DNA of 64,000 nt, taken from NCBI RefSeq assembly GCF_900141885.1, contig NZ_FQYY01000001.1:372001-436000 (forward strand), given 5' to 3'. The stretch is from Mesonia phycicola (GTDB taxonomy: Bacteria > Bacteroidota > Bacteroidia > Flavobacteriales > Flavobacteriaceae). The notes below the pieces were generated by a model that saw only the letters and a program-made list of their open reading frames with translations, was not told where the DNA came from and did not search any database. Below, in pieces: positions 1 through 64,000 of the stretch. The position numbers and the translations under genes are program-made. Every line of letters starts with the position of its first letter. Position 1 is the first letter of the stretch.

Positions 1-425
1 AATAAATTTTTAGATTCATCTTTTATTTGCATGTTGTGAAAGCAAATATTATAATCTAAATTTTCTTCTAAAAAATCTACCTGTTTTTGTAATTTTAAAG
101 GGTCTGTCCAATAATCATCTCCATCTAATAGTGCTATATATTTCCCTTTACAATGCTCTAAAGCAAATATAAAATTAGACATCATTCCTAAGTTTTTTTC
201 TTGATTAAAGTAAGATAAAGTAATATTACGAGGAAGATTTTTTGTTAAACTTAAAATTTTTTGATGAGTTTGATCATTAGAATTATCATTAGAAATTAAT
301 AATTCTATATCAAAATTGGTTTGTTGCGCTAATACCCCTCTTATTGCTGATTCAATGTAAAACTCATGATTATATGTAATCATACAAATTGAGATCATAT
401 ATTTAGAAGGTTTATTATTGCTCAT
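1..425 (-). CDS. Glycosyltransferase family 2, partial (C-terminus beyond window)
   Basis: The first 141 codons of a GT-A fold family 2 glycosyltransferase are visible; the gene runs off the left edge. The N-terminal beta strand reads ISICMITYNHE, followed by an SNDNSNDQT motif and by LLDGDDYW, whose acidic cluster is the nucleotide-sugar and metal binding DXD-type site of the family. It should transfer a sugar from a nucleotide donor onto a lipid-linked repeat unit at the inner face of the inner membrane. The start is ATG at 425, overlapping the end of the acyltransferase gene by 11 bases; ATG at 398 is an alternative. It is the last visible gene of the capsule operon. Donor and acceptor cannot be predicted. 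Confidence 0.85.
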   Translation of the reverse strand, partial: MSNNKPSKYMISICMITYNHEFYIESAIRGVLAQQTNFDIELLISNDNSNDQTHQKILSLTKNLPRNITLSYFNQEKNLGMMSNFIFALEHCKGKYIALLDGDDYWTDPLKLQKQVDFLEENLDYNICFHNMQIKDESKNL

Positions 426-1056
426 CAGGTATATACTTAATTATTTTTGCAGGACTACCTACTACCACTGCTCTAGCTGGTACATCTTTGGTAACTACAG
501 CTCCAGCACCTACTATAGCATATTCGCCTACATTAATTTTCGGTAATATTATTGAATTTGTACCCAAAGTAGAATAATCACCAATCACACAATTACCTGA
601 TATGTTTACATTTGGAGAAATTTCAACAAATTTTCCTAAAGTACAATCATGTCCAATTGTAGCATTTAAATTTATTAAACAGCCTTTTCCTATTTTAATA
701 TCATTGGTTATGATTACTCCTTGAGATATATTACAACCAGGATCTATAACTACACCATAATTACCTATTATACTCTTCTCGCTTATAGTAGAGACTAATT
801 CTCCTCCTAAACCTATAAACTTTTCTGCAAGTTTTACTCTAATATTAGGATTCCCTAATCCAAGAACAAATTTTTTATCAACTTGTTCAAAATATTTTTT
901 TGCGGAATCTGTATTTTTCAATACCGGAAATTTACCATATAACAGATCCGGTATATCTTTATTCACATCATCATAAAAAATAATATTTTCAGAAGTACTT
1001 TCTAAAACTACTTCTAAAAGTTCTTTAGCGTAACCTTTAGCTCCAATTATTAACAT
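415..1056 (-). CDS. NeuD/PglD/VioB-type sugar O- or N-acyltransferase
   Basis: This 213-residue protein has an N-terminal Rossmann-like PglD_N domain (MLIIGAKGYAKELLEVV) and a C-terminal left-handed beta-helix of hexapeptide repeats from about residue 85 to 200. His136 in NATIGHDC sits where the catalytic base of PglD lies. Family members acetylate amino sugars on UDP or dTDP carriers using acetyl-CoA. It lies one base downstream of a VioA-like aminotransferase gene; that pairing is typical for making a 4-acetamido-4,6-dideoxyhexose nucleotide, so N-acetylation of the amino sugar made by the neighbour is the best inference. O-acetylation, as in NeuD, is the alternative. Confidence 0.85.
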   Translation of the reverse strand: MLIIGAKGYAKELLEVVLESTSENIIFYDDVNKDIPDLLYGKFPVLKNTDSAKKYFEQVDKKFVLGLGNPNIRVKLAEKFIGLGGELVSTISEKSIIGNYGVVIDPGCNISQGVIITNDIKIGKGCLINLNATIGHDCTLGKFVEISPNVNISGNCVIGDYSTLGTNSIILPKINVGEYAIVGAGAVVTKDVPARAVVVGSPAKIIKYIPDEQ

Positions 1057-1057
1057 T

Positions 1058-2128
1058 TTAAAAATTATTTATTATTGAACATATTTTTTCTATAGCAGTT
1101 TTTAAAACCGCATGAGATAATGGTAAACATAAAATTCTTTTAGAAACACTTTCTGAAATAGGCATTTCTACAGATGATGTATAATTTAAAGTATGTAAAC
1201 TAGGATAAAAGTAACGACGAGGGTTTATATTTTGATGATTTAACGCTTGTTTTACTTTTATTAATATTTCTTCACTCTCAAATACAACAGGGTAATAACT
1301 ATAATTCCACTCTGTATCTGTACGTATTTTCATCTTACTTACATTCTCAAAGTTTAATAGATTGTTGTACATTTTAACAACCTGTTGACGCTTACTTAGA
1401 ATTTCTTTCATGTATGGTAAGACTGCTAATCCCATAGCTCCTTGCAATTCACTCATTTTAGCATTAGTACCCAAACCATAAAAATTTTCAGGCCCATTAT
1501 GCCCAAAATTATGGTGGTAATAAAGTTGATGCATTAATTCTTTATCTTCACAAAATAATGCTCCCCCTTCTCCCGTGTGAAATAATTTAGTAGCGTGAAA
1601 ACTACACGTACTTACATCTCCATAATTAAAAAGAGATTCACCTTTATAAGTCACTCCAAAAGCGTGAGCAGCATCATAAATTACTTTAAGTTTATATTTT
1701 TTAGCTATTTTTTCAATCTCTTCTACCGCACAAGGGTTACCAAAAACATGTGTAGCAAGTATCGCTGTTGTTTTTGAGGTAATTGCTGCTTCTATTTTAG
1801 TTTCATCAATTGTTAAATGTTCTGGATCAATATCTACAAATACTGGAGTACAATTTTCCCAAACAATACTAGAAGTAGTTGCTACATAGCTAAACGGAGT
1901 GGTAATAATTTCTCCGTAATTGCCTAATACTTTTAAAGCTATTTGGATAGGCAAGGTACCATTAGTGGTAGCCAGTAAGGGAACAGAGTTTAAATATTCT
2001 TGTAACTTAACTTCTAGTTCGCAAACCAACTTCCCCCTATTAGTTAACCAAACGGCATCCCACGCTTTTTTTAAAATAGCTTGGTATTCTTCTTGCGGTG
2101 GCAAAAAAGTTTGGGTTACGTTAATCAT
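1058..2128 (-). CDS. DegT/DnrJ/EryC1/StrS aminotransferase (VioA-like)
   Basis: A 356-residue PLP-dependent sugar aminotransferase. Visible are TTPFSYVATTSSIVW, the PLP-binding acidic motif YDAAHAFG (Asp152) and the Schiff-base lysine Lys181 in SFHATKLFHTGEGG. The arrangement resembles VioA, which makes dTDP-4-amino-4,6-dideoxyglucose from the 4-keto sugar with glutamate as amino donor. The start ATG overlaps the stop of the upstream sulfotransferase (ATGA), so the genes are translationally coupled. The acetyltransferase that would complete the pathway follows one base later. The exact keto-sugar substrate is inference; no dTDP-glucose dehydratase is visible in the window. Confidence 0.9.
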   Translation of the reverse strand: MINVTQTFLPPQEEYQAILKKAWDAVWLTNRGKLVCELEVKLQEYLNSVPLLATTNGTLPIQIALKVLGNYGEIITTPFSYVATTSSIVWENCTPVFVDIDPEHLTIDETKIEAAITSKTTAILATHVFGNPCAVEEIEKIAKKYKLKVIYDAAHAFGVTYKGESLFNYGDVSTCSFHATKLFHTGEGGALFCEDKELMHQLYYHHNFGHNGPENFYGLGTNAKMSELQGAMGLAVLPYMKEILSKRQQVVKMYNNLLNFENVSKMKIRTDTEWNYSYYPVVFESEEILIKVKQALNHQNINPRRYFYPSLHTLNYTSSVEMPISESVSKRILCLPLSHAVLKTAIEKICSIINNF

Positions 2129-2769
2129 CTAGAGTTTGTTTTATTTTCCCAAGGAAAATCTGTTCCTTGAGCTGGTTTATTTAAAAATTTACATAATTTA
2201 TAATAATCATCTGAATTTGACACATTAATCACTAACAATTTATCTGGCATAGACTCAAAATACCGCTGTACCTGATAATTATGATTTTTATAATATGCTA
2301 TTAAAGTCTCTTTATTATAAGGTTCGTTCTCATCTGTATTAAACATAAATTGATTTGCCTCAAACGCCCATCCTTTGTATCTATAAATTGCATTTCTCAA
2401 CTCAGTAGCATTTGGAGGTGTTAATTTATTATCACTCCACAACTTTGCATGAAATTTTGTTATGGAATTATACCATTGCTCTTCATTATCTCTAACGGTT
2501 AAGATAAATTTTGCTTGAGGATAATGTTGCTCCAAAAACATGTATGTATATGGTAAAGAAAAAGGAATATCTTGAAAAGCTTCTGCTTTTTTACAAAACT
2601 TAATTATAGATTTAAAATCTCTATCATACCAATTTTTAAGTAATAACTCCGCTTTTTCCTGATTTCCCATTTTAAATTGAAAACCTTTCAAAACTCGCTC
2701 AATACTTGTAGTACCTGTTTTATTTAAACCAATACAAAAAATTTTATTGTTTTTATTTAGCAATCCCAT
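2125..2769 (-). CDS. PAPS-dependent sulfotransferase (first of two)
   Basis: A 214-residue cytoplasmic sulfotransferase. The 5'-phosphosulfate loop is seen as GLNKTGTTS near the N-terminus, and the 3'-phosphate binding strand as FILTVRDNEEQWYNS. The family moves sulfate from PAPS to hydroxyl or amino groups of sugars or lipids. ATG at 2769 is preferred: it lies two bases after the stop of the second sulfotransferase, while an in-frame TTG at 2781 would add four residues and overlap that gene. Its place between the exporter genes and the aminosugar genes suggests that it sulfates the polysaccharide made by this operon. The acceptor position is unknown. Confidence 0.8.
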   Translation of the reverse strand: MGLLNKNNKIFCIGLNKTGTTSIERVLKGFQFKMGNQEKAELLLKNWYDRDFKSIIKFCKKAEAFQDIPFSLPYTYMFLEQHYPQAKFILTVRDNEEQWYNSITKFHAKLWSDNKLTPPNATELRNAIYRYKGWAFEANQFMFNTDENEPYNKETLIAYYKNHNYQVQRYFESMPDKLLVINVSNSDDYYKLCKFLNKPAQGTDFPWENKTNSR

Positions 2770-2771
2770 AT

Positions 2772-3575
2772 TTAAAACCAATCTTCATTAAAATCTACGT
2801 ACTTATATAAATTTTTATTCATTTCTTTAAAATGAGTTTTTAAGAAACTATAGGTCTCAGAACTCATTTCTTGTTCATACTTTCTTGAATGCTTTAGAGA
2901 TAGATCTAAGTTAGTAGTGTCTATTTTTTTTACATCTAAAAATTGAAAGATTTTATCTAGACTTTGAGTCAAATTAATTTTTAATTCTTTTGAACTTAGT
3001 ATTAAAAGTTGATTTTGATTAAAATACTTTAAATATTCTTCAATTTGATTAACATAATATCCTCTTTTCAAAATTGAAGGCTCTAATAAGTTACTAAATT
3101 TAATTTCTTGCTCAATCCAATGCTCAAATTTTGAGTTTTTGTTATCATTTATAAACGAATACAATTTAAAATTTGAATTCTTATCCTCTTCCTCTTTAAA
3201 CATCTTCATCACAACCTTACTATTTTTCATCTGCATGTACATATTCCAAGCAGAATATGCTCTTTTTGCAGGATCTCTAAGAAGAATTATTAGTTTGAAA
3301 TTTGAATTATACCTGTATAGCTTCTCTGCAACATTTGGATAATACAAATATCTTGGGGTTGACTCAAAACTTATATAATTAGTAAAATATTTTCTAGGAA
3401 AGTGTTTATGATATTCACTTATTATAATTTCCTCCTCTTTATCAAAGAAGTGTAATTCTTTTGTAGTAGAGCCTAAAATTTCTGGATGCTGAACTAGATA
3501 TTCATGTAAAGAAGTTGTACCTCCCTTTTGAGCTCCTATAATTAAAAAAGTTGGTTTAACTGTACCTAGATTCAT
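2772..3575 (-). CDS. PAPS-dependent sulfotransferase (second, NDST-like)
   Basis: A 267-residue protein of the sulfotransferase-1 fold, closer to heparan N-/O-sulfotransferases than its neighbour. The 5'-PSB loop is IIGAQKGGTTSLHEYL, the 3'-PB motif is LIILLRDPAKRAYSAW, and RGYYVNQIEEYL is the helix common in NDST-like members. It has no signal peptide, so it works in the cytoplasm on a precursor or growing chain. It sits 22 bases after wzt and two bases before the other sulfotransferase. Two unlike sulfotransferases side by side argue for sulfation at two positions or residues. Confidence 0.88.
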   Translation of the reverse strand: MNLGTVKPTFLIIGAQKGGTTSLHEYLVQHPEILGSTTKELHFFDKEEEIIISEYHKHFPRKYFTNYISFESTPRYLYYPNVAEKLYRYNSNFKLIILLRDPAKRAYSAWNMYMQMKNSKVVMKMFKEEEDKNSNFKLYSFINDNKNSKFEHWIEQEIKFSNLLEPSILKRGYYVNQIEEYLKYFNQNQLLILSSKELKINLTQSLDKIFQFLDVKKIDTTNLDLSLKHSRKYEQEMSSETYSFLKTHFKEMNKNLYKYVDFNEDWF

Positions 3576-3597
3576 ATTCTTAATTTAAATAAGCTTA

Positions 3598-4821
3598 TCA
3601 GTTTATTTCTGTAAACTTAGATTTTAATAAAAAAGGCTGCCAAACTTCCTCTGGATGACTTATTTGTAGAGATAATATATTATTTATTCTTAGTAAAGGA
3701 TGCCTCCCATCTATTTTTTTTGAAACAGAAATATTTATAGAGTAAACACCTTTGGAAAGTTGAATTTCTTTATGTGTAATTATAAATTCTATCGAATTTT
3801 CACTAAAACTAATAGCCGAATCTTTATTATTATTTTCTAAAATTGCCACTGGTCGCTGTTCTTTATCTAAAAGAACAATATTAAATCTAGGAGTACTTGT
3901 TAATTTTTTATTTATTTTAAATTTAAAATGAATTTTTAAATCATCTCCCCATTTTAAAGTAGAAACACCTTCAATATTTACCGCTTCTAATAAATCTGCT
4001 TCCTCCAAACTTAAAGAACCATCACTAAATATTTCATTCTTTTCATTTGAAGAAAATCTTGAATAATATAAATCAATAGCTTTAGACACGTCTGTACCCT
4101 GGAATTTAGATTGCCCTTTTTCCATCAATATAATTTGGGTACAAACCCGAGAGACCATGGGCATATTGTGAGAGACAAACACTACTGCGGTATTCGGCAA
4201 AATATCATCTATAGTTTTAAAACACTTTAAAATAAAGCCTAAATCTCCTACCGCTAATACTTCATCTATAATTAAAATATCTGGTTCCATTTGTGCTGCC
4301 ACCCCAAAGCCTAAACGTACTTTCATCCCAGAACTGTAATGTTGCACCGGCATATCTATAAACTCTTCTATCTCGGCAAAATCTATAATTGCCTCTATCT
4401 TCTCTTCAATTTCTTTACGAGTAAAGCCTAAGATAGCGCCATTGTTATAAATATTTTCTCGCCCAGTAAGTATTGGGTTAAAACCTGCACCTAATTCTAT
4501 TAAAGCACCTACTCTACCCCTCATGGTAATTTTACCTGCATCAGGATTAATTAAACCATTTAGCATTTTAAGTAAAGTACTTTTACCTGCTCCGTTATGC
4601 CCCACCAAACCTAGACATTCTCCTCGACGCAGTTGAAAATTAATATCTTTTACCGCCCAAAACTCTTTAGGCCTTAAAACACGTTCTTTTTTATTACCCC
4701 CTACATTAGCAAAAATGTCTTTAACCCCATACCATAAACTGGTTTTTAAGTCTTTACAGAATTTTTTAGAGACCCCTTCTGCCTCTACCAGTATTTCATT
4801 TTTTTTAGCAACTTCTTTCAT
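3598..4821 (-). CDS. wzt: ABC transporter ATP-binding protein of polysaccharide export (Wzt type)
   Basis: 407 residues. The N-terminal ATPase has Walker A GHNGAGKS (residues 74-81), signature YSSGMKVRLGFG and Walker B ILIIDEVLAVGD. An extension of about 150 residues after residue 255 matches in size and place the beta-sandwich carbohydrate-binding domain of Wzt proteins that export capped O-antigens. With the permease encoded four bases downstream it would drive undecaprenyl-linked polysaccharide across the inner membrane. The C-terminal domain suggests that the exporter recognises a modified chain end, which could be a sulfated residue given the two adjacent sulfotransferases; this last point is speculation. 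Confidence 0.9.
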   Translation of the reverse strand: MKEVAKKNEILVEAEGVSKKFCKDLKTSLWYGVKDIFANVGGNKKERVLRPKEFWAVKDINFQLRRGECLGLVGHNGAGKSTLLKMLNGLINPDAGKITMRGRVGALIELGAGFNPILTGRENIYNNGAILGFTRKEIEEKIEAIIDFAEIEEFIDMPVQHYSSGMKVRLGFGVAAQMEPDILIIDEVLAVGDLGFILKCFKTIDDILPNTAVVFVSHNMPMVSRVCTQIILMEKGQSKFQGTDVSKAIDLYYSRFSSNEKNEIFSDGSLSLEEADLLEAVNIEGVSTLKWGDDLKIHFKFKINKKLTSTPRFNIVLLDKEQRPVAILENNNKDSAISFSENSIEFIITHKEIQLSKGVYSINISVSKKIDGRHPLLRINNILSLQISHPEEVWQPFLLKSKFTEIN

Positions 4822-4825
4822 CTCC

Positions 4826-5683
4826 CTATGCGCTTAAACGTTCTACAAAAATTGGTATCGATATTCTATAAAACACTAACCCTATTAAAAATAAAGGAAC
4901 ACAGCCCCCTAATACTATCCAAAAATAGGTAAGATCTGCAGGAATATTACCTACTCCTAAACCTCTAACGGTTAAAATTAATGGTGTAAATGGATTCCAT
5001 TCCATAATTGTTTTCATAATTCCCTCTTTAGCTGGAATTGCAAAAACTACAGGGGTCACATACATTAAAAATTGGAATCCGAACTTGATAGCTTTAGCTA
5101 CATCGTTATACAACATCCCGATAGGAGTAATTAGCAAACCTATGGTATTACCTACAAACACCATGATCACAATGCCGATTGGAAAAAGTAACAATGTAGG
5201 ATGAAAACCTACTCCAAAATAAAATAGAAAGACTAATAATAATAGAAATTTAAACAAACTATTAAATAATACTTTATAAGCTCCTGAAATAATTAATGCT
5301 TCTTTCGGAAAATTAATTTTAGACAAAATTGATTTTGAAGAGTTAGTAGAAGTAATTGGAGAGTTAACAGACTCTATGATAATAGACCATAACAAGGTTC
5401 CTGTAAAAGCAAATAGAGGGTATGGTATACCTGTATCTGTCACTTCTACCGTACCTGAACTTCTTAAAAATATCCATACAAAAGCCGTAGCTAATGGAGT
5501 TACAAACGCCCAGAATATACCTAAAATAGATTGACGGTATTGCGCTTTAATATCTCTTTCTGCCAATTGCCTTGATAAAAATCTCGATGCATAAATATCT
5601 TGCAAACTCTCTTTAATAATCTTAAAAAAACTAAGGCTTTGTTCTTTTTGATATATTTTTACCATAGGTTTTAATGCACCCAT
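4826..5683 (-). CDS. wzm: ABC-2 type polysaccharide export permease (Wzm type)
   Basis: A 285-residue ABC2_membrane protein with about six hydrophobic segments. It has the N-terminal amphipathic stretch and the RDIKAQYRQSILGIFWAF motif common to Wzm/TagG/KpsM permeases. It forms the channel for lipid-linked polysaccharide with the ATPase gene that follows after four bases. A start at the in-frame ATG 18 bases inside is possible. The gene begins three bases after the epimerase stop, in the same operon. Confidence 0.9.
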   Translation of the reverse strand: MGALKPMVKIYQKEQSLSFFKIIKESLQDIYASRFLSRQLAERDIKAQYRQSILGIFWAFVTPLATAFVWIFLRSSGTVEVTDTGIPYPLFAFTGTLLWSIIIESVNSPITSTNSSKSILSKINFPKEALIISGAYKVLFNSLFKFLLLLVFLFYFGVGFHPTLLLFPIGIVIMVFVGNTIGLLITPIGMLYNDVAKAIKFGFQFLMYVTPVVFAIPAKEGIMKTIMEWNPFTPLILTVRGLGVGNIPADLTYFWIVLGGCVPLFLIGLVFYRISIPIFVERLSA

Positions 5684-5686
5684 AAA

Positions 5687-6670
5687 TTATTCTGCTTTAA
5701 AATATTGCCAAGTTAATTGAAGTCCTTTTCTTACATCAAATAACGGGCTATAGTTTAACAAACGTTTGGCTTTTTTAATCTCTGCTAAAGAGTCTCTAAC
5801 ATCCCCTAATCTAGCAGGGCCATAGTTAGCTTCTAAGTCTGTTTGTGCCGCTTCATTTAAAAAGCTCCATAGTTTATTTAAACTAATACGCTCTCCAAAT
5901 GCAACATTATACACCTCATTATTCGCTTCTTGTGGAGCAAAAAATGATTTTATATTGGCTTGCACAGCATTTTCTACATAAGTAAAATCTCTAGTTTGCT
6001 CTCCATCGCCATTAATTGTTGGGGCATTTGCGTCTTTTAATGCTTGCATAAATAAAGGAATTACCGCAGCATAGGCACCATTAGGACTTTGTTTAGGTCC
6101 AAAAACATTAAAGTAACGTAAGCCTATAGTTTGTACTTGGTACATTTTAGCAAAAACATCTGCATACAGCTCATTCACATATTTTGTAACAGCATATGGA
6201 GAAAGAGGTTTACCTATCACTTCTTCTACTTTAGGTAAATTTTGGCTATCTCCATAAGTAGAACTCGAGGCTGCATACACCATTTTTTTTACTGATGGAG
6301 TTTCTTTTACGGCCACCAACATATTTAAAAAACCACCTACATTGACATCGTTAGAAGTAATGGGGTCGTTAATAGACCTAGGTACTGAACCTAAAGCAGC
6401 TTGGTGACTTACAAAATCGATACCATCTAATGCTTTTTTACAAGTTTCTAGATCTCTAATATCTCCTTTTATAAACTCAAAATTTGAGAAACTTTCAAAT
6501 TCTTCTATATTGGCATAATACCCATTAGAAAGATTATCTAGCACTCGAACTTTTTTTGCTTTATATTTTAATAGGTAATGCACTAAATTAGAACCTATAA
6601 ATCCAGCCCCTCCTGTGACTAAAAAAGATAAATTTTCTAAATTTTCAGGGTGGTATTTGTTTTCAAACAT
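5687..6670 (-). CDS. UDP-N-acetylglucosamine 4-epimerase family (WbpP/TviC-like)
   Basis: An extended short-chain dehydrogenase of 327 residues. It has the NAD-binding GGAGFIGSN motif (about residues 20-28), the ASSSTYGD strand with the catalytic Ser/Thr, and the YAVTK catalytic pair. The PLSPYAVTKYVNELYADVF stretch is typical of WbpP/TviC. ATG at 6670 is chosen; an in-frame TTG at 6691 would overlap the dehydrogenase gene. It interconverts UDP-GlcNAc and UDP-GalNAc, or the matching uronic acids, and is paired with the 6-dehydrogenase just upstream, as in Vi antigen and Pseudomonas O6 clusters. The product is probably a HexNAc-uronic acid for the capsule. Confidence 0.88.
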   Translation of the reverse strand: MFENKYHPENLENLSFLVTGGAGFIGSNLVHYLLKYKAKKVRVLDNLSNGYYANIEEFESFSNFEFIKGDIRDLETCKKALDGIDFVSHQAALGSVPRSINDPITSNDVNVGGFLNMLVAVKETPSVKKMVYAASSSTYGDSQNLPKVEEVIGKPLSPYAVTKYVNELYADVFAKMYQVQTIGLRYFNVFGPKQSPNGAYAAVIPLFMQALKDANAPTINGDGEQTRDFTYVENAVQANIKSFFAPQEANNEVYNVAFGERISLNKLWSFLNEAAQTDLEANYGPARLGDVRDSLAEIKKAKRLLNYSPLFDVRKGLQLTWQYFKAE

Positions 6671-6674
6671 AAAC

Positions 6675-7952
6675 TTATAATCTTGCGTCAATTTCTGTTA
6701 TAGGTAGAAAAGATTTTACATCAAAAACTACCGCGTTTTTATTTTTTAATTGTTTTAAGTCTATAGCCAAGAACTCTTTATGAGCTACAGTAAGCACAAT
6801 TACATCGTATGTGTTTTGTATAGCTGTTACCTCATTTATTAAATCAAGCTCAAAATGATCTTTCACCTCTCGCTTATTAGCCCAAGGGTCACAAACATCT
6901 ACTTGTAAATTATATTCTTCTAAATTTTTAATTACATCTATAGCTTTCGTGTTTCTAATATCTGGACAATTCTCTTTAAAAGTTATGCCCAACACTAATG
7001 CTTTTCCGTTTTTAATTTTAGCTTCTTTTTGCACCATCAATTTAATTATTTCTTGTGCTACATAATCTCCCATCCCATCATTCATTCTTCTACCGGCTAA
7101 AATAATTTCTGGGTTATAACCTACTTGAATAGCTTTTTGCGCTAAATAGTAAGGATCTACCCCTATACAGTGTCCCCCAACTAATCCTGGAGTGTATTTT
7201 ATAAAATTCCATTTGGTGGCAGCAGCTTCTAAAACCGCGTCTGTATCTATGTGTAAAAGTCTAAAAATTTTGGACAATTCATTTACAAATGCGATATTAA
7301 TATCTCGTTGAGAATTTTCTATCACTTTTGCAGCTTCTGCTACTTTAATAGATGGTGCTAAATGAGTACCTGCAGTAATCACAGAGCTGTAAACGGCATC
7401 AATTAATTTTGCATATTCTGGTGTAGAACCTGAGGTAACTTTTAAAATATTTTTTACGGTATGTTTTTTATCTCCTGGATTAATACGCTCTGGAGAGTAA
7501 CCTGCAAAAAAATCTACATTAAATTTTAATCCAGAAATTTCTTCTAAAATAGGTACACAAACTTCTTCTGTCACTCCTGGATACACTGTAGATTCATACA
7601 CTACTACGTCTCCTTTTTTTAGCACGCGCCCAATAGTTTCACTAGCTTTTTCTAAAGGAATTAGTACAGGATTGTGATTTTTATCTGTTGGAGTAGGTAC
7701 AGTAACTATGTAAAAATTAACTTTACTTAAATCTTCACTATCTGCAGAAATAGTAAGTTTAGTTTGCAATGCATTCTGCAAAAGATTTTCACTAATTTCT
7801 AGGGTACTATCTTTAAAGTTATTTAACTCTTCTACCCTATTTAAATTAATATCAAATCCTAACGTATCGTATTCATCTGCAAAAGCTACTGCTAAAGGCA
7901 AACCTACATAACCTAAACCTATTACCCCTATTTTTACATCTTTTAAATCCAT
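6675..7952 (-). CDS. Nucleotide-sugar 6-dehydrogenase (UDP-HexNAc dehydrogenase, TviB/WbpO-like)
   Basis: 425 residues with the three-domain layout of UDP-glucose/UDP-HexNAc dehydrogenases: N-terminal Rossmann motif GLGYVG (residues 12-17), the STVYPGVTEE strand, and the catalytic cysteine Cys262 in GGHCIGVDPYYL. It oxidises the C6 hydroxyl of UDP-GlcNAc or UDP-GalNAc to a carboxylate with two NAD+. It is closer to TviB/WbpO than to UDP-glucose dehydrogenase by overall sequence look. It lies between wzc and the WbpP-like epimerase gene, which starts five bases after this stop. The uronic acid gives the polymer negative charge in addition to sulfate. Confidence 0.88.
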   Translation of the reverse strand: MDLKDVKIGVIGLGYVGLPLAVAFADEYDTLGFDINLNRVEELNNFKDSTLEISENLLQNALQTKLTISADSEDLSKVNFYIVTVPTPTDKNHNPVLIPLEKASETIGRVLKKGDVVVYESTVYPGVTEEVCVPILEEISGLKFNVDFFAGYSPERINPGDKKHTVKNILKVTSGSTPEYAKLIDAVYSSVITAGTHLAPSIKVAEAAKVIENSQRDINIAFVNELSKIFRLLHIDTDAVLEAAATKWNFIKYTPGLVGGHCIGVDPYYLAQKAIQVGYNPEIILAGRRMNDGMGDYVAQEIIKLMVQKEAKIKNGKALVLGITFKENCPDIRNTKAIDVIKNLEEYNLQVDVCDPWANKREVKDHFELDLINEVTAIQNTYDVIVLTVAHKEFLAIDLKQLKNKNAVVFDVKSFLPITEIDARL

Positions 7953-7967
7953 TAAACGTATTAGATT

Positions 7968-10433
7968 TTATTTTTTATTTCTCTTAAAAAAACTTAATAA
8001 ACCAGATTTTTTGTTTTCGCTTTCATGATAGCCGTTACCATATGTACCGTAACCATAACCATAGCCGTAACCATAACCATAGCCATAACCGTAACCATAA
8101 CCATATTTCGCTTTTTGTTGGAAGTAATTTAAAACAAAACTTACATTTTTCACTTCTCCTTTATTATACTTCTCGTTAATTACGTTAAGCATAGGATTTT
8201 TAGTATAATTTTGCCTTACCATATATAATGTTGCGTCTGTAAATTTGAATAAATTTAGCGCATCTGAAACTAATCCTATTGGAGGTGTATCTAAAATAAT
8301 ATAATCATATTCTTCTTTTAACTTAGCCATCAACTCTTCCATTTTTTCTCCCATCAACAACTCTGATGGATTAGGAGGAACAGGACCAGAAGTAATTACG
8401 TCTAAATTATCGTAAGCAGTAGTCTGAATGATTTCTTGTAGTGTATTTTGTTCTACTAAATAATTAACTACACCAACCGTATTGGTTATTTCAAAATCGT
8501 TGAAAATTTTAGGCTTTCTTAAATCTAGACCTACTAATACTGTCTTTTTACCACTAATTGCAAAAACAGAAGCTAAATTCATAGAACAAAAAGTTTTCCC
8601 TTCCCCACTTACAGAAGAAGTTACTAAAACCGTTTTACTACCTTCAACTCCCTTTTTCTTATAAATAAATTGCAAACTAGTACGAAGCCCCCTAAAACTT
8701 TCTGCAATAGAAGATTTAGGTTTATTGAATACAACTAGGTTACTATCTTGCTTACTCTTACCTATTAAGCCTAATAAAGGTATTACAGACAAACGCTCTA
8801 CATCTTTTACGCTATTAATTTTATTATCAAAAAACACCAGCATAAACACAAAAAACACAGGTATAACCAACCCTAGAATTACGGCGATTACGTAATTTAA
8901 TTCTGTATTAGGGCCTATTTTACCTCCACCAACATCTTTAGCTTGATCTATGACTTGTACATCACTTACATTAGCTGCTTTTACTAAACCTGCTTCGTTT
9001 CTTTTCGACAAAAATAAATTATAAGTTTGCTCGCTTATAGTGTAACGCCTTTCAATATTTAAAAGATCTTGTTGTTCTTTTGGTAATTTTTTTGCTTCCG
9101 CTTCTAACTCATTAATCTCTCCTCTGATTTCTGCGATTTGCTTATTTAATAGTTTTTTAGAACTCGTTATATTTTCTAGCAATACAGCTTTAGTTGCATT
9201 AATTTGCCTATCTATATTATCAAATTCTGGTAATTTATCTTTAGCACTATACTGGTATTTACTACGTTGCTCAGACAATACAATAATACGAGAGACTGCT
9301 GCAGTAATACTAGGTTCTTCTATACCAGAAACAGAAGGTGCAGGAACTTCTGAGTAATTAGATTTTTCGGTTAAATAACCTTCTAAATTGAGATAATAAT
9401 CTAATTGCCTTTCTAAATTAGTTAACTCTAGATCGTAGCGGTTCAAATCTGACTTAATAGAAGAACTTTCTGAAGATAAATCTAAAATTTGATTTTTCTC
9501 CATAAAACTATTCATCTCATTTTCTACCGCTTTTAACTCTTTGGCTTTCACCGCTAAACTACTATCTATAAATCGGATGGTTTTGGTAGCAAATAAGTTT
9601 TTTCTATTTAACATATCCCTACTTAACACCTTTGCCGTAGTATTTAAATAGTCTACAATTTTAGCTTTATTATCATCTGTAAAAGCTAAATCAATAATAG
9701 AGCTTCCTTTAGCACTGGTTTGCACAGAAATTTCTTGATATTTCTTTACAACACTATTAAAATTTAGAAATTTTATATAAAAAACATCTCCTTTTTTTGC
9801 TCTACGCTCATCCATATGGATTGTCCCTGTAAAAATTGGAGTTTCTACTTTATCTTCTAATTGATAAGTGTACTTATAGTTTTTTTGAAGAGGTATTCTA
9901 AAAGTTTCTTTGGTATCATAAACCATAACTTGCCCACTACCTGGAGCTTCTTCAAAACTTAAAGAAAGTTGATAAGTCAATTCATCTATAAAAGTAATTT
10001 TTATGGGATGGTTAAGCAACTGACCTTTTAAAGTATCTACTTCTACCCTAAAAGGAGTTTTACCATAGGTATCTATTTTTTGGTATTCCCCTTCTTTTAA
10101 ATATTGAATATAATATTGTAATTCTTCTACTACTTTTTCATTATGAGAGCGTGCACCTAAAGTGATTACAGCGGTATTCACTTTATCAGAAATACCTCCC
10201 CAATTAAAGGTCAAACTCGTATTAGAAGTAAAAAAAGGGTTTTGATCATCTTTAATAGAAATCATCGAAGCAAGCCTATAGACAGGCAACTTTCTTACAT
10301 TGATATAATACGCTATACCAAGACCAATTATTATGCTAATTACAAATAGATACCAATAACTTAATATTCTGATTAAAAAACCCTTAAAATCAAAATTAAG
10401 ACCATCCCCTTGTTTTTCAAACTCTTCTTCCAT
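7968..10433 (-). CDS. wzc: Polysaccharide co-polymerase with BY-kinase domain (Wzc-like)
   Basis: 821 residues. A short cytoplasmic N-terminus is followed by a first membrane helix (about 20-41), a long periplasmic Wzz domain with coiled-coil stretches, a second helix near 510-530, and a cytoplasmic bacterial tyrosine kinase domain. That domain shows Walker A SSVSGEGKTF (about residue 610), Walker A' VLVGLDLRKPK and Walker B IILDTPPIG. The C-terminal tyrosine cluster is a run of ten Tyr-Gly dipeptides (residues 777-796) followed by TYGNGY and a basic tail. Such clusters are the autophosphorylation sites that control oligomer state and chain length. It lies between wza and the dehydrogenase gene in the same operon. 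Confidence 0.93.
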   Translation of the reverse strand: MEEEFEKQGDGLNFDFKGFLIRILSYWYLFVISIIIGLGIAYYINVRKLPVYRLASMISIKDDQNPFFTSNTSLTFNWGGISDKVNTAVITLGARSHNEKVVEELQYYIQYLKEGEYQKIDTYGKTPFRVEVDTLKGQLLNHPIKITFIDELTYQLSLSFEEAPGSGQVMVYDTKETFRIPLQKNYKYTYQLEDKVETPIFTGTIHMDERRAKKGDVFYIKFLNFNSVVKKYQEISVQTSAKGSSIIDLAFTDDNKAKIVDYLNTTAKVLSRDMLNRKNLFATKTIRFIDSSLAVKAKELKAVENEMNSFMEKNQILDLSSESSSIKSDLNRYDLELTNLERQLDYYLNLEGYLTEKSNYSEVPAPSVSGIEEPSITAAVSRIIVLSEQRSKYQYSAKDKLPEFDNIDRQINATKAVLLENITSSKKLLNKQIAEIRGEINELEAEAKKLPKEQQDLLNIERRYTISEQTYNLFLSKRNEAGLVKAANVSDVQVIDQAKDVGGGKIGPNTELNYVIAVILGLVIPVFFVFMLVFFDNKINSVKDVERLSVIPLLGLIGKSKQDSNLVVFNKPKSSIAESFRGLRTSLQFIYKKKGVEGSKTVLVTSSVSGEGKTFCSMNLASVFAISGKKTVLVGLDLRKPKIFNDFEITNTVGVVNYLVEQNTLQEIIQTTAYDNLDVITSGPVPPNPSELLMGEKMEELMAKLKEEYDYIILDTPPIGLVSDALNLFKFTDATLYMVRQNYTKNPMLNVINEKYNKGEVKNVSFVLNYFQQKAKYGYGYGYGYGYGYGYGYGYGTYGNGYHESENKKSGLLSFFKRNKK
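8046..8105 (-). repeat. Hexanucleotide tandem repeat encoding (Tyr-Gly)10 in wzc
   Basis: Ten in-frame 6-base units of the form TAy-GGn (plus strand: TAACCA, TAACCG and TAGCCA variants) encode ten consecutive Tyr-Gly pairs. Codon variants are mixed, so the array is not perfectly uniform, but replication slippage would add or remove whole dipeptides without breaking the frame. Confidence 0.95.
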
Positions 10434-10440
10434 CAGCTTC

Positions 10441-11232
10441 TTATAACCTTTGAGATAATATTATTAATGTACCAAATAAACTTACGATAGAAGCTATTGT
10501 TGTAAAAGTTTCTAACCCTGTTTCTCCTACCCCCCAAGATTTTTGCGGTAATGGTTTCACCATAATTAAATCGTTAGGTTGTATATAGTAGTATGGCGAT
10601 TTTACGGCATCAATATTTGTTAAATCAATATGATGCACTTTATGTCCGCCAGGGTACTGTCTTAAAATCATGACATCGGTACGATCACCTAAAGTGGTTA
10701 TATCTCCCGCATTTGCTATAGCTTCCATAATGGAGACTTCGTCTTTGTAAATCACCTGACTTCCAGAACCTACTTCTCCAATGGTGGTATAACGTATTCC
10801 TGCAAGCTTAACAGTGACAAAAATATTAGCTTCTTCTCTAAAGTATTCTTCTAATAGTTTAGCCTCTATTTTTTTTCTAACTTCTTCTACCGTAAAGCCT
10901 AACACGTTCATTTCTCCTAACGTAGGAATTCTAATATTCCCGTGAGGATCTACTCTAAACCCATCATAATACAGCTTTTCTTCTCCTGTTGCATTAGGGT
11001 TATTATTGTCTATTGGGTTAAAAATACCAACTAGCTCTTGGTCTAATGCTTTTACACGTATACTTAATAAATCATTTACCTGAAGTCGGTAAGTTTGTTG
11101 TACTCGCTGTACTGCAATTAAACTATCTATTTCTTCTTGATTTTCTTGAAGGTAAGTTAATTTTTTAGTGCTAATACAAGAAGTAGCACTAAAAATTAAA
11201 AAAACAAATAAAATAATATTATAATACTTCAT
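10441..11232 (-). CDS. wza: Outer-membrane polysaccharide export lipoprotein (Wza/OPX family)
   Basis: A 263-residue lipoprotein. The signal peptide ends in the lipobox FSATSC, with lipidated Cys19. Then come a polysaccharide export (PES) domain starting TYRLQVNDLLSIRV and an SLBB-like domain (about residues 145-225). The C-terminal hydrophobic stretch ETFTTIASIVSLFGTLIIL could be the membrane-spanning helix of the octameric pore. It forms the outer-membrane exit for the polymer. It is the first gene of the leftward capsule operon, with wzc starting seven bases after its stop and a good promoter -7 box upstream. Confidence 0.92.
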   Translation of the reverse strand: MKYYNIILFVFLIFSATSCISTKKLTYLQENQEEIDSLIAVQRVQQTYRLQVNDLLSIRVKALDQELVGIFNPIDNNNPNATGEEKLYYDGFRVDPHGNIRIPTLGEMNVLGFTVEEVRKKIEAKLLEEYFREEANIFVTVKLAGIRYTTIGEVGSGSQVIYKDEVSIMEAIANAGDITTLGDRTDVMILRQYPGGHKVHHIDLTNIDAVKSPYYYIQPNDLIMVKPLPQKSWGVGETGLETFTTIASIVSLFGTLIILSQRL

Positions 11233-11258
11233 TTCCTCATTTAGATATGAATAAGCAA

Positions 11259-11266
11259 CAAATATA
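11259..11266 (-). promoter_or_regulatory. Bacteroidota -7 box (TATATTTG) of the capsule operon
   Basis: On the minus strand a perfect TAnnTTTG hexamer-like box lies 27 bases upstream of the wza ATG. No clear TTG -33 element is present at the 19-20 base spacing, only a T-rich run. As all genes from wza to the left edge are closely spaced, this is probably the main operon promoter. Confidence 0.55.
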
Positions 11267-11343
11267 CTTTTTCGCTACTAATAAAAAAACTTCCTTATCG
11301 ATAACTCAAATATTTGCGTTTAATTTGTAATAAAATTAAGAAT

Positions 11344-13209
11344 TTGAATTACGCATCTATAGAAAACATCTCTAAAACTTTTGGAGAAAGAGTTATTTTT
11401 GAAAACTTATCTTTTGGTATTAACGAAGGGCAAAAGATTGGATTAATTGCTAAAAATGGTACAGGAAAAACTTCTTTACTAAAAATTTTATCTGGTGACG
11501 ATACCCCTGATAAAGGAGAAGTAAATTACAGAAAATCTATTAAAGTTGCCTTTTTACCACAAGAACCTAACCTTAACAAAGAGCTAACTATTGAAGAAAC
11601 CATTTTTGCTTCTGAGAATGAAGTATTAAGAGTAATTAATCAATACGAAAAAGCTCTAAAAAATCCGGAAGACCAAGAAGCTTTCCAAAAAGCATTTGAT
11701 TTAATGGAAGCTAAACAAGCTTGGGATTTTGAAACTACTTATAAACAAATTCTTTTTCAATTAAAACTAGAAGACTTAAACAAACAAGTAAAGTACCTTT
11801 CTGGTGGACAAAAAAAGAGATTAGCCCTAGCTACTGTTCTTTTAGACAAACCCGATTTACTAATTTTAGATGAACCTACCAACCACCTAGATTTAGAAAT
11901 GATTGAATGGTTAGAAAGTTTCTTTAAAAAAGAAAACTTTACCATTTTTATGGTGACACACGATCGTTATTTTCTAGAGAGAGTTTGTAATGAAATTATT
12001 GAACTAGAAGATGGTATTTTATATAACTACAAAGGTAATTACAGCTACTATTTAGACAAAAAAGAAGCTAGAATTGAAGTTGAAAAAACCAATACAGATA
12101 AAGCTAAACAACTTTACAAAAAAGAGCTTGATTGGATGCGAAAGCAACCTAAAGCACGTACTACCAAATCTAAATCTAGAATAGACGATTTTTCTGAAAT
12201 TAAAGAAAAAGCTTCTAAAAGAAGAAATGACCATGTGGTTCAATTAGAGATTAACATGGAAAGAATGGGAAATAAAGTGGTAGAACTCCACAGTATTTCT
12301 AAAAGCTATGAAGGCAAAAATCTTTTTGAAAAATTTAACTACAACTTTCAACCAGGTGAACGTTTAGGTATCATAGGTAAAAACGGAACCGGAAAGTCTA
12401 CTTTTTTAAATACCCTTACAGGATCTATAAAACCAGATTCTGGTAAAATTGTAATAGGAGAAACTATCAAGTTTGGATATTATACTCAAAAAGGAATTGA
12501 AACCAAGCAAGGACAAAAAGTAATTGATATTATTAGAGAATTTGGGGATTACATTCCTCTAAAAAAAGGAAAACAAATTTCTGCACAACAATTATTAGAA
12601 CGCTTTTTATTCGACAGAAAAAAGCAATATGATTTTGTTGAAAAACTAAGTGGTGGAGAAAGAAAAAGACTATACCTATGTACAGTTCTTATACAAAACC
12701 CTAATTTTTTAATTTTAGATGAGCCTACCAACGATCTAGATATTGTTACCCTAAATGTATTAGAAAACTTTTTATTAGATTTTCCTGGCTGTCTATTAGT
12801 GGTTTCTCACGATCGTTATTTTATGGATAAAATAGTAGATCACTTATTTGTGTTTAGAGGAAAAGGTGTGATTGAAGATTTTCCCGGAAATTATTCTGAT
12901 TTTAGAACTTACGAAGAAAGCACACCTAACGAGGTAGCAGATAAAAAAGAATCTAAATCTAAAAATGATTGGAAAAGCCCCACTACAGACAATCAAAAAC
13001 TTTCTTACAACGAACAGAAAGAATATAAAAAATTAGAACGTGAGATTGCTAAATTTGAAAAAGAAAAAGAAAAACTTCAGCAAGAATTTTTAAAAGATCT
13101 AAACGAAGAAGAAATCAAAAATAAATCTATAGAACTTCAGAAAATAACTAATGCTATTGAAGAAAAAACCGAAAAATGGTTTGAACTTTCAGCAAAAATG
13201 GAAGAATAA
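11344..13209 (+). CDS. ABC-F family ATPase (Uup-like)
   Basis: A 621-residue soluble protein with two ABC ATPase domains and no membrane segments. Walker A motifs are KNGTGKTS (near residue 42) and GKNGTGKST. The signatures are LSGGQKKR and LSGGERKR, each with a Walker B ending in LDEPTNHLD or LDEPTNDLD. The linker is charged, and the C-terminal region (about 540-621) is a coiled coil, as in Uup. ABC-F proteins act on the ribosome or, for Uup, also on branched DNA. The TTG at 11344, giving MNYASIENISKTFGE, is chosen because family members start there; an in-frame TTG at 11314 would reach into the promoter region. It is divergent from the capsule operon. Confidence 0.93.
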   Translation: MNYASIENISKTFGERVIFENLSFGINEGQKIGLIAKNGTGKTSLLKILSGDDTPDKGEVNYRKSIKVAFLPQEPNLNKELTIEETIFASENEVLRVINQYEKALKNPEDQEAFQKAFDLMEAKQAWDFETTYKQILFQLKLEDLNKQVKYLSGGQKKRLALATVLLDKPDLLILDEPTNHLDLEMIEWLESFFKKENFTIFMVTHDRYFLERVCNEIIELEDGILYNYKGNYSYYLDKKEARIEVEKTNTDKAKQLYKKELDWMRKQPKARTTKSKSRIDDFSEIKEKASKRRNDHVVQLEINMERMGNKVVELHSISKSYEGKNLFEKFNYNFQPGERLGIIGKNGTGKSTFLNTLTGSIKPDSGKIVIGETIKFGYYTQKGIETKQGQKVIDIIREFGDYIPLKKGKQISAQQLLERFLFDRKKQYDFVEKLSGGERKRLYLCTVLIQNPNFLILDEPTNDLDIVTLNVLENFLLDFPGCLLVVSHDRYFMDKIVDHLFVFRGKGVIEDFPGNYSDFRTYEESTPNEVADKKESKSKNDWKSPTTDNQKLSYNEQKEYKKLEREIAKFEKEKEKLQQEFLKDLNEEEIKNKSIELQKITNAIEEKTEKWFELSAKMEE

Positions 13210-13216
13210 ATTAGAA

Positions 13217-13276
13217 GTGAGACGTGAGATTTGAAATATTAATTTACCCCATACCAAATGTAAAATCTCATCTCAC
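13217..13276. repeat. Imperfect inverted repeat downstream of the ABC-F gene
   Basis: GTGAGA-cg-TGAGATTT (13217-13232) is mirrored by AAATCTCATCTCAC (ending near 13276), a 14-bp stem with a two-base bulge and a loop of about 30 bases. It could act as a weak terminator or be a remnant of the flavobacterial palindrome families seen elsewhere in the window. Confidence 0.4.
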
Positions 13277-13323
13277 AGATAACAAAACAAAACATCCTCT
13301 ATTAAACTCTAACGACTACCAAA

Positions 13324-14091
13324 ATGTGGTTTCAGTTAAAATCTTATCTCAAATTTTTAGTAAGCTCTCGCAATCAGCACGGGGTACACTCCCCTTTTGT
13401 GTATAGTCTAGTAACTAAATGCTTTTACGATCGTAAAAACAAAAACGCATATCAAAAAATATCGGCTTACAGAAAAGACATCTTTCAGCAAAAAAAAGAA
13501 ATAAACGTTACCGATTTTGGAGCAGGGTCTAGAGTTTTTAAATCGAATAAAAGAAAAGTGGCAGCCATTGCAAAAAATGCAGGCATCTCTTGGAAAAGAA
13601 GCAAATTACTTTATCGTCTCTCTACCTATTTAGAGTACTCTAACGTGTTAGAGTTGGGTACTTCTGTAGGTTTAGCTACCGCTAGTTTGGCTGCAAATAA
13701 AAAATTAAACGTATTTACTATTGAAGGTTGCCCCCAAACTGCGCACATTGCCACACAAACATTACAAAAACACCAACTATACAATGCTAAGGTAACTGTT
13801 GGAAAGTTTGAAGAAATTTTAAAAAATTATTCTCACAAAATAGATTTGGCTTATATTGATGGAAATCACTCTAAAGAAGCTACATTAAAAAATTTTGAAT
13901 TGCTTTTGAAATTAAAACATAACGATAGCCTGTTTATTTTTGACGATATTTATTGGTCTGAAGAAATGCTACAAGCTTGGGAAGAAATTAAAAATCATCC
14001 TGAAGTGACTGTAACTATTGATACTTTTTATTGGGGATTAGTTTTCTTTAGAAAAGAACAAGCCAAAGAGCATTTTAAAATTAGAAGTTAA
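13324..14091 (+). CDS. Class I SAM-dependent methyltransferase (O-methyltransferase-like)
   Basis: A 255-residue protein with the Methyltransf_24 pattern. The SAM-binding glycine-rich strand is VLELGTSVGLATASLA, the acidic post-II residue lies in VFTIEGCP, and motif IV is LAYIDGNHSKEAT, followed by LFIFDDIYWS. The N-terminal 85 residues (QHGVHSPFVYSLVTKCFY) are typical of a Bacteroidota subfamily with unknown substrate. ATG at 13324 is used. It follows the ABC-F gene by 114 bases and may be co-transcribed. Neither neighbour tells the substrate. Confidence 0.8.
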   Translation: MWFQLKSYLKFLVSSRNQHGVHSPFVYSLVTKCFYDRKNKNAYQKISAYRKDIFQQKKEINVTDFGAGSRVFKSNKRKVAAIAKNAGISWKRSKLLYRLSTYLEYSNVLELGTSVGLATASLAANKKLNVFTIEGCPQTAHIATQTLQKHQLYNAKVTVGKFEEILKNYSHKIDLAYIDGNHSKEATLKNFELLLKLKHNDSLFIFDDIYWSEEMLQAWEEIKNHPEVTVTIDTFYWGLVFFRKEQAKEHFKIRS

Positions 14092-14145
14092 AAAATTACT
14101 CTTTTTAGTATTACAAAAACTTTTTTACTCCTCTTACTGTTTTCC

Positions 14146-14950
14146 AACCGTTATTCTTTACTTGACACGGAATCTCATCTTCTAATTTAAATCAACAAAA
14201 CAGCTCGAAAAATAAAGCAACCACCCCGCCTTCATAAGTAGGGAAACTTTTATCTATAAACTAATTTCAATTCTGTCATTTCGAGCGGAGTCGAGAAACA
14301 TTCTAGCAACCGTCATTCTGGGCTTGACGCAGAATCTCATCTTCTAATTTAAATCGACAAAACAGCTCAAGAAATAAAGCAACCACCCAGCCTTCATAAG
14401 TAGTGTAACTTTTATCTATAAACTCATTTCAAATTTGTCATTTCGAGCGGAATCGAGAAACATTCTAGCAACCGTCATTTCGGGCTTGACACAGAATCTC
14501 ATCCTCCTATTCAAATCTACAAAACAGCTCAAGAAATAAAACAACCACCCCGCCTTCATAAGTAGGGGAACTTTTATCTATAAACTCATTTCAAATTTGT
14601 CATTTCGAGCGGAGTCGAGAAATATTCTAGTAACCGTCATTCTAGACTTGACACGGAATCTCATCTTCTAATTTAAATCTACAAAACAGCTCAAGAAATA
14701 AAGCAACCACCCCGCCTTTCAGGCACCCCTCCTTCATAAGTAAGGGAACTTTTATCTATAAACTCATTTCAACTCTGTCATTTCTAGCGGAGTCGAGAAA
14801 TATTCTAGTAACCGTCATTCTAGACTTGACACGGAATCTCATCTTCCTATTCAAATCCAATTAAAAACTCATTTTCAACTCTGTCATTTCGAGCCGAGTC
14901 GAGAAACATTCTCGCAACCGTCATTCCGGGCTTGACACGGAATCTCATCT
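14146..14950. repeat. Tandem array of a 162-bp intergenic unit (about 5 copies)
   Basis: Taking the landmark CTTGACACGGAATCTCAT, copies start at 14161, 14323, 14485, 14647, 14825 and 14931, i.e. spacings of 162, 162, 162, 178 and 106 bases. The 178-base unit has a 16-base insertion (tttcaggcacccctcc); the 106-base unit has lost about 56 bases. Each unit holds two imperfect palindromes: GTCATTTCGAGCGGAGTCGAGAAA (14275, 14437, 14599, 14777, 14883), and CGTCATTCTGGGCTTGACACGG continuing into GAATCTCAT. The array fills most of the 965-base gap between the methyltransferase and the LolD-type ATPase genes. No open frame of coding character was found in it. Confidence 0.92.
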
Positions 14951-15056
14951 TTATAATTAATACTAGAACTCCATAACACATTTGTAACAACTCCTCACCA
15001 AATCTGTAACAAAGCTTAAAGAAAAACGTCTTACCTTTAGATTTCATTCAAAAACT

Positions 15057-15746
15057 ATGAATAGCAACGTTATAGACATTAAAGGAATTACTAGAGATTT
15101 TCAATTAGGTCAAGAAACCGTAAAGGTTTTAAAAGGTATAGATTTAATTATTGAAAAAGGAGAATACGTAGCGTTCATGGGACCTTCTGGCTCTGGAAAA
15201 TCTACTTTAATGAATCTACTTGGCTGTTTAGATACTCCTACTGCTGGCAGTTATATTTTAAACGGAGCAGATGTAAGTAAAATGAGTGATGATGAGTTAG
15301 CTGAAATAAGAAATAAAGAAATAGGTTTTGTTTTTCAGACGTTTAATTTACTACCTCGCACCACTGCTTTAGATAATGTAGCCCTCCCAATGATTTATGC
15401 AGGAAAAAATAAACACGACAGAAATATACGTGCTGCAGAAGTATTAACAAATGTTGGTTTAGCAGATAGAATGGACCATAAACCCAATCAGCTATCTGGA
15501 GGTCAACGCCAACGTGTGGCAGTAGGTAGAGCATTAGTAAATAAGCCTTCTATTATTTTAGCAGATGAACCAACAGGTAATTTAGATTCTAAAACCTCTG
15601 TAGAAATCATGAATTTATTTAATGAAATTCATGCAGCTGGAAACACGGTTATTTTAGTCACCCACGAAGAAGACATTGCAGAACATGCACATCGGGTAAT
15701 AAGACTAAGAGATGGAATTATTGAGAGTGACGAGAGGAAGAGGTAA
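15057..15746 (+). CDS. ABC transporter ATPase, LolD/MacB family
   Basis: A 229-residue ATPase with Walker [11 protein letters not shown]-loop VFQTFNLLP, signature [16 protein letters not shown] and Walker [14 protein letters not shown]. This DEPTGNLD form is specific to the LolD/MacB/FtsE group, whose members power extraction of lipoproteins or export of peptides through FtsX-like permeases. No permease gene lies next to it: the gene stands between the tandem repeat array and the convergent acyltransferase pair, so its partner must be elsewhere. The ATG start has an A-rich upstream region but no clear promoter box. Confidence 0.9.
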
Positions 15747-15813
15747 ACTTTTCACTTAATTAGTTATTTACATCAAAAATACAGTCTGCCTGCATAAATA
15801 AACCTCAAACCCC

Positions 15814-15885
15814 TTTTTTTAATAACCAATAGAGTACAAACACTATAGGCAGAAAAATGGCAAAATCTAAGGAATTAAATAACAT
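15814..15885 (-). pseudogene. Truncated 5' remnant of a second MBOAT acyltransferase gene
   Basis: On the minus strand, ATG at 15885 opens a frame of 24 codons nearly identical to the start of the intact MBOAT gene at 18306 (MLFNSLDFAIFLPIVF, then Val instead of Ile, LYWLLKK). After a run of A residues the sequence diverges and soon meets a stop. Four bases differ from the intact copy, three of them synonymous. The remnant start overlaps the stop of the SGNH gene, just as it would in a tandem array of MBOAT-SGNH cassettes. Confidence 0.85.
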
Positions 15886-15918
15886 CTAAGGCATCGTTAA
15901 ATTCAGAATTCAAATCTA
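15821..15918 (-). repeat. 98-bp direct repeat, left copy
   Basis: This stretch matches 18242-18339 at 94 of 98 positions, offset by 2421 bases, in the same orientation. It spans the 3' end of the SGNH gene (last 14 codons including stop) and the first 21 codons of an MBOAT gene start. The 44 bases belonging to the SGNH end are identical in both copies. Confidence 0.95.
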
Positions 15919-16861
15919 TTTTTTTTAAACTATCTATAAAAGATGTATTAAAAATTTCTACTCCTTGTTGATTTAAGTGGTGAGCATCATAAAAGTGTAA
16001 GGAATCATTTAATTTTAATTTACCATTAAAATTTATATAAGAAGTGTGGTACTTTTCTGCATAAGCATTCATCTTTACATCAAATTCTTGATTATTCTTA
16101 TAAGATTCATAAAGATTACTGGTTACAGGGGCGTAAACAAAAATAAAATGAATATTAGCCTTTTTTAACATTTCTAAATTTTTTTCAAATTCAGAAAACT
16201 GAATATCCTTTAGCTCCCAACTTCTACTGAGGTTTTTATACTTATGCGGACTACTATTATACTTCATTTCTTTAGAAACAAACCCTCCAGATATATAAGT
16301 ATCTAATTCTTTGTTTTTATCTTCCACAAATGTATTAGTTAGTAATTTTTCTCTTAACAAATCGTAAAAAAGTGTATTATAAACTTTAAGGTTATTTATT
16401 TCTAAAGCCATACTTAAATCGCTAAAATCCATAGAGTCATTAGACATTAAATCTAAAGAAGACTCTACTCCATCAGAACTAAAGGTTCCAGGATAGACTT
16501 CGTAAACAACTAATTTTGGATGCAACAAATCTAGATATCTTTTAAGAAGAATATTAGTTTGAATTGAAGTTTGTGCGCTAGAGCCTAAATTAAAACTACT
16601 ATACCCACCTTTAGTAAAAATTCTATTATCAAACCCTCGATAAGTGTGTGAAGAACCTAGAAAAAGTAAATCTACATCTTGAAAAGTTTTAGCTTCTTTT
16701 AACCTTGTATAAAGATGACCATACCCTCCTTGCTTGTAATTAATATTCCCTTTTAAAAAAGAAGGAGTAAGAAAATATCCAAAAGCAAATAAACCTAAGA
16801 CATAAAATACACTTGCAAAAAAAAGAAACTTAATGGTATTTATTATAAATTTTTTCATCAT
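15875..16861 (-). CDS. SGNH/GDSL-like periplasmic protein paired with MBOAT (AlgJ/DltD-like)
   Basis: 328 residues. An N-terminal signal anchor (about residues 10-32) leads into a periplasmic domain. LLFLGSSHTYRGFD near residues 65-78 carries the candidate nucleophile serine in an SGNH block I pattern, and YDAHHLNQQG near the C-terminus gives the Asp-x-x-His pair. Such proteins work with MBOAT channels to transfer acyl groups to extracellular polymers. ATG at 16861 starts two bases after the MBOAT stop; a longer frame reading into MBOAT is unlikely. The 3' end is part of the 98-bp repeat. Confidence 0.82.
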   Translation of the reverse strand: MMKKFIINTIKFLFFASVFYVLGLFAFGYFLTPSFLKGNINYKQGGYGHLYTRLKEAKTFQDVDLLFLGSSHTYRGFDNRIFTKGGYSSFNLGSSAQTSIQTNILLKRYLDLLHPKLVVYEVYPGTFSSDGVESSLDLMSNDSMDFSDLSMALEINNLKVYNTLFYDLLREKLLTNTFVEDKNKELDTYISGGFVSKEMKYNSSPHKYKNLSRSWELKDIQFSEFEKNLEMLKKANIHFIFVYAPVTSNLYESYKNNQEFDVKMNAYAEKYHTSYINFNGKLKLNDSLHFYDAHHLNQQGVEIFNTSFIDSLKKIDLNSEFNDALDVI

Positions 16862-16863
16862 TT

Positions 16864-18306
16864 TTAAAATTGAAAATAAATAAATGGAGTTTCTTCTGTA
16901 ACCATATATAACGCCATAATTAAAATAAGAAGGGAATAAAAAACCCATCTTAATGGCCTAGTAAATTTAGCATTAAATACAGCTATAGCAAATTGATTTT
17001 TTCTACCTAACCATTCTATCACCAAGAAAAAAATCAGTAATAAAAGTACGTGTTCACAATCTTCTATAATGGATGGAATTTTAAATAAAGAACGATGAAA
17101 AATTCCTTTAATATAACTTAAAGCTTGCCCCAAATTTTCTGCTCTAAAAAAAATCCAAGCAAATACAGTTAATACAAAAGTACTTCCCATAGATAAAAGT
17201 TCTTTTAAGCTTGGAAGATTTTTATTATAGGCTACTACTTCTATATGATTTCTATTTTTATTCTGAAGCAAAAGTGGCAAGAAGTAAAGTGCATTTAAAC
17301 CTCCCCAAACCACAAATGTCCAGTTAGCGCCGTGCCAAAAACCACTGACTAGAAAAATGATAAAAGTATTTCTTACTTTCATCCACATACCCCCTCTACT
17401 TCCGCCTAACGGAATATATAAATAATCTCTAAACCAAGTAGAAAGAGAAATATGCCATCTGCGCCAAAACTCTGCGATATCTCTCGAAAAATAAGGAAAG
17501 GCAAAATTTCGCATCAAATCAAAACCAAAAAGCCGAGAGGTACCAATAGCTATATCTGAATAGCCTGAAAAATCACCATAAATCTGAAAAGTAAAAAACA
17601 CAGCCCCAAGTACCAAAGTGCTTCCGCTATAATCGCCAGAGTTATTAAAAATCTGATTAGCAAACTGCGCACAATTATCGGCTATCACCACTTTTTTAAA
17701 TAGCCCCCATAAAATTTGACGCATTCCGTCTACTGCCAAACTATAGTCAAACTTTCTCTTTTTATAAAACTGAGGCAATAAATGTGTTGCTCTTTCTATA
17801 GGTCCTGCTACTAGCTGCGGAAAGAAACTAACAAAAGCGGTAAAAGCTATAAAATCTTTGGTTGGTTTTAACTTTTTTCGATAAGCATCTATTGTGTAAC
17901 TCAACGTTTGAAAAGTATAAAAACTAATACCTACCGGAAGTACAATATCTAAACCTCGAAAATTCACCTCTTGACCAAAAAACTGAAAAGCTCCTATAAA
18001 ATTTTCTAAAAAAAAATTAGAGTATTTAAAATACCCTAAAAAGCCAAGGTTCACTAAAATACTTATCCAAAGAAATATTTTCTTTTTTGATTTTTCTGCA
18101 GACTTTTCAATACACAACCCCATTGTATAATCTACAACAGTGCTAAAAAGTATTAAAAATAAAAAACGCCAATCCCACATTCCGTAGAAAATGTAACTCG
18201 CTACTGCAATTAAAAAATTTTGTGCTTTTAATTGCTTTTTTAATAACCAATAGAGTATAAACACTATAGGTAAAAAAATAGCAAAATCTAAGGAATTAAA
18301 TAACAT
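16864..18306 (-). CDS. MBOAT family O-acyltransferase (AlgI-like)
   Basis: A 480-residue polytopic membrane protein with about ten hydrophobic helices. The family motifs are present: FWRRWHISLSTWFRDYLYIPLGGSRGG, and the conserved histidine in FWHGANWTFVVWGG at about residue 323. AlgI/PatA/DltB-type proteins carry acyl groups from a cytoplasmic donor across the membrane for O-acylation of polysaccharides or teichoic acids. The SGNH partner follows two bases downstream. Its first 21 codons lie inside the 98-bp direct repeat. Substrate is unknown; acetylation of the capsule is possible but the operons are 5 kb apart. Confidence 0.92.
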   Translation of the reverse strand: MLFNSLDFAIFLPIVFILYWLLKKQLKAQNFLIAVASYIFYGMWDWRFLFLILFSTVVDYTMGLCIEKSAEKSKKKIFLWISILVNLGFLGYFKYSNFFLENFIGAFQFFGQEVNFRGLDIVLPVGISFYTFQTLSYTIDAYRKKLKPTKDFIAFTAFVSFFPQLVAGPIERATHLLPQFYKKRKFDYSLAVDGMRQILWGLFKKVVIADNCAQFANQIFNNSGDYSGSTLVLGAVFFTFQIYGDFSGYSDIAIGTSRLFGFDLMRNFAFPYFSRDIAEFWRRWHISLSTWFRDYLYIPLGGSRGGMWMKVRNTFIIFLVSGFWHGANWTFVVWGGLNALYFLPLLLQNKNRNHIEVVAYNKNLPSLKELLSMGSTFVLTVFAWIFFRAENLGQALSYIKGIFHRSLFKIPSIIEDCEHVLLLLIFFLVIEWLGRKNQFAIAVFNAKFTRPLRWVFYSLLILIMALYMVTEETPFIYFQF

Positions 18307-18339
18307 CTAAGGCATCGTTAAATTCAGAATTCAAATCTA
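18242..18339 (-). repeat. 98-bp direct repeat, right copy
   Basis: The right copy contains the start of the intact MBOAT gene and, upstream of it, the last 14 codons (DLNSEFNDALDVI and stop, 18296-18339) of an SGNH gene that is otherwise missing. On the minus strand the outer edge reads TAGATTTG, which fits the -7 box consensus and could now serve MBOAT transcription. Beyond 18339 no further SGNH similarity is seen. Confidence 0.95.
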
Positions 18340-18382
18340 AAAATTTAATTTAATATTTTACCTTCCACAAAAATTTTGTGAG

Positions 18383-18574
18383 ATGCTAGAAAATATTTCA
18401 GAAAAAACCCAACTTATTATCACTATTATCGTGCTTGCCGTATTGTTTTTTGCAGTAGTAAAAAATAATACTAGAAATAAAGAGAAGCGATACGATAGAA
18501 AATCTAGAAATTTTAGAAAAAATTTCTATGACAGAAGAAAACAACAAAACCAAACCGATAAAAAAAGAGATTAA
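18383..18574 (+). CDS. Small membrane protein with basic tail, unknown function
   Basis: A 63-residue protein: one N-terminal hydrophobic helix (about residues 10-26, LIITIIVLAVLFFAVV) followed by a strongly basic tail rich in Lys, Arg and Asn. It is not recognised. The stop is three bases before the ATG of the cobalamin adenosyltransferase gene, so the two are probably co-transcribed. A 84-codon open frame on the opposite strand overlaps it but looks like a shadow. Confidence 0.6.
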   Translation: MLENISEKTQLIITIIVLAVLFFAVVKNNTRNKEKRYDRKSRNFRKNFYDRRKQQNQTDKKRD

Positions 18575-18577
18575 TAA

Positions 18578-19153
18578 ATGAAAATATATACCAAAACTGG
18601 AGATAAAGGTAAAACAGGGCTTTTTGGAGGCACTAGAATACCAAAACATCATATTAGAATAGATAGTTACGGTACGGTTGATGAACTTAACGCGTATATT
18701 GGTTTAATTAAAGATCAAAATATAGAAAAATATTTTAAAGAAAACCTTTACCAAATACAACATCAGCTTTTCACTATTGGTGCAGAATTAGCAACAGACC
18801 CTGCTAAAGCCAAATTAAAAAATGGAAAAGAACGATTAGATATAGAAAAAGTTCAGCAAAAAGAAATTGAATTTCTAGAGCAAGAAATAGACCGAATGAA
18901 TGAAGATTTACCAGAGATGACACATTTTATTTTACCTGGCGGTCATACAACCGTGTCATATTGTCACATAGCGCGATGCGTTTGCAGAAGAGCAGAGCGC
19001 TTATGCACAGCACTTTACCAAGAAGAACCTTTTGACGAATTTATTTTACAATACCTTAATAGATTATCAGATTATCTATTTGTACTGGCACGAATGTTGT
19101 CTAAATCACTTAAGGTAGAAGAAATAAAATGGATACCCAAAAAATCTTCTTAA
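18578..19153 (+). CDS. Cob(I)alamin adenosyltransferase, PduO type
   Basis: 191 residues. Motifs of the PduO-type ATP:cob(I)alamin adenosyltransferase are visible: MKIYTKTGDKGKTGLFGG (ATP-binding N-terminus), VDELNAYIG, and FILPGGHTTVSYCHIARCVCRRAER (active-site helix with conserved Arg residues). It makes adenosylcobalamin, the cofactor of methylmalonyl-CoA mutase, in the cytoplasm as a trimer. The mutase chaperone MeaB is encoded 10 kb away at 28.7 kb; no mutase gene is in the window. No cobalamin riboswitch is seen upstream. Confidence 0.93.
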   Translation: MKIYTKTGDKGKTGLFGGTRIPKHHIRIDSYGTVDELNAYIGLIKDQNIEKYFKENLYQIQHQLFTIGAELATDPAKAKLKNGKERLDIEKVQQKEIEFLEQEIDRMNEDLPEMTHFILPGGHTTVSYCHIARCVCRRAERLCTALYQEEPFDEFILQYLNRLSDYLFVLARMLSKSLKVEEIKWIPKKSS

Positions 19154-19238
19154 ACTTAAAACTCAACGCAAAAAAAAGAGGTTTAGGTACCTGAAAAACA
19201 CGTTCTTAAAAATTTTGATTAAATAATAGATATTTTAC

Positions 19239-19268
19239 TTGACATTTACGTCAAAAAAATTATTTTTG
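19239..19268 (+). promoter_or_regulatory. Consensus Bacteroidota promoter (TTG-N19-TATTTTTG)
   Basis: TTG at 19239-19241 and TATTTTTG at 19261-19268 are separated by exactly 19 bases, matching the TTG-N19-TAnnTTTG consensus for the Bacteroidota housekeeping sigma factor. It lies 22 bases upstream of the DUF2795 gene ATG. Confidence 0.85.
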
Positions 19269-19290
19269 CACAAAACTAAAACACAAGAAG

Positions 19291-19512
19291 ATGTATTGGA
19301 CTTTAGAATTAGCATCTTACTTAAGCGATGCTCCTTGGCCGGCTACAAAAGACGAGTTAATAGATTATGCGATTAGAACAGGTGCTCCGCTTGAAGTAGT
19401 AGAAAACTTGCAATCTATAGAAGATGAAGGAGACTCTTATGACTCTATTGAAGAGATATGGCCAGATTATCCTACAGATGAAGATTATCTTTGGAATGAA
19501 GATGAATATTAA
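19291..19512 (+). CDS. DUF2795 domain protein
   Basis: A 73-residue, very acidic protein. The body (MYWTLELASYLSDAPWPATKDELIDYAIRTGAP followed by a short helix) fits the DUF2795 helical fold, usually about 60 residues and of unknown function. The C-terminal third is rich in Asp, Glu, Tyr and Trp. It has its own consensus promoter and an intrinsic terminator, so it is a single-gene unit and probably highly expressed. Confidence 0.8.
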   Translation: MYWTLELASYLSDAPWPATKDELIDYAIRTGAPLEVVENLQSIEDEGDSYDSIEEIWPDYPTDEDYLWNEDEY

Positions 19513-19534
19513 AACAAAACAAAGTATAAGTAAA

Positions 19535-19558
19535 AGTCTCTCCTAGAGGCTTTTTTTT
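19535..19558 (+). terminator. Intrinsic terminator after the DUF2795 gene
   Basis: AGTCTCT (19535-19541), loop CCT, AGAGGCT (19545-19551), followed by a T run. One G-T wobble in the 7-bp stem. Confidence 0.8.
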
Positions 19559-19590
19559 TGCTTATTTTTAAACAAAAAACAATAACCACT

Positions 19591-22500
19591 ATGGGTTTTT
19601 TAGACTCCGTATTAAAAATGTTTGTTGGTGATAAGTCTGAAAAAGACGTTAAAGCCATTCAACCAATCGTTGATAAAATAAAAGCTCTTGAAAGTGAATT
19701 TGAAAAACTTTCACTAGATGAGTTAAGAAATAAAACCACTTCTTTTAAACAAAAAATAAAAGAAGCAACCAAAGACGTTGATCAACAAATTGTAGATCTT
19801 CGTAAAAAAGCAGAAGAATCTGATGATATTTCTGAAAAAGAAGATATCTACGCACAAATAGATGGCTTAAAAGACGAGACTTACACTCTTTCTGAAGCTG
19901 TTTTAAATGAAATTCTTCCAGAAGCTTTTGCCGTAGTTAAAGAAACAGCTAAACGTTTTACTCACCATGAAACTTTAGAAGTTGCTGCTACTGAATTTGA
20001 TAGAGAATTATCTGCTACTAAAGAACATGTTACTCTAGAAGGGGATAAAGCATTATGGAGAAACTCTTGGAATGCTGCTGGTAAACAAGTTACCTGGGAC
20101 ATGATTCATTACGATGTACAGCTAATTGGAGGTATTGCTATGCACCAAGGTAAAATTGCAGAAATGCAAACTGGTGAAGGGAAAACTTTAGTTGCTACCC
20201 TTCCTGTTTATTTAAATGCATTAACTGGTCGTGGAGTACATTTAGTAACTGTAAATGATTATTTAGCAAAACGTGATAGTGCGTGGATGGCTCCTATTTT
20301 TGAGTTTCATGGCTTAAGCGTAGATTGTATAGATTATCACCGTCCAAATTCTGCAGCTCGACGTAAAGCATACAATTCAGATATTGTTTACGGTACTAAT
20401 AACGAATTTGGTTTTGATTATTTACGTGACAATATGAGTCACTCTCCAGATGACTTAGTACAAAGACCACATAATTACGCGATTGTAGATGAGGTAGATT
20501 CTGTATTAGTAGATGACGCTCGTACTCCATTAATTATTTCTGGCCCTGTACCTAAAGGAGATGTACACGAATTTGATGTACTAAAACCACAGGTTTCTAA
20601 AATTGTAGAAGCGCAACGTAAGTATTTAGTAGGTGTATTTGCTGAAGCTAAAAAATTAATAGCTAGCGGAGATACAAAACAAGGAGGTTTCTTACTATTA
20701 AGAGTTTACAGAGGTCTTCCTAAAAATAAAGCTTTAATAAAATTCTTGAGTGAAGAAGGAATAAAACAATTGCTTCAAAAAACCGAGAATCAATACATGC
20801 AAGACAACAACCGTGAAATGCATAAAATAGATGCAGAACTTTATTTCACGATTGAAGAAAAAAATAATCAAATAGATCTTACCGATAAAGGGGTTGAATT
20901 TCTTTCAGGAAAAGATGACCCAGATTTCTTTGTAATGCCAGAAATGGGCATAGAAGTTTCTAAAATAGAAAGCTTAGGGCTATCTAAAGAAGAAGAAGCA
21001 GAGAAAAAAGAAGACTTATTTAGAGAGTTTAGTGTAAAAAGTGAAAGAATTCACACACTACGCCAATTACTAAAAGCATATACTTTATTTGAAAAAGACA
21101 CCGAGTATGTTGTCATGGAAAATAAAGTGAAAATTGTAGACGAGCAAACAGGTCGTATTATGGATGGTCGTCGTTATAGTGACGGTCTTCACCAAGCAAT
21201 TGAAGCAAAAGAAAATGTAAAAATTGAAGATGCTACACAAACTTTTGCTACAGTTACCCTTCAAAATTACTTTAGAATGTACAAGAAGTTATCTGGTATG
21301 ACAGGTACAGCAGTAACAGAAGCGGGAGAACTTTGGGAAATTTACAAATTAGATGTGGTAGAAATACCAACTAATAGACCAATTGCAAGAAAAGATAAAG
21401 ATGATTTAGTTTACAAAACTAAACGTGAAAAATACAATGCCGTAATAGAAGAGGTTACCAAACTTTCTAAAGCTGGTCGTCCTGTTTTAATTGGTACTAC
21501 GTCTGTAGAAATTTCTGAATTATTAAGTAGAATGCTTAAAATTAGAAACGTACCTCACAACGTACTAAATGCTAAATTGCACAAAAAAGAGGCAGATATT
21601 GTAGAAGAAGCAGGTAAATCTGGTATTGTAACCATAGCTACCAATATGGCAGGTCGTGGTACAGATATAAAATTAAGTAAAGAGGTTAAAGACGCTGGCG
21701 GTTTAGCAATTATTGGTACAGAACGTCATGATTCTCGTCGTGTAGACAGACAGTTAAGAGGTCGTGCGGGACGTCAAGGAGACCCAGGTAGCTCTCAATT
21801 TTATGTTTCTTTAGAAGATAATTTAATGCGTTTATTTGGTTCTGAAAGAATTGCCAAATTAATGGATAGAATGGGTCTAGAAGAAGGAGAAGTTATTCAA
21901 CACGGAATGATTTCTAAATCTATAGAAAGAGCACAGAAAAAAGTTGAAGAAAATAACTTTGGTGTACGTAAGCGTTTATTAGAGTATGATGATGTGATGA
22001 ATGCGCAACGTGAAGTAATTTACAAACGTCGTTACCACGCATTATTTGGAGAACGTTTAAGAGTAGATATTGCTAACATGATTTTTGATATTTCTGAAGC
22101 AATTGCAGAAACGAATAAAGCAGCAATGGATTATAAAAACTTTGAGTTTGAATTAATCCGATATTTCTCAATGGACTCTCCTGTTACCGAGCAAGAGTTT
22201 GAAAAAATGAATGCGCAAGACTTAAGCGCAAAAGTATACAACGAAGCTTACAAAAATTACCAGGAAAAAATGAAGCGTAATGCAGATGCTGCTTTCCCTG
22301 TAATTAAAAATGTATACGAACAACAAAGCTCTAAGTTTGAAAGAATAGCAGTGCCATTTTCTGACGGAACTAAAACTTTAAATGTAGCTACCAACCTAGA
22401 GAAAGCTTATGAAACTGAAGGTAAACAGTTAATTACCGATTTTGAAAAGAATATTACTCTAGCAATTATAGATGATGCTTGGAAAACTCATTTAAGAAAA

Positions 22501-22947
22501 ATGGATGAGTTAAAACAAAGTGTACAGTTAGCCGTTCACGAGCAAAAAGACCCTTTATTAATTTACAAGTTTGAAGCTTTTGAATTATTTAAAGCAATGC
22601 TAGATGAAGTAAATAAAGATGTAATCTCTTTCTTGTTTAAAGGTGAAATACCTCAACAACAGCAAAACAACATTCAAGAAGCAGTAGAAGCTCCAAAAGA
22701 GCAAGTGCAAACCAGTAAAGAAGAAATACCAAATATTGATGAGCGCGCTTCACAAAATAGAGCTGCTGGAGAGCAAGCACAACAAAGACCTGCGGTTACA
22801 GAAACAATTGTAAGAGAGCAACCAAAAATTAATCGTAACGATAAAGTGACTATTAAAAATGTTGCTACAGGAGAAAATAGAGATTTAAAATACAAGCAAG
22901 CAATTCCGTTAATACAAAGCGGACAATGGGTTTTAACAGAAGCATAA
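19591..22947 (+). CDS. secA: Preprotein translocase ATPase SecA
   Basis: 1118 residues, longer than the roughly 900 of E. coli SecA, as usual in Bacteroidota. Extra sequence lies mostly in the first 50-90 residues and between the first helicase motifs and the preprotein cross-linking domain. Visible: TGEGKT Walker A (about residue 195), [28 protein letters not shown] and the [18 protein letters not shown] motif of nucleotide-binding domain 2. The C-terminus lacks the Cys-rich zinc motif and ends in a conserved [16 protein letters not shown] module typical of the phylum. ATG at 19591 ([19 protein letters not shown]) is the family start; an upstream in-frame TTG would add 11 residues. It drives Sec-dependent export through SecYEG. 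Confidence 0.97.
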
Positions 22948-22970
22948 ACTTTATTATTGATATTTTTATA

Positions 22971-23004
22971 AAAATCCCGGATAAATTATTCGGGATTTTT
23001 TATT
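22971..23004 (+). terminator. Intrinsic terminator of secA
   Basis: AAAATCCCG (22971-22979) and CGGGATTTT (22991-22999) form the stem, followed by a T-rich tract ending just before the next gene. Confidence 0.85.
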
Positions 23005-23012
23005 TTTACAAT

Positions 23013-23558
23013 ATGAAAATAGGATACACACTTACAGAAATAACTTGGAAACTTCATCTTAAACTAGCTATAATCACAACTATTGGCTACGGAGTAATTC
23101 TATATGCTATTCAATTTATTTCACCTCTGGAGAAACAATCTTTAACTTCTATCGCATTTCAAAGTATATTTTTTGGATTAGTCTTTGGACTAGGGTTTAC
23201 CTATCTACTTCAGAAAAAATCAAAACAAATCACTAATTTCTTTACTAAAAATACAGAAAGTGTTTCTTTAGATAAAATTATTTATGAGGGACCCGCTAAT
23301 TTATACAGAGGAATAGAAGCTGTTGGAGGTAAAATATTTTTAACAGAAACGCACCTTATATTCAACTCTCATAAACTAAACATTCAAAAAGGAACAACAA
23401 AAATACCTTACACTTCCATACAAGAGTTACTCCCTTGCAAAACTGCCAAAATTGTAGATAATGGTTTAAAGGTAATTACCAAAGAAGGGAAAACATTTCA
23501 ATTTGTAGTAAACGAAAGAGAAACTTGGGTGCAGCATTTACGTGAGTTTATGAAATAG
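23013..23558 (+). CDS. Membrane-anchored GRAM/PH-like domain protein
   Basis: 181 residues. Two hydrophobic helices (about residues 18-40 and 48-66) are followed by a C-terminal domain of about 95 residues with the GRAM pattern: GPANLYRGIEAVGGKIFLTETHLIFNSHKLN, then IPYTSIQELLPCK, and a final FVVNERETWVQHLREFM helix. GRAM/PH folds bind lipids or proteins. The ATG at 23013 is preferred because an upstream in-frame start would lie inside secA and cross its terminator. The role is unknown; a bacterial two-helix plus GRAM layout suggests attachment to the inner membrane with the domain in the cytoplasm. Confidence 0.7.
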   Translation: MKIGYTLTEITWKLHLKLAIITTIGYGVILYAIQFISPLEKQSLTSIAFQSIFFGLVFGLGFTYLLQKKSKQITNFFTKNTESVSLDKIIYEGPANLYRGIEAVGGKIFLTETHLIFNSHKLNIQKGTTKIPYTSIQELLPCKTAKIVDNGLKVITKEGKTFQFVVNERETWVQHLREFMK

Positions 23559-23599
23559 GTTTTATATTTTTACCATCTCTATTTATAGTAATCAATTTC

Positions 23600-24094
23600 A
23601 TGAAAAATTTCAATATAGAATTAAAGTGGGCTGCAATTTTTAGCGTAATTTCTTTAATTTGGATGTATGTAGAAAAAAGTTTAGGATGGCATAGTGACGC
23701 TATTTTTAAACATCAAATTTTTACTAATCTAATTATCATCCCTCTACTTTTTATAATTATTCTTACCCTTGGTTTAAGAGAGAAAAGAAAAGTTAGGTAT
23801 AATTATTCTATGACTTGGGAACAGGGTTTAATTTGTGGGGGAGTTATTTCTGTTATTATATGCATTTTAACTCCGCTACTTCAATATAATTTTGCAGAAG
23901 TTATTTCTCCAGACTACTTTGACTTAGCTGCCAAACAACTCTCTGAGCGAGGAGGCACTTCTCTTAAAAGCGCGCAAGATATATACAATCTTAAAGCTAA
24001 TATTATAGATGCAATTGTATTTAATTTAGCAATGGGTATTGTTACTTCTGCTATTATTGCTGCAATTTTAAAAAAACCAGCGCCTAAAAATTAA
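23600..24094 (+). CDS. DUF4199 membrane protein
   Basis: 164 residues with four hydrophobic helices. The pattern (ELKWAAIFSVISLIWMYVEKSLGWHSD, TWEQGLICGGVISVIICILTP, ISPDYFDLAAKQL, and a last helix near 138-158) fits DUF4199, a Bacteroidota inner-membrane family of unknown function often located near glycosyltransferase or rod-shape genes. It follows the GRAM protein gene by 41 bases in the same direction and ends convergent with the M23 peptidase gene, with a 4-base overlap. Confidence 0.8.
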   Translation: MKNFNIELKWAAIFSVISLIWMYVEKSLGWHSDAIFKHQIFTNLIIIPLLFIIILTLGLREKRKVRYNYSMTWEQGLICGGVISVIICILTPLLQYNFAEVISPDYFDLAAKQLSERGGTSLKSAQDIYNLKANIIDAIVFNLAMGIVTSAIIAAILKKPAPKN

Positions 24095-24762
24095 TCTATA
24101 TTTAGAAGTAAGTTAGGGTCAGGACAATTTTTGGCATAAAAGTTTAATTTACCATTAGAACTTACGCCAGGATAATCTCCTTTATTTCCTTGTAAATCAA
24201 AAATTATTTGAAAGTGAAGGTGTGGCGCATAATCTCCATTAACTTTTGAAGTCCCTAAAGTAGCTATCACCTCTCCTTTTTTAAATTCTTTACCTTTTTT
24301 TAAGTTTGTTATAGAAGCTAAACTCAAATGACCATAAAGAGTGTAGAATGTAGTATTTTCTATACAATGTTCTAGAATTAAAGTAGGTCCATAATCACCA
24401 AAGTTCAAGTTATTTTTAAAACTGTGTACTTTTCCTGCTAAGGGAGTAACTACTTTAGAGCCTGCTTTGCTCCAAATATCTAACCCAATATGTATGTTTC
24501 TTTTTTCTTCTTCACTTTCATTAAAATAAGTACTTCGGCTGTATAAATCTCTATGCTCTAAATAGCCACCATAACCTATCTTTTTTGATTGAGACTGTAG
24601 CTTATTTTCTATATACTTCTCCATTTTTTCTGCAGAAGTAAAATCTATTTTCTGTAGTGATTTATTATGGATAGACAAGTCTAATTTTAAGTAATCTTCT
24701 TTTTTAAACCCTTCAATGAGAGTTATAAAATTAGTATTTACAGTAGTTAAAAAATCTATCAT
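24091..24762 (-). CDS. M23 family peptidase (LytM domain)
   Basis: 223 residues. The LytM metal site is visible: His and Asp in NIHIGLDIWSKAGSKVV, and the second histidine pair in APHLHFQIIFD, with the YTLYGHLS strand between. M23 enzymes cut peptide cross-bridges in peptidoglycan or activate amidases. No signal peptide is evident from the ATG at 24762; the 16 in-frame codons upstream (to 24810) do not add one. A cytoplasmic or differently exported enzyme, or a regulatory LytM-like protein, is possible. The gene is convergent with the DUF4199 gene. Confidence 0.8.
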   Translation of the reverse strand: MIDFLTTVNTNFITLIEGFKKEDYLKLDLSIHNKSLQKIDFTSAEKMEKYIENKLQSQSKKIGYGGYLEHRDLYSRSTYFNESEEEKRNIHIGLDIWSKAGSKVVTPLAGKVHSFKNNLNFGDYGPTLILEHCIENTTFYTLYGHLSLASITNLKKGKEFKKGEVIATLGTSKVNGDYAPHLHFQIIFDLQGNKGDYPGVSSNGKLNFYAKNCPDPNLLLNID

Positions 24763-24886
24763 AATTTCCTGTTTTTTGTACAAATAAAAATGTTTTGCCC
24801 TTACGAACAAAACATTTTATAAAACAGGAGGTTTTGCAAACCTTAACTTAATCTAAAACCAAACATAATTAATTTAATTCTCCTGC

Positions 24887-26350
24887 TTATTTTATAAGTA
24901 TATCACTAAATCTAGCATTTATATTTATAATATTATCGGTATTTCTTGTTTTATGAAAACCATTAATTAATTGGTTACCATAACTATCCATCACATTTGT
25001 TTTCAATTTTTCTGGTATTTTTACATCACTTCTAGAGCCATTGTAAGTAAAATTGAAAGAAGAGTTTGGTAATTTTAATATTAAATCACTGTTCTCTAAA
25101 CTTATATCTAAACGTTTAAAATTATCTCCCGTTTCACTAATAGTAAGCTCACCAAAAGACCCTGCTATAATCCCGGTTTCTTCTAAATTATCTATTACTA
25201 CATCACTAGCATTAGCATTTAGTTTTATACTTTTTGCAGCGGTAATGTTACCCTCTTTCACGTAACTCATATTAATGCTTCCGTGTTCCCAGTTTTCAAT
25301 ATTTACCGGTGAGTATGCAATATCTAAAGCATTGTTTTTACCATTTATACTTTTAGCAGTAAATGTGGCGTGAGCAATACTACCTCTTACATTATTTATA
25401 TCATCATCAAAATTTAAATGACCGTGTCTTACGTTTAATTGAATTTTTGCATTTTTAGGCACCTTAATTACTAGAGTTCTTTTTAATTTCTCATTAACAC
25501 TAGTAGAAGTATTTAAATTATTACCGCTAGAGTAAAACATTCTTACTGTTTGACCATTTGGAGTAGTAGTTATTGTTTTTGTAACACTACCATTGCCTCC
25601 TTCAAATTGGCTAGCCCAAGCCTCCATACGTTGTGCAAAATTTTCTCCTAACTCTTCTAATCGCTTTTCTAAACTTGCTTCTCGTTTTGCCATCTCACCA
25701 CTACTTTTCATGGCTGCCATCTTACGTTCTAATTGGGTTGCCCAAACTTCTGCATCATTCTCTACATTTTGCCCCCATTCTTCCATCACTTGAGCAAAGT
25801 TTTTACCAAATTTATCTTCTACTTGTTTTTCATACCTCTCTACATAAGCTTCTCCTTCGTTTTGATATGCTTCATAATCAAACTTTAAATTACTTAAGTT
25901 TTCTACAAATTGAGGTGGCAATGAGTTAGTAGACATTTCTTTTAGCATTGGTCCAATCATATTTTGCATTAGTGGCTCTATCATTTCTGAATTAAGAGCA
26001 CTTATTGCATTTCCCATTTCAGAAAAACCACCATAACTAGCATCTACTCCATTAGAGATTATAGAAATTTTATTGCTATTACCCAGTACCTCTAACCTCC
26101 AAGAATTTGCAATTTGCTGTAATTGCTCTTTAGACAAATCTTTAGAAGATACTTGTGCTTCAATTTCCACTTCATCTCTGTTCCAAGTTTCAAAAATAAC
26201 ATTGGTACGCTTCGTGTTTAAGTCTATAATAACACCTTCTTCTACGTTATAAGATTCTTTTGTTTTATCTACTACAGTTTGAGCATATATGCTAGCTTGT
26301 AATAACAGTAAAATTGTTATTACAAGAGAATTAAATATATTCTTTTTCAT
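24887..26350 (-). CDS. Secreted DUF4097-like protein of an ECF sigma operon
   Basis: 487 residues with a signal peptide (MKKNIFNSLVITILLLLQASIYAQ). The middle region (about 130-250) is helical and charged, with repeated EEWGQ/EAWASQF-type segments predicted as coiled coil. The C-terminal half is beta-rich and has the pattern of DUF4097 repeats (KTITTTPNGQTVRMFY, LVIKVPKNAKIQLNVRHGHLNF, and so on). It is the third gene of a sigma factor operon, starting six bases after the second. Related three-gene units are common in Flavobacteriaceae and the secreted protein may be part of the signal-sensing side; no function is established. Confidence 0.7.
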   Translation of the reverse strand: MKKNIFNSLVITILLLLQASIYAQTVVDKTKESYNVEEGVIIDLNTKRTNVIFETWNRDEVEIEAQVSSKDLSKEQLQQIANSWRLEVLGNSNKISIISNGVDASYGGFSEMGNAISALNSEMIEPLMQNMIGPMLKEMSTNSLPPQFVENLSNLKFDYEAYQNEGEAYVERYEKQVEDKFGKNFAQVMEEWGQNVENDAEVWATQLERKMAAMKSSGEMAKREASLEKRLEELGENFAQRMEAWASQFEGGNGSVTKTITTTPNGQTVRMFYSSGNNLNTSTSVNEKLKRTLVIKVPKNAKIQLNVRHGHLNFDDDINNVRGSIAHATFTAKSINGKNNALDIAYSPVNIENWEHGSINMSYVKEGNITAAKSIKLNANASDVVIDNLEETGIIAGSFGELTISETGDNFKRLDISLENSDLILKLPNSSFNFTYNGSRSDVKIPEKLKTNVMDSYGNQLINGFHKTRNTDNIININARFSDILIK

Positions 26351-26356
26351 TTTTCT

Positions 26357-26974
26357 TTAAATTTGCTCTCCTTGAATTTGTTGTAAGGATTCTTTTTTTA
26401 TTTCTTTTAGCTTATCTTTTAATTTGAACAGAAGATCTAGCCTTAATTCTAAATTGTTAATTAGCGCGCTTACCGTTTGCTCATCTATACCTGTTTCTTT
26501 AATTTCTGCATTTAGGCGACCATATTCTTTATCTAATTGTTTTAACTGAACCATAAAAGAATCTATTAACTCTTTATTTTCTTTGGTTACTGTAAGTTGA
26601 GATAACTCTGTATTGATATTAGCTAAATAATAATCTTCTATTTGTTTAAACTCTGGTGAAATATCACTTAAGTAAACCTCTTTTTCTACTTTATTTTCTT
26701 TATCTAAGGTAGTAGAAGTATTTACCACTACACTATCTACAGGTGCATTTAAGTTTTGTACTGCAAACCAAGAAAATAAACTAACGGCTACTACTAGCAC
26801 TGCTGCAATTTTCATCCAGTAAAACTTGTTATTACTGGTTACAGAAACAGTTTCTGCTTGCGGCAGGCGTTGTTCTAACAATTGCTCAAATCTTTTTTCG
26901 TGATTTTTTAACATAGCTGTTTGTTGCACTCCCGCTCTATCTTCTTTAAATAACTCTCTAAGATCCTGTGCCAT
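26357..26974 (-). CDS. Membrane protein, probable anti-sigma factor
   Basis: 205 residues. A cytoplasmic N-terminus of about 50 residues with LRELFKEDRAG and FEQLLEQRLPQAE is followed by one transmembrane helix (MKIAAVLVVAVSLFSWFAVQ, about 53-72) and a periplasmic helical, charged domain. Topology and position directly after an ECF sigma factor gene, with a 17-base overlap, point to an anti-sigma factor. It has no recognisable zinc-binding HxxxCxxC motif, so this is inferred from context. Confidence 0.65.
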   Translation of the reverse strand: MAQDLRELFKEDRAGVQQTAMLKNHEKRFEQLLEQRLPQAETVSVTSNNKFYWMKIAAVLVVAVSLFSWFAVQNLNAPVDSVVVNTSTTLDKENKVEKEVYLSDISPEFKQIEDYYLANINTELSQLTVTKENKELIDSFMVQLKQLDKEYGRLNAEIKETGIDEQTVSALINNLELRLDLLFKLKDKLKEIKKESLQQIQGEQI

Positions 26975-27503
26975 GGTAATATGTTTTTAATTTTTTCTGT
27001 AATTTTTTCTTTCCTCGGTGTACTAGTGTTCTAGAACTTACCGCGGTAATCCCTAATATTTCTGAAATTTCGTCATGATCATACCCTTCTATTAAAAATA
27101 ACATTACAGGATATTTATACTTTTCTGGTAATTGTTCTATTTCTGCTTTCACTAAATCTATAGTAACATCATCATTAATAGACCAATTATTATCTTCTTC
27201 AACTGTGCCTAAAGTTTGTTCATTAATCGCAGTAAAGTTCATCTTCTTCGCTTTTAGCATATCAATACTTTTATTGATTACTATTCGCTTTAGCCAAGCA
27301 CCAAAAGTAACTTCCCCTGTAAATTGATGTAACTTTAAAAAAGCTTGTATAAATCCCTCTTGCATAGCCTCTTCTGCATCGTGCGTATTTTTTAAAAATC
27401 GTAACGCTACATAATACATCCCGTCACAATACTTATTGTATAGTTGCATCTGAGCCTTTCTGTCATTTCGCTTGCAAGCTTCTATGAGTTCTGTTTGTAA
27501 CAA
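26958..27503 (-). CDS. ECF-type RNA polymerase sigma factor
   Basis: 181 residues with sigma region 2 (YYVALRFLKNTHDAEEAMQEGFIQAFLKLHQF, then FGAWLKRIVINKSIDMLK) and region 4 (IEQLPEKYKYPVMLFLIEGYDHDEISEILGITAVSSRTLVHRGKKKL). It would direct RNA polymerase to a specific regulon, released by the membrane protein encoded just downstream. The start is TTG at 27503. An AT-rich divergent region with a TAATTTTG box (27561-27568, minus strand) precedes it. Confidence 0.92.
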   Translation of the reverse strand: MLQTELIEACKRNDRKAQMQLYNKYCDGMYYVALRFLKNTHDAEEAMQEGFIQAFLKLHQFTGEVTFGAWLKRIVINKSIDMLKAKKMNFTAINEQTLGTVEEDNNWSINDDVTIDLVKAEIEQLPEKYKYPVMLFLIEGYDHDEISEILGITAVSSRTLVHRGKKKLQKKLKTYYHGTGS

Positions 27504-27597
27504 AATAATCTTGGTTAGTTTCTGTTCATTTATAAAGACATCTTAAAATATCTCTTGTTGCAAAATTATTAATTAAATTTAGCAGAAAAATTTAGCA

Positions 27598-28161
27598 ATG
27601 AGAAGAAAGTTGAAATGGACTACAATAATTCTAATAGTAATTGTATTAGGAGGTGCTCTTGGTTTTTATATTTGGAAAGGAGAGACAAAATCTTACAGTC
27701 CAGAAGATACTTCTCAATATCAAAAAGGTTCTTTAAAGGTAAATGTTACTTATAATAGACCTTATAAAAAAGGACGTGATATTTTTGGAGACTTAGTGCC
27801 CTATGGTGAAGTGTGGAGAACTGGTGCTAACGAGGCTACCATTTTTGAAACAAATAAAGATATTTTAGTGGATGGCACTAGACTAAAATCTGGAAAATAT
27901 ACCTTGTGGACAATCCCTAACCAAGATTCTTGGAAAATTATTTTTAATAGCAAAATGTACACTTGGGGCATAGACCTTACCACACAAAAAGCAGCTAGAG
28001 ATGAAGATTTTGACGCATTAATCTTAGAGGTCCCTGTAAACAAAAATTTAAAAACCGTAGAACAATTTACTGTATATTTTGCTGATCAACTAAACCTAAA
28101 TGTAATGTTTTTAGCTTGGGATCATACAGTAATTGCGGTTCCCTTTACTGAAGTTGAATAA
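27598..28161 (+). CDS. DUF2911 domain protein
   Basis: 187 residues: a single N-terminal transmembrane or signal-anchor helix (about 8-25) and then the DUF2911 pattern: KVNVTYNRPYKKGRDIFGDLVPYGEVWRTGANEAT, LKSGKYTLWTIPNQDSWKIIFN, and a beta-rich end. The family is common in Bacteroidota, exported and of unknown function. It is divergent from the sigma factor operon and ends with its own terminator. Confidence 0.85.
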   Translation: MRRKLKWTTIILIVIVLGGALGFYIWKGETKSYSPEDTSQYQKGSLKVNVTYNRPYKKGRDIFGDLVPYGEVWRTGANEATIFETNKDILVDGTRLKSGKYTLWTIPNQDSWKIIFNSKMYTWGIDLTTQKAARDEDFDALILEVPVNKNLKTVEQFTVYFADQLNLNVMFLAWDHTVIAVPFTEVE

Positions 28162-28163
28162 AA

Positions 28164-28196
28164 AAAAGCCTCTGAAATAACAGAGGCTTTTTTTTT
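28164..28196. terminator. Bidirectional intrinsic terminator
   Basis: AAAAGCCTCTG, loop AAATAA, CAGAGGCTTTT with A and T runs on both sides. It lies between the convergent DUF2911 and OsmC genes and can serve both. Confidence 0.9.
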
Positions 28197-28218
28197 AAAA
28201 ATAATACTTTGTTATTAA

Positions 28219-28644
28219 TTACTCATCTAATAATAAGTTTAAAGTAACATCTATATTATCTCTAGTGGCTCTAGAGTATGGGCAAACTTCATGGGCTTTA
28301 TTTACTAAATCTTCTCCAGTTTCTACATCTACTCCTGGTAAATAAGTATCTAAAATAACCTCAAGATCTAAATCTCCTTCTTCAGATTTACCTATACTTA
28401 CTGTCGCTGTAACTGTATAATCACCAATATCTACACCTTCTTGTCCTGCAATAAGTTCTAAAGCACCTCCATAGCAAGCTGCATAAGCAGAACCAAATAA
28501 TTGCTCTGGGTTAGTACCTTCACCTCCATCTCCACCTAAACCTTTAGGTACACTTAAAGATAAATCTATTTTAGAGTCTTCAGTTTTAACGCTTCCTGAT
28601 CTTCCTCCCGCTGCTGTCGCTTTTGCGGTATAAAGCTTTTTCAT
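28219..28644 (-). CDS. Ohr/OsmC family organic hydroperoxide reductase
   Basis: 141 residues. The two redox cysteines of the Ohr subfamily are seen in AYAACYGGALEL and NKAHEVCPYSRATRDNI. The N-terminal YTAKATAAGGRSGSVKTEDSKIDLSLSVPKGLGG is the characteristic beta-sheet of Ohr. It reduces organic hydroperoxides, usually with dihydrolipoamide as electron donor. No OhrR-type MarR regulator lies next to it. It is divergent from meaB. Confidence 0.92.
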   Translation of the reverse strand: MKKLYTAKATAAGGRSGSVKTEDSKIDLSLSVPKGLGGDGGEGTNPEQLFGSAYAACYGGALELIAGQEGVDIGDYTVTATVSIGKSEEGDLDLEVILDTYLPGVDVETGEDLVNKAHEVCPYSRATRDNIDVTLNLLLDE

Positions 28645-28713
28645 AATTTAAAATTTTAGTTTTTGGAAAATTGAATATAAACAGTTCATAAGGTCTTTTC
28701 AAAAATGAATTCA

Positions 28714-28721
28714 TAAATTTG
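28714..28721 (+). promoter_or_regulatory. -7 box (TAAATTTG) upstream of meaB
   Basis: TAAATTTG fits the TAnnTTTG consensus and lies 22 bases upstream of the TTG start of meaB. The -33 region is only T-rich. Confidence 0.5.
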
Positions 28722-28743
28722 TGCTAAATAATTTTTTCAACTT

Positions 28744-29829
28744 TTGATTACACCAAATAAAAATACTGCCCTTAGTAATAGCCAAGGTACTAATTCTAAT
28801 CCTAGTATAAGTACTAAAAGTGCAGAACGTATAAAAGAGTTAAGAAAAAAGAAAATTAATCCTACCCAACTGGTAAAAGAAATTACCAATGGTAATAAAA
28901 CTGCATTAAGTAGAGCAATTACACTAATTGAGAGTAGACAAATAAAACACACTCCAGCAATAAATACTATTATTGAAGGGTGCTTACCTTATGCCAATAA
29001 CTCTTTAAGAGTAGGTATTACCGGTGTTCCTGGTGTAGGTAAAAGTACTTTTATTGAAGCTTTAGGTAATTATCTTATCTGTCAAAATAAAAAAGTTGCT
29101 GTATTAGCTATTGACCCATCTAGTTCTATTTCTCACGGAAGTATTTTAGGTGATAAAACGAGAATGGAAGAATTAGTAAAGCAAGAAAATGCTTTTATAA
29201 GACCAACTGCTTCTGGAGACTCTCTTGGTGGTGTGGCGCAAAAAACTAGAGAGTCTATTATTTTGTGTGAAGCTGCTGGTTTTGATGTGATTTTAATTGA
29301 AACCGTAGGTGTTGGCCAAAGTGAAACAATGGTTCACAGTATGACAGATTTTTTTCTTCTACTAAAATTAGCAGGAGCTGGAGATGAATTGCAAGGTATT
29401 AAACGAGGTATTATGGAAATGGCAGATGCCATTGTAATTAATAAAGCCGATGGAGAAAACAAGAAACCTGCACAACAAGCAAAATCTGAATTTAGAAAAG
29501 CTCTACACCTCTACCCTACTACAGAAAGTGGCTGGCAACCCAAAGTAAAATTAGCTAGTGCTTTACAACAACAAGGTATTGAAGAGGTTTGGAATATGAT
29601 TACTACTTATGAAAATTCTACTAAAGAAAATGGTTACTTTCAGCATAAAAGAAAAGAACAGAACAAGTTTTGGTTGCTACAAACCATTAACGATAAGTTA
29701 AAAGCCAATTTTTACCAACAGCCAGAAATAAAAGAAAAACTAAAACAGCAACTAAAAGCTATAGAAAATAATGAAACTACACCTTTTGTTGCTGCTAACT
29801 TCTTACTTGATCTAGCTAAAGAACTATAA
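28744..29829 (+). CDS. meaB: Methylmalonyl-CoA mutase-associated GTPase MeaB
   Basis: 361 residues of the SIMIBI G3E GTPase class. It shows Walker A GVPGVGKST, switch DPSSSISHGSILGDKTRM, DVILIETVGVGQSE and the base-recognition VINKADG. MeaB guards methylmalonyl-CoA mutase by gating adenosylcobalamin loading and release of the damaged cofactor. The first 40 residues, Ser/Asn-rich, are poorly conserved. Start is TTG at 28744; no better ATG exists. The cobalamin adenosyltransferase is at 18.6 kb. The mutase genes are elsewhere. It overlaps the convergent epimerase gene by six bases. Confidence 0.95.
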   Translation: MITPNKNTALSNSQGTNSNPSISTKSAERIKELRKKKINPTQLVKEITNGNKTALSRAITLIESRQIKHTPAINTIIEGCLPYANNSLRVGITGVPGVGKSTFIEALGNYLICQNKKVAVLAIDPSSSISHGSILGDKTRMEELVKQENAFIRPTASGDSLGGVAQKTRESIILCEAAGFDVILIETVGVGQSETMVHSMTDFFLLLKLAGAGDELQGIKRGIMEMADAIVINKADGENKKPAQQAKSEFRKALHLYPTTESGWQPKVKLASALQQQGIEEVWNMITTYENSTKENGYFQHKRKEQNKFWLLQTINDKLKANFYQQPEIKEKLKQQLKAIENNETTPFVAANFLLDLAKEL

Positions 29830-30765
29830 AAACTTTTCTTTATACCAAGCTATTTGTTTCTCTAAGCCTTCTTTAAGTCCCGTAGTTGGGTTATAATTTA
29901 AAAGCCTTTTAGCTTTATCTATATTAGCATTTGTACGCCATTGATCGCCTGGGCGTTTATCAATAACATTCATTTCTATTTTTTCACCTAGTAACTCTTC
30001 TACAAAATTTATCCCATCTTTTGTAGTATGCTCTACTTCTGTACCTAAGTTAATAATCTCTCCATTTACAATCTCGTAGTTTTTTACTACTTCCAACACA
30101 CCATCTACAATATCACCTACATAGGTAAAACTTCTTAAATGCTTTTCACTACCATTAAATAAAGGGAAAGCTTCCTTATTAAAAGCACAAGCAATAAGTT
30201 TAGTATAAAGCTTCTCTGGTCTTTCTCGTGGACCATAAACAGAATATAACCTTAAACTACAAGCATTAAGTCTTTTACTTCTAGACTCTGCCAAAACTAA
30301 CTGCTCTGCAGCTAATTTTGTAACTCCGTAATTAGAAGCAGGCATTGGTGCAATACCTTCAGGGAAAGTAGCTTCTAGACCGTAGATAGAAGATGTACCT
30401 ATATTTACAAATTGCTTAAGCTCTTTATTTTGATGTGCAAATTTGATTAATTTTTCTGTAGCAATAATATTATTAGTAAGATACTCTTCAAAAGTGCAGC
30501 TGCTAGAAATACCTGGCTGAGCTGCAAAATGAATAATTACATCAAAATCTTTAGGCAAAGGTTTATAGCTTTCTTCTTCTCTTAAATCTACTTCTATTAT
30601 CTCTACCCCCACAGCTATAAGGTCTTTTGCGTTAAGCCTCTTTAACTCTATATCGTAGTAAGTATTAAAATTGTCTAAACCAACAACTTCGTGACCTTCT
30701 TTTACAAAACGCTCTGCAGTGTGTGAACCTATAAAACCGGCAGCACCAGTTATCAATATTTTCAT
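29824..30765 (-). CDS. NAD-dependent sugar epimerase/dehydratase
   Basis: A 313-residue extended SDR with GAAGFIGSH at the N-terminus, the TSSIYG strand and the YGVTK catalytic pair. The SIYGPRERP-like stretch (LRLYSVYGPRERPEKLYTKLI) resembles UDP-glucuronate 4-epimerases. It would supply a nucleotide sugar; it stands divergent to a GT2/LAB_N/GT39 module and may feed it. Sugar specificity is not certain. Confidence 0.85.
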   Translation of the reverse strand: MKILITGAAGFIGSHTAERFVKEGHEVVGLDNFNTYYDIELKRLNAKDLIAVGVEIIEVDLREEESYKPLPKDFDVIIHFAAQPGISSSCTFEEYLTNNIIATEKLIKFAHQNKELKQFVNIGTSSIYGLEATFPEGIAPMPASNYGVTKLAAEQLVLAESRSKRLNACSLRLYSVYGPRERPEKLYTKLIACAFNKEAFPLFNGSEKHLRSFTYVGDIVDGVLEVVKNYEIVNGEIINLGTEVEHTTKDGINFVEELLGEKIEMNVIDKRPGDQWRTNANIDKAKRLLNYNPTTGLKEGLEKQIAWYKEKFL

Positions 30766-30871
30766 AGGATGTTTATATCCGGTTAGTAAATAATTTAAGG
30801 TGCAAAATACAAACTCTTAATAAAATAATACTATTCAGTTAAAAGTTTTAAATAAAATTTACAATTATTAA

Positions 30872-30879
30872 TACATTTG
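30872..30879 (+). promoter_or_regulatory. -7 box (TACATTTG) upstream of the GT2-LAB_N-GT39 operon
   Basis: TACATTTG lies 17 bases upstream of the GT2 ATG at 30897, matching TAnnTTTG. The -33 TTG is not clear. Confidence 0.5.
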
Positions 30880-30896
30880 CAATCCAAATAATTCAT

Positions 30897-31610
30897 ATGA
30901 ATTACGATTTTACAATTATCATCCCTCTCTATAATGAAGAAGAAAATCTTCTAAGAGTTGAAAAAGAACTTTCTAAATTTTTAACCACTTCCATAAAAAA
31001 GAGCTGTGTTCTTTTTGTAGACGATGGCTCTACAGATAATAGTTTACCATTGGTAGAAGAAATTTGTAAGAGACAAGAGGCTTTTCATTTTATTTCTTTT
31101 GAAAAAAATCAAGGTTTAAGCGCTGCTATTAAAGCTGGTTTTGATTATGCTGAAACTCCACTTATTGGTTACATAGATGCCGACTTACAAACAGACCCAG
31201 AAGATTTTAATTTACTTTTAGAAAAAATTGGCCCTTTTGATTTGGTAACGGGGGTAAGATCTAACAGGAAAGATTCTTTTAAAAAGAATATGTCTTCTAA
31301 AATTGCAAATGGTATTAGAAGAAGTTTCACACATGATGAAATGGATGATACTGGATGCCCTTTAAAGGTAATTAAAGCAGATTTTGCAAAAAGAATACCT
31401 ATGTTTAAAGGTTTACACCGCTTTTTGCCTGCCATGATTTTACTGCAAAATGGTAAAGTAGTGCAAATACCTGTAAGACATTACCCTAGAATTGCCGGAA
31501 AAGCAAAATTTCATTTAATGAATAGATTAATTGGGCCGTTTTTAGATTGTTTTGCTTATTTATGGATGAAGAAAAAATACATTAACTATACGGTAAGTAA
31601 AAAAGCATGA
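30897..31610 (+). CDS. Glycosyltransferase family 2, polyprenyl-phosphate sugar synthase type
   Basis: 237 residues. It has the GT-A start FTIIIPLYNEEENL, VDDGSTDNS, the IGYIDADLQTDPED motif with DXD, and a ending without the two C-terminal membrane helices of ArnC, so it is soluble or peripheral like DPM1-type enzymes. It should make polyprenyl-phosphate sugar on the cytoplasmic face. The stop overlaps the next gene's ATG (ATGA). Confidence 0.88.
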   Translation: MNYDFTIIIPLYNEEENLLRVEKELSKFLTTSIKKSCVLFVDDGSTDNSLPLVEEICKRQEAFHFISFEKNQGLSAAIKAGFDYAETPLIGYIDADLQTDPEDFNLLLEKIGPFDLVTGVRSNRKDSFKKNMSSKIANGIRRSFTHDEMDDTGCPLKVIKADFAKRIPMFKGLHRFLPAMILLQNGKVVQIPVRHYPRIAGKAKFHLMNRLIGPFLDCFAYLWMKKKYINYTVSKKA

Positions 31611-32230
31611 GCAGTTGGCAAATCTACAGTGTAGGCTTAATTGCTCAGTTACTTTTTTCTGGAAGGCTAATTTTACAATGGATACTTTCTGAAAAACATA
31701 AAAAAGTTCTTACCCCTTCTCTTTTCTGGAAGCTTAGTTTAATAGCCTCTTTTTTATTATTTGTTTACGGATATTTAAGAAACGATTTTGCTATTATGCT
31801 TGGCCAAGCCATTACTTATTTTATTTATATTAGAAATTTACAACTGCAAGGCGAGTGGCAAAAAGCCCCTAAATGGTTGCAAATATTTCTATACATATTC
31901 CCTACATTAATTGTTATTTACTCTTACAATAACAACACCTACGATCTTCAAAAATTATTTTCTAATGATGCTATTCCTTTGTGGTTATTAGTTTTAGGCT
32001 CTTCTGCACAAGTAATATTTAATTTTAGATTCTTCTATCAATGGATTTATTCTGAAAAAAGAAAAGAGTCTAGCTTACCACTTGGTTTTTGGGTACTTAG
32101 CTTAATTGGTGCTATATTAATTTTAATTTACGCTATCTTAAGAAAAGATCCTGTTTTGTTTATAGGTCATATTACAGGAAGCTTTATTTATATTCGTAAT
32201 ATAATGATGATTAGAAAAAATGGAGCATAA
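31607..32230 (+). CDS. Membrane protein with two LAB_N (lipid-A-disaccharide synthase N-terminal) domains
   Basis: 207 residues with about six helices in two matching halves: residues 1-75 (VGLIAQLLFSGRLILQWILSEKHKK, ending GQAITYFIYIRNL) and 125-205 (LGSSAQVIFNFRFFYQWIYSEKRKE, ending GHITGSFIYIRNI). Each half has the LAB_N pattern. Such small proteins sit between a GT2 and a GT39 gene in many Bacteroidota. A role as flippase or accessory factor for the polyprenyl-phosphate sugar is plausible by topology and context, but is not established. Confidence 0.85.
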   Translation: MSSWQIYSVGLIAQLLFSGRLILQWILSEKHKKVLTPSLFWKLSLIASFLLFVYGYLRNDFAIMLGQAITYFIYIRNLQLQGEWQKAPKWLQIFLYIFPTLIVIYSYNNNTYDLQKLFSNDAIPLWLLVLGSSAQVIFNFRFFYQWIYSEKRKESSLPLGFWVLSLIGAILILIYAILRKDPVLFIGHITGSFIYIRNIMMIRKNGA

Positions 32231-33842
32231 AAAAAATAGCTATAGTTATCAGTTAATTATTGTAATTGGCTTAATCTTCTTTGTTAATCTAGATGCCATT
32301 TACATAAACATCATGGAGGCGAGAAATTTTATTAGCGCTCGTGAGATGGTAAATTTAGACCATTGGCTATTAACTACTTTAAATAATGTACCTCGTTACC
32401 AAAAACCACCATTACCAACTTGGTTAACTGCTATTTTTGGAAGCATTGCAGGGTTCAAAAATATTGTATTTTTAAGACTACCCGCTGCCTTATGCTCTCT
32501 GTTGCTCATTTTTAGTTTTTATAAAACCCTACCTAAATTTAAAATTAGTAAAGAACATGCTTTTCATGCTTCTTTAATTTTAGCTACTTCTTTTTATATT
32601 ATATTTTCTGGAAGAAACGGACAATGGGATATTTTTACCCACGCATTTATGATGGTTTCTATTTATTTTCTTTGGAAACTTTTTAGCATGGAGAATAACT
32701 TGTATAAAAATGCAATTTTAGCATCATTTTTCTTTGGTTTATCGCTGTTAAGTAAAGGCCCTGTTTCTCTTTATGCTTTATTACTTCCATTTTTAATTAG
32801 TTATGGTATTGTTTATAAGTTTACAAATATTAAAAAGCGTATTTTACCATTATTACTCTTTATCTTCATTGGTTTAGTTATTGGGGGTTGGTGGTTTGTA
32901 TATGTAAGATGGGCAGACCCTGCTGCTTTTATAGAAATTGCAACTAAAGAAGCTGCAAATTGGGGTAGTTACAATATTAGACCTTTCTACTATTACTGGA
33001 GTTTTTTCACGCAGAGCGGAATATGGACAATCCCTTCTTTTATTGCCCTATTATACCCTTATTTAAAAAATAAAGTAATAAATAAAAAAGCATATTTATT
33101 TTCTTTTTTATGGACTATAATCACCGTTATTTTACTGTCTATTATTCCTGAAAAAAAATCTAGATACTTATTACCTGTGTTAATCCCAATGGGGTTTAAC
33201 ACTAGCTTTTACATAGAGTATTTAATTAGAAGATTTAAAGATTTACCTAAAAAAGAAAAATGGCCTGTTTATTTTAATTATGGTTTAATTGCTTTTATTG
33301 GCTTTGCTTTTCCTATTGGCAGCTATTTCTTTTTAGAGCTTCAAGGTATTTATTGGATTTACTTTTTGTTGACTTCAGTAGGCTTAGTTTGTGTCTCGGT
33401 AGTGATTGTTCAGAGTTTTAGAAATCAGTTATTCCAAAGAGTATTTTACGCTACTATTGTTTTTACTTGTGTGGTGATATGCTTTGGATTTCCTTTGGTA
33501 GATATTCTGCTAGACAATCCTAAGTTTCACAATTTTGATGAATTACACAAATTAGCAGAAAAAGAAAACTTTAAAATTTACGATTACGGCGGAAAAACGC
33601 CTGAAATCATCTGGGAATACGGAGAACCTATACACGTAGTAGAAAGAGATAGTTTATATATTCCGCAGGAAAAAATCTTCGGAATAATGATGCTAGAAGA
33701 AGATTCTACCATTGTAAAAAAATACAGCAATCACACCATTATTGCTTCTGACAGGTATGATTTAAATTATGTAAATCCTGAAAAAGGAGGTTACAAAAGC
33801 AGACTAATTAGAAAATTTTACTTACTAAAAAAGAATAACTAA
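32220..33842 (+). CDS. Glycosyltransferase family 39 (ArnT/PMT-like)
   Basis: 540 residues with about eleven hydrophobic helices. The first periplasmic loop has the PMT/ArnT pattern: EARNFISAREMVNLDHWLLTTLN then RYQKPPLPTW, with acidic residues that form the active site in ArnT. These enzymes transfer a sugar from undecaprenyl phosphate to lipid A or a protein on the periplasmic side. It overlaps the LAB_N gene by 11 bases. With GT2 and LAB_N it makes a self-contained sugar transfer route. Confidence 0.9.
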   Translation: MEHKKNSYSYQLIIVIGLIFFVNLDAIYINIMEARNFISAREMVNLDHWLLTTLNNVPRYQKPPLPTWLTAIFGSIAGFKNIVFLRLPAALCSLLLIFSFYKTLPKFKISKEHAFHASLILATSFYIIFSGRNGQWDIFTHAFMMVSIYFLWKLFSMENNLYKNAILASFFFGLSLLSKGPVSLYALLLPFLISYGIVYKFTNIKKRILPLLLFIFIGLVIGGWWFVYVRWADPAAFIEIATKEAANWGSYNIRPFYYYWSFFTQSGIWTIPSFIALLYPYLKNKVINKKAYLFSFLWTIITVILLSIIPEKKSRYLLPVLIPMGFNTSFYIEYLIRRFKDLPKKEKWPVYFNYGLIAFIGFAFPIGSYFFLELQGIYWIYFLLTSVGLVCVSVVIVQSFRNQLFQRVFYATIVFTCVVICFGFPLVDILLDNPKFHNFDELHKLAEKENFKIYDYGGKTPEIIWEYGEPIHVVERDSLYIPQEKIFGIMMLEEDSTIVKKYSNHTIIASDRYDLNYVNPEKGGYKSRLIRKFYLLKKNN

Positions 33843-34399
33843 GAAGCATATTTTGCAACCAACCACTGTTGTAGTTTGTAAAATAAAAATCCTAACAAAG
33901 CGCCTATTAACATTCCTGTAAGTACATCTCCTGGATAATGTTTTCCTACATATATTCTGCTATAACCAACTACTGCTGCCCAAAAAATTAAACCAGCTAA
34001 AGCATATTTATACCAGCGCTTTAAAATATTACCTAGATAGAATGCTAACGCCATAGAGCTAGCGGCGTGTGCAGAAAAATACCCATAACTACCACAGTAA
34101 TCTAATAACATTCTCCCTTCTGCAATAAAAGCTTCTTTGCAAGGTCTGGGGCGCATAAAATAATCTTTAAACACATTGGCTAATTGATCTGTACAGGTAA
34201 TTAAACCAGCCACCAAAACCACGGTAAAAATAGTAGGCTTTAGTCCGTAGTTTTTATAAAGAAGGTATAACAAAAATGCGTAGAGCGGAATAGAGGATAA
34301 TTTATGCGTAATAAATACCCAAAACCAATCCCACGTTTCTGAACCGAGATTATTTAAATATAAAAATAGCTCTTGATCTAGCTGAAGTAATTCATTCAT
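33839..34399 (-). CDS. PAP2 family phosphatase
   Basis: 186 residues with five to six helices. The three phosphatase motifs are visible as KDYFMRPRP, YFSAHAAS (in place of PSGH) and SRIYVGKHYPGDV. Family members remove phosphate from undecaprenyl pyrophosphate, phosphatidic acid or lipid A. Next to a polyprenyl-linked glycosylation module, recycling of the carrier lipid is a likely role. It overlaps the next upstream gene by one base and the convergent GT39 gene by four. Confidence 0.9.
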   Translation of the reverse strand: MNELLQLDQELFLYLNNLGSETWDWFWVFITHKLSSIPLYAFLLYLLYKNYGLKPTIFTVVLVAGLITCTDQLANVFKDYFMRPRPCKEAFIAEGRMLLDYCGSYGYFSAHAASSMALAFYLGNILKRWYKYALAGLIFWAAVVGYSRIYVGKHYPGDVLTGMLIGALLGFLFYKLQQWLVAKYAS

Positions 34400-34632
34400 T
34401 ACTCATTTTCTTGGTAACGTTCTACTTCACGATCATAAAACTCTGAAGCTTCTCTTATTAAATTTTCTGCTTCGTTCTCTAACTCTTCTTGGTCACTTTT
34501 ATCAAAATCTTCTAGCCACTCTACTTCATCGTCTTGAAGATTAATAATAAAACGCGGAAACTCTGTATGTACTACAAAAATTGCTTCAGGATAATCTGTA
34601 TTATCTCCTAATAAAAACTTTGGAAACTCCAT
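34399..34632 (-). CDS. Small acidic protein, unknown function
   Basis: 77 residues without a signal or membrane helix. The first half (MEFPKFLLGDNTDYPEAIFVVHTEFPRFIINLQ) is beta-like and the second half is a strongly acidic helix with many Glu. It is not recognised but has the look of a conserved flavobacterial protein, being placed tightly between the MATE and PAP2 genes and translationally linked to the latter. Confidence 0.75.
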   Translation of the reverse strand: MEFPKFLLGDNTDYPEAIFVVHTEFPRFIINLQDDEVEWLEDFDKSDQEELENEAENLIREASEFYDREVERYQENE

Positions 34633-34642
34633 TATATGCTTG

Positions 34643-36004
34643 TTAAATGAGGTCTTTAATTACACCTCTTTCTATTAATTTTTTACTTAAATAATTAAAC
34701 CGAATATACAACATTATTGCAGAAGCGGACAAACCTGCCAGCAGACCTATCCAAATACCCATACTTCCCATGGCGTCTTCTTTTCCTAAGAAAAAAGAAA
34801 TAGGAAAACCAATAATCCAATAAGAAATAAAACAAATTAAAGTAGGATATCTTACATCTTGCAAACCTCTTAATGCTCCTAAAATTACTACTTGCAATCC
34901 GTCACTTAATTGAAATAAAGCTGCTACAATTAACAATTGTGCTGCTAAAAATATTACTTCGGCATTATCTATATAAACTATTGGCAAAATATCTTTTAGT
35001 AGAATAAAGCCTAGTGCAAAAAAAGCTTCTATAATAAACACCAACAAAAAAGTAGAGTAAGCAATTCGTCTTAACTCTGTGTAATTGTGTTGCCCTTTTT
35101 GGTTTCCTACTCTTATGGTAGCCGTTACCCCGATACCCACAGCAATCATAAACGTCATAGAACTTAAATTAAGCGCTACTTGATTTGCCGCTTGTGGATT
35201 AGTACCTAAAGTACCTGCCAAAAATACAGAGGAAGTAAAAATTGCTACTTCAAAAAGCATTTGTAAAGCGGTTGGGAAACCTAAGCCTATTAAGCGTTTA
35301 AAAACTTCTTTCTGCAATGATTTTTTAGCCCAAATAAAATAATCTTTAAACTTGTCTTTAGATTTTAAAATGAAATAAATAAAGGCTAACATAAAAAATC
35401 TAGAAATAAGCGTACCAATAGCTGCACCTTCTAACTCTAGCCTTGGGAAAATCCAAAATCCGTAAATCAATAAATAATTGAATAACACATTCACCACATT
35501 AGCGGCTATGGTTGCATACATAGCATATTTGGTTTGAGATAGTCCGTCTCCAAATTGCTTAAACCCCTGAAAAATCATTAATGGAAGTAAAGAAAAAGCT
35601 ACAATATCTATGTATGGTAACGATAAGTCTACCACTTCTGGCGGCTGATCTAAATAGTAAAGTAACGGTTTAGCAAACCATACTGCTAAAAATAAAATGA
35701 TTCCGCTAATGGCACACATTACCAAGCCATGCTGAAAGTAGGATCTGCCTTTTTCTATATTTTGACTCCCATCTGCCTCTGCTACTAAAGGTGTAATGGC
35801 AAAACTGAAACCAATCCCTACAGATAGTGCAATAAAAATTAAGCTATTTCCTAAAGAAACAGCAGCTAATGGAGCTGCACCAAGTCTACCGACCATAATA
35901 TTATCGGCAAGTCCGACTAATACATGACCAAGCTGACCTAACATCACTGGGAAAGCAATATTCAGGTTTTTTTTAAATTCTTTGGTGTAAGCAGTAAGTT
36001 GCAT
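34643..36004 (-). CDS. MATE family efflux transporter (NorM-like)
   Basis: 453 residues with twelve helices. The two MatE halves begin LNIAFPVMLGQLGHVLVGLADNIMVGRLG and LIGLGFPTALQMLFEVAIFTSSVFLAGTLG. It exports cationic drugs in exchange for sodium or protons. The ATG at 36004 (MQLTAYTKEFKKNL) matches related proteins; an ATG 24 bases earlier (36028) is less likely. Confidence 0.93.
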   Translation of the reverse strand: MQLTAYTKEFKKNLNIAFPVMLGQLGHVLVGLADNIMVGRLGAAPLAAVSLGNSLIFIALSVGIGFSFAITPLVAEADGSQNIEKGRSYFQHGLVMCAISGIILFLAVWFAKPLLYYLDQPPEVVDLSLPYIDIVAFSLLPLMIFQGFKQFGDGLSQTKYAMYATIAANVVNVLFNYLLIYGFWIFPRLELEGAAIGTLISRFFMLAFIYFILKSKDKFKDYFIWAKKSLQKEVFKRLIGLGFPTALQMLFEVAIFTSSVFLAGTLGTNPQAANQVALNLSSMTFMIAVGIGVTATIRVGNQKGQHNYTELRRIAYSTFLLVFIIEAFFALGFILLKDILPIVYIDNAEVIFLAAQLLIVAALFQLSDGLQVVILGALRGLQDVRYPTLICFISYWIIGFPISFFLGKEDAMGSMGIWIGLLAGLSASAIMLYIRFNYLSKKLIERGVIKDLI

Positions 36005-36090
36005 CGCTCGATTTGATTTGGCGTGCAAAGATATTGGATTTAGCCGAATTCTATTTTAAAAAGCTAGGAAGTTTTAAGAGTTATATTTTA

Positions 36091-36810
36091 TCATCTATCC
36101 AACCATTTATAGCCTGCCTTACCTTGAAATCTACCATACAGAGCATTGGTAAAATGCTTTCTACCATAAACAAGTGCTATTTTTTGATGACGACTATTCT
36201 TGACTGCTTCAAAAATTTTATCATTTCTAGCATAAACAATAACTTCATTTTCATACACTTTTGGCAGAGTATTGCATTCATATTTATCGTTAAGCGGAGT
36301 TTCTAAATCACATTCTGTTAAAATTATTTTACCGTGATTGGTTTCATAATTATTAATGATTTCTGAAACGGAGAAATCTACATTAATATCTTTTTCATTT
36401 ATGCCTATAGATTCTCTTGTTTGTAAAGTATATTTTTTGTTTTTAAAAAATTTAGGTAAGGATTTATTTGTTGAGTCAGCATAATTAGTGAAATTAAAAC
36501 CTAACAACTTTCGCATTTTTCTTTTCAAAGTATCAGTTTTAGGTTTAGACATGGCTAAACTATCAAACTTTACTCCCTCATAATAAACCACATACCCTTT
36601 TTCTCTTAAATCATGCAACTTCACTTTCACATCTTCATAAAATTCAGGCTTATTAAGGTGAATCATGGGAAAACATACCAATGTTTTATCCAATTCTTCA
36701 TTATAAAAAGTTTCTGTTTTTACATTTTTAGAACTAACTAAACCAAGGTATATTCTACTACAAGAAGTTGAAAAAATTGCAAGTAGAGTAATAAGCAAAA
36801 GTTTTTTCAT
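36091..36810 (-). CDS. Lipoprotein, possible TraB/GumN-like
   Basis: 239 residues with a lipoprotein signal ending STSC (Cys17). The body shows LVCFPMIHLNKPEFYEDVKVKLHDLREKGYVVYYEGV near the N-terminus and KIALVYGRKHF near the C-terminus, which recall the H-x-x and G-x-x-H metal motifs of the TraB/PrgY/GumN family. That assignment is tentative. It is divergent from a putative metallopeptidase gene. Confidence 0.65.
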   Translation of the reverse strand: MKKLLLITLLAIFSTSCSRIYLGLVSSKNVKTETFYNEELDKTLVCFPMIHLNKPEFYEDVKVKLHDLREKGYVVYYEGVKFDSLAMSKPKTDTLKRKMRKLLGFNFTNYADSTNKSLPKFFKNKKYTLQTRESIGINEKDINVDFSVSEIINNYETNHGKIILTECDLETPLNDKYECNTLPKVYENEVIVYARNDKIFEAVKNSRHQKIALVYGRKHFTNALYGRFQGKAGYKWLDR

Positions 36811-36882
36811 ACTGAAGTTTTAGAATAGCTTAACAGGGTTTCTGTCTTAAAAAACTTAATTTGTGAAGATAATAATATTAAA

Positions 36883-37482
36883 ATGAATTTTACCAACAAA
36901 GAAATACCGCTTTCTATAAAAGATCAAGTAGAAGTTGCTTTGAGTTACTATCCGCAATTAAAAGATACTCCTATTGCATTTCGGTTTAAAAAAGAGATTA
37001 AAAAATCTACCATGCAGGCCCAACCTGCTTTTAAAAGTATTTTTAAAAGTAAAAAAAATAGAGCCTACGTAATTTTAATTTCTGAGAAATTTCAAATTGA
37101 AGAGGAAGAATTTTCTATTTTAAATGTGGAAGATGATGTGCTTATTGGATGGATTGGGCACGAATTAGGCCATATAGTAGATTATTTGCACAGAGGCACA
37201 TTCGGGATGATTATCTTTGGATTTAAATATTTATTCTCAACCGCACACATTCAAGAGGTAGAACGTGCCGCAGATACTTATGCTGTAAAACACGGAATGT
37301 ATCAATATATTTTGGCGACGAAGAATTTTATTTTAAACAATACCAGTATTTCGCCTAAGTATAAAAACAGAATTAGAAAACTCTACATGTCTCCAGAAGA
37401 AATTATGGAATTGGTAAACCATCTTGATATTGCTGAAGTAGAACAAAAAGTAGAAAAAGAGTTTCAGAAAGAAAGTTTGTAA
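36883..37482 (+). CDS. Putative zinc metallopeptidase (HELGH motif)
   Basis: 199 residues. The zinc-binding HExxH motif is present as IGWIGHELGHIVDYLH (about residues 92-107), and EVERAADTYAVKHGM downstream supplies a third acidic ligand as in M48-like gluzincins. It has no signal peptide; one moderately hydrophobic stretch (GMIIFGFKYLFSTA) follows the metal site. Substrate unknown. The gene stands alone, and palindromic repeats follow it. Confidence 0.75.
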   Translation: MNFTNKEIPLSIKDQVEVALSYYPQLKDTPIAFRFKKEIKKSTMQAQPAFKSIFKSKKNRAYVILISEKFQIEEEEFSILNVEDDVLIGWIGHELGHIVDYLHRGTFGMIIFGFKYLFSTAHIQEVERAADTYAVKHGMYQYILATKNFILNNTSISPKYKNRIRKLYMSPEEIMELVNHLDIAEVEQKVEKEFQKESL

Positions 37483-37487
37483 TCTAA

Positions 37488-37535
37488 TTTTCATTCTCAG
37501 GGTGTGATACTGAATCAAGTTCAGCATGACGTTGA
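37488..37535. repeat. Palindromic dispersed repeat, copy 1
   Basis: A 48-base element TTTTCATTCTCAG... ...AGTTCAGCATGACGTTGA with an internal CTGAAtcaagTTCAG palindrome. It is 45/48 identical to the copy at 37655-37702 and resembles in layout the CGTCATTC...GAATC elements of the 14-kb array. Confidence 0.9.
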
Positions 37536-37654
37536 TTACTTTATACAATGAAAAAAGTTTAAACTAGTACTATACACTTAGATTGATTTACCTCTGAGTT
37601 TTCTACAGATGATGTTTAATCTAACTTTGAAATAAAATTCGTCTCAATATCTCT

Positions 37655-37702
37655 TTTTCATTCTCAGGATGGGATACTGAATCGAGTTCAGCATGACGTT
37701 GA
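37655..37702. repeat. Palindromic dispersed repeat, copy 2
   Basis: Second copy in the same orientation, 167 bases after the first. It lies 9 bases before the stop of the GH3 gene and may influence its 3' end. Confidence 0.9.
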
Positions 37703-37710
37703 AAAATAAA

Positions 37711-39240
37711 CTAAGAGTTTTGCTTTACAAAATCTTTAAACTCTTGGTATTTCTCTTCTCCCATTACTTTTTCCATTTTTACTTGTCCGCCTTTTTTCTT
37801 GTTAGCTCCGCTCCATTCATAAAAAACATCCATTGGCAATAAGTTTACCTTCACACCTTTTAATGCTTTAGATCTAGCTACTTTATAATTTTTATTGGCG
37901 TCTTGTAAATTTTTATCTAAAGCTTCGGCCAATTCTTCTTCAGAAACTGAAATATCTTGGTTAGTCCCTAAATGCCAAACGTGATAAAATTCTTCTTCTA
38001 TCTTTACTGCCGAAACTGTAAATTCTGGCAATTTTATACTGAACTGCTCTTCTAACTCTTGTATAGCTTTATTCATTTTATTTACTGAAAGTTGAGAACC
38101 TACCACATTCAAGAAAAATTTGGTTCTTCCCGTAATTTTAATTTCAGCTTTTTCTACATCGGTAAACGCAATAGTATCTCCAATTAAATAACGCCAAGTA
38201 CCAGAAACAGTACTAATAAGTAAAACATAATCTACATCTTTCTCTACTTCTGCCAAGGTTTTAACAGGTGCATCTTGTACTAAAGAACCGTCTGGATTAA
38301 TATATTCTGGCTGAAAAGGCACAAACTCAAAATACACACCATTATCGGTTATTAACTCCATAGAGGTAGTATCTGGTCTTGTTTGGCAAGCCAAAAACCC
38401 TTCTGAAGCTAAATAAGTATCTATTACCGTCACTGGTTTCCCTAATAAAGCTTCAAAACTTTTTTTGTAGGGATCAAACGCTACTCCTCCAGAGGTATAG
38501 GCTTGTAAATTAGGCCAAACCTCATGAATATTATTTACTCCGTGATAGTTAATTACCTCTTTAAGCATTAGCTCCATCCAAGATGGTATACCACTCAAAG
38601 CGCCAATATCCCAGTTTTTAGCGTTTTCTGCTATATTTTTTACACGCTCATCCCAATCATCTATTTGAGAAATTTCTTTTCCTGGTTTGTAATACCCTTC
38701 AAACCAAAACGGAATGTTACTGGCGCTTATACCGCTAATTTCTCCTTCTAAATGTCCGTCTTTTTCTTTTAAGTTAGTACTACTTCCTAACATCATGATT
38801 TCTTTTTCAAAAAAATCTGCAGGCATATCAAAATTAGAAAGGGCAGTTACTTGCTTTATACCTGCATTTCTAATAGACTCAATCATCTCGTCTGTTACAG
38901 GTATTTTTTTACTTTTTTTACCAGTTGTGCCAGAACTTAATGCGTAGTAAGAGGGAATACCTGGCCAGGTGATATCTTCTAAACCTTCGTGCAGTTTGTA
39001 CCACCAGTCTTTTTGCATTTGGTGATAATCAAAATAAGGTACTTGCTCTTGAAAGACTTTTTCTATATTCTCTGCATCTAATATTTTTTGAAAACCGTAG
39101 TATTTTCCGAACGCGGTATCTTTGGCTTTTTCTAATAGGTTTTTGAGTACTTTTTGCTGATTATCTACATGATTTGCTTCTGAAACAAAATTACCTGCAA
39201 CATCTATTGCACCCTTAATTAAAGAACCTATGATAGCCAT
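37711..39240 (-). CDS. GH3 auxin-responsive promoter family protein (acyl-adenylating)
   Basis: 509 residues of the GH3 family, a branch of the ANL adenylate-forming superfamily known from plant auxin and jasmonate conjugation. Visible are the phosphate-binding loop YYALSSGTTGKKSKKIP, EGFLACQ in the adenylate site, and YLIGDTIAFTD before the hinge. It probably joins a carboxylic acid to an amine or amino acid through an acyl-AMP. Bacteroidota homologues are common but uncharacterised. It is monocistronic with the structured RNA element in its upstream region. Confidence 0.9.
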   Translation of the reverse strand: MAIIGSLIKGAIDVAGNFVSEANHVDNQQKVLKNLLEKAKDTAFGKYYGFQKILDAENIEKVFQEQVPYFDYHQMQKDWWYKLHEGLEDITWPGIPSYYALSSGTTGKKSKKIPVTDEMIESIRNAGIKQVTALSNFDMPADFFEKEIMMLGSSTNLKEKDGHLEGEISGISASNIPFWFEGYYKPGKEISQIDDWDERVKNIAENAKNWDIGALSGIPSWMELMLKEVINYHGVNNIHEVWPNLQAYTSGGVAFDPYKKSFEALLGKPVTVIDTYLASEGFLACQTRPDTTSMELITDNGVYFEFVPFQPEYINPDGSLVQDAPVKTLAEVEKDVDYVLLISTVSGTWRYLIGDTIAFTDVEKAEIKITGRTKFFLNVVGSQLSVNKMNKAIQELEEQFSIKLPEFTVSAVKIEEEFYHVWHLGTNQDISVSEEELAEALDKNLQDANKNYKVARSKALKGVKVNLLPMDVFYEWSGANKKKGGQVKMEKVMGEEKYQEFKDFVKQNS

Positions 39241-39343
39241 TGATACGTGATTTGATTAGTTTCTCAAAGATAATTTGAAAAGGGTACCGTTAAAAAAGCT
39301 ACGGCCTAAATATTTGTTAATTAAGGGTTAAGAAGAACCAAAC

Positions 39344-39444
39344 GTTAGGGGTTGTAACGGCATCCTTTTTTTGCTTTAGCAAGTGGCAAAAAAAGATATA
39401 GTGTAAAACCCGACCAAAAGCTTTTGTTTGCTTTTGGTAACGCC
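39344..39444 (+). ncRNA. Candidate structured intergenic RNA (flavobacterial multi-copy element)
   Basis: Between divergent genes. GTTAGGG (39344-39350) can pair with CCCGAC (39409-39414). Inside is a perfect 10-bp stem CTTTTTTTGC (39365-39374) with GCAAAAAAAG (39386-39395). Downstream is a perfect stem CCAAAAGC (39414-39421) with GCTTTTGG (39430-39437), ending in TAACGCC. The GATATAGTGTAAAACCCGACC core is a pattern I associate from memory with repeated intergenic elements of Flavobacteriia, possibly Rfam Flavo-1 or 6S-Flavo. Strand and identity need a covariance search. Confidence 0.55.
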
Positions 39445-39485
39445 ATAGAGAAAAGAATTTCGTTAAAAATATCATTGCTAATTGT

Positions 39486-39493
39486 TATATTTG
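39486..39493 (+). promoter_or_regulatory. -7 box (TATATTTG) upstream of the GNAT gene
   Basis: TATATTTG lies 19 bases upstream of the TTG start at 39513. TTA at 39463-39465 could be a weak -33. Confidence 0.5.
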
Positions 39494-39512
39494 CTATCTA
39501 AAGATTTACAAG

Positions 39513-40118
39513 TTGGACAAAGAGGTAATTATTGATAGAGTTGCAGAGATTTTAAAAGAAACGCCTGCATCTATGCAGATTGTAAAAAAAGGTGGTGATC
39601 GTGATAAGCGTTTTAGGTATTTAGCCAAGCATATGGTTGAAAAAGCAATTAAATACGATGCTTTAGTACTTTCTGAAAATGAAATGGGAATTGCGGTTGT
39701 TTTTCAGAATAGTAAAAGCAAGGGTAGTTTGCTTGAAGAAGTAATACAAGATTTAAAATTGGTTTTTAAGGTAACTGGTTTTAAAAATGTAAGACAGATT
39801 TTACGTAACCAAAAATATATTAAAGAACAACGTCCAAAAAATGAAGATTACCTTTATTGCTGGTTTTGGGGTATTTCTAAAGAAGCGAGAGGTGCAGATA
39901 CGCAGGTAGGAAAACAAATGAAAGATGAGTTTTTAAAGCGTGCAAAAGATTTGAACTTACCTTTATACGCAGAAACACAAACACGAAGAAATACAATTGT
40001 ATACCAAAAATTTGGTTTTGATCTTTTTCATACGTGGAATAGACCAGATGGTAAAACCATGTATTTTATGAAGCATGTGCCTACTCAACTGAAGGAAGCA
40101 GAAGAAAACAAAAATTAA
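39513..40118 (+). CDS. GNAT-like N-acetyltransferase
   Basis: 201 residues. The central part (GISKEARGADTQVGKQMKDEFLKRAKDLNLPLYAETQTRRNTIVYQKFGFDLFHTW) shows the GNAT acetyl-CoA fold, with the C-terminal YQKFGF motif and GKTMYFMKH strand. The glycine-rich R/Q-x-x-G-x-G/A loop is degenerate (ARGADTQVGKQ). Start is TTG at 39513. Substrate unknown. Confidence 0.75.
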   Translation: MDKEVIIDRVAEILKETPASMQIVKKGGDRDKRFRYLAKHMVEKAIKYDALVLSENEMGIAVVFQNSKSKGSLLEEVIQDLKLVFKVTGFKNVRQILRNQKYIKEQRPKNEDYLYCWFWGISKEARGADTQVGKQMKDEFLKRAKDLNLPLYAETQTRRNTIVYQKFGFDLFHTWNRPDGKTMYFMKHVPTQLKEAEENKN

Positions 40119-40150
40119 TTAGATAATCTATAGATTTTACGAATAACAAA

Positions 40151-40173
40151 AAAACCCTCTTTCGAGGGTTTTT
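40151..40173. terminator. Bidirectional intrinsic terminator
   Basis: AAAACCCTC, loop TTTC, GAGGGTTTT between the convergent GNAT and response regulator genes, with A and T runs on the two sides. Confidence 0.9.
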
Positions 40174-40197
40174 AATATTACAAATACTTTTCTGGAC

Positions 40198-41364
40198 TTA
40201 CTTACTTGCAAAAAGCTCTACATCTTTTTTATCTATTTTATCACTACCTAAAATAATTAAACGCTCTATTACATTACGTAATTCTCTAATATTTCCGGTC
40301 CAATCATAATCTTTTAGTAGTTTTATAGCCTCATCACTAAATTCTTTTTGGTGAGTACCCTGCTCTTCAGCTATTTTTTTAGTGAAATAATCTACCAACA
40401 ATGGTATATCTTCTCTTCTATCGTTTAAGGCTGGTACTTTTATAAGTATAACTGCAAGACGATGGTATAAATCTTCTCTAAATTTTTTATCTGCTATTTC
40501 TTTTTTTAAGTCTTTGTTAGTGGCGGCAACTACTCTTACGTTTACCTTAATATCTTTATCACTACCTACTCGTTGTATTTTATTTTCTTGCAAGGCACGT
40601 AATACTTTTGCTTGTGCAGTAAGACTCATATCTCCTATTTCATCTAAAAAAATAGTACCTCCGTTAGCTGCTTCAAACTTACCTGCGCGGTCTTTATTGG
40701 CAGATGTAAATGCGCCTTTTACGTGACCAAATAATTCACTTTCTATTAATTCTGAAGGAATAGCTGCACAATTAACCTCTACCATTGGCCCTTTAGATCT
40801 GTCACTTTTTTGGTGCAGCCAATGTGCCACTAACTCTTTACCTGTACCGTTAGAACCTGTAATAAGTACTCTAGCATCTGTGGGTGCTACTTTTTCTATC
40901 ATTTCTTTTATGGTGTTAATCTGTGGAGATTCACCAATCATTTGATAGTTTTTACCAACTTTCTTTTTAAGTCGGGTATTTTCTGTAACCAACTCTCTTC
41001 TATCTAAAGCTATTCTTACCGTATTTAATAACCTGTTTAAATCTGGTGGTTTAGAGATATAGTCAAAAGCTCCGCTCTTCATTGTATTTACAGCAGTTTC
41101 TAAATCTCCGTGACCAGAAATCATTACAAAAGGTATTTCTGGTTTTATTTTTTTTGTAGCTTCTAATACCTCAACTCCATCCATTTTAGGCATTTTTATA
41201 TCACAAAGTACAAGGTCATAATCTTCATTCTTTATTTTTTCTATTCCCACAAGACCGTCTTCTGCTTCCTCTACTGCATAGTTTTCATTTTCTTCGGAAA
41301 GTATTTTTTTTAGCACTCTTCTAATAGCTGCTTCATCTTCAATAACTAGTATTTTAGATATCAT
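40198..41364 (-). CDS. NtrC-like response regulator with AAA+ domain, no DNA-binding domain
   Basis: 388 residues. The receiver domain (1-120) has the phospho-acceptor Asp55 in LVLCDIKMPKMDG and the signal residue stretch ending SGAFDYISKP. The AAA+ sigma-54 interaction domain (about 140-370) has Walker A TGSNGTGKE and Walker B GGTIFLDEIGDM. The sigma-54 contact loop reads GAFTSA instead of GAFTGA. The protein ends at ELFASK right after the AAA+ lid, so the Fis-type helix-turn-helix is missing. It should activate sigma-54 promoters from solution or through partners. The gene starts one base inside the stop of the upstream outer-membrane protein gene. Confidence 0.92.
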   Translation of the reverse strand: MISKILVIEDEAAIRRVLKKILSEENENYAVEEAEDGLVGIEKIKNEDYDLVLCDIKMPKMDGVEVLEATKKIKPEIPFVMISGHGDLETAVNTMKSGAFDYISKPPDLNRLLNTVRIALDRRELVTENTRLKKKVGKNYQMIGESPQINTIKEMIEKVAPTDARVLITGSNGTGKELVAHWLHQKSDRSKGPMVEVNCAAIPSELIESELFGHVKGAFTSANKDRAGKFEAANGGTIFLDEIGDMSLTAQAKVLRALQENKIQRVGSDKDIKVNVRVVAATNKDLKKEIADKKFREDLYHRLAVILIKVPALNDRREDIPLLVDYFTKKIAEEQGTHQKEFSDEAIKLLKDYDWTGNIRELRNVIERLIILGSDKIDKKDVELFASK

Positions 41365-42263
41365 TATATTTTAAATTTAAGTCCGGTTCTTATATAAAAT
41401 GTATTGTCATTTTCAATTATATATACATCTTCTCTATCGTTATTTCTAATTCTGTATTCGTTATATACAGTATGGCCTGCATAGCAGTAATATAATAAAT
41501 GATCTGTAAAATAGTGCTCATAACCTAAGCCTAATGTTACGTTAGTCATAGATATATTTTCGCCTATTTTGTTTGACGAATCAATTTCTACATTATTTTG
41601 AATATTAGCAAAAAAACTATCTAAACTAGCAAAACCTTGTAGATGATTTTTCTCGTTAAAACTATATCTTAATAACGATTTTGGCACTCCCAAAGTGTAA
41701 GACCAAGACGGATTAATTTCTTTATAAAAATTAATTAGAGGTAAAGGGTAATTTCTGCCTGGAGTAGTAGAATAAAAGAGACCTAAAATCCAACGGTATG
41801 GTTTGCCCACGGCAACTCCGTTATCATCTACATTTTTTACATTATTAATGGCAAAAATAGCTGCTTGATAAATTACATCGTCACTAACAATAGATTTTTC
41901 AAAATTTGAAGAAATTCTTACTCCACCTTTAGCTGCAATTCTCCAATTAGAGTTTTTAATTTTTTTAATATAACCTAAACTCCCTTCAAATCTTTGTGTA
42001 TTTCCTATTCTATCAGGATCAAAAGGTACTTCTTTTTCAAAATCTAAATCTATATCTCTGTATTCTAAACCTATTACTAAATAGTCTTCTTTAATAGGTA
42101 TTGGCGCTTGTATAAGGGCTCTAAACCTATTCATAGATTGTTTGCCTTTAGAAAAAGGTATTCTTAAATATTCTATTCTAGCTAAATCTGTAGTTTGTGA
42201 TTGAGAAAAATACGAGACAAAACAACATAAGATTGTGCATATTATTTTATTTGAATTGGCCAT
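41364..42263 (-). CDS. Outer-membrane beta-barrel protein (DUF6268-like)
   Basis: 299 residues with a signal peptide (MANSNKIICTILCCFVSYFSQSQ). The mature part alternates short hydrophobic and polar beta strands and ends in FYIRTGLKFKI with a terminal aromatic/hydrophobic pattern typical for barrels. The LARIEYLRIPFS start and RFRALIQAPI strand resemble DUF6268 proteins. ATG at 42263 chosen over a TTG 15 bases upstream. It overlaps the response regulator gene by one base, suggesting co-transcription. Confidence 0.7.
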   Translation of the reverse strand: MANSNKIICTILCCFVSYFSQSQTTDLARIEYLRIPFSKGKQSMNRFRALIQAPIPIKEDYLVIGLEYRDIDLDFEKEVPFDPDRIGNTQRFEGSLGYIKKIKNSNWRIAAKGGVRISSNFEKSIVSDDVIYQAAIFAINNVKNVDDNGVAVGKPYRWILGLFYSTTPGRNYPLPLINFYKEINPSWSYTLGVPKSLLRYSFNEKNHLQGFASLDSFFANIQNNVEIDSSNKIGENISMTNVTLGLGYEHYFTDHLLYYCYAGHTVYNEYRIRNNDREDVYIIENDNTFYIRTGLKFKI

Positions 42264-42393
42264 ATATTTTTTTTGCAAACTCCATTTTATTTAAAAATTT
42301 GAGAACAGTTTTAGCCAATTTAATAGAATAGTCTTAAAATAGTATTCTTCTTAACGTTATTTTGGGGAATAATAGTGTATTAGAATATTTAGC

Positions 42394-43695
42394 TTAATAT
42401 CTTAACCATTTATAAAGTTCTTTATAACTAGGTTTTTTACCATACATTAAAATACCCACTCTGTAAATTTTTGCAGCAACCCAGATTAATAAGAATATAG
42501 TACAAATTAAAATAGCCATAGATAAAACTATTTCCCACCAAGCTACTCCAAACGGAATTCTCATCAGCATAACCACAGGAGAGGTAAGCGGTATATAAGA
42601 AAAAATGGTACTAATTGTACCGTGCGGATTATCTATTACCGAAAAGAAACCTACATAAATACCTAACATTAAAGGTAAAATTATAGGTAACATAAACTGT
42701 TGTGTATCTGTTTCACTATCTACAGCAGCCCCTATTGCTGCATAAAGTGAGCTATATAAAAAGTAACCTCCTATAAAATATATAAGAAAACAAAATACTA
42801 TTTTACCTAACGGAAGGTGAACAATATCTATAATTAATTTACCTATCTCATCTTGCGTACCCATATCTAATGCTGTGCTTGCCACTGGGCTTGAGTTAGA
42901 TATGTCTATACCAAAAATAGAGGTAACCACAAAAAGTAGTATGCTACCAAAAACTATCCAAATAGCAAATTGAGTGATTCCTGCTAGACTAGTACCTAAA
43001 ATTTTACCAACCATTAATTGCATAGGTTTTACAGAAGAGATTATTATTTCTATAATTCTATTGGTTTTTTCTTCTATAACACTACGCATTACCATATTAC
43101 CATAAATAATGATAAACATCATTAACAAGTAACCAGCGGCACCACCAAAAAACATTTTTACATAATTAGATAGCTTAGAAGTCTCTTCTCCAGAAAAATT
43201 TTCTATTTGTAAATTTACTTTAGTCTTTGCTTGATTTATTTCATTTAAATTTACCCCTCGACGCTGCAGTTCTTTTTCTGTTAGTACGGTAGAAATTTTG
43301 CTTTCTATATCTGACAAGAAAGAGATACCAGGAGCTTTATTTGCAAAAAACTCTGTGTGTTTTGCTAAGTATTGGTTATCTGTAGAATTAGGGAAAAATA
43401 GGAGTCCGTAATATTCTTTTTTAGCAACAGAATCTATTGCTGCTTCTAAAGACATATCTGAATAGTCTAAATAACTAATATTTTCATCTGATTTAAATTC
43501 GTTAAAAAAAGCATTATCACTTTCATCATAAACAGCAATAATTTTATTTTCATCACTATTTAAACTACTTAAATAGGCTATTAAAATAACCATACCTACC
43601 ATGATTATAGGACTCAAAAAAGTCATAATCATAAAAGTTTTATTTCGCACTCTTGCCAAATATTCTCTAACGATAATAAGTTTAAGGTTACGCAT
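42394..43695 (-). CDS. ABC-2 type permease (NatB-like)
   Basis: 433 residues. One N-terminal helix (about 22-44) is followed by a long extracytoplasmic domain (45-180) and five helices at the C-terminal end, the ABC2_membrane_3 layout. RNKTFMIMTFLSPIIMVGM and VIEEKTNRIIEIIISSVKPMQLMVGKILG are family marks. NatAB exports sodium or other small compounds. It is encoded 8 bases overlapping the ATPase gene. Confidence 0.9.
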   Translation of the reverse strand: MRNLKLIIVREYLARVRNKTFMIMTFLSPIIMVGMVILIAYLSSLNSDENKIIAVYDESDNAFFNEFKSDENISYLDYSDMSLEAAIDSVAKKEYYGLLFFPNSTDNQYLAKHTEFFANKAPGISFLSDIESKISTVLTEKELQRRGVNLNEINQAKTKVNLQIENFSGEETSKLSNYVKMFFGGAAGYLLMMFIIIYGNMVMRSVIEEKTNRIIEIIISSVKPMQLMVGKILGTSLAGITQFAIWIVFGSILLFVVTSIFGIDISNSSPVASTALDMGTQDEIGKLIIDIVHLPLGKIVFCFLIYFIGGYFLYSSLYAAIGAAVDSETDTQQFMLPIILPLMLGIYVGFFSVIDNPHGTISTIFSYIPLTSPVVMLMRIPFGVAWWEIVLSMAILICTIFLLIWVAAKIYRVGILMYGKKPSYKELYKWLRY

Positions 43696-44617
43696 GAGAT
43701 TTTATGGTTTTAATAAAAATATCGTTTACTGACGGAATCACTTCTACAAAGTGGTTAATTTTACCGTGATTCATTAAAAATGACAATAAATTATTTTGAG
43801 AATATTTTTCTGGAATTTTAATATTTAACTGAAGATCTTGATGTATACTATGAAAAAAAGTAGGTGTAACTTCAAATTTTTCTTGTAACAATTGCTTAAA
43901 CTGCTCTTCTTGTGTTGGCTCTATACCTACTTGGTAGGTGTTAGATTTAAACTGCTTTTTTATATAAGAAACTTTACCATCTAATAATTTATTAGATTTA
44001 TGTATAAGTGCCATATAATCACAAAGTTCTTCTACACTTTCCATTCTGTGAGTAGAAAATAAAATGGTAGCACCATCATCCCTCAATTTTAAAATCTCAT
44101 CTCTAATTAAATTTGCATTTACGGGATCAAATCCGCTAAATGGCTCATCAAAAATTAAAAGTTTTGGTTGGTGAAGTACGGTTACAATAAATTGTATTTT
44201 TTGTGCCATCCCTTTAGAGAGCTCTTGTATTTTTTTATTCCACCAGTCACCTATTTCTAATCTTTCAAACCAATATTTAAGTCTAACAGTAGCTTCTTTT
44301 TTAGATAGACCTTTTAGTTGAGCTAAATAAAGTACCTGCTCACCTACCTTCATACTTTTATAAAGCCCTCTTTCTTCTGGTAAATACCCAATATATTGTA
44401 TGTGTTCTGGTTTTAATGGCTCTCCGTCTAGTAAAATTTCACCTTGATCTGGCATAGTAATTTGATTTACTATTCTAATAAAGGTGGTTTTTCCTGCTCC
44501 GTTAGGGCCCAAAATACCAAATATACTTTGCTGTGGCACTTCTATTGAAAGTTGATTGAGAGCTGTAAAATCTCCATACTTTTTGGATACGTTCTCTGCG
44601 ACTAAGAGGTTTTGCAT
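43688..44617 (-). CDS. ABC transporter ATPase (NatA-like)
   Basis: 309 residues with Walker A GPNGAGKTT, signature LSKGMAQKIQF, Walker B LLIFDEPFSGFDP and a C-terminal DUF4162-like domain (after about 225). It pairs with the downstream permease. Substrate not predictable. Confidence 0.92.
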   Translation of the reverse strand: MQNLLVAENVSKKYGDFTALNQLSIEVPQQSIFGILGPNGAGKTTFIRIVNQITMPDQGEILLDGEPLKPEHIQYIGYLPEERGLYKSMKVGEQVLYLAQLKGLSKKEATVRLKYWFERLEIGDWWNKKIQELSKGMAQKIQFIVTVLHQPKLLIFDEPFSGFDPVNANLIRDEILKLRDDGATILFSTHRMESVEELCDYMALIHKSNKLLDGKVSYIKKQFKSNTYQVGIEPTQEEQFKQLLQEKFEVTPTFFHSIHQDLQLNIKIPEKYSQNNLLSFLMNHGKINHFVEVIPSVNDIFIKTIKSHA

Positions 44618-44688
44618 ACTATTTTATTATTCGGCAAAAATATAGGTTTCCATAGAAATAAGGTGGAGAAACTGCTATAAAAATAAAA

Positions 44689-44720
44689 CCCACCCTTAAA
44701 ATTATTACTCTAAGGATGGG
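44689..44720 (-). terminator. Intrinsic terminator of the grpE-dnaJ operon
   Basis: On the minus strand the stem CCCATCCTTA / TAAGGGTGGG (one mismatch) is followed by a T-rich tract. It lies 86 bases beyond the dnaJ stop. Confidence 0.75.
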
Positions 44721-44744
44721 AAAAAAATTGCTATGAAAAAGAAA

Positions 44745-44772
44745 AATATCACTATAATTAAATAGTGATATT
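44745..44772. repeat. Perfect 11-bp inverted repeat with A/T-rich loop
   Basis: AATATCACTAT (44745-44755), loop AATTAA, ATAGTGATATT (44762-44772), between dnaJ and its terminator. No T tract follows on either side, so it is not a classical terminator; a protein-binding site or an RNA processing stem are options. Confidence 0.6.
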
Positions 44773-44805
44773 CAAATATATATAAAATTTTGTTAATTAA
44801 AGCTG

Positions 44806-45933
44806 TTATGAAAACATATCTTTAACTTTCTCAAAAAATGACTTATCGCTTTTTTCTGGATTTGGAGTAAAATTTTCATCTCCCTGCATTCTCTCAAAAA
44901 AGTCTTTTTGTTCTTTAGATAAGGTTTTAGGCGTCCAAACATTTACGTGTACCAATAAATCTCCTTTACCATAACCATTTATACTAGGAATACCTTTACC
45001 TCTTAGGCGTAAAATTTTTCCGCTCTGCACACCAGAATCTATCTTTATTCTAACTTTACCAGTTACAGTTTGTATTTCTTTAGAAGCTCCTAAAACTGCC
45101 TCTGAGTAACTAATATATAAGTCATAATGTAAATTATCACCTTCTCTCTGAAGAAATTCATGTTCTTTTTCTTCAATAGCCACTAGTAAATCACCAGCAA
45201 TACCATTACCTGGTGCCTCATTACCTTTACCAGAAACTTTTAACTGCATACCTTCTACAACTCCAGCAGGTATTTTAACAGAAATGGTTTCTTCTTTAAG
45301 TATTAACCCTTGGCTATCTGCATCTGAAGGTCTTTTGTCAATCATTTGTCCGCTACCGCCACATACATTACAAGGAGATGCGGTTTGCATTCTACCTAAA
45401 ATAGTATTGGTAACACGTGTAACTTGACCTGTACCGTGACACGTAGAACAAGTTTTGTACGTTGTGCCAGCAGCCTGAACTTTACGCTTAACTTTTATTT
45501 TTTTCTCTACCCCGTTAGCTATTTCTTCTAGGGTAAGTTTTACTCTAATACGCAAGTTGCTGCCTTTAGCTCTACGCTGACCTCCGCCACCGCCAAAGCC
45601 ACCAAAACCTCCGCCACCGCCACCAAAGGCGCTCCCGAAGATATCACCAAACTGACTAAAGATATCATCCATATTCATATTGCCAGCACCGCCACCAAAG
45701 CCGCCAGAACCATCAAAAGCTGCATGCCCCATTTGATCGTAACGTGCTCTTTTGTCAGGGTCACTTAAAACCTCATAGGCTTCTGCAGATTTTTTAAACA
45801 TATCTTCTGCCTTAGCATCATCCGGATTTTTATCTGGATGGTACTTAATAGCCATTTTACGGTATGCTTTCTTTATCTCTGCAGCACTAGCTCCTTTGCT
45901 AATCCCTAATACGTCATAAAAATCTTCTTTCAT
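44806..45933 (-). CDS. dnaJ: Molecular chaperone DnaJ
   Basis: 375 residues. J domain at 1-65 with the HPD motif (YHPDKNPDD), a Gly/Phe-rich linker with runs of Gly (about 75-120), then a zinc region and the two substrate-binding beta domains. Only two CxxCxGxG repeats are visible (CSTCHGTG and CNVCGGSG) where E. coli DnaJ has four. It stimulates DnaK ATPase and delivers unfolded proteins. ATG at 45933 chosen over an upstream TTG. Confidence 0.95.
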
Positions 45934-45961
45934 CAATAATAATTTCTAATTAAAAATAGGT

Positions 45962-46537
45962 TTACTTACCGGTTACAACTTTTGGATATCTAATAATTTT
46001 TTCTCCCAAAGTATAACCTTTCTCTACCACATCTACAATCTTACCTTTTAATTTTTTGTCTGGAGCAGGAATTTGGGTAATTGCCTCATGTAAATCTGCA
46101 TCAAAACTATCACCTGCTTTTATTTGCATTGGCTCAAGACCTTTGTTTTTTAAAGTCTCTCTTAGTTTGTTGCTTATTAACTGCACTCCTTCCAAAAGAT
46201 TTTTGTCTTCTGTTTTTTCAATCTCTACCATAGCTCTATCAAAATCATCTAATACAGGAAGCATAGATACCATTACATCTTTACTTGCTGTTTTAAATAA
46301 CTCAATACGCTCTTTGCTAGTTCTTCTTTTATAGTTTTCAAATTCAGCAAAAAGTCTTAAGAATTTATCTTTTTCTTTCTCTACCTCTTCTCTAAGTTTT
46401 TCTTCGACAGATAATTCTTCTACGTTTTCAGATTGCTCTTCAGCAGACTCTACATCTTCAATAGCTTGATCAATTGTGTTTTCTAAATTATCTTTCAAGC
46501 TCTCTTCTTGATTATTTTGGTCTTTATCTTTGCTCAT
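45962..46537 (-). CDS. grpE: Nucleotide exchange factor GrpE
   Basis: 191 residues. An acidic disordered N-terminus (to about 50) is followed by the long coiled coil (EEKLREEVEKEKDKFLRLFAEFENYKRRT) and the C-terminal beta wing (HEAITQIPAPD, VVEKGYTLGEKIIRYPKVVTGK). It releases ADP from DnaK. ATG at 46537 is used; an upstream in-frame start at 46603 would give 22 unusual residues. dnaJ follows after 28 bases. Confidence 0.95.
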   Translation of the reverse strand: MSKDKDQNNQEESLKDNLENTIDQAIEDVESAEEQSENVEELSVEEKLREEVEKEKDKFLRLFAEFENYKRRTSKERIELFKTASKDVMVSMLPVLDDFDRAMVEIEKTEDKNLLEGVQLISNKLRETLKNKGLEPMQIKAGDSFDADLHEAITQIPAPDKKLKGKIVDVVEKGYTLGEKIIRYPKVVTGK

Positions 46538-46657
46538 TTTATTTTGTTCTTTATAGTAGACTGTTGTAGGCAAATGTATTGCCATTTCTACTAAAAATGC
46601 CAAAATGTCACCGTTAAGTTTTAATATTTATTTAAGAATAATAGTAATTTCTTAGAT

Positions 46658-46665
46658 TACATTTG
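46658..46665 (+). promoter_or_regulatory. -7 box (TACATTTG) upstream of the YceI gene
   Basis: TACATTTG matches TAnnTTTG and lies 32 bases upstream of the ATG at 46698. The -33 TTG is missing. Confidence 0.45.
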
Positions 46666-46697
46666 AATGTTATATTTAAAACCAAATTATCTAAAAG

Positions 46698-47369
46698 ATG
46701 AAAAAAGTATTTTTAAACATGTTTATGGTTGCAGCATTAGGTGTGTCTGTAATTTCTTGTAAAAATGAAGTTAAAAATGAAACAGAAGCTAAAGAAGCGG
46801 AAGAAGTAACAGAAGTTACTGATGAGGCTGCGGTTTATATTGTTTCTGCAGAAGAGTCTAAAATTGAATGGCTAGGAGCTAAACCTACAGGATCTCACAA
46901 CGGTACTATTAATGTAAAAGAAGGTGAAATTTTATTAGGCAACGATATAGTAGAGGGAGGTCACTTTGTTATTGATATGAAGAGTATTGCTGTTGAAGAT
47001 TTAGAAGGAGACCAAAAAGAAAGTCTAGAATCTCATTTAATGGGTACTGTAGAAGGTAAAGAGGGTGATTTCTTTAATGTTCAAAAATATCCTGAAGCTG
47101 ATTTTGAAATTACTAACGTAGAGAATAAAGATGGCAAAACTTGGTTAAACGGTAATTTAACTTTAAAAGAAACTACTAAAAACATTAGTATTCCTGTATT
47201 TATAGAAACTACCGATGAGGGTATTACTTTAAGTAGTGAAACTTTTACAATAGATAGAACTAATTGGAATATTAACTACGGGTCTAAATCCGTATTTGAT
47301 AACTTAGGAGATAAGTTTATTAAAGATGATATTGAATTAAAAGTTACTTTAAAAGGTAAAAAATCTTAA
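46698..47369 (+). CDS. YceI family lipoprotein
   Basis: 223 residues. Lipoprotein signal ending VSVISC, an acidic Glu/Val-rich linker (to about 45), then the YceI lipocalin-like barrel: ESKIEWLGAKPTGSHNGTINVKEGE, then FFNVQKYPEADFEIT, LTLKETTKNISIPV and a last strand IKDDIELKVTLKG. YceI proteins bind isoprenoid or fatty-acid chains in the periplasm. Confidence 0.92.
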   Translation: MKKVFLNMFMVAALGVSVISCKNEVKNETEAKEAEEVTEVTDEAAVYIVSAEESKIEWLGAKPTGSHNGTINVKEGEILLGNDIVEGGHFVIDMKSIAVEDLEGDQKESLESHLMGTVEGKEGDFFNVQKYPEADFEITNVENKDGKTWLNGNLTLKETTKNISIPVFIETTDEGITLSSETFTIDRTNWNINYGSKSVFDNLGDKFIKDDIELKVTLKGKKS

Positions 47370-47388
47370 TTTAAAAGGTCTTCAATAA

Positions 47389-47421
47389 AAAAGCCTCTGA
47401 TAAAAATATCAGAGGCTTTTT
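47389..47421. terminator. Bidirectional intrinsic terminator
   Basis: Perfect 14-bp stem AAAAGCCTCTGATA (47389-47402) / TATCAGAGGCTTTT (47407-47420) between the convergent YceI and TIGR01777 genes. Confidence 0.92.
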
Positions 47422-48324
47422 TTATAATAAATTTTCTAAAGCAGGACCTACGTGATCAAAATAATATACAAAGCCCAATGCATCTAGTTTAGAGTTGCTT
47501 ACTAATTGACTAGATAGTACTAAAGTAGATCTTTCTCCTAATAACGTTTTTAAAACAAAGGCCGGCACTTTGGGTAAAATAATAGGCTTCTCTACTATTT
47601 TTGCAATGGCATAAGTTAGTTTTTTATTACTAACAGGGTTTGGTGCTACTGCATTAAATACACCATCTAGATTTTTGTGTATTGCAAAAATAAAAATCCT
47701 AGCTAAGTCTTCTATATGAATCCAAGACTGCCATTGTTTACCACTACCTAATGGTGAGCCTACATAATTTTCTACTACTTTTTGAATATGTGGCAGAGCT
47801 CCTCCATTTTCAGAAAGAACTAAACCAATTCTAATTTTAGCTACATCAACTCCCAATTTCTCAAATTGGTCTACAGAAGCTTCCCATTTTACTACCACAT
47901 CTCCTAAAAAATTATCTGCTTTACCAGAATAATCTTCTTTATACAGAGTAGTTAATGAATCTGGATATATGCCAATAGCACTTGCCGAGACTATTTGAGT
48001 AATCTCATGACTATTATTTTTTAGTGTATTAAATAATAAATTTGCAGAGTCTACCCTGCTATCTATTATTGCTTTTTTGTGAGAAGGTGTCCAAGGTTTA
48101 GAAACACTTGCGCCAACTAAATTGATGATTTTATCTACTCCGTTTAAACAATTACTATCAATCTCCCCTTTTTTCGGGTTCCAATAAAAACCTTTAAAAT
48201 CTGATTGATTTTTAATTTTATCTTTTGAAGTAGTTAAGTAGTTTACAGCAATATTTTCTTTTTGGCAAAGTTTCACAATCTCAGAACCAACCAAGCCTGT
48301 TGCCCCTGTAATTAAAACTTTCAT
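47422..48324 (-). CDS. TIGR01777 family oxidoreductase (atypical SDR)
   Basis: 300 residues. GATGLVGSEIV NAD(P) loop at the N-terminus; INLVGASVSKPWTPSHKKAI and SASAIGIYPD, the latter with the TIGR01777 substitution of the YxxxK site; and the C-terminal domain with VPAFVLKTLLGERSTLVLSSQ. The family resembles YfcH and the plant SulA/GC1-like proteins; reaction unknown. Confidence 0.9.
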   Translation of the reverse strand: MKVLITGATGLVGSEIVKLCQKENIAVNYLTTSKDKIKNQSDFKGFYWNPKKGEIDSNCLNGVDKIINLVGASVSKPWTPSHKKAIIDSRVDSANLLFNTLKNNSHEITQIVSASAIGIYPDSLTTLYKEDYSGKADNFLGDVVVKWEASVDQFEKLGVDVAKIRIGLVLSENGGALPHIQKVVENYVGSPLGSGKQWQSWIHIEDLARIFIFAIHKNLDGVFNAVAPNPVSNKKLTYAIAKIVEKPIILPKVPAFVLKTLLGERSTLVLSSQLVSNSKLDALGFVYYFDHVGPALENLL

Positions 48325-48418
48325 ATTTTTTTATTTTGAATGTAGCTATATTTTTACAAGTATGTACTTTAATTAATACAGGTTTAACAGCTGTTTTATA
48401 ATTTCTTTTTTTTAATAT

Positions 48419-49099
48419 TTATGCTTCTGTTTTTACTGCACGAAGCATCTCTCTTTTACCCGGAGGCCCTTCTAATCTTTCTACTTGAAAACCGCAATCT
48501 TGCATAGCTCTTCTTGCACTACCCTTAGCTGAGTAGGTTACCAAAACACCATTTACTTTTAGTGCCTTATACATTTGCTCAAAAATTGGTTTTTCCCATA
48601 GTTCTGGTTGTACTCTAGCTCCAAATGCATCAAAATAAATAAGTTGATAAGCATTTACGTCATCAATATCTTTAAAAAATTTCTTCTGCTTAGTAAGAGT
48701 AAAAAAATCTGTTATCCTTGATGCTTTTTCCCACTCTGCATCGTGAATTTTATCAAAATTTAAAATAGCCTCCTTCTTTTTAAACTGCGTGGCATAATTT
48801 AATTTTTTCACCTCTTCTGCTGCCACAGGATAGGCCTCTACACCTGTATAATTAACAAAAACGTTTTTATCTTGTGCTTCTAACAAGGTAATTAAAGAGT
48901 TTAAACCTGTACCAAAGCCTATTTCTAAAATATTTATTTTCTCAGGTAAATTTGTTTCTATCAAATAAAACAATCCCATTTTAATAAATACATGATAAGC
49001 TTCTTGTATAGCGCCGTGTTTAGAGTGGTATTGCTCATTCCACTCTGGGAGATGAATGGTTGTAGAACCATCTGCTGTAGTAATAATTTCTCTTTTCAA
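48419..49099 (-). CDS. mnmD: tRNA 5-methylaminomethyl-2-thiouridine methyltransferase MnmD (MnmC-like, stand-alone)
   Basis: 226 residues. It corresponds to the N-terminal methyltransferase domain of the fused MnmC. SAM motif LEIGFGTGLNSLITLLEA; LIYFDAFGARVQPELWEKPIFEQMYKALKVNGVLVTYSAKGSARR is the family mark. It completes mnm5s2U34 in tRNAs for Lys, Glu and Gln. The FAD oxidoreductase MnmC2 half is not next to it. Start is TTG at 49099. Confidence 0.9.
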   Translation of the reverse strand: MKREIITTADGSTTIHLPEWNEQYHSKHGAIQEAYHVFIKMGLFYLIETNLPEKINILEIGFGTGLNSLITLLEAQDKNVFVNYTGVEAYPVAAEEVKKLNYATQFKKKEAILNFDKIHDAEWEKASRITDFFTLTKQKKFFKDIDDVNAYQLIYFDAFGARVQPELWEKPIFEQMYKALKVNGVLVTYSAKGSARRAMQDCGFQVERLEGPPGKREMLRAVKTEA

Positions 49100-49210
49100 A
49101 AGTAGTAGCTGTATTTTTAAATTTCTATTTTATTAACAACTAAAAAAATAAAAATTTAGTTATTCATTATAAACAATATACTTTATAATTATTTTTTACA
49201 TAAATTAAAA

Positions 49211-49249
49211 AAAGCCATTTTAGATATGAAGTGCATCTAAAATGGCTTT
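49211..49249 (-). terminator. Intrinsic terminator of the DUF4920 gene
   Basis: Perfect 15-bp stem AAAGCCATTTTAGAT / ATCTAAAATGGCTTT; on the minus strand it is followed by a T run. It lies 25 bases beyond the DUF4920 stop. Confidence 0.9.
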
Positions 49250-49273
49250 GTACATTGTACACTAGATTTATAA

Positions 49274-49807
49274 TTATTGCTTAGTAGGTTTTTCCATTAA
49301 AACACCGGTAGCCATAAAAGCATATTCTTTTTTAGGCTCTGTTATTGCAGCAATTTCTTCTTCTGTTTTGCCAGCATCTTGCGCATAATGTTTTAATTCT
49401 TCTACAGGAGTCTCTGTTATATAAGCCTTACCCTCTACAATAGTTTCTTTGTTTTCTGCATCTAGAGGTACAAAAAATTTATAATCTTTAAATTTTACAA
49501 AAGATGTTAAAGAGTCTGCCAATTTTAGTTTCATCCAACATCCTTTTTCTTTACAAACTTTATCTACCGTAGACTTAAATTTCACATCTAATGTATCTCC
49601 AACACTCATAGCGTCAAACTTTGCTTTCATTTCTGAAGCACTAATTACATTTTCTTCGTCTATTTTTTCACCAAAACTAGCATATTTAGTTTCAGATGCA
49701 ATTGCCATATCTTTAGCATCTTGGGTATTTTCTTGTGAAGGTTCTTTAGAAACATCTTTACAACTAATTAAAGCTAACACAGAAAGTGAAAATATTATTC
49801 TTTTCAT
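49274..49807 (-). CDS. DUF4920 domain lipoprotein
   Basis: 177 residues with lipobox ALISC (Cys16). The mature domain has VDKVCKEKGCWMKLKLADSLTSFVKFKDYKFFVPLDAENK, the DUF4920 core with two conserved cysteines in a CxxxxC arrangement around a Trp, and a helical end (EEIAAITEPKKEYAF). Function unknown. It is divergent from ilvE. Confidence 0.85.
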   Translation of the reverse strand: MKRIIFSLSVLALISCKDVSKEPSQENTQDAKDMAIASETKYASFGEKIDEENVISASEMKAKFDAMSVGDTLDVKFKSTVDKVCKEKGCWMKLKLADSLTSFVKFKDYKFFVPLDAENKETIVEGKAYITETPVEELKHYAQDAGKTEEEIAAITEPKKEYAFMATGVLMEKPTKQ

Positions 49808-49842
49808 AATATAATTGTTATTTGACTGATTATAATTTAATA

Positions 49843-49871
49843 CAAATTTAAGAATATTAGAAGTTTTTCAA
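49843..49871 (-). promoter_or_regulatory. Promoter of the DUF4920 gene (TTG-N18-TAAATTTG)
   Basis: On the minus strand TTG (49871-49869) and TAAATTTG (49850-49843) are 18 bases apart, close to consensus. Confidence 0.65.
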
Positions 49872-49886
49872 GAATTTTTAATTTAA

Positions 49887-49894
49887 TACTTTTG
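49887..49894 (+). promoter_or_regulatory. -7 box (TACTTTTG) of ilvE
   Basis: TACTTTTG matches TAnnTTTG, 21 bases upstream of the ilvE ATG. A T-run takes the -33 place. It overlaps the -33 zone of the divergent promoter closely. Confidence 0.6.
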
Positions 49895-49915
49895 TAAAAA
49901 ATTAAAACAAACACA

Positions 49916-50983
49916 ATGAAAACTCAAAGTACCACTTTAGACATCACAAAAGCCTCTTCTTCTAGAATCAGCGAGGTTGATTTTGACAACTTAGCATTTG
50001 GTAAACACTACTCAGACCATATGATGATTTGTGACTATAAAGATGGTCAATGGCAAACCCCTCAAGTTTTGCCTTACGGACCTTTATCTATGGATCCTTC
50101 TTCTAAAGTTTTTCACTACGGCCAAGCTGTTTTTGAAGGAATGAAAGCTTTTAAAGATGAAGATGATAAAGTTTGGTTATTTAGACCAGAAGATAATTTT
50201 AAGCGTATTAATATTTCTGCAGAAAGGTTAGCAATGCCAGCCTTCCCTAAAGAATATTTTTTTGAAGCATTAGAAACCATTTTAAAGTTTGATAAAGATT
50301 GGATTAAAACAGGTAAAGGAAACTCTCTTTACATTAGACCATTTGTTATTGGAACAGAAAATGGTGTTTCTGCCTCTCCATCAAGCGAGTATAAATTTAT
50401 AATTATTTGCTGCCCAGCAAAAGCATATTACTCTAATCCTGTAAAAGTTACTATCGCTCAAAAATATAGTAGATCTGCAGATGGAGGTGTTGGTTATGCT
50501 AAAGCCGCAGGTAACTATGCAGCTCAATTTTACCCTACCAACTTAGCGAAAGAAAAAGGGTACGATCAAGTAATCTGGACAGATGCTAATACACACGAGT
50601 ACTTAGAAGAATGCGGTACAATGAATGTATTTTTTAGAGTAGGAGATAAATTAATTACTGCACCTACTAACGATCGTATTTTAGATGGTATCACACGTAA
50701 AAGTATTATAGCTCTTGCTGAAGATGAAGGCGTTACTGTAGAAGTAAGACGCGTTTCTGTTAAAGAAATTGTAGAAGCTGCTAAAAATGGAGAATTAAAA
50801 GAAATTTTTGGAGCTGGTACTGCAGCTACCATTGTGCCATTTTTAGGTTTTGACTTTAATGATGAGTATTTTGAGCTACCACAAGTAGAAAACTCTTATG
50901 GAGCTAGATTTAAAACAAGACTACAAGACATACAATACAATCTTGCAGAAGATAAATTTAATTGGACATACGAAGTAAAGTAA
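49916..50983 (+). CDS. ilvE: Branched-chain amino acid aminotransferase
   Basis: 355 residues, PLP fold type IV. FGKHYSDHMMICDY, then YGQAVFEGMKAFK, the lysine region GVGYAKAAGNYAAQ, and YLEECGTMNVFF are the eukaryote/BCAT2-type marks. It converts leucine, isoleucine and valine to keto acids and back with glutamate. Monocistronic with its own promoter and terminator. Confidence 0.94.
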   Translation: MKTQSTTLDITKASSSRISEVDFDNLAFGKHYSDHMMICDYKDGQWQTPQVLPYGPLSMDPSSKVFHYGQAVFEGMKAFKDEDDKVWLFRPEDNFKRINISAERLAMPAFPKEYFFEALETILKFDKDWIKTGKGNSLYIRPFVIGTENGVSASPSSEYKFIIICCPAKAYYSNPVKVTIAQKYSRSADGGVGYAKAAGNYAAQFYPTNLAKEKGYDQVIWTDANTHEYLEECGTMNVFFRVGDKLITAPTNDRILDGITRKSIIALAEDEGVTVEVRRVSVKEIVEAAKNGELKEIFGAGTAATIVPFLGFDFNDEYFELPQVENSYGARFKTRLQDIQYNLAEDKFNWTYEVK

Positions 50984-51010
50984 TACTTACTTTTACCAAA
51001 AACATACTTA

Positions 51011-51043
51011 AAAGCCAAGGTAATTATTCCTTGGCTTTTTTCT
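51011..51043 (+). terminator. Intrinsic terminator of ilvE
   Basis: AAAGCCAAGG, loop of eight, CCTTGGCTTT and a T run. Confidence 0.9.
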
Positions 51044-51097
51044 TTTAAAAAAGGAAACCTTATTGCTCTAAAAAAAAAGAAGTAACTTATTTTTTAA

Positions 51098-51105
51098 TAA
51101 GTTTG
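51098..51105 (+). promoter_or_regulatory. -7 box (TAAGTTTG) of the BamA-like gene
   Basis: TAAGTTTG lies 23 bases before the TTG start at 51129; no clear -33 TTG. Confidence 0.45.
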
Positions 51106-51128
51106 TTTACACCCTAAAATAAAAGCTT

Positions 51129-52997
51129 TTGAAATACGCTTGCATACTATTATTCTTCTTTTGCTTTTCGGCATTTGCCCAAAAAAAAGACAGCCTTAGT
51201 AGCGTGCCTAAGAAAGACTCTTTATACCTTAAAAGAAGCGAAGATTTTTACAGAAATATTCAAATAAAATCAAAAAACAGCCAATTCACCAAGATGTTAC
51301 ACAGCTTGATGTTTGAACCTGTAAATCCTGCTAATGAGAAAGAGACTATAAAAAAAATTGAAAATCAACTTAACAGAAATTTTAAAGAACACCAAGGTAA
51401 AATTATAAGAAAAATACAAATTACCACGCTAGACCCATTTGGCTATAATGAAAAAGATACAACCGTATCTCCTCAAAAAGGAATAGATAAAATAGGAAAT
51501 GCCCTTCACGCAAGCACAAAATCTTTTACCGTTAGAGGGTTACTTTTAATTAAAAAAAACAAAGCCTTAGATTCTCTAAAAATTCTAGAGACAGAACGAT
51601 TATTAAGACAGCGAAAGTTTATAAGACGAGCAATTATAAGACCTGAAAAAATAACTAATGTAAAAGACTCTATAGACTTGCACGTTTATGTACTTGATAG
51701 TTGGAGCTTAGATGTAGATGGAGATATCTCTACCAGCAAAGGAGAGTTAAGATTAAGAGAATTCAATTTTTTTGGTTTAGGCCACCAAGTAACCACTACC
51801 TATAAACGTGATTTTCAAGACAAAGACGAAGTTGGCTTCACTCTTGGTTATAGAGCAAGAAATTTATATAATACTTTTATAGATGCAGAAGTATTAAGAG
51901 ATGTAGAAACCAACCAATCTTACAGAAACTTAGCTAGTTTAACCAGAACATTTTATTCTCCATATGCTAGATGGGCAGGAGAAATTAGCCTGCAACAACG
52001 TTATTATTATGAAAATTTTTATAACAGCACTATAGATTCTGTAATACTAGATCCTTTAAAAACAAAAACACTAAATATTTGGGGTGGTTACGCTATACCA
52101 ATTGCTAATAAAAACTCTAAAGAAAAACTGCCTACCAACTTAATTTTAGCTGCCAGATACTCTAAATTAGATTATATAGAACGCCCTAACGAGCAAATTG
52201 ACTCTGTAGCTTATTTCTCTAATGAAAATGTTGCCTTAGGCTCTATAGGTATTAGAAACATAAATTATGTAAGAGATAGATATATTTTTAGAAATGGAGA
52301 TATAGAAGATATCGCTATTGGTAATAGCTATTTTATACATTCTGGTATACAAAGAAACCTATACCAAAATAATTTTTACTTTGGTATAGACTTAACTTTC
52401 TCTAATTATTACAAAGACTTTGGCTATTTGGCAGCTAGTACAGAATATGGAAGTTACTTTAATAGTGGAGACGTTTCTAGATCTGTTTTTAAATTTGAAG
52501 GAACATACTTCTCCCCTATTTTTACTATAGGCAATTGGTACATGAGGCAATTTGTAAAGTCTAATGTAGTAGTTGGTATTAATAGAAAAGAAATTATAAA
52601 AGACAGAATAGATTTAGATGGAGATAGAGGTATTCAAGGCTTTAATAGTCAAGAAGTATACGGTACCAGAAAATTTGTTTTCAGTTTTCAAACACAGTCT
52701 TACGTGCCATTTAGTTGGTTAGGCTTTAGAATGAGTCCGTTTATTTCTTTTGATTTAGGTTTTATTGGAGAAGAACCTAGATCATTTTTTTCTAATGATT
52801 TATACAGCAGGTTTGGCGCTGGCTTTTTAATTAGTAACGATTATTTTGTTTTTGATACTATTAAACTCTCTTTTTCTGTTTACCCTAGTATACCTGGCCA
52901 AGGTGAAAACATTATGAAATTTAATGGTAATTACGATAATCTTTTCAATTTAGATAATTACAATTATGAAGAACCTCATATTGTAGAATATCGTTAA
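51129..52997 (+). CDS. Outer-membrane BamA/D15-like barrel protein with POTRA-like domain
   Basis: 622 residues with a signal peptide (MKYACILLFFFCFSAFAQ). A region near 90-190 (IRKIQITTLDPFGYNEKDT, TVRGLLLIKKNKALDSLKILETERLLRQRKFIRRAII, DLHVYVLDSW) looks like one or two POTRA domains. It is followed by a C-terminal barrel (about 200-622) that begins LREFNFFGLGHQVTTTYKRDF. Such proteins insert barrel proteins or translocate partners across the outer membrane. It is not BamA itself, which is about 850 residues in this family. Start is TTG at 51129. Confidence 0.75.
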   Translation: MKYACILLFFFCFSAFAQKKDSLSSVPKKDSLYLKRSEDFYRNIQIKSKNSQFTKMLHSLMFEPVNPANEKETIKKIENQLNRNFKEHQGKIIRKIQITTLDPFGYNEKDTTVSPQKGIDKIGNALHASTKSFTVRGLLLIKKNKALDSLKILETERLLRQRKFIRRAIIRPEKITNVKDSIDLHVYVLDSWSLDVDGDISTSKGELRLREFNFFGLGHQVTTTYKRDFQDKDEVGFTLGYRARNLYNTFIDAEVLRDVETNQSYRNLASLTRTFYSPYARWAGEISLQQRYYYENFYNSTIDSVILDPLKTKTLNIWGGYAIPIANKNSKEKLPTNLILAARYSKLDYIERPNEQIDSVAYFSNENVALGSIGIRNINYVRDRYIFRNGDIEDIAIGNSYFIHSGIQRNLYQNNFYFGIDLTFSNYYKDFGYLAASTEYGSYFNSGDVSRSVFKFEGTYFSPIFTIGNWYMRQFVKSNVVVGINRKEIIKDRIDLDGDRGIQGFNSQEVYGTRKFVFSFQTQSYVPFSWLGFRMSPFISFDLGFIGEEPRSFFSNDLYSRFGAGFLISNDYFVFDTIKLSFSVYPSIPGQGENIMKFNGNYDNLFNLDNYNYEEPHIVEYR

Positions 52998-53123
52998 GTA
53001 AAAAACTTTGATATTGGTTATAAATAATTGATAATAATAGTTTTTAGAAATAATTTATTACCTTCCTACAAAATTAGGTTATTCACAACCGTTATAAAAT
53101 ACATTAATCAAAATTTAGACTGA

Positions 53124-53516
53124 ATGAAGGTTTATGGTAAATGCAAAAATTGTAAAAACGAAATCTCATATAGAACCAATGCGAATACTCGAGTAGAATT
53201 TGCGATGCAAGATGGCGAAAACAAAAATTTAAATTGCAAAAGTTGTGGAACAAACACAAACTTTCATGTTGATGAATTATATGCCCAACCTTCAAAAATG
53301 CCATATTTAATAACAGGTTTTGCAACTTTGGTTATTGTAATTGTAACATTATATTTCATATTTTTTAGCGATAGTAAATATGTAATCATTGCTTTTGGCT
53401 TACCGCTAGTTATTTATTTAATTTTGACTAAGCAGGATCAAACACGAGTTTCAGATTTTAACAGAAGAAAATTAAAAGGACGAACTCATAACATAGTATC
53501 ATCTAAACTTTTATAA
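53124..53516 (+). CDS. Small protein with zinc-ribbon and two transmembrane helices, unknown
   Basis: 130 residues. Two CxxC pairs (CKNCKNEI near residue 6 and CKSCGTNTNFH near 37) make a zinc ribbon. Then follow two hydrophobic helices (about 62-80 and 85-98) and a basic tail RVSDFNRRKLKGR. The ribbon is probably cytoplasmic. It is not recognised. It sits in a loosely packed stretch with another orphan gene, downstream of the BamA-like gene. Confidence 0.65.
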   Translation: MKVYGKCKNCKNEISYRTNANTRVEFAMQDGENKNLNCKSCGTNTNFHVDELYAQPSKMPYLITGFATLVIVIVTLYFIFFSDSKYVIIAFGLPLVIYLILTKQDQTRVSDFNRRKLKGRTHNIVSSKLL

Positions 53517-53596
53517 ACATATAACTTCCAAATATTTATTTATAAAACTTTACGAAGAGATAAAACAACAACTAATATAAATTACTCAACAAAAAC

Positions 53597-54013
53597 ATGA
53601 ATTTAAAATGTCATCCTGCCCCACCAAATAAGAAAGAATATATTGCAGATGTTGGCAGAATACTCGTTAAAGACTATGGTAAAAAAGAATACTACAAACC
53701 TGAAGAAGTAAAAAAAGCATCTAATAAATCTAACTACTACGTTTCTAATTATATCGATTGGCATTGCTGGGCAATGTGTATCTTTTCTTCTCACTCCGAT
53801 TTTGAGACCTATCATAAATTAACTGGGGAAGCTTGCGATTATGTAGCTATGAAAACCGAAATGTTAAGTGGTTTTGCTATTAGTTCTACTGCTAATTGGT
53901 TTTCTATTTCAGATATAGATATTGATGCTTCTTGGCTAGATTTTGGATCTATTTTTGGAGGTTTATTAGAAGGAATTGGAAGTTTTATTGGTGGAATAGT
54001 TGACGAACTATAA
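53597..54013 (+). CDS. Hypothetical protein with hydrophobic Gly-rich C-terminus
   Basis: 138 residues, not recognised. The middle part is rich in aromatic residues and cysteines (SNYYVSNYIDWHCWAMCIF, then EACDYVAMKTEMLSG). The end is a Gly/Ile-rich amphipathic segment (FGSIFGGLLEGIGSFIGGIVDEL), which could insert in a membrane. It has no signal peptide. Together with the gene before it, it may be an accessory, perhaps acquired, pair. Confidence 0.6.
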   Translation: MNLKCHPAPPNKKEYIADVGRILVKDYGKKEYYKPEEVKKASNKSNYYVSNYIDWHCWAMCIFSSHSDFETYHKLTGEACDYVAMKTEMLSGFAISSTANWFSISDIDIDASWLDFGSIFGGLLEGIGSFIGGIVDEL

Positions 54014-54093
54014 AAATTCTTCAACTATATTTCGTTTAAAAAAGCTTAACTATCCTCTCTTAAAATTAAAATAAAAACTGCTATATTTTATGT

Positions 54094-54248
54094 GTTAGGG
54101 ATAGCCGTGAAAAGCCCGTAAAGTAAAAGTCTATAAAAAAACAAGCCTGCAAAGAGCGACCTAAGAAGCTTTTTGCAGGCTTAGATTTTTTTGGTTTTTT
54201 ACTGCGTACTTGTAACAGATAGCCCGGCCGCAGGCAACACCAAAAAAT
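54094..54248 (+). ncRNA. Candidate structured intergenic RNA, second copy
   Basis: Starts with GTTAGGG (54094-54100), as the 39.34-kb element does, and ends with CCCGGCC (54233-54239) and GGCAACACC. The centre is a 15-bp stem AAGCCTGCAAAGAGC (54143-54157) / GCTTTTTGCAGGCTT (54168-54182) with one wobble, extended outward by an imperfect A-rich/T-rich helix. The rod-like fold with a shared 5' and 3' core suggests the same family as the 39-kb element. It ends at the stop codon of the convergent MazG-like gene. Confidence 0.55.
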
Positions 54249-54634
54249 TATTTTTCTAAGATGGTTTTAATATTTGGTTTAAAGTAATTAGGGCCTTTTA
54301 ACACTTTACCATCTTCGCGGTAGATTGGTTTGCCATCTGCTCCCAATTTACTCATATTACTACGTTGTATTTCTTCAAAAACTTCTTCTATTTTATGTTG
54401 CATGCCGTGCTCTATAATGGTACCGCAGAGTATGTAAAGCATATCGCCTAGCGCATCTGCTACCTCTACCATATCGTTATTATTGGCAGCTTCTAAATAT
54501 TCTTCGTTTTCTTCTTTCATAAGATTAAATCGAAGTAAATTTTTGGCTTCTCCCAAACTGGCAGTTAACTTTTCTTTATACCCTAAACCAAAGGCGGTAT
54601 GAAATTCTTTTACGGCGTCAATACGTTTCTTCAT
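54248..54634 (-). CDS. MazG-like nucleoside triphosphate pyrophosphohydrolase
   Basis: 128 residues of all-alpha NTP-PPase type. The metal-binding EExxE/ExxD pattern is seen in KEENEEYLEAANNNDMVEVADALGDMLYILCGTIIEHG. Members such as MazG and HisE-like phosphohydrolases clean non-canonical NTPs. The C-terminal region YREDGKVLKGPNYFKPNI is typical of the phage/flavobacterial subgroup. Confidence 0.85.
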   Translation of the reverse strand: MKKRIDAVKEFHTAFGLGYKEKLTASLGEAKNLLRFNLMKEENEEYLEAANNNDMVEVADALGDMLYILCGTIIEHGMQHKIEEVFEEIQRSNMSKLGADGKPIYREDGKVLKGPNYFKPNIKTILEK

Positions 54635-54668
54635 AATAATAGATTAATTTTGCATAAAAATAGAAAAA

Positions 54669-54854
54669 ATGTTCACGCAAGGTCAATGGATTTTTACTGG
54701 TTTTTTTGTAGTTGCTTTTATTTGCGCTATTACTTATAGCTATCGCAAAGACATTAAACTGCATAAAAAATATTATAAAGGTAGTTTACTTATTTTAGGT
54801 GGTTTTATTCTATTTATAGGTATTCTCTTTGTGATTAAAACATTTTTACGATAA
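54669..54854 (+). CDS. Small two-helix membrane protein
   Basis: 61 residues with two hydrophobic helices (about 6-23 and 40-58) joined by a basic loop YSYRKDIKLHKKYYKGS. Not assigned; similar short proteins are common in Flavobacteriaceae. Divergent from the MazG-like gene, 34 bases apart. Confidence 0.7.
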   Translation: MFTQGQWIFTGFFVVAFICAITYSYRKDIKLHKKYYKGSLLILGGFILFIGILFVIKTFLR

Positions 54855-54915
54855 TAAAACTTTACCGAAACAATTCTTCTTTGCTTTTTGGCTATTTTAG
54901 TAAAAAGAAAAATTG

Positions 54916-55662
54916 ATGATTACAGAAATTCAGCTTTCTAACAAAAAGATAATTGTAGATTTATCTGAGCCACTAGACCTTTCTATTACTTTAAGTGGAG
55001 ATGAGAATAACCCAATTGCTTGGTATTTAGACGAGCCAAAAATTACTCCTGTACAAGAAGGTAAATGGATTGCCAAAGTGAGTGAAGGAGCATCGGTAAA
55101 TTTTAATAACCTTTATTTTAATCCGCACGCACACGGAACGCATACCGAATGTGTTGGTCATATTTCTGAAGAGTTTTACAGTGTAAACAAGGCTTTAAAA
55201 CAGTTTTTCTTTACCGCAAAAGTAATCTCTTTAGTGCCAGAAAATTATGGCGAAGATGCGGTAATTTCTAAAAAACAATTGCAACACTACTTATCTAAAA
55301 ATGAAGCTGAAGCTTTAGTGATTAGAACGTTACCCAATACCAAAAAGAAAAGAAGAAGAAAATACAGCCATACCAATTGGCCTTATTTATTAGAAGAAGC
55401 AGCTATTTATATTAGAGAATGTGGCATTAAGCATTTATTAATAGATTTACCCTCGGTAGATAAAGAAAAAGATGATGGGCAATTACTAGCACACCGCGCT
55501 TTTTGGAATTACCCAGAAAACACCAGAAAAGATGCTACCATAACCGAGCTTATTTATGTTTCTAATAAAATTGAAGACGGTAATTATTTACTTAATTTGC
55601 AAATTGCTTCTATAAAAAACGACGCTTCTCCCAGCAAACCCGTACTTTATAAAATTATTTAA
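54916..55662 (+). CDS. Cyclase family protein (kynurenine formamidase-like)
   Basis: 248 residues. The metal site HAHGTHTECVGHI (H-x-G-T-H-x-D/E) is the mark of the cyclase/KynB family, and ALVIRTLPNTKKK and HLLIDLPSVDKEKDDG lie near the second half of the site. It probably hydrolyses an amide or ester with zinc or manganese. Not certain to act on formylkynurenine. ATG at 54916 chosen over a TTG three bases before. Confidence 0.85.
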   Translation: MITEIQLSNKKIIVDLSEPLDLSITLSGDENNPIAWYLDEPKITPVQEGKWIAKVSEGASVNFNNLYFNPHAHGTHTECVGHISEEFYSVNKALKQFFFTAKVISLVPENYGEDAVISKKQLQHYLSKNEAEALVIRTLPNTKKKRRRKYSHTNWPYLLEEAAIYIRECGIKHLLIDLPSVDKEKDDGQLLAHRAFWNYPENTRKDATITELIYVSNKIEDGNYLLNLQIASIKNDASPSKPVLYKII

Positions 55663-55790
55663 AGCTGTTTCTAATAGTGTTATTTTAAAATCTTTAGACT
55701 TTCATGTTACATTTAATAGCGTTAAACGTCTATTAAATAAAAGAATCTATTCGGTTAAAAATAAACCATTCAATCTAAAAGCATTTTTAA

Positions 55791-56150
55791 ATGAATCTAA
55801 AAACATCTTTAAAACTCGAAGAACTCGCGATGCTCCTACTTGGCATCTTTCTATTTTCACAACTTCAGCTTTCTTGGTGGTGGTTTGCAGGTTTATTTTT
55901 AGCTCCAGACCTTGGTATGCTTGGGTATTTAGTAAATACTAAGATTGGAGCTTATACGTACAATATATTTCATCATAAATTTATAGCAATTGCTATATAT
56001 CTCTTCGGAATATTTATTACTTCTGAAATTGTACAAATGATAGGAATTATACTTTTTTCTCACGCTAGTTTTGATAGAATGTTAGGCTACGGACTAAAAT
56101 TAGAAGATGGTTTTAAGCTTACCCATTTAGGAGAACTAGGAAATAATTAA
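55791..56150 (+). CDS. DUF4260 membrane protein
   Basis: 119 residues with three to four helices. The pattern KLEELAMLLLGIFLFS, WWWFAGLFLAPDLGMLGYLVNTKIGAYTYNIFHHK and HASFDRMLGYGLK is that of DUF4260. Function unknown. Confidence 0.88.
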   Translation: MNLKTSLKLEELAMLLLGIFLFSQLQLSWWWFAGLFLAPDLGMLGYLVNTKIGAYTYNIFHHKFIAIAIYLFGIFITSEIVQMIGIILFSHASFDRMLGYGLKLEDGFKLTHLGELGNN

Positions 56151-56204
56151 TACCTTACCCTAATCTTTTAAGTTTTTCTAAAAAATTAAAGCTTACACCA
56201 AACT

Positions 56205-56846
56205 ATGGAATTACTTTTTATAGGTTTAGCTGCCGGTGCCATTGCTGCGTATTTTATTTATTCTTTCTTCAACTCTTCTAAACGCAAAGAAAAAGAAGAA
56301 AAACAGTCTGTTGTTTTGATGGAAAAAATAAGAGCTGTCTGTAAATTTATTACGGTTGAAGGCGATTTTTCTGAAATTTACCATTACCAAAATGTAAAAG
56401 ACAAATGGATAAATTTGGTGTTAGGAAGCAAAAAAGCACTTATTTTAATTGAAGCAAAAGCGTATGTAGGTTTTGATTTGACTAAAATTAAAATGAATTC
56501 TGACGTAGAGAAAAAAACTATTTATTTAAGTAATTTCCCACAACCAGAATTACTTACTATAGAAACCGATTTTAAATATTACGACAAACGTGAAGGTTGG
56601 GCAAACCCATTTACTTCTTCAGATTTAACAGATATTAACCGAGAAGCTAAACAACATATTATTGATAAAATACCCAACAGCGGTTTGTTAAAAGAAGCCT
56701 CTTCGCAAGCTCTAGAAACCATCCAGCTGATTGAAAAGTTGGTAGAAACCATCAATTGGAAGTTAGATTATACAGCTTTGCAATTAGATTCTGGCAAACA
56801 AAAAATATCTTCAGCCAAAGTAGAACAAGAACTAGAAAAATTATAA
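56205..56846 (+). CDS. DUF4230 domain protein
   Basis: 213 residues: one N-terminal membrane helix (about 3-21), then the DUF4230 body (VEGDFSEIYHYQNVKDKWINLVLGSKKALILIEAKAYVGFDLTKI; EAKQHIIDKIPNSGLLKEASSQALETIQLIEKLV). Unknown function. The next gene starts directly after its stop, so they are co-transcribed. Confidence 0.85.
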   Translation: MELLFIGLAAGAIAAYFIYSFFNSSKRKEKEEKQSVVLMEKIRAVCKFITVEGDFSEIYHYQNVKDKWINLVLGSKKALILIEAKAYVGFDLTKIKMNSDVEKKTIYLSNFPQPELLTIETDFKYYDKREGWANPFTSSDLTDINREAKQHIIDKIPNSGLLKEASSQALETIQLIEKLVETINWKLDYTALQLDSGKQKISSAKVEQELEKL

Positions 56847-57224
56847 ATGGATATTATTCAGCTTCGAGAATATTGCCTAACTTTTAAAGGTGCTACAGAA
56901 GATTTTCCTTTCGATGAAGATACTTTAGTGTTTAAAGTGATGGGTAAAATGTTTGCGCTCGTTGGTTTAGAAAAATGGGAAATGGGCAAACCAGCTATCA
57001 ATTTAAAATGCGACCCAGAAAAAGCTATCGAGCTACGCGAAAAATATCCTGAAGAAATTTACGGCGGTTACCATATGAGCAAAAAACATTGGAATACGGT
57101 GATAATTAATGGGCCTCTACTTACCGAGAAGCAAATCAAGCATTTTATTAACCACAGTTACGAGTTAGTGGTGAGTAAACTTACTAAAAAGCAAAAACAA
57201 GAATTAAAAGAAATGGAGTCTTAA
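56847..57224 (+). CDS. MmcQ/YjbR family protein
   Basis: 125 residues of the MmcQ/YjbR (CyaY-like) fold: LREYCLTFKGATEDFPFDEDTLVFKVMGKMFALV, NLKCDPEKAIELREKYP, YHMSKKHWNTVII. Possibly DNA-binding by fold similarity; function not known. ATG is immediately after the DUF4230 stop. Confidence 0.88.
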   Translation: MDIIQLREYCLTFKGATEDFPFDEDTLVFKVMGKMFALVGLEKWEMGKPAINLKCDPEKAIELREKYPEEIYGGYHMSKKHWNTVIINGPLLTEKQIKHFINHSYELVVSKLTKKQKQELKEMES

Positions 57225-57277
57225 ATTCTTCTGGAAGTTCTGTATTTTAGCACGAAATACACTTCAATAAGAATTTC

Positions 57278-59053
57278 ATGAAATCACCTTTATCGGTTTA
57301 TCAAGATAACATACAACGCTACCAAACTTCTTTAAGTAATACTAAAAAAAAACTTTTTGCTTCCAGTATGCTACGCTTGGCGGTTTTTTTAATTTTTGCG
57401 TTTTTAATTTATCTCTTTTCTAGCAACACCGCACTAGTTTTGTTGTTCGTATTTTTGTGTATTGCCAGTTTTTTATTTCTAGTAGCTAGACATACCGATC
57501 TTCAGCAAGAAAAAGAAAAACTGAAACAACTTATTGAGCTGAATAAAACAGAAATAAAAGTACTAGATCGTGATTTTCATGATTTACCTAACGGAAAAGA
57601 ATTTGTTAATCCGCAGCACGAGTTTAGTCAAGATATAGATCTATTTGGTAATCGATCATTTTTTCAATATTTAAACAGAACCGCACTCGCTTCTGGGAAG
57701 CAAAAGTTAGCCGATTTATTGAGCAGCAACGATATTACTCATATTGAAGAAAAACAGGAGAGCATCAAAGAGCTTGCTAAAAAAATAGATTTTAGGCAAG
57801 AGTTTACCGCGGTTGCCAAAATGGTAAAAGCAAAAATAAAATCTTCTATTATTTTAGACTGGTTTAGCAATTATCAAGCATTTGTACCTTCGGTTTTTAA
57901 ATGGCTACCAAAGGTATTTTCTGTGGTTTCTCTCCTTTTATTTATTGCTTTATCATTAGATATAATTACGTGGTATTATTTAGGTGCTTGGTTTATTATT
58001 GGATGGTTAATTATTGGCCGTTATGCTAAAAAAGTGAATGAAATTTCTGGCTATGTGAGTGAAATACAAAGTACTTTTCAGCAATATCATTTATTATTAG
58101 CTTTAATTGAAAGTAACTCTTTTGAAGCAGAATTAAATAAAAATAAGCAGCAAAAAATTGAAATTAAAAATAAAAAAGCTTCTGTTGTTTTTAAAGAATT
58201 TTCAAAAATTATTGATGGTTTAGAGCGAAAAAATTTCATGATTTTCGGACAGCTTATTAGCGGTTTTATGCTTTGGGATTTATGGAAAGCTTACGAGCTT
58301 GAACAATGGATTTTAACCTACTCACACCATACAGAACATTGGTTTAAAGCCATTGATGAGTTTGATGCCTACAACTCGTTAGGTGGTTTTGCATTCAACC
58401 ATCAAGAATATACATTTCCAAAAATTCAGCAAAATAAAGCGGTCTTAAAAACTACGGAAGCGGTGCATCCGTTAATTAATCCGAAAGATGCGGTTACCAA
58501 CGATTATCAGATCGATCAGCAAGAATTTTTTATTATTACCGGCGCTAATATGGCGGGAAAAAGTACATTTTTAAGAACGGTTTCTTTACAAATTGTGATG
58601 GGTAATGTTGGGCTTCCCGTTTGTGCTAAAACCTGTGAATACTCTCCCATCAAACTCATCACGAGTATGCGAACGGTAGATTCGTTGGCAGATGAAGCTT
58701 CGTATTTTTATTCTGAATTAAGCCGATTAAAGTTTATTGTAGATGAAATTAAAAATGATAAGTACTTTATTATTCTAGATGAAATTTTAAAAGGAACCAA
58801 CTCGACCGATAAAGCGATCGGTTCTCGAAAATTTGTTGAAAAATTAGTGGGTTCTTACTCTACCGGAATTATTGCTACACACGATTTAAGTTTATGCGAA
58901 GTAGCAAACCAATTACCTCAAGTAAAAAACCATTATTTTGATGCCGAAATTATTAATGATGAATTGCATTTTGATTATCAATTTAAAGATGGAATTTGTC
59001 AAAATATGAATGCCTCGTTTTTACTTCGTAAAATGAATATTGTAGATAGTTAG
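57278..59053 (+). CDS. Membrane-anchored MutS-family ATPase
   Basis: 591 residues. Two N-terminal helices (about 27-70) and a further helix pair near 208-250 anchor it to the membrane. The core and C-terminal ATPase of MutS follow: Walker A GANMAGKS (422-429), the TSMRTVDSLADEASYFYSEL switch, Walker B YFIILDEILKGTNSTDKAIGS and the ATHDLSLC motif. It lacks the MutS N-terminal mismatch-recognition domain (no F-x-E motif), so a role in classical mismatch repair is unlikely. The family is widespread in Bacteroidota and uncharacterised. Confidence 0.88.
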   Translation: MKSPLSVYQDNIQRYQTSLSNTKKKLFASSMLRLAVFLIFAFLIYLFSSNTALVLLFVFLCIASFLFLVARHTDLQQEKEKLKQLIELNKTEIKVLDRDFHDLPNGKEFVNPQHEFSQDIDLFGNRSFFQYLNRTALASGKQKLADLLSSNDITHIEEKQESIKELAKKIDFRQEFTAVAKMVKAKIKSSIILDWFSNYQAFVPSVFKWLPKVFSVVSLLLFIALSLDIITWYYLGAWFIIGWLIIGRYAKKVNEISGYVSEIQSTFQQYHLLLALIESNSFEAELNKNKQQKIEIKNKKASVVFKEFSKIIDGLERKNFMIFGQLISGFMLWDLWKAYELEQWILTYSHHTEHWFKAIDEFDAYNSLGGFAFNHQEYTFPKIQQNKAVLKTTEAVHPLINPKDAVTNDYQIDQQEFFIITGANMAGKSTFLRTVSLQIVMGNVGLPVCAKTCEYSPIKLITSMRTVDSLADEASYFYSELSRLKFIVDEIKNDKYFIILDEILKGTNSTDKAIGSRKFVEKLVGSYSTGIIATHDLSLCEVANQLPQVKNHYFDAEIINDELHFDYQFKDGICQNMNASFLLRKMNIVDS

Positions 59054-59063
59054 AAAGATTTAA

Positions 59064-59112
59064 TTCATACTCACTGTGATGCGATTCCGGATCAAGTCCA
59101 GAATGACGATAA
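59064..59112. repeat. Palindromic dispersed repeat (CATCACAGTGAG type)
   Basis: The minus strand reads CGTCATTCTGGACTTGATCC followed by GGAATCGCATC, nearly the second palindrome of the 14-kb array (CGTCATTCTGGGCTTGACAC, GGAATCTCATC). ATTCCGGA and TCCAGAAT form its stem. Confidence 0.85.
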
Positions 59113-59216
59113 ATTAAGAGTTATTGATCGCTAAATCATTTCTAGTGATTTTATTACAGCGATAACGAAAATAAAATTATATCGAGAAGGAAAATATTTA
59201 AAGTAAAAATTAAATA

Positions 59217-60212
59217 ATGGATTCATTAACACAGATTGTTTTAGGTGCTGCCGTAGGTGAAGCGGTTTTAGGGAAAAAAGTAGGCAATAAAGCCATGCTT
59301 TATGGAGCTATTGCTGGTACCATACCAGATCTTGACACCTTTGCTTCTTATTTTACAGATACGGTAACTGCATTAGAAATTCATCGTGGTTTTACACATT
59401 CAATTGTATTTTCGGTAGTATTTGCGCCTATTTTTGGTTGGCTTGTTTCCCGATGGGAAAAAAATGCTAATTGGAAAAATTGGTCATGGCTCTTTTTCTG
59501 GGGTTTTCTCACGCATCCGTTACTCGATGCACACACCACTTGGGGTACGCAGCTTTTTTGGCCCTTAGATTTACGCTTAGCTTATAAAAATATTTTCGTG
59601 ATCGATCCGCTTTACACTTTACCTTTTCTGGTTTTTGTGATTTTAGCGATGCGACAAAAAAGAACTTCTTCAAAGCGTAGAAAATTAAACAATCTAGGAC
59701 TTATTATAAGTTCTGCTTATATGTTGTTAACGCTTATTCTGAAAGGAATTACTTATCACAAATTCACAGAAGCACTTCAGCAACAAAACATTGCTTATAC
59801 AGAAATAGAAACCAAACCTTCCCCTTTCAACACCGTTTTATGGACAGCAAATGTAGATACAAAAAATGCTTACCTAATTGGTCATTACTCATTCTTTGAT
59901 TCTAAACCTATTCAATTTACCGCTTACCCGAAAAATCACGAATTGCTAGGAGATCTTGAAAATGAAGAAAACGTGCAAAAGCTCATTAAAATTACAAAAG
60001 GCTGGTACACTATTACTAAAGAAAACAATCAACTCTATTTAAATGACTTGCGTTTTGGACTTTTGAGTTTTTCTCCTTCTGCAAAAAATTTCACCTTCAG
60101 TTTTCATTTAGAAAAAAAGAACGGAGAGGTAATTATCACTGAAAAAGAAAAAAATACTCGAGATGCTAAAAAATTAATGCAAGAATTATGGCTACGTATT
60201 TTAGGCAACTAA
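59217..60212 (+). CDS. Membrane-bound metal-dependent hydrolase (YdjM-like)
   Basis: 331 residues. N-terminal YdjM pattern MDSLTQIVLGAAVGEAVLGKKVGNKAMLYGAIAGTIPDLD with the metal ligands in EIHRGFTHS and HPLLDAHTTWGTQLFWP; about four helices to residue 180, then a soluble domain (about 185-331). LexA-regulated in E. coli, but no such box is seen here. Function unknown. Confidence 0.9.
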   Translation: MDSLTQIVLGAAVGEAVLGKKVGNKAMLYGAIAGTIPDLDTFASYFTDTVTALEIHRGFTHSIVFSVVFAPIFGWLVSRWEKNANWKNWSWLFFWGFLTHPLLDAHTTWGTQLFWPLDLRLAYKNIFVIDPLYTLPFLVFVILAMRQKRTSSKRRKLNNLGLIISSAYMLLTLILKGITYHKFTEALQQQNIAYTEIETKPSPFNTVLWTANVDTKNAYLIGHYSFFDSKPIQFTAYPKNHELLGDLENEENVQKLIKITKGWYTITKENNQLYLNDLRFGLLSFSPSAKNFTFSFHLEKKNGEVIITEKEKNTRDAKKLMQELWLRILGN

Positions 60213-60287
60213 AACTTATAATTTTCTTAAATACACACCAACTTAAGTATTGATTATCAATGATTTTATATCTTTAAAATAAAAACC

Positions 60288-60473
60288 ATGAGTATAAAAA
60301 CATCTTTCTTTAGAGGATTATCTAAATTGAATAAATTGGTGCTCCCTAATTATACCAAAAAAGGATTAGATTTAGCCAAGGCTAGCAAAGTACAATTAGC
60401 AATTATTGGTTGGAAAGCTTGGGTTACAAAAAATGTTGCTAACAATCCTAATCAAAAATTACTAAGTAACTAA
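60288..60473 (+). CDS. Small conserved protein (often misnamed SsrA-binding protein)
   Basis: 61 residues, basic, with KTSFFRGLSKLNKLVLPNY, LDLAKASKVQLAIIGWKAWVT. This short pattern is common in Flavobacteriaceae where automatic annotation sometimes says SsrA-binding protein; it is not SmpB, which is about 150 residues. It overlaps the convergent apt gene by four bases. Confidence 0.75.
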   Translation: MSIKTSFFRGLSKLNKLVLPNYTKKGLDLAKASKVQLAIIGWKAWVTKNVANNPNQKLLSN

Positions 60474-60979
60474 TAGGTGATTAAAGAATTTACCTTGTTT
60501 GGGACAAGCTTTTTTCTGCCATCTAAAAAAGATAATTCAATTAAAAAATTACACTGAATTATTTCTCCACCTAGTCTTTCTACTAAATTACACGCTGCTT
60601 TTGCAGTACCTCCGGTAGCTAAAACATCATCGTGAATAAGTACTTTTTGCCCTGCTTTTATGGCATCTTCGTGGATTTCTAAAATATCTTGACCGTATTC
60701 TAAATCATAGGTTTCTTGTAAGGTTTTATAGGGTAATTTTCCTTTTTTTCTAATAGGCACAAAACCTGCGTTAAAATGCTTTGCCAATAAAGTTGCAAAA
60801 AAATAACCTCTAGACTCTATACCAACAATTACATCTACTTCTGTATTTATTTTTTCTGCAAATTTCTTTACACAAAAATCTAAAGCTTGCGGATTTTGTA
60901 AAAGTGGAGTAATGTCTTTGTAGGATATTCCCTCTTTAGGAAAATTGGGAATAGTTCTAATAAATTCTTCTATATTCAT
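60470..60979 (-). CDS. apt: Adenine phosphoribosyltransferase
   Basis: 169 residues. The PRPP-binding motif VLIHDDVLATGGTAKAA, the FPKEGISYKDITPLL N-terminal hood and VGIESRGYFFA are all typical. It salvages adenine to AMP. Confidence 0.96.
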   Translation of the reverse strand: MNIEEFIRTIPNFPKEGISYKDITPLLQNPQALDFCVKKFAEKINTEVDVIVGIESRGYFFATLLAKHFNAGFVPIRKKGKLPYKTLQETYDLEYGQDILEIHEDAIKAGQKVLIHDDVLATGGTAKAACNLVERLGGEIIQCNFLIELSFLDGRKKLVPNKVNSLITY

Positions 60980-61051
60980 AGGTACTTATTTAGCTTTAGC
61001 GAAGATAAACACTAGGTTTGGAAAGTAAAATTAGATTTTCTTTAAAATCTC

Positions 61052-61082
61052 TTGGTAGTTTTATATAAAAGAAATATATTTG
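61052..61082 (+). promoter_or_regulatory. tRNA-Arg promoter (TTG-N20-TATATTTG)
   Basis: TTG at 61052-61054 and TATATTTG at 61075-61082 are 20 bases apart, near consensus, and 13 bases upstream of the tRNA. Confidence 0.75.
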
Positions 61083-61094
61083 CACCCGCAAAAA

Positions 61095-61168
61095 GGCCTC
61101 GTGGCGCAACTGAATAGCGCATCTGATTACGGCTCAGAAGGTTACAGGTTTGAATCCTGTCGAGGTCA
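61095..61168 (+). tRNA. tRNA-Arg (anticodon ACG)
   Basis: 74 bases with a complete cloverleaf. Acceptor stem GGCCTCG / CGAGGTC with one G-U; D stem GCGC/GCGC; anticodon stem TCTGA/TCAGA with loop TTACGGC, giving ACG at 61129-61131; variable loop AGGTT; T stem ACAGG/CCTGT with loop TTTGAAT; discriminator A. CCA is not encoded. A34 would be edited to inosine to read CGU, CGC and CGA. Confidence 0.97.
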
Positions 61169-61177
61169 CTATTTAAA

Positions 61178-61214
61178 AACAAAACCCACTGATTTTCAGT
61201 GGGTTTTGTTGTTT
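61178..61214 (+). terminator. Intrinsic terminator of the tRNA gene
   Basis: Perfect 15-bp stem AACAAAACCCACTGA / TCAGTGGGTTTTGTT with loop TTT, followed by T-rich sequence. Confidence 0.9.
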
Positions 61215-61568
61215 ATAACAAGTACTTAACATTCTCTCTTTCATCTAATGAGCCAAAACCTCACAAAAGCAGCTATTACAATCACATATTAATATAAATA
61301 AATTATCTACAGCTACAGTTAAGTGTACATTTATGAAAAAAGCAAAGATTATTTTTATTGAAAATTAGAAATCCAAACTATAGATATTTCTGAGAAGATG
61401 TATAAAATTTTTCTTCCCTTAATGAGCTAGAAAAGGTGGATTAATAAGTATCTAGAATATGCAAGCAATAAAATAAGTTATAATTAGAAGAAGTTATTAT
61501 TTATTCTAATATCTTAAATAAGATAACCACTTCTTCTATTATTAAAACAAAAATTTATAATTTTAAGA
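61215..61568. other. Non-coding stretch of about 350 bases
   Basis: No open frame of coding character on either strand. Near 61486-61538 an imperfect inverted repeat (AGAAGAAGTTATTATTTATT / AATAAGATAACCACTTCTTCT) lies 30 bases after the stop of the DUF-like gene on the minus strand and could be its terminator, though the T tract is poor. Confidence 0.5.
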
Positions 61569-62123
61569 TCAATTTTCTTTTCTATTTGCCTTGATCATAT
61601 ATAATATTTTTGATAATATTTTTGATTGTTTATCCCATTTTTTTTGCTTTATTTTAAGTTTCACCTCTTCTCCTTCATAATGCACCAATAAAGAAGCTCT
61701 GCCTTTTTGTTGAAAAATTAAAGTTAAATCTTCAAATAAAAATTTTGCGGAATATCTATGTTTCCAAACATTTTTACTAGATTCTATAAAAATTTTGTTT
61801 ACAGGAATGGTTATTTCATTATCTTCTAAAACAAACGTAATACTATCAATTTCTCTTACTTTCTTATCTACATAAGTAAAGTTAAATGTAACAGTATCGT
61901 TAGATGTTAAATAAGTCAAATCATAAAATAAACTACTATCTTCTTTATCGTTTTCAAATTCTTGCTTAGGCTCTATAAAATAGAGAACTCCATTATCTTG
62001 CATCGAAGAAGTGAAATACTTTGAAATTTTTTGAGCATTAACTGTACTACAAATTCCAATCAAAAAAGATATAAGTATAAAAGGGCGTGAAAAACACACC
62101 CTTTTTGGTAGACTACTCACCAT
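61569..62123 (-). CDS. Exported protein of unknown function next to a TRL-like gene
   Basis: 184 residues with a signal peptide near the start (CFSRPFILISFLIGICSTVNAQ). The mature part is beta-rich (LFYDLTYLTSNDTVTFNFTYVDKKVREIDSITFVLEDNEITIPVNK) with a basic C-terminal end. Not recognised. ATG at 62123 overlaps the stop of the TRL-like gene by 11 bases; a start at 62147 is possible. Function unknown. Confidence 0.7.
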   Translation of the reverse strand: MVSSLPKRVCFSRPFILISFLIGICSTVNAQKISKYFTSSMQDNGVLYFIEPKQEFENDKEDSSLFYDLTYLTSNDTVTFNFTYVDKKVREIDSITFVLEDNEITIPVNKIFIESSKNVWKHRYSAKFLFEDLTLIFQQKGRASLLVHYEGEEVKLKIKQKKWDKQSKILSKILYMIKANRKEN

Positions 62124-62430
62124 ATACAAAAACTTTGTATTTTGCAAAAATACCTAAAAAACTAGTTGATTGCTCATCTACGTGATGGATTTTTGTAATA
62201 CCTGCAGATTTTGCAGCTGCATCAATACTTGCGTCTCCAGTTGCCACAGCACCTAATATAGATGTTGCTTCTGCAGATCCAACTTTTGATGAGTTAGAAT
62301 TGCTTGTCGCTGTTAACGGAGCTTTAACATCAGAGTACAATACACCTGTTAAAGGACTTTTAACAGAAGCACAACTTGAAAGTAATAAAGTTGCACCGGC
62401 AGCAAACATTAAATTTTTAACTTTTTTCAT
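62113..62430 (-). CDS. TRL-like family lipoprotein
   Basis: 105 residues. Lipobox LLLSSC, then SVKSPLTGVLYSDVKAPLTATSNSNSSKVGSAEATSILGAVATGDASIDAAAKSAGITKIHHVDEQS: this is the TRL (tRNA-associated locus) pattern. Function unknown. The tRNA-Arg gene lies about 950 bases away. Confidence 0.85.
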   Translation of the reverse strand: MKKVKNLMFAAGATLLLSSCASVKSPLTGVLYSDVKAPLTATSNSNSSKVGSAEATSILGAVATGDASIDAAAKSAGITKIHHVDEQSTSFLGIFAKYKVFVYGE

Positions 62431-62505
62431 AATAGATTAAATTAGTTATTCATGTCTACTTCAGAATTTAATTGGCTTTTCGACTTGTTCCCAATAAATT
62501 TGAGG

Positions 62506-62513
62506 CAAATATA
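62506..62513 (-). promoter_or_regulatory. -7 box (TATATTTG) of the TRL-like operon
   Basis: TATATTTG on the minus strand, 75 bases upstream of the ATG at 62430. No clear -33. Confidence 0.4.
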
Positions 62514-62677
62514 TTTAATGCTCAAATATTTCATATACAATCACGTATTTTTTTTAACAATTTTTATAGACAATTATTATTTATCAAAATATTCTCTAGG
62601 TGTAGCTATGTAATAATCAAAATAGTTCGAAATGAAATTGAGAATTAATTATATTATTATTTCGTTTATTATATAAC

Positions 62678-62720
62678 AAAAAGCCCCAAACTACTAGTTA
62701 AAGTATTTGGGGCTTTTCTT
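62678..62720 (-). terminator. Intrinsic terminator of the DUF4374 gene
   Basis: AAAAAGCCCCAAACTACT paired with AGTATTTGGGGCTTTT around a short loop; on the minus strand the T-run is good. Confidence 0.85.
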
Positions 62721-62735
62721 ATTTAACTTAACTTA

Positions 62736-64000
62736 TTACTCTTCAGTAGAAATCTCTGTAGTTAATTTACCTACAATTTTCACACTTTCTGCCTCAATAG
62801 TTGATAATTGAGTAGCAGTTGCTGTAGCTGCATCTATTTCATATAAATAATTTTCTCCTTCAGAAGGAACTGCTGTGATTAACAATCTTCCGTTATCTTT
62901 ATCTGCATAAGGAGTTCTAAATTCCCAATTTGGTAATGCATTTTCTGGGAAGTTAGTTACCCAAGTAAAAGTTTCTGCCTCAACATCTACTACAGCAAAA
63001 CGATCTGCGTCTATACCAAAAGTAGCATCTGCATTTGTACCAGGGTACATAGCTACAATAAAGGTAGAACCACCCATATAATAAGTTCTAAATAAATTAT
63101 AACCTCCAGAAGCTTCACTAATGTTGAAGAAATAATCATCATCAAACTCAAACGTCCCTTGGTTTATTTTTAAAATTCCAGAAGGTACAGTTACTAAATC
63201 TTGATCTGCATAACTTGTTTGACCTGAAGAGAACACATATAAATCTCCGCTATCTACTACTTCTAAACCTGTATCTCCTTGTGAGTATTTTTGCCCTGCT
63301 ACAAAACCAGTTCTTCCTTCATCTTTAATTACTTGATTTAATGTAAAATCGTCATTAAAAACTACTACATAAGTATTATTGTAATAATCTGATGTAAATG
63401 CGCTTGCATTAATACTTCTTGCTCCAGCAATAATATGGTCTTCGTAATAAGCGATATCTGTAAAGTAAGCAGCTTCTCCTTCTTCTAATAAATCGTTTGT
63501 TACAATTGTATATTCTGTAGAAGCATCTGTAGTTGGATCTACTTTATGAAAGTATCCTAATTGATCTACAGTAGGATCTGATAATCTATCTGAATATCCT
63601 AAAATTAAATAATCTCCTACTTCTTCTTTAATGTGAGTAGATACATCTAAAGCAAGTTCGTTTCTTTTAGTAATTGTACCGTCCGCATTTAAAACATAAG
63701 AAGCGGTTGTACCTGCATCTTGCTGATTGTAAAGGAAACCATATAAAACATCATCTTGGTAAAAAGACCAAATTCTATCTCCTGGAGATTGCACAGCATC
63801 TACAGAAGTTGCATCAAACACAGCATCTGCAGAAACTTCGTCTCCAGAAACTATGTAATCATTTTCTCCAGAAGAAGCAGCTACCACATACTTAGATGTA
63901 GTTAAAACTTCGTCATCATCAGATGCACTTGCTCCATCATCATCGCTTGAACAAGACATAAAATTAAGCGCTACTATTACCACAGCGAATCTTAAATATT
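62736..64000 (-). CDS. DUF4374 domain lipoprotein, partial (5' end beyond window)
   Basis: At least 420 residues. The frame is open to the right edge: codons upstream of a GTG at 63983 read YLRFA followed by VVIVALNFMSC, clearly a lipoprotein signal peptide whose start lies outside. After an Asp-rich linker follows a beta-propeller-like DUF4374 body (KYVVAASSGENDYIVSGDEVS, then repeated blades). DUF4374 proteins are often beside TonB-dependent iron or metal uptake genes, but the neighbour is outside the window. Confidence 0.75.
   Translation of the reverse strand, partial: YLRFAVVIVALNFMSCSSDDDGASASDDDEVLTTSKYVVAASSGENDYIVSGDEVSADAVFDATSVDAVQSPGDRIWSFYQDDVLYGFLYNQQDAGTTASYVLNADGTITKRNELALDVSTHIKEEVGDYLILGYSDRLSDPTVDQLGYFHKVDPTTDASTEYTIVTNDLLEEGEAAYFTDIAYYEDHIIAGARSINASAFTSDYYNNTYVVVFNDDFTLNQVIKDEGRTGFVAGQKYSQGDTGLEVVDSGDLYVFSSGQTSYADQDLVTVPSGILKINQGTFEFDDDYFFNISEASGGYNLFRTYYMGGSTFIVAMYPGTNADATFGIDADRFAVVDVEAETFTWVTNFPENALPNWEFRTPYADKDNGRLLITAVPSEGENYLYEIDAATATATQLSTIEAESVKIVGKLTTEISTEE

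Follow-up and report, generated by a model that had tools for sequence, protein, structure and literature searches.

The 64-kb window analysed here, part of a draft genome assembly of 43 contigs, carries the front of an MBOAT gene twice, once at the head of an intact MBOAT-SGNH gene pair and once, as a 24-codon stub, at the 3′ end of the SGNH gene. The stub is probably the remnant of a second MBOAT-SGNH unit that was lost. In relatives, such units share a nearly constant MBOAT head and differ in the MBOAT C-terminus and in the SGNH partner. In the handful of genomes concerned, this pattern is best read as the exchange of a C-terminus-plus-SGNH module between units, together with gain and loss of units.

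The intact MBOAT gene (16864-18306, minus strand) encodes a protein of 480 amino acids that matches Pfam family PF03062 (E = 4.6e-28; 98.9 bits, cut-off 27) and ends in the hexapeptide FIYFQF. This hexapeptide, of the pattern FXYXXF, was C-terminal in all the MBOATs of two sets (10 of 10 and 13 of 13). The adjoining SGNH partner gene (15875-16858, minus strand) encodes 327 amino acids with GSSH and DAHH motifs. Its product matched DUF1574 (E = 2e-8, above the cut-off) and DltD (E = 2e-4, below the cut-off), and its homologues include proteins from Lutibacter and Algibacter. The predicted structure of the SGNH protein matches DltD and GDSL hydrolases and, less strongly, PatB, for which the match is weak; the model was built on seven sequences and had a mean pLDDT of 66.7, and was therefore read for the overall fold and the helix ends only. 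Motifs of the GxS and DxxH types were present in 10 of 11 partner proteins, the G006 partner being the one without them. None of the four other partner proteins scanned against Pfam gave a family match.

In the PatA/PatB system, the MBOAT loads an acetyl group on the tyrosine of a C-terminal hexapeptide and the SGNH partner then receives the acetyl group, FXYXXF being the acyl-shuttle hexapeptide motif (PMC12148441). The window pair resembles PatA/PatB, AlgI/AlgJ and DltB/DltD in that an MBOAT adjoins an SGNH protein, and in the C-terminal FXYXXF of the MBOAT and the SGNH fold of the partner. DltB/DltD has a separate DltX microprotein and a DltA/DltC carrier system; the window pair bears the shuttle motif on the MBOAT itself. 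From its sequence features, the pair is predicted to be an MBOAT-SGNH acyltransferase pair that transfers an acyl group to a glycan. Polysaccharide export genes, recognised by Poly_export and GNVR matches, lie to the left of the cassette in the window, and therefore a surface polysaccharide is a likely candidate acceptor. A putative Wzc-like protein (7968-10433) carries a long GY-repeat close to its C-terminal end. The genome has just one further MBOAT unit, an MBOAT with a GxS/DxxH partner, which lies beyond the window about 31 kb leftward of the cassette (L049:7638-9958). Its MBOAT is 56% identical to that of the window pair, and it sits among genes resembling glycan synthesis genes. The genome showed no second complete unit at the locus itself, which holds one unit and the 24-codon stub.

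The two copies of the direct repeat (15821-15918 and 18242-18339, both minus strand) are identical at 94 of 98 positions, lie 2421 bases apart, and extend to 104 nt at 96% identity. Re-measurement thus gave the coordinates, identity and spacing of the original prediction, and the left MBOAT stub was likewise seen to halt at an A-tract after 24 codons. Chance was rejected as the source of the repeat because the second-best ungapped 98-mer match, over both strands of the window, was just 51 of 98. A search of the assembly with the 104-mer did not find a third copy of the repeat, the other matches at E ≤ 1 being four short ones of at most 31 bits. The right copy consists of 33 nt of MBOAT leader, beginning with TAGATTTG, which resembles a Bacteroidota -7 box, and of MBOAT codons 1-24. 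In the left copy, the same leader and MBOAT head are joined to the 3′ end of the SGNH gene at an A8 tract (15919-15926), and the stub ends at an A7 tract (15814-15820). At the place matching the stub end, the A-run of the right copy is six long (A6) and gives way to other bases (18236-18241). Beyond the stub lies a spacer of about 68 bases (15747-15813), a second copy of which was not found in the genome and whose gene-side bases resemble the G002 spacer by eye. The spacer leads to an ABC ATPase gene (15057-15746, plus strand; ABC_tran, E = 2.6e-34), presumably LolD-like.

Of the two copies, the right one is native and the left one derived. The leaders were compared by local alignment of 70 bases with six MBOAT leaders of relatives, each against 1000 dinucleotide shuffles. 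The leader of the intact gene resembled four of the six (G002a, G002b, G014 and G012; 0/1000 shuffles each) and showed no significant likeness to those of G003 (210/1000) and G010b (159/1000). Upstream of the left stub, the corresponding 70 bases contain the same 33 leader bases, but these are preceded by SGNH coding sequence, and the values against the same four leaders were 708, 730, 671 and 137 of 1000 shuffles. A leader block, AATTAAAT-TTAG-TTTG-AA, located 33-34 bases before the start codon, is common to G014, G012 and both units of G002, and the intact MBOAT of the window also has it, with bases upstream of the repeat included. The polarity follows from this comparison, since the leader likeness runs upstream past the repeat on the right and not on the left.

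The SGNH gene, accordingly, ends in borrowed sequence: its last 14 codons and stop (15875-15918, minus strand) come from the copied leader and the start of the MBOAT, and its tail was thus rewritten by the copy. SGNH homology ends near residue 313, and in the model the last core helix spans residues 297-313, with a separate short helix at 318-326. Seventeen homologue rows, two of which (L047 and L108) are apparently the same record, stop 2-13 residues past the column of residue 311, whereas the window protein has 16 more. The 14-residue tail, DLNSEFNDALDVI, is absent from the homologues. The putative catalytic motifs GSSH and DAHH precede the copied tail, and the enzyme may therefore well be functional.

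On the right, the cassette is flanked by a 63-aa ORF (18383-18574, plus strand) and a cobalamin adenosyltransferase gene (18578-19153, plus strand; Cob_adeno_trans, E = 3.2e-63). The ABC ATPase gene directly adjoins the 63-aa ORF in 6 of 15 genus relatives (G001, G005, G006, G007, G011 and G014). In the window, and likewise in G002 and G012, the cassette stands between these two genes. G010 has it after the ABC ATPase gene, on a contig that ends before the other side, and in G003 it lies behind an apparent 63-aa ORF, judged by eye. This count leaves out the other five relatives (G004, G008, G009, G013 and G015). Some MBOAT match (E ≤ 0.001) occurred in 9 of the 16 genus genomes, including that of the window. 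Elsewhere in the window, five imperfect copies of a 148-nt unit (14145-14977), 162-178 apart with the last one closer, sit between the methyltransferase and ABC ATPase genes, and short pieces of this unit recur in the genome. A 54-nt repeat pair, 91% alike and 167 apart, is found at 37482-37702.

Comparison of MBOAT-SGNH copy number across relatives, proposed in the original prediction as a check on a tandem origin, revealed two units in G010 and in G002. The gene order in G010 is MBOATa-SGNHa-MBOATb-SGNHb-ABC ATPase, with the first MBOAT cut by the contig end and 19 bases separating SGNHa from MBOATb; a whole second unit thus occupies the place of the window's stub. In G002, one unit lies beside the 63-aa ORF and the second between methyltransferase and ABC-F genes, accompanied by a broken second ABC ATPase copy (L050:12959-13580). 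Across the family, at least three genomes among the matches listed (G061, G140 and G197) have MBOAT pairs 2.3-2.6 kb apart. Units decay elsewhere: the start codon of the G002b MBOAT reads ATT and the G012 MBOAT has an internal stop. At the G012 cassette site (L051:8122-11788), extra ORFs lie between the MBOAT and the 63-aa ORF, and two of them (11128-11400 and 11516-11788) are identical over their first 40 residues. The predicted tandem origin is therefore upheld as to the tandem units, which G010 has at the locus and G002 close by, and as to the left copy being the front of a second MBOAT; the second SGNH that it placed on the right has to be dropped.

The preferred explanation starts from an ancestral order of leader-MBOAT1-SGNH1-leader-MBOAT2-SGNH2 toward the ABC ATPase gene, as still found in G010. 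The start of unit 2 would have abutted the 3′ end of SGNH1, and SGNH1 would therefore read into the copied leader and gain its last 14 codons. Unit 2, once whole, would then have been lost beyond MBOAT codon 24, within the A-tract. The MBOAT of the remaining unit 1 should load an acyl group on its own C-terminal tyrosine, and the SGNH protein should pass it to a surface glycan. The loss of a second unit is favoured by the end of SGNH homology where the copy starts and by the modelled end of the last core helix at residue 313, as well as by the polarity of the copies, the paired units of G010 and G002 and the decay of units in relatives. The two heads of the window differ at 4 of 71 positions, near the 2 of 71 between G002a and G002b and far below the 10-20 of 71 to other genomes, suggesting that the copy is recent or has been kept alike by conversion. 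Against a lost unit, no remains of MBOAT2 past codon 24 or of SGNH2 were found, and the spacer is without a second copy in the genome. In addition, two of the six leaders (G003 and G010b) lack significant likeness to the intact one, and G002 has its second unit on the far side of the ABC ATPase and methyltransferase genes instead of right after the SGNH gene.

The A8 and A7 junctions fit unit loss, but the location of both copy ends at A-tracts is more simply explained by one short copying event. In this reading there was never a second unit: replication would have stalled in the A-tract at the 3′ end of the SGNH gene, jumped to the A6 of the MBOAT head 2.4 kb off, and copied roughly 98 bases back across the leader before it returned. 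We regard such a one-step templated insertion as less likely than unit loss, though a real rival to it. It takes one event instead of two, it agrees with the A6 at the same place in the MBOAT source, and it accords with the absence of SGNH2 remains. However, the site is just where G010 carries a whole second unit, matching bases were not seen at the leader-side junction, and A-tracts are common, there being five runs of at least six A in the MBOAT gene. Live amplification, or a collapse in short-read assembly that hides further units of this strain, would be helped by 98-base direct repeats that flank the cassette and could recombine, and by the draft state of the assembly; it is nevertheless improbable, as the stub is joined to a unique spacer and the copies carry four fixed differences, unlike a simple collapse. 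Hardly credible is the exact version of the original prediction, an ancestral SGNH-MBOAT repeat with a 14-codon SGNH remnant on the right: sequence identity alone is symmetric, but the final 14 codons of the SGNH gene are a translated MBOAT leader, and a second SGNH on the right was rejected given the leader likeness beyond the repeat and the absence of the tail from homologues.

All four differences between the copies are transitions inside the MBOAT part (codon 9, two in codon 12, and codon 17), three being synonymous and one Val/Ile; their place in the MBOAT part and the three synonymous changes had been noted originally. That the lost copy was a functional paralogue does not follow from these proportions. 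At least three of four random transitions would be synonymous by chance with P of about 0.14, and the changes may have arisen in the intact right copy, which is itself under selection. The five nearest genus heads match the left copy at 2, 2, 3, 2 and 2 of the four sites and the right copy at 1 each. Among 51 distinct family heads, the right-hand base is the commoner one at each of the four sites.

Tandem gene arrays with partial-copy remnants are a general kind of arrangement. The present locus resembles them in its near-identical heads in direct orientation and in the decay of extra copies, and differs from them in that the copies share the head only, their tails being different in relatives. 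The repeat by itself is an ordinary relic; the pattern of a constant membrane half with a swapped C-terminus and a swapped glycan-acting partner is less ordinary. Aligned with each other, the G002a and G002b units show 95.4% identity across the 1273 columns that run from the leader to around MBOAT codon 400. Identity then drops to about 45% for the remaining MBOAT and the SGNH gene and recovers to 90% in a 171-base stretch at the ABC ATPase gene; the two SGNH partners share 21% protein identity. Likewise, identity between the G010b and G012 proteins is 95-100% in much of the first 340 columns but 18% around column 430. The G061 pair shows 83-99% in the body (90-base steps) and about 40-50% in the partner region, whereas G140 and G197 have just a milder contrast, in which one gene is conserved and its neighbour less so. 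The residues before FIYFQF track the SGNH class: TEETP is found in the window and G002a, a P-ended variant in 12 of 13 family rows from loci with the window's SGNH class, and GQEQE in G002b, G012 and G014. PatA/PatB, AlgI/AlgJ and DltB/DltD differ from this arrangement, in which the MBOAT body stays the same while units at a single locus seem to trade C-terminus and SGNH class.

We tentatively propose that the leader and the first ~400 codons of the MBOAT could serve as a constant head, and that the shuttle hairpin and the SGNH gene could be swapped by homologous recombination, with crossovers in the MBOAT body and in the ABC ATPase gene. A lineage might thereby alter the acylation of its surface glycans, and the 98-base copy would be a footprint of this process, still able to drop or double the cassette. 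A literature search by titles and abstract openings did not find partner exchange in MBOAT-SGNH pairs described. If true, such exchange would be a naturally occurring experiment on how MBOATs recognise their SGNH partners, and one means for environmental bacteria to vary their surface sugars.
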